Source of the DNA: an uncultured Rhodospirillales bacterium | Lineage (GTDB): Bacteria; Pseudomonadota; Alphaproteobacteria; Acetobacterales; Acetobacteraceae | Reading direction: 5' to 3' | Assembly (NCBI GenBank): GCA_903844785.1 | Contig: CAIMVB010000491.1 | Location: 1-10,529, forward strand | Length of the DNA: 10,529 nucleotides | Shown: in pieces, positions 1 through 10,529 of the stretch | Position numbering within the stretch: position 1 is the stretch's first letter | Layout of the letters: each line of letters begins with the position of its first letter | Position numbers and translations under genes: made by a program | The notes under the pieces: generated by a model | The model's input: only the letters and a program-made list of their open reading frames with translations | Told to the model about the DNA's origin: nothing | The model's database searches: none

Positions 1-9
1 AGTCGTGAG

Positions 10-24
10 TGTTATAAAGTAACA
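10..24. promoter_or_regulatory. Candidate Zur operator (zinc uptake regulator box) in front of hisI
   Basis: The sequence TGTTATAAAGTAACA is a 15-bp inverted repeat with perfect 5-bp outer arms (TGTTA / TAACA) around a 5-bp centre. From memory, the alphaproteobacterial and enterobacterial Zur box is close to TGTTATnnnATAACA; this site has the same length and differs only at one position (G for A at 19). It overlaps a -10-like hexamer and ends one base before the hisI ATG, so a bound repressor would block RNA polymerase. The downstream genes (zinc enzyme HisI and a COG0523 GTPase) are the kind of targets Zur controls, which is independent support. What is seen is the repeat; Zur binding is inferred. 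A different Fur-family regulator or chance are the alternatives. Confidence 0.6.
13..18 (+). promoter_or_regulatory. Putative -10 element of the hisI operon; possible leaderless start
   Basis: TATAAA lies six bases upstream of the hisI ATG, inside the candidate Zur box. If it is a sigma-70 -10 hexamer, transcription would begin at or next to the A of the ATG, giving a leaderless mRNA; there is also no good Shine-Dalgarno sequence before this ATG. The matching -35 element would lie outside the left window edge and cannot be checked. Confidence 0.4.
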
Positions 25-444
25 ATGACACTGACCGCCACCCCTATCTCCACCGCCGCCCGCGATGCCTTGCTCGCGGCCATCAAGACCGATGCCTCAG
101 GGCTCATTCCTGCCATCGCCCAGCAGCATGACACGGGCGAGGTGCTGATGATGGCCTGGATGAATGCGGAAAGCCTGGCCGAGACACTCTCCACTGGCCG
201 GGTCTGCTATTATTCCCGTTCGCGCAAGGCGCTCTGGCGCAAGGGGGAAACATCGGGCCAGGTGCAGATGCTGGTGGATCTGCGGCTTGATTGCGATGGC
301 GATACCATCCTTCTGCTGGTGGATCAGCAGGGCGTTGCCTGCCATACCGGGCGGCGCAATTGCTTCTACCGCGCCCCGCGCGGCGAAACCCTCGCTAATA
401 TCGCGGAGCCGCTGATGGACCCGAAAGCGCTTTACCGCAAATGA
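25..444 (+). CDS. hisI: Phosphoribosyl-AMP cyclohydrolase (HisI)
   Basis: HisI opens the adenine ring of phosphoribosyl-AMP to give ProFAR, the third step of histidine biosynthesis, in the cytoplasm. The 139-residue product is a stand-alone cyclohydrolase without the HisE pyrophosphohydrolase domain. Diagnostic motifs are the LWRKGETSG segment near residues 70-78, DCDGD at 89-93 and the CH-x5-CF segment at 106-114. By family knowledge Asp89, Asp91 and Asp93 bind Mg2+, and Cys90, Cys106 and Cys113 are the zinc ligands, so the metal sites look intact. The catalytic domain starts near residue 26; the preceding 25 residues are poorly conserved, so a TTG at 70 is a possible alternative start. The stop overlaps the next start as ATGA, implying translational coupling to the COG0523 GTPase. 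No other his gene is in the window. It may be a Zur-controlled second HisI copy rather than the only one, which the window cannot settle. Confidence 0.93.
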
Positions 445-1487
445 AGCTCATTCCTGTCACGGTGCTGACTGGCTTTCTCGGCGCAGGCAAGACCACGCTA
501 TTGAACCGACTGCTCAAGCATCCTGAGATGGACGGCAGTGCCGTGCTAATCAATGAATTCGGCGAGATTGGGCTGGATCATCTGCTGGTCGAAAAGCTGG
601 ATGAAGATACCGTTCTGCTGAATGCCGGCTGCCTTTGCTGCACCATCCGCGGTGATTTGCAACGTGCGCTGCGCGATTTGGCACTGAAAGCCGAAGCCGG
701 GCATGAAATTCGCCGCGTGCTGATTGAAACCACGGGCCTGGCCGACCCCGCGCCCATTCTGCAAACACTCATGAGCGACCCGGTGGCGCTACGATCCTTT
801 CGCCTGGATGGCGTGGTGACCGTGGTGGACGCGGTACTCGGCGCCGCCACGCTGGATAGCCAGATTGAAGCAGTGAAGCAGGCCGCCGTTGCGGATAGGC
901 TGATCCTCAGTAAGACCGATATCGCCCAGGCGGACCACTTGAAGGCGCTTGAAGCGCGGTTGCGTGCGCTCAATCCCGGCGCGCCCATCAGGCATGTGGT
1001 GGCTGGCGATGTCGCGCCAGATTTTCTGTTTGGCACAGGCGGATTTGATTCCGCCGGCAAGATTGCCGATGTCGCAGCATGGTTGGCGGCAGAGGCCGCG
1101 CATCATCACCACCATCATGGCCATCACCACGACCCCAATCGCCATGATGCGCGTATCCAGGCCTTTGGGCTGACCTTCGCGGAGCCCCTCCCCTGGGAGG
1201 GCCTGGCGACCTGGCTTGAAATGCTCGTAATCACGCGCGGCGCCAGTATTCTGCGCATGAAGGGCATTCTGAACCTGCAAGGGGAAGACCGCCCTGTGGT
1301 GCTGCATGGCGTTCAGCATGTCTTCCACCCGCCGGAATGCCTGCCCGAATGGCCGCCGGGGCATGACAGGCAATCGCGGCTGGTTTTCATCCTGCGCGAT
1401 CTGGACCGTGCGGTGGTGGAAGAAGGCTTGGCGGCCTTCCTGCAAGCGGCGCGGGATAAGGCCGCCCTTAGCGCCGGCACGGCCTGA
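441..1487 (+). CDS. COG0523/CobW-family GTP-binding metallochaperone with histidine-rich segment
   Basis: This is a 348-residue G3E-type GTPase of the COG0523 family, whose members (CobW, YjiA, ZagA, ZigA and others) use GTP to deliver metal, often zinc, to client enzymes in the cytoplasm. Visible in order: Walker [10 protein letters not shown] at 11-19; the family-defining metal-binding C-x-C-C motif at Cys64, Cys66, Cys67; the ETTGLADP segment at 96-103; the guanine-specificity motif as SKTD at 157-160; a histidine run at 221-230 (six His, Gly, three His); then the CobW C-terminal domain from about 236. The histidine run sits in the linker between GTPase and C-terminal domains, a common place for metal-binding tails in this family. 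The start overlaps the hisI stop by ATGA. The pairing and the upstream Zur-like box favour a zinc role over cobalamin synthesis, since no cob gene is nearby. The exact client is inferred. Confidence 0.92.
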
Positions 1488-1510
1488 TTCCGCCGCGCGC
1501 CAATCTCGGC

Positions 1511-1516
1511 TAATAA
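1511..1516 (+). promoter_or_regulatory. Weak -10-like hexamer before the GNAT gene
   Basis: TAATAA sits six bases upstream of the ATG at 1523, within the only gap (35 bp) of the five-gene plus-strand run. There is no recognisable Shine-Dalgarno before that ATG. A -35 match at 1489-1494 (TTCCGC) is poor. If real, it would be an internal promoter giving a leaderless transcript for the GNAT, amidohydrolase and lpxB genes independent of the upstream promoter. Confidence 0.2.
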
Positions 1517-1522
1517 CCCGCC

Positions 1523-2125
1523 ATGGCCCCTGCCCCTTTGACCTTTGAAACCCTCTCCGGCGCTGCGCTGACCGCGCGGCTGGATGCGCTGGCCGGCTTG
1601 CGGATCAAGGTGTTTCGCGAATGGCCTTATCTTTACGATGGCGATGCGGCCTATGAAGCGCGCTATCTTGCCGCCTATGCCGAAAGCCCAGGCGCGCTGG
1701 TGGTAGCCGCCAGCACGGCTGAAGGTGAAGCGGTTGGCATGGCCACCTGCCAGCCGGGGCAGGAAGCAAGCGCCAAGCTGCGCGCTTCCTGGGCTGCCGC
1801 GGGGCTTGACGTGGCAGAGCTATGTTATTTCGGTGAGAGTGTTTTGTTGCCGAAATATCGCGGCCAGGGTGCGGGCGTGCGCTTCTTTCAGGAACGCGAA
1901 GCCCATGCGCGCCGCCTGGGGCTTTCCATCGCCGCCTTCTGTTCCGTTGTGCGCAATGAAAACGACCCGCGCCGCCCGCGCGACTACACGCCGCTTGATG
2001 GTTTTTGGCGCAATCGCGGTTATGAGCCGCGCCCGGATATTTCCACCGTCATGCATTGGCGCGAAATGGATGATACGCGCGAAACACCGCATGTGCTTTC
2101 CTTCTGGATCAAGCGGTTTTCATGA
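1523..2125 (+). CDS. GNAT-family N-acetyltransferase
   Basis: The 200-residue product has the GNAT acetyl-CoA-binding motif A, with RGQGAG at 113-118 following a beta-strand (LLPKYRG) and leading into a helix (FFQEREAHARRLG), so it should transfer an acyl group from acyl-CoA to an amine. The N-terminal part contains an FREWPYLYDGD stretch of unknown meaning, and the C-terminal part holds DGFWRNRGYEPRP, the usual end-of-fold region of GNATs. The substrate cannot be deduced. The stop overlaps the start of the amidohydrolase gene by ATGA. From memory, GNAT domains occur fused to nitrilase-superfamily domains in other bacteria, so the two proteins may act on one small molecule. It could be a metabolite acetyltransferase rather than a protein one. 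No signal peptide or membrane segment is seen. Confidence 0.88.
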   Translation: MAPAPLTFETLSGAALTARLDALAGLRIKVFREWPYLYDGDAAYEARYLAAYAESPGALVVAASTAEGEAVGMATCQPGQEASAKLRASWAAAGLDVAELCYFGESVLLPKYRGQGAGVRFFQEREAHARRLGLSIAAFCSVVRNENDPRRPRDYTPLDGFWRNRGYEPRPDISTVMHWREMDDTRETPHVLSFWIKRFS

Positions 2126-3012
2126 TGGAAGCACAACCCATCAGGCTTGGACTGCTGCAATATCCGGTAGGGCGCCCTGCCTCCATTGCGGATTTCGCCG
2201 CCCGGCTTGATCGCTGGCTGGAAGAAGGCCGCGCGAGCGCGGATTTGCTTGTGCTGCCGGAATATGCCGCCGTGGAACTCGGCGCCGCGCTGAATGGCGG
2301 TGAGGCGAGTGAAGCCGCCGAGCTTGCCGCCATGATCACCGCCGCGCCCGCCATTCTAGAAGTGATGCGCGATGCCGCGCGGCGCCATCAGGTATGGCTA
2401 CAGCCCGGCACCTTGCCCATGCGCGCGGCGGATGGCCACGTGGTTAATCGCGCGCCCTTGATCACGCCGGAAGGCCGCATCGCCTTTCAAGAAAAACGCG
2501 CCATGACGCGGTTTGAAACTGAACGCTGGGGCATCAGCCAAGGCATCGATCCCAATGTGTTTGACACACCCTGGGGCCGGATTGGGATTTCGATTTGTTA
2601 TGATATCGAATTCCCCAAACATGCGCGCGTGCAGGTCATGGCCGGCGCCTGGCTGATCCTGGCGCCAAGCTGCACGGATACGCTCGCTGGTTTTAATCGC
2701 GTGCATTTTTCTGCCCGCGCGCGTGCTTTGGAAAACCAATGCTATGTCGCGATTACGCCAACCGTCGGTGAAGCGCCCTGGTCCGCCGCCCTTGATGTCA
2801 ATCGCGGCTGCGCCGGTGTTTTCGGCCCGATGGATCGTGGTTTTCCTGCCGATGGCATCATGGCGCAGGGGCAAATGGATGCGCCGGGCTGGGTATTTTG
2901 CACGCTCGATCCCAGCCTGATTGAGGCGGTGCGGCGCGATGGCGCCGTGCTCAATCACCGCGATTGGCCAAGGGCGCCCTTCACCTCGCCCAAGCCCGCA
3001 CACTTCGTATGA
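2122..3012 (+). CDS. Carbon-nitrogen hydrolase (nitrilase superfamily amidohydrolase)
   Basis: This 296-residue cytoplasmic enzyme belongs to the superfamily that hydrolyses amides, N-carbamoyl compounds or nitriles through a Glu-Lys-Cys triad. The triad is visible as Glu47 (LVLPEYA), Lys125 (FQEKRAMTRFE) and Cys159 (ISICYDIEFP), in the right order and spacing, and the length is standard. The segment after the cysteine (ILAPSCTDTLAGFNRVHFSARARALENQCYV) matches the conserved RARAxEN region. The exact substrate cannot be named. The start ATG overlaps the GNAT stop (ATGA); a second ATG follows directly at 2125. Its own stop overlaps the lpxB start in the same way. Coupling with a GNAT suggests an acetylation/deamidation pair, but that is inference. 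It is clearly not Lnt (apolipoprotein N-acyltransferase), because there are no membrane segments. Confidence 0.92.
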   Translation: MMEAQPIRLGLLQYPVGRPASIADFAARLDRWLEEGRASADLLVLPEYAAVELGAALNGGEASEAAELAAMITAAPAILEVMRDAARRHQVWLQPGTLPMRAADGHVVNRAPLITPEGRIAFQEKRAMTRFETERWGISQGIDPNVFDTPWGRIGISICYDIEFPKHARVQVMAGAWLILAPSCTDTLAGFNRVHFSARARALENQCYVAITPTVGEAPWSAALDVNRGCAGVFGPMDRGFPADGIMAQGQMDAPGWVFCTLDPSLIEAVRRDGAVLNHRDWPRAPFTSPKPAHFV

Positions 3013-4157
3013 CGCTGATCTACATCATCGCAGGCGAGGCTTCCGGTGATGTGCTCGGTGCGCGCCTGATCGCGGCTTTACGAAAGGCCCGCCCTGATCT
3101 TGCTTTCGCTGGCATTGGCGGCGAGCGCATGGCCGAACAGGGCATGCAGAGCCTTTTTCCCTACCGCGAATTGGCGCTGATGGGCTTGCTGGAAGTGCTA
3201 CCGCGCATCCGGCAATTGAAGCGACGCTTGGCGGAGACCGAAGCCGATATCATCACGCGCCAACCCGCGCTGCTGGTCACGATTGACAGCCCCGGCTTCA
3301 CGCTCCGCATCGCGGAAGCCGTGAAGCCGCGCGGCATTCGCGTGATGCATTATGTCGCGCCGCAGGTTTGGGCCTGGCGTCCAGGACGCGTAAAAAAACT
3401 CAAGCAGAAGATCGATGATCTGCTTTGCCTACTGCCTTTTGAGCCAGAATTTTTCGAAGCGGCCGGCATTCCGGTAAGCTTTGTCGGCCATCCCGTTTTG
3501 GAAAGTGGTGTTGATCAGGGCAATGCTGCGCGGTTCCGCACGCGCCATGGCCTTGCCGCCACGGATCGCCCTTTAATCATCATGCCCGGCAGCCGGCGCA
3601 TTGAAGCAACACGCTTGCTGCCGATTTTTGGCGCGACGCTCCGCGCCGTTTTGCCCCAAAACCCAGGGCTACGCCCGGTGATCCCGGTGTCACCCATTGT
3701 CGCCCCCTTGGTGCGTGAAGCCGCCGTCACTTGGCCGGGCCGCCCCATTTTGGTGGAAGACATTGCGGATAAGCATGATGCCTTTGCGGCGGCGGCGGAA
3801 AATGGCGCGGGGTTGATCAAATCCGGCACCTCATCTTTGGAGATGGCGGTGGCGGGCGTGCCGCATATCGTTGCCTATCGCGTCAATCCCATCACCGCGG
3901 CAATTGCGCGGCGGCTGATCAAAGTGCCGCATGCCTCGCTGGTTAATCTTCTCTGCGCTCGGGAAGTGGTGCCGGAATGCATTCAGGAAAATTGCGCTCC
4001 GGAAAAACTGACCGCCGCGCTATTGCCGCTTTTGCAAAACCCCGCATTCATCACAGCGCAGCGCCAGGGCTTCGCTGAAACCCTGGCCAAGCTTAGCGCG
4101 CCGGAAGGCACGCCATCGGAAGCGGCGGCGGCTGCCGTGCTCGCCGCGCTCCCGTAA
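3009..4157 (+). CDS. lpxB: Lipid-A-disaccharide synthase
   Basis: LpxB (glycosyltransferase family 19) joins UDP-2,3-diacylglucosamine and lipid X to form the beta-1,6 disaccharide of lipid A at the cytoplasmic face of the inner membrane. The 382-residue product begins with the family signature GEASGD at 9-14, continues with GIGGERM, the GLLEVLPRI helix and the HYVAPQVWAWRPGR block, and has the nucleotide-sugar site PGSRRIE at 193-199 and KSGTSSLEMA near 273-282. Length is normal. I chose ATG 3009 because it forms an ATGA overlap with the preceding stop and puts MTLIYIIAGEASGD at the N-terminus; a longer frame from 2964 adds 15 residues that are not LpxB-like. The gene is away from the usual lpxD-fabZ-lpxA-lpxI company, none of which is in the window. 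It ends 5 bp from the convergent SDR gene, with no terminator in the gap. Confidence 0.96.
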   Translation: MTLIYIIAGEASGDVLGARLIAALRKARPDLAFAGIGGERMAEQGMQSLFPYRELALMGLLEVLPRIRQLKRRLAETEADIITRQPALLVTIDSPGFTLRIAEAVKPRGIRVMHYVAPQVWAWRPGRVKKLKQKIDDLLCLLPFEPEFFEAAGIPVSFVGHPVLESGVDQGNAARFRTRHGLAATDRPLIIMPGSRRIEATRLLPIFGATLRAVLPQNPGLRPVIPVSPIVAPLVREAAVTWPGRPILVEDIADKHDAFAAAAENGAGLIKSGTSSLEMAVAGVPHIVAYRVNPITAAIARRLIKVPHASLVNLLCAREVVPECIQENCAPEKLTAALLPLLQNPAFITAQRQGFAETLAKLSAPEGTPSEAAAAAVLAALP

Positions 4158-4162
4158 TTCAC

Positions 4163-4936
4163 TCAGGGCTGCATATGCGCCCCGCCGCATTGCACCCAAT
4201 TCTGCCCGGTGATGAAGGAAGCCCCTTCAGACAGCAGGAAGCAGATCAAGGGCGCCACTTCGGATGGCAGCGCTACGCGGTTCAGGGGAATACGCGCCAG
4301 CGTGCGTTCACGGAAACGTTCTGAACGGATCACCTCGGTCATCGGCGTTTCCACCGTGCCGAAGCCAACACTATTCACGCGAATACCATAACGCGCCCAT
4401 TCGCTCGCCGCCGTCATGGTCACACCGAAAAGCCCGGATTTGGCAGCGGCGTAATTCACCTGACCAATACTGCCACGCTTGCCGGCGGTGGAGGATATAT
4501 TGACGATCGCCCCCGGCCTTTCTTCCCCGGCGCGGGCGCGTTCGATCATGTGCTTTCCAACGGCCTGCTGCATCAAATGGCAGGCGGTCAGGTTCACATT
4601 GATCACTTCCTGCCATTGGCGGAAGGTCATTTTTTCGATCATGGCGGGGCGCGTAATGCCGGCGCAATTCACCAGCCCATGCACTGCGCCAAACCGCGCC
4701 ACCGCATCCGCCACACATTGCGGGCCGAAGGCTTCATCACTCACATCGCCTTCAATTGCCATGGTGTGATCGCCGGCCAGGTCTTCCGCCACCTGCATCA
4801 GGGTTTCGCGGTTGCGTTCCACCATCACCAGATTGCCGCCAAGCCCCAGCACCAATTCGGAAATGGCGCGGCCAATACCCTGCCCCGCGCCGGTGACGAT
4901 AATGGTTTTGCCCGTCAGGGCCATGGGATTCATCAT
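4163..4936 (-). CDS. Short-chain dehydrogenase/reductase (SDR)
   Basis: This is a 257-residue classical SDR with an NAD(P)-binding Rossmann fold. Visible motifs are TGAGQGIG at 15-22, Asp64 (GDV, adenine ring contact), NCAG at 90-93 (the NNAG site), Asn115 (NVNL), Ser149, Tyr162 and Lys166 (NISSTAGKRG through YAAAKSG), so the Asn-Ser-Tyr-Lys tetrad is complete. Glu40 at the end of the second beta-strand hints at NAD rather than NADP. Similar proteins are annotated as 3-oxoacyl-ACP reductase or generic alcohol dehydrogenase; the substrate is unknown. The start at 4936 is supported by a strong GGAAGG ribosome site; a TTG start at 4966 would lie upstream of it and add a charged, non-homologous MREKKRKETA. 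It follows the ketopantoate-reductase-like gene by 42 bp and is probably co-transcribed with it. Confidence 0.93.
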   Translation of the reverse strand: MMNPMALTGKTIIVTGAGQGIGRAISELVLGLGGNLVMVERNRETLMQVAEDLAGDHTMAIEGDVSDEAFGPQCVADAVARFGAVHGLVNCAGITRPAMIEKMTFRQWQEVINVNLTACHLMQQAVGKHMIERARAGEERPGAIVNISSTAGKRGSIGQVNYAAAKSGLFGVTMTAASEWARYGIRVNSVGFGTVETPMTEVIRSERFRERTLARIPLNRVALPSEVAPLICFLLSEGASFITGQNWVQCGGAHMQP

Positions 4937-4944
4937 TGCCGTTT

Positions 4945-4950
4945 CCTTCC
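4945..4950 (-). promoter_or_regulatory. Ribosome binding site that fixes the SDR start
   Basis: On the minus strand GGAAGG lies 8 bases before the ATG at 4936 within a purine-rich AAGGAAGGAAAC run. It is the clearest Shine-Dalgarno in the window and selects ATG 4936 over the in-frame TTG at 4966. Confidence 0.75.
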
Positions 4951-4978
4951 TTTTTTTCTCTCGCAAAAGCCGTGTGGT

Positions 4979-6043
4979 TCAATTCAAGCGAAGGCCGCGA
5001 ATAAGCTCCGGGCTTGGCTTGGCCTCACCGCGCTCCACGCGCTTCACAATATCCGTCAGCGCCGCATTGGCCGGCGCATCAATGCCGATGGTCGCACCCT
5101 TATCCACGACAAAGCCGTTAAGATATTCAATCTCTGTCCGGCGGCCCTTCACCATATCCTGCCCCATGGAAGGCCGATGCGCGCCGCCACCACCCTTGGA
5201 GGTTTCAGCGAGGCGATGCTCATCATAGTTCTTGCGCGCTTCGGCATCCCCTTCACCCGCACGGGCGATAATTTCGGGATCCAGGTGGAAGACTTCTTCC
5301 AGATCATAGCCAAGCGCCTGGCCAATCCGGATCGCTTCAGACCCCAAGCGCGCGGCAAAACCGCGAATGGCATCATCCGCCACCATGTCGCGAGTTGTCA
5401 GGCCCGTGCAGGCGGAAAGCCCATTGCCCATCACATTCGCCACAAGTTTGGACCAGCGCTCCCCCCAAAGATTGTTGGTGGTCAAAGCGCTATCCGTCAG
5501 CCCGACCAGCTTGGTGATATGTTCCGCGCGCGGTGAAATCCGCCCATGCGGTTCGCCCACACGAAACACCGTATGCGATGCCCCGCTTTTGCCCGCCGCG
5601 CGGCGCACATGGCCGGGTTCGGCCAATTCCACCGTGATCAGGCTCGCAATCGCGCCCAGCACGCGGCCCCAGCCGACAATGCCCGCGATCACTTCCTCAT
5701 TGATGCAATTCTGCAGTGAAACGACATAGCCGCCGGGCGAGAGATACTGCGCGATCATCGTCGTCGCCCAGGCTGTGTCGTATGATTTCATGCACATGAA
5801 GGCGATATCAATCGGCTTTTCTTTCGCCAGGGACTGCACTTCGGTCAGATGCAGCGCGCGGGGCTTCACCGTGAATTCCGGCACATCGCGCAAATGCGTG
5901 ATGCGCAGCCCCGTCTTGCGCATGGCTTCAACATGCTCAGGCCAGGGGTCAATGAAAGTCACATCCTCCCCCGCCTGGACCATATGCGCGCCGGCATAGC
6001 CGCCAACCGCACCCGCACCGAAAATCGCTATTCTTGGCTTCAT
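4979..6043 (-). CDS. Ketopantoate reductase-like (ApbA/PanE family) dehydrogenase
   Basis: The 354-residue product is a 6-phosphogluconate-dehydrogenase-like oxidoreductase. The N-terminus has the Rossmann GAGAVG at 9-14. The middle has the family lysine region ERWSKLVANVMGNGLSACTG, and the C-terminal domain has SMGQDMVKGRRTEIEYLNG with the glutamate used by PanE. It is longer than typical PanE (about 290-310 residues), and an unusual stretch rich in charge and glycine (EARKNYDEHRLAETSKGGGGAHR) precedes the SMGQD motif. Because of this length, and the SDR gene beside it rather than pan genes, a catabolic 2-hydroxy- or 3-keto-acid dehydrogenase is as likely as true ketopantoate reduction for coenzyme A synthesis. 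The start was set at ATG 6043, which gives MKPRIAIFGAGAVGG; an in-frame TTG at 6061 adds only six residues. It sits between the Gfo/Idh/MocA gene (63 bp upstream) and the SDR (42 bp downstream). Confidence 0.88.
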   Translation of the reverse strand: MKPRIAIFGAGAVGGYAGAHMVQAGEDVTFIDPWPEHVEAMRKTGLRITHLRDVPEFTVKPRALHLTEVQSLAKEKPIDIAFMCMKSYDTAWATTMIAQYLSPGGYVVSLQNCINEEVIAGIVGWGRVLGAIASLITVELAEPGHVRRAAGKSGASHTVFRVGEPHGRISPRAEHITKLVGLTDSALTTNNLWGERWSKLVANVMGNGLSACTGLTTRDMVADDAIRGFAARLGSEAIRIGQALGYDLEEVFHLDPEIIARAGEGDAEARKNYDEHRLAETSKGGGGAHRPSMGQDMVKGRRTEIEYLNGFVVDKGATIGIDAPANAALTDIVKRVERGEAKPSPELIRGLRLN

Positions 6044-6051
6044 CACGTTTC

Positions 6052-6066
6052 CCCACTTCAAGTGGG
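6052..6066. promoter_or_regulatory. Inverted repeat against the ribosome site of the ketopantoate-reductase-like gene
   Basis: On the minus strand CCCACTTGAAGTGGG has perfect 7-bp arms around a single central base and ends eight bases before the ATG at 6043. Its right arm contributes to the GGGGA (6050-6054) that is the likely Shine-Dalgarno. In RNA a 5-bp stem with a 5-base loop could fold and hide that site; in DNA it could be an operator for a dimeric repressor. Neither role is proven. Confidence 0.35.
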
Positions 6067-6106
6067 CGCGATGCTCCGCCCGGAATCGCCGCGCTGCAAG
6101 GGGGGG

Positions 6107-7063
6107 TCAGGCGGTTGCGCGGATAGCGTCTTCAATCGCAAGCGCCCATTTCAGGGCCCGGCGCCCAGCCGCGCCATCCACCACCACCGGCCCCTGCCCC
6201 TGGCAGGCCGCGATAAAGGCAGCTTGTTCGGCTTCCAGACTGTCATGATCTGTCCAGGTGGCGCGATCCACGCCATGGCCCGGCATGGTCTCCACGGCCT
6301 CCGCCCCACCGCGCCGCAACACCGCGAGCGAGCGGGTCAGGAAATCCACCGCCATTTCGCCCTCGGTCCCCAGTACGCGGAGCCGCCTTTCCATGGCCAG
6401 CGAAACACGCGACGCCGTAATGGAAGCCGCCCGCCCGCCCGGGAATCGGAGCCGCGCGACGGCGAAATCCGGATGCTCTGAGGCAATGGCAGCGCCCACT
6501 GCCTCCACCGCCTCAGGCTCCCCGCCGGCCAATTCCATGACCAGGTCCAGATCATGGATCATGAGGTCCAGCACCACCGAGACGTCCAGGCTCCGTGGGC
6601 GGAAGGGCGCGGCGCGCACCGCCTCAAAGGACAGCGCCCGGCCACCGGAAGGGGTCGCCATCACGGTCCGAAATGCCGCCGAAAAGCGTTCAATATGGCC
6701 AACTTGCAGGACCCGCCCCTGCCGGGCGGCCAGCGCAATTAGCCGATCCGCCTGATCAAGGCTCGCCGCGATGGGTTTTTCGATAAATACATGCCGGCCG
6801 GCCGAAAGGGCTTGTTCCGCCAGCGCGTAATGAAAGCGGGTCGGTGCCGCAATAATCACAGCCTCCGCCGCCGCGATCACGGCCTCCGGCGCCAGGGCGG
6901 GTGCGCTGACCTCGGCGGCGATCTGCGTGGCCCGGTCGGCCGAGGCATCATGCAAGCCAATCAGGCTGATCGAGGGGTTGGCGGCGGCCTTCAGGGCATG
7001 GAAACGGCCAAAATGACCAACCCCTAAAATGCCCAGACGGAGTTTTGATGTGTTCACATTCAT
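6107..7063 (-). CDS. Gfo/Idh/MocA-family sugar oxidoreductase
   Basis: The 318-residue product is an NAD(P)-dependent oxidoreductase of the family that acts on sugars, inositols and nucleotide sugars. It has the Rossmann motif GVGHFG at 14-19, the family signature EKP at 95-97 (VFIEKPIAAS) and a catalytic-type histidine in MIHDLDLVMEL near residue 173. The C-terminal two-thirds is the usual beta-sheet substrate domain. The start ATG at 7063 has only a weak upstream AGGTG. It is divergent from secDF and probably the first gene of a three-gene leftward unit. The substrate is not evident. From memory, genes of this family lie between lpxI and lpxB in many alphaproteobacteria, and GnnA, which oxidises UDP-GlcNAc for 3-amino lipid A sugars, belongs to this family. 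The nearby lpxB makes a lipid A link thinkable, but no GnnB-like aminotransferase is in the window. Confidence 0.9.
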   Translation of the reverse strand: MNVNTSKLRLGILGVGHFGRFHALKAAANPSISLIGLHDASADRATQIAAEVSAPALAPEAVIAAAEAVIIAAPTRFHYALAEQALSAGRHVFIEKPIAASLDQADRLIALAARQGRVLQVGHIERFSAAFRTVMATPSGGRALSFEAVRAAPFRPRSLDVSVVLDLMIHDLDLVMELAGGEPEAVEAVGAAIASEHPDFAVARLRFPGGRAASITASRVSLAMERRLRVLGTEGEMAVDFLTRSLAVLRRGGAEAVETMPGHGVDRATWTDHDSLEAEQAAFIAACQGQGPVVVDGAAGRRALKWALAIEDAIRATA

Positions 7064-7154
7064 GCGCCAAAGCTACACCTAAGCGGGGCGGGCTTGCATC
7101 CCCTGAGGTGCCTCGCCATTGTCCGCCCGCTCAACCAGGGGATTCCACCCGCCC
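7064..7154. other. Divergent intergenic region between the Gfo/Idh/MocA gene and secDF
   Basis: These 91 bases must hold promoters for both directions unless secDF is read from further left. On the plus strand TTGCAT (7093-7098) followed after 17 bases by CATTGT (7116-7121) is a poor sigma-70 candidate. No convincing operator or long palindrome is present. AGGGG near 7137-7141 may serve as the secDF ribosome site, although its 13-base spacing is long. Confidence 0.4.
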
Positions 7155-9722
7155 ATGCTTCATTTCGCGCGCTGGAAACAGGCTGTCATTCTGGGCGTTT
7201 GCCTGCTCGGGGTGGTGCTGTGCCTGCCCAACCTCATGCCGCGTTCGGCCTTTCCATCCTGGATGGAACCGCGCCAGATCAGCCTTGGGCTGGATTTGCG
7301 CGGCGGTTCCTATCTGCTTTTGGAAGTGGATTTGAATACCGTTGTGCGGGAAAGGCTGGAATCCGTGGTGGATGGCGTGCGCGGAAAGCTCCGCACCGCC
7401 AATATCCGCTATGTGAACCTGGCCGCGGATGGGCCGAACCGGCGCATGGGCTTCCGCGTGCTGGACCCGGCGCAGGCGGGCGCCGCGGCGGCAGCTTTGC
7501 GTGAATTGGCAGAACCCGTGACGCTGCCCACCGGTCAGAATGTTCCGGATATTGAGGTGAACACTGCCCCGGATGGTACAGTTTCTGCCTCACTCAGCGA
7601 AGCGGGGCTGCGCGCCAAGGCCACCGCGGCGGTTGAACAATCCATTGAAATCATCCGCCGCCGCGTGGATGAAACCGGTGTGGCGGAAGCGTTGATTGCC
7701 CGCCAGGGCCAAGCGCGCATTCTGGTGACGCTGCCGGGCGTGGAAGACCCCAATCGCATCAAGGATTTGCTGGGCCGTACCGCCCGCATGACGTTCCATT
7801 TGGTGGATGAAAGCGCCAATCTGGCCGGTAGCCCGCCGCCTGGCGTGATGTTCCTGCCGAGTGAACGCCCAGGTGAACGCATCGCCATTCGCCGGAGTGT
7901 GGCCGTTGATGGCAAAAACCTGACCAATGCGCGCGCCGGGCAGGATTCGCGCACCGGCGAATGGGTGGTGAATTTCACCTTTGATGGCACGGGCACGCGC
8001 CGCTTTGCCGATATCACCCGCGCCAATGTCGGGCGGCCCTTCGCCATTGTGCTGGATGACAAGGTGATCAGCGCGCCCGTGATCCGGGAACCCATCACCG
8101 GCGGCCAGGGGCAGATCAGCGGTTCGTTCACGGTCCGCACAGCCAATGACCTTTCAGTATTGCTGCGCGCCGGCGCCCTGCCGGCACCACTGACCATTGT
8201 GGAAGAACGCACGGTGGGGCCTGAATTGGGCGCGGATGCCATTCGCGCGGGCATGATCTCGCTCGCGGTCGGCACGCTATTTGTCTTTCTGTACATGGGC
8301 TTCGCCTATGGCGTATTGGGCTGGTTCGCCAATGTGGCGCTGGCCTTCAATATCATTCTGCTGATGGCTGCGCTTTCCGTTTTGGAAGGAACGCTGACGC
8401 TACCTGGCATTGCGGGCATTGTGCTGACACTCGGCACCGCGCTGGATGCGAATATTCTGATCAATGAACGTATCAGGGAGGAAGTGAAAAACGGCCGAAC
8501 GCCGATTAATGCGCTGGAAGCGGGCTATACCAAGGCGTCCGGCACCATCCTTGATTCCAACCTGACCAACCTCATCGCCATGGCCTGCCTTTATGGTTTT
8601 GGTTCAGGCCCGGTGAAGGGTTTTGCGGTTACGGTTGCCATCGGCACCATTGTGCAGATGTGGACAGCGACCGTGCTGACGCGGCTTTTCGCTTCCTGGT
8701 GGTATCGTGCGACGCGGCCCAAGGAATTGCCGGTATTCCAGCGCCCAGGGCTTTCGCTACTGGAACGCCTGCGTCGGCCGCTTTTCCGCATTTTCCCCGA
8801 TGGCACGCGCATTCCCTTCATGCGCGGCGCCAAGACGGGGCTGATTGTCTCGGCCGTGCTTTCCAGCCTTTCAGTAGCTATCGCCTTCCATCCTGGGCTT
8901 GAGAAGGGCATTGATTTCAAAGGCGGGGTGGAGATGGAAATCCGAACCCCTGGCCCCGGAGATATTAGCGTTCTACGCGGTGCCGTTGGTGGGCTTGGCC
9001 TTGGCGATGCCACGCTGCTGCAATTTGGCGACCCCGCAACCTTCGCCCTGCGCCTTCCTGCCCAGGGCGACGAAGGTGGCGTGCAACGGGCAGTCACCGC
9101 CGTGCGTGAGGCCTTGGAAAAAGCTGCGCCCGGCACACGAATCTTACGCGTGGAAGCCGTTGGCAATCGCATTTCCGATGAATTATTCCTGGGCGGGCTG
9201 ATGGCGCTTGGCCTGAGTTTCTTGGCCATGCTGTTTTATATCTGGATCAGATTTGAATGGCAGTTCGGTATTGCCGCTATTGCAACCCTTATCCTGGATG
9301 CCACCAAAACCATCGGCTTCATGGTGTTATTCGGCATTGAATTTAACCTGACCACGGTTGCCGCGATCCTCACTATCATTGGCTTCTCCGCGAATGACAA
9401 GGTGGTGGTGTTCGACCGCATGCGGGAGAATCTCCGCAAGTTCAAAGCCATGCCGCTTGAACAATTGGTTGATCTTTCAATCAATGAGACGATGAACCGC
9501 TCACTCGGTACTTCCATGACCTTGCTTCTTTCGGCGCTGCCCTTGGCCCTTTTCGGCGGGGATACATTGTCTGGCTTTGCTTGGGTGATGGTGGTCGGCA
9601 TTGTGATTTCGGCCGGGTCTTCGGTCTTTATCGCGGCCCCCATTGTGCTCTTTACCGGGCGCAATCGGCTGCGCATGCCCGATGCCAGCGCGCCCGAAAA
9701 GGCAGTCGCCACGCCCAGATAA
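7155..9722 (+). CDS. secDF: Protein translocase subunit SecDF (fused SecD-SecF)
   Basis: SecDF sits in the inner membrane beside SecYEG and uses the proton gradient to pull exported proteins out on the periplasmic side. The 855-residue chain carries both halves. SecD: first membrane segment at about 10-25, GLDLRGG at 45-51, a large periplasmic P1 region to about 370, then membrane helices carrying GTALDANILINERIREE with Asp431. SecF begins near 560, with DFKGG at 587-591, a P4 periplasmic domain, and membrane helices carrying NDKVVVFDRMREN (Asp748) and MNRSLGTS (Arg782). Asp431, Asp748 and Arg782 correspond to residues linked to proton transport in the family. The start is set at ATG 7155 because MLHFARWKQ is the typical SecD N-terminus; an in-frame TTG at 7119, preceded by GAGGTG at 8-base spacing, would add 12 residues. 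No yajC is seen upstream. Expression is likely constitutive. Confidence 0.96.
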   Translation: MLHFARWKQAVILGVCLLGVVLCLPNLMPRSAFPSWMEPRQISLGLDLRGGSYLLLEVDLNTVVRERLESVVDGVRGKLRTANIRYVNLAADGPNRRMGFRVLDPAQAGAAAAALRELAEPVTLPTGQNVPDIEVNTAPDGTVSASLSEAGLRAKATAAVEQSIEIIRRRVDETGVAEALIARQGQARILVTLPGVEDPNRIKDLLGRTARMTFHLVDESANLAGSPPPGVMFLPSERPGERIAIRRSVAVDGKNLTNARAGQDSRTGEWVVNFTFDGTGTRRFADITRANVGRPFAIVLDDKVISAPVIREPITGGQGQISGSFTVRTANDLSVLLRAGALPAPLTIVEERTVGPELGADAIRAGMISLAVGTLFVFLYMGFAYGVLGWFANVALAFNIILLMAALSVLEGTLTLPGIAGIVLTLGTALDANILINERIREEVKNGRTPINALEAGYTKASGTILDSNLTNLIAMACLYGFGSGPVKGFAVTVAIGTIVQMWTATVLTRLFASWWYRATRPKELPVFQRPGLSLLERLRRPLFRIFPDGTRIPFMRGAKTGLIVSAVLSSLSVAIAFHPGLEKGIDFKGGVEMEIRTPGPGDISVLRGAVGGLGLGDATLLQFGDPATFALRLPAQGDEGGVQRAVTAVREALEKAAPGTRILRVEAVGNRISDELFLGGLMALGLSFLAMLFYIWIRFEWQFGIAAIATLILDATKTIGFMVLFGIEFNLTTVAAILTIIGFSANDKVVVFDRMRENLRKFKAMPLEQLVDLSINETMNRSLGTSMTLLLSALPLALFGGDTLSGFAWVMVVGIVISAGSSVFIAAPIVLFTGRNRLRMPDASAPEKAVATPR

Positions 9723-9766
9723 GGCCCGATCGGCAGGTTAATAGTTTCCTCACGCGGGATTGCTGT

Positions 9767-9772
9767 TAGACT
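9767..9772 (+). promoter_or_regulatory. Weak -10-like hexamer before the EAL-domain gene
   Basis: TAGACT lies in the 87-bp gap between secDF and the EAL gene, 37 bases before the GTG start at 9810. No TTGACA-like -35 is found at 16-18 bases upstream, so the promoter call is weak. No hairpin terminator for secDF is visible in the gap either; CCGATCGG at 9725-9732 is a short palindrome without a loop or T-run. Confidence 0.2.
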
Positions 9773-9809
9773 CCACCCGTAGGAAAGCCGGTCATAAAGG
9801 GTGGGGCGC

Positions 9810-10529
9810 GTGCTACAGCGCGAAAAGAGCAACCTTGGAAGGAACCTTCGGGCGCGTCATTTGCCCGGCTTCGCCTGCACCCAAAGCCTTTTGGACGAAG
9901 AAGCGGAATTGCGGGCCGCACTCGCCGACCGCGTATTGCTGGTCCGTTACCAGCCCATCATCAGGCTCCGTGATGGCCATATCGCCGCGCTGGAAGGGCT
10001 TGTGCGCTGGCCACGTGATGAAGCCTTGTTGCAGGCGGGTGCCTTTGTGCCCCTCGCGGAAAAGCTTGGCCTCGCGCTTGATCTGACCCATGCCGTGCTT
10101 GAACGCGTGGCGCATGATTGGCAAAGAACGCCCTCTCCCAAGGGGGGGCTTGCGGTGAATATGCCGCTCAGTGTGCTGCTGCTGCCCGAAATGCCGGCGC
10201 GCCTCGCCGCAACGCTCCGCCGGCATGGTAAGCGGCGCGGGCCGCTATTGCTGGAACTGACGGAAACCGAGGCAATCCGCGACCCATCGCGCCTGCGCCG
10301 GGCCATGTTGCGGCTCAAGCGGCTTGGTATTCCCGTATTGCTGGATGATGTGACGCTTGGTGATCATCGCTGGCGGGTCACGGGCTTGCCCTTCGCCGGG
10401 CTCAAGCTAGACCGCAGCCTGACCGAGGCCCTGCCACATCAGATGCGCGCGCGGCGCTTCCTGCGCGCCATCCTGGCCGATTCCCACACCAAGGGTCGCT
10501 ATGTGATTGCCGAGGGGGTTTCAAACCCG
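9810..10529 (+). CDS. EAL-domain protein, cyclic-di-GMP phosphodiesterase family (3' end outside window)
   Basis: The first 240 codons are present; the frame is open to the right edge. EAL domains hydrolyse cyclic-di-GMP to pGpG or, when degenerate, bind it or act through protein contacts. After a basic N-terminus of about 30 residues the domain starts at ELRAALADRVLLVRYQPI. The signature is EGL (62-64, in EGLVRW) instead of EAL. Metal and catalytic positions are present: Glu62, Asn117 (VNMPL), Glu149 (LELTE), Asp179-Asp180 (LDDV), Lys199 (LKLDR) and Glu235 (IAEGV). Loop 6, normally DDFGTGYSS, reads DDVTLGDHR, which may weaken dimerisation or activity. No GGDEF, sensor or membrane segment precedes the domain in this frame. 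The start is GTG 9810, with AAAGG at 9796-9800 nine bases upstream; GTG 9801 is an alternative adding three residues, and a TAA at 9795 closes the frame further upstream. Activity is uncertain. Confidence 0.85.
   Translation, partial: MLQREKSNLGRNLRARHLPGFACTQSLLDEEAELRAALADRVLLVRYQPIIRLRDGHIAALEGLVRWPRDEALLQAGAFVPLAEKLGLALDLTHAVLERVAHDWQRTPSPKGGLAVNMPLSVLLLPEMPARLAATLRRHGKRRGPLLLELTETEAIRDPSRLRRAMLRLKRLGIPVLLDDVTLGDHRWRVTGLPFAGLKLDRSLTEALPHQMRARRFLRAILADSHTKGRYVIAEGVSNP

Follow-up and report, generated by a model that had tools for sequence, protein, structure and literature searches.

The question raised by this locus was whether the palindrome lying directly in front of hisI is a Zur operator and, if so, which genes it would control and what kind of hisI it would serve. 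The window, i.e. the whole stretch of DNA that was analysed (10,529 nucleotides), corresponds to contig C491 of a draft genome (517 contigs, 3.39 Mb, 91.7% complete), the kin of which are Acetobacteraceae, and it starts at the contig end. The following features were recorded:

10..24, no strand assigned: Zur-box-like palindrome TGTTATAAAGTAACA of the 7-1-7 type (site counts, weight matrix, conservation and the Caulobacter zrpW match)
13..18, + strand: TATAAA within the box, putative -10 element of hisI (sequence and inference)
11..16, - strand: TATAAC, putative -10 element of a divergent zur (sequence, layout of relatives and inference)
25..444, + strand: hisI, phosphoribosyl-AMP cyclohydrolase, 139 aa, the sole PF01502 match in the genome (profile matches)
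441..1487, + strand: COG0523 / CobW-type G3E GTPase, 348 aa, with GCLCC (CXCC) and a His-rich stretch (Pfam and motif)

The first-pass annotation had described a box of the 15-bp Zur layout with one deviation from the palindrome, overlying TATAAA at the start of hisI, and the letters agreed with it: TGTTATAAAGTAACA at 10-24 differs in one base from the palindrome TGTTATNNNATAACA, contains TATAAA at 13-18 and directly precedes the hisI ATG, which begins at 25. Because only six bases separate TATAAA from the ATG, this spacing suggests a leaderless hisI mRNA. When the close-clade gaps were inspected, no AGGAAG-like stretch was seen in the bases before hisI, and an AGGAAG stretch was present before zur (AGAAAG in G025). 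A promoter scan of the matching stretch of one relative (L015) returned no sigma-70 promoter pair.

The HisI protein scored 172 bits with the phosphoribosyl-AMP cyclohydrolase model (cut-off 126), and its Cys90, 106 and 113 aligned with cysteines of 1zps, which we take to be the zinc ligands. Since all three are kept, the window HisI is likely still a zinc enzyme. The coupling of hisI to a COG0523 gene, also claimed from the sequence earlier, was upheld: the TGA of hisI overlaps the ATG of the second gene (ATGA), and the product of the latter matched PF02492 with 162.5 bits and PF07683 with 87.6 bits. With the named NCBIfam equivalog models, ZigA and CobW, the same protein did not reach the cut-offs. 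A natural 12-residue run was observed between its two Pfam domains.

A gene across the box from hisI was beyond the view of the first-pass annotation and was recognized in the relatives. Among the 34 genus relatives, G017 being without hisI, a zur-like gene (a FUR-family match) stood divergently across the box, directly upstream of hisI, in 33/33 genomes with hisI. The zur-like open frame was about 170 residues long in the close clade. The G004 protein had 7dh7 (1.4e-30) and E. coli Zur 4mtd (7e-28) as its best solved relatives, and a representative scored 127 bits with the NCBIfam Zur model, below the cut-off of 167. In all 18 close genomes the box directly adjoins the hisI ATG, and the six close-clade loci measured have 25 bp between the box and the ATG of zur. 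No FUR-family gene was found in the 91.7% complete draft of the window genome, whose contig ends before the expected position. Because the zur-like gene adjoins hisI in every one of these relatives and the window begins at a contig end, the window probably holds a divergent zur/hisI-COG0523 promoter cut by the assembly, the zur gene of this genome itself being presumed from its relatives. At the level of the order, zur was divergently adjacent to hisI in 27/100 genomes, the window genome not being counted owing to its contig end. In G025:C39 (L241:643-2749), zur, hisI and COG0523 were also observed in a row of one direction that follows a perfect box, TGTTATGTGATAACA; this assembly has the normal divergent copy elsewhere and 6% contamination, so the row may be foreign.

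It was then asked whether the site is more than a chance likeness. Only two places in the whole 3.39 Mb draft genome were found with no more than one mismatch to TGTTATNNNATAACA, namely the hisI site and C330:2028-2042, the latter preceding the zinc ABC transporter genes aztAB (AztA match 224 bits, cut-off 220; AztB match a partial reading of 183 bits, below the cut-off of 280). A reversed-pattern control gave three places at the same threshold, and at no more than two mismatches 12 places were counted against 27 for the control, i.e. no excess. Enrichment by count within this genome alone was therefore rejected, the number being below the reversed control. The location of the sites, not their count, does stand out, as both of the best places precede zinc-related genes.

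A weight matrix was built from 21 site words that belong to other genes in the genus (training range 23.8-32.4 bits) and were chosen at no more than one mismatch, so that the matrix favours look-alikes. The hisI site scored 22.6 bits, just under the training range, and the aztA site 24.6 bits, its word being itself one of the 21. The remaining ten places at no more than two mismatches reached 13.5 bits or less, and the next best place within the window 6.9 bits. The matrix p values refer to first-order simulated sequence, and TATA elements may help the scores.

Summed over 35 genomes of the genus, 70 places with no more than one mismatch were found against 18 for the control; these genomes are kin and the counts are not independent. 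Of the 67 that were inspected, 55 lie in front of zur or a zinc-uptake gene (18 zur/hisI, 15 aztA, 21 aztC-like and 1 second zur) and six in front of DUF1826, where the same stretch also has a COG0523 match; the remaining six precede none of these. One aztC-like protein matched PF01297 ZnuA with 280 bits and the AztC model with 281 bits, below the cut-off of 350, and the one DUF1826 protein examined was PF08856. The aztC sites come from relatives, the identified transporter site of the window genome being that of aztAB. Eight close-clade loci (L076, L221 and six others) have a divergent ArsR/SmtB-type regulator gene across the aztC box from aztC, one of these regulators being checked; Zur and another metal sensor may share that promoter.

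Conservation of the box was strong in close relatives and weaker in more distant ones. Of 18 close genomes, the window genome included, 17 had the same 15-mer, and in the eighteenth, G029, two bases were changed together, resulting in a perfect palindrome. Over these 18 genomes 13/15 columns of the box were invariant, compared with 15/30 just upstream and 5/27 after the ATG. The best gap scores of the 16 far-clade members of the genus with hisI ranged from -9.6 to 14.3 bits versus 22.6 in the window; against simulated sequence 13/16 of these gaps reached p<0.02, possibly aided by TATA elements, and the matrix found no site at that level in the gaps of G030, G018 and G010.

The wider set comprised 80 hisI loci, the best 80 of 518 confirmed ones picked by likeness to the window HisI, and a divergent zur match within 450 bp was present in 41 of them. 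A box at p<0.01 was detected in 13 of these 41 gaps. Five of the 13 belonged to close-clade genomes or repeated far-clade ones, and the remaining eight were from Falsiroseomonas, Pseudoroseomonas, two other Roseomonas, two Thalassospira and two MAGs. As the other 28/41 gaps, including those of Rhodopila, Roseococcus and Reyranella, showed no box at p<0.01, the adjacency of zur and hisI does not need the box. The expectation that the site is conserved before orthologous pairs thus held for the close clade and some other genera, the box being weaker in the far clade and undetected in 28 of the 41 wider gaps. The proposal of a Zur-type operator before the hisI-COG0523 pair was itself supported, the site ranking with zinc-transporter sites and being kept in the close clade.

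In far-clade gaps such as those of L042 and L041, TGATACTGTATCA-like palindromes with shorter spacing were seen at the same position instead of the box; operator drift or a site of a different protein is possible. A far-clade palindrome, TGATAYNRTATCA, was tried as the mark of a regulon by a genus-wide search, and among the matches listed, of which those in hisI gaps were inspected, no regulon was shown.

It had further been suggested that, if a second hisI existed, the window copy would be a dedicated low-zinc enzyme. This idea was rejected, since a single PF01502 match was found in the window genome (91.7% complete), the gene is of the common lineage and its three cysteines are kept. Among the 34 genus relatives 31 had one match, G025 and G033 had two (the second of G033 being a contig-start piece), and G017 none. 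All 100 genomes of the order had hisI, with exactly one match in 96; the exceptions were G079 (overlapping pieces of one gene), G084, G099 and G129. A HisI tree (114 rows) placed the window protein with its zur-adjacent close kin, inside a large group with the Azospirillum, Komagataeibacter and Chromatiaceae proteins, while the extra copies of G129, G099 and G035 formed a separate branch with support of 100. The tree has few columns, 49/107 of its inner forks are open, rows L147 and L199 were dropped beforehand, and it was built from loci resembling the window HisI, thus not being a sample of all HisI. Being the sole match and falling within the common lineage, the window gene is most likely the ordinary hisI copy.

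Two of the three extra copies had zur-like, DUF1826 and COG0523 matches nearby, and the third had a DUF1826 match. In L244 (G129:C49) and L246 (G099:C91) the second hisI is diverged (45-48% identity) and followed by COG0523, and DUF1826 and zur-like matches lie nearby on the opposite strand, so that it is an island-type hisI2. Linkage of COG0523 was recorded for 29/40 zur-adjacent hisI and 4/35 others (Fisher p=1e-7, on 75 of the 80 loci, five being dropped as cut by contig ends). The association of COG0523 with zur was not significant when kinship was allowed for, as only one usable pair on well-supported branches was left, and the claim was dropped.

We proposed that the site is a Zur operator shared by the two sides of a divergent zur/hisI-COG0523 promoter and that both sides would respond to low zinc, with a probability of about 0.77. 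The points read directly from sequence are the site, the gene order, the zur-like neighbour in relatives, the box common with zinc-transport genes and the single hisI match; Zur binding and the response to zinc are predictions. When zinc is sufficient, zinc-bound Zur would occupy the box, its dimer spanning TATAAA in the hisI direction and TATAAC in the zur direction, and by covering the -10 regions of both genes it would reduce zur and hisI-COG0523 transcription. Under zinc shortage, Zur would leave, and zur and hisI-COG0523 would rise together with the zinc-uptake genes, which are aztAB here and also aztC in relatives. The cell would then contain more HisI and more of the COG0523 GTPase encoded beside it, which would probably help to deliver zinc to HisI or to another client, HisI being the most economical guess. 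Strict repression of the sole histidine gene in high zinc would lead to auxotrophy, and this counts against the proposal. Repression of hisI is likely partial, because the controlled gene is the sole hisI found.

A more specific version, in which hisI-COG0523 would be a client-chaperone operon that places an essential single-copy zinc enzyme under the zinc repressor and supplies the HisI client first when zinc is short, is offered tentatively, the odds being somewhat against it. Few clients of COG0523 GTPases are established, and a hisI-COG0523 unit facing zur names one that can be tested. If the proposal is true, the Zur response would protect an existing zinc enzyme and not swap in a spare copy.

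Three other explanations of the box were weighed. Since hisI is needed at all zinc levels, the box might be a Zur site used mainly for autoregulation of zur, with hisI-COG0523 scarcely affected. Autoregulation of zur is common, hisI is the sole copy found, and in Rhodopila, Roseococcus and Reyranella loci zur and hisI are adjacent although no box was detectable, all of which would agree with such a role. The geometry in close relatives argues otherwise: the box abuts the ATG of hisI and is 25 bp away from that of zur, and a dimer bound over the TATAAA before hisI should hinder initiation there. In addition, the downstream partner belongs to COG0523, a family often present in Zur regulons according to the part of PMC2770081 consulted. 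Taken together, service mainly to zur was considered unlikely.

It was regarded as very improbable that there is no operator at all and that an A+T-rich -10 region merely contains a chance palindrome. The site count of two against three in the reversed control, the TATAAA inside the box and the far clade, which keeps a TATA-type element and not the same palindrome, are what one would expect of such a coincidence. It would not account for both arms being kept in 18 close genomes, where the sole variation improves the symmetry, nor for the same type of box marking aztA and aztC and for the zur-like gene adjoining it in relatives. Least probable of all was binding by another FUR-family protein (Fur, Irr or Mur) instead of Zur. 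In 23/33 genus relatives with hisI there is indeed a further FUR-family match, its PF01475 score being much stronger, but G006, G007, G008, G012, G014, G022, G023, G025, G027 and G029 are without such a strong match and all ten carry the box before hisI; moreover, the box-bearing genes are mostly zinc-uptake genes and the adjacent protein matches Zur best.

The proposed shared Zur operator was finally compared with known systems. In Paracoccus denitrificans, as far as the consulted part of PMC5387054 goes, a divergent zur/znuA promoter carries the 15-bp alphaproteobacterial Zur motif, and aztA and a COG0523 gene also have such motifs. Common to both systems are zur divergent from a zinc gene and a Zur motif, a 15-bp palindrome, in the common gap, whereas in Paracoccus the divergent partner is a transporter gene and not a biosynthetic enzyme, and there are two motifs, tested by EMSA. 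The predicted Zur sequence of Caulobacter crescentus zrpW, as printed in Table 1 of PMC4176598, contains the exact reverse complement of the window 15-mer; the table gives this gene as 8.15-fold up in a zur mutant, and it differs from the genes here in being one for a putative transporter. ZagA (YciC) of Bacillus subtilis, in the portions of PMC13339975 and PMC10882993 consulted, is a low-zinc COG0523 GTPase with FolE as its client; as proposed here, it is thought to supply zinc to a cyclohydrolase, but FolE is a different cyclohydrolase and HisI is a putative client.

Among open-licence titles and abstract openings on HisI with Zur or COG0523, no report of a sole hisI under Zur was found; Additional file 5 of PMC2770081, with candidate sites that include alphaproteobacteria, may hold a hisI entry. 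The closest counterparts are the Zur-controlled hisI paralogs with COG0523 published for Pseudomonas (PMC2770081, in the part consulted), of which hisI2 of P. protegens is listed in a table of PMC6103462. As described in these portions of the sources, they share with the window a HisI with its zinc ligands kept, a COG0523 partner and a predicted or observed induction at low zinc. In Pseudomonas hisI is an extra copy, whereas here it is the only hisI found, belongs to the common lineage and has zur divergent from it in relatives. Unlike those paralogs, the gene under Zur here would probably be the only detected HisI, of the zinc type, together with its COG0523 partner.
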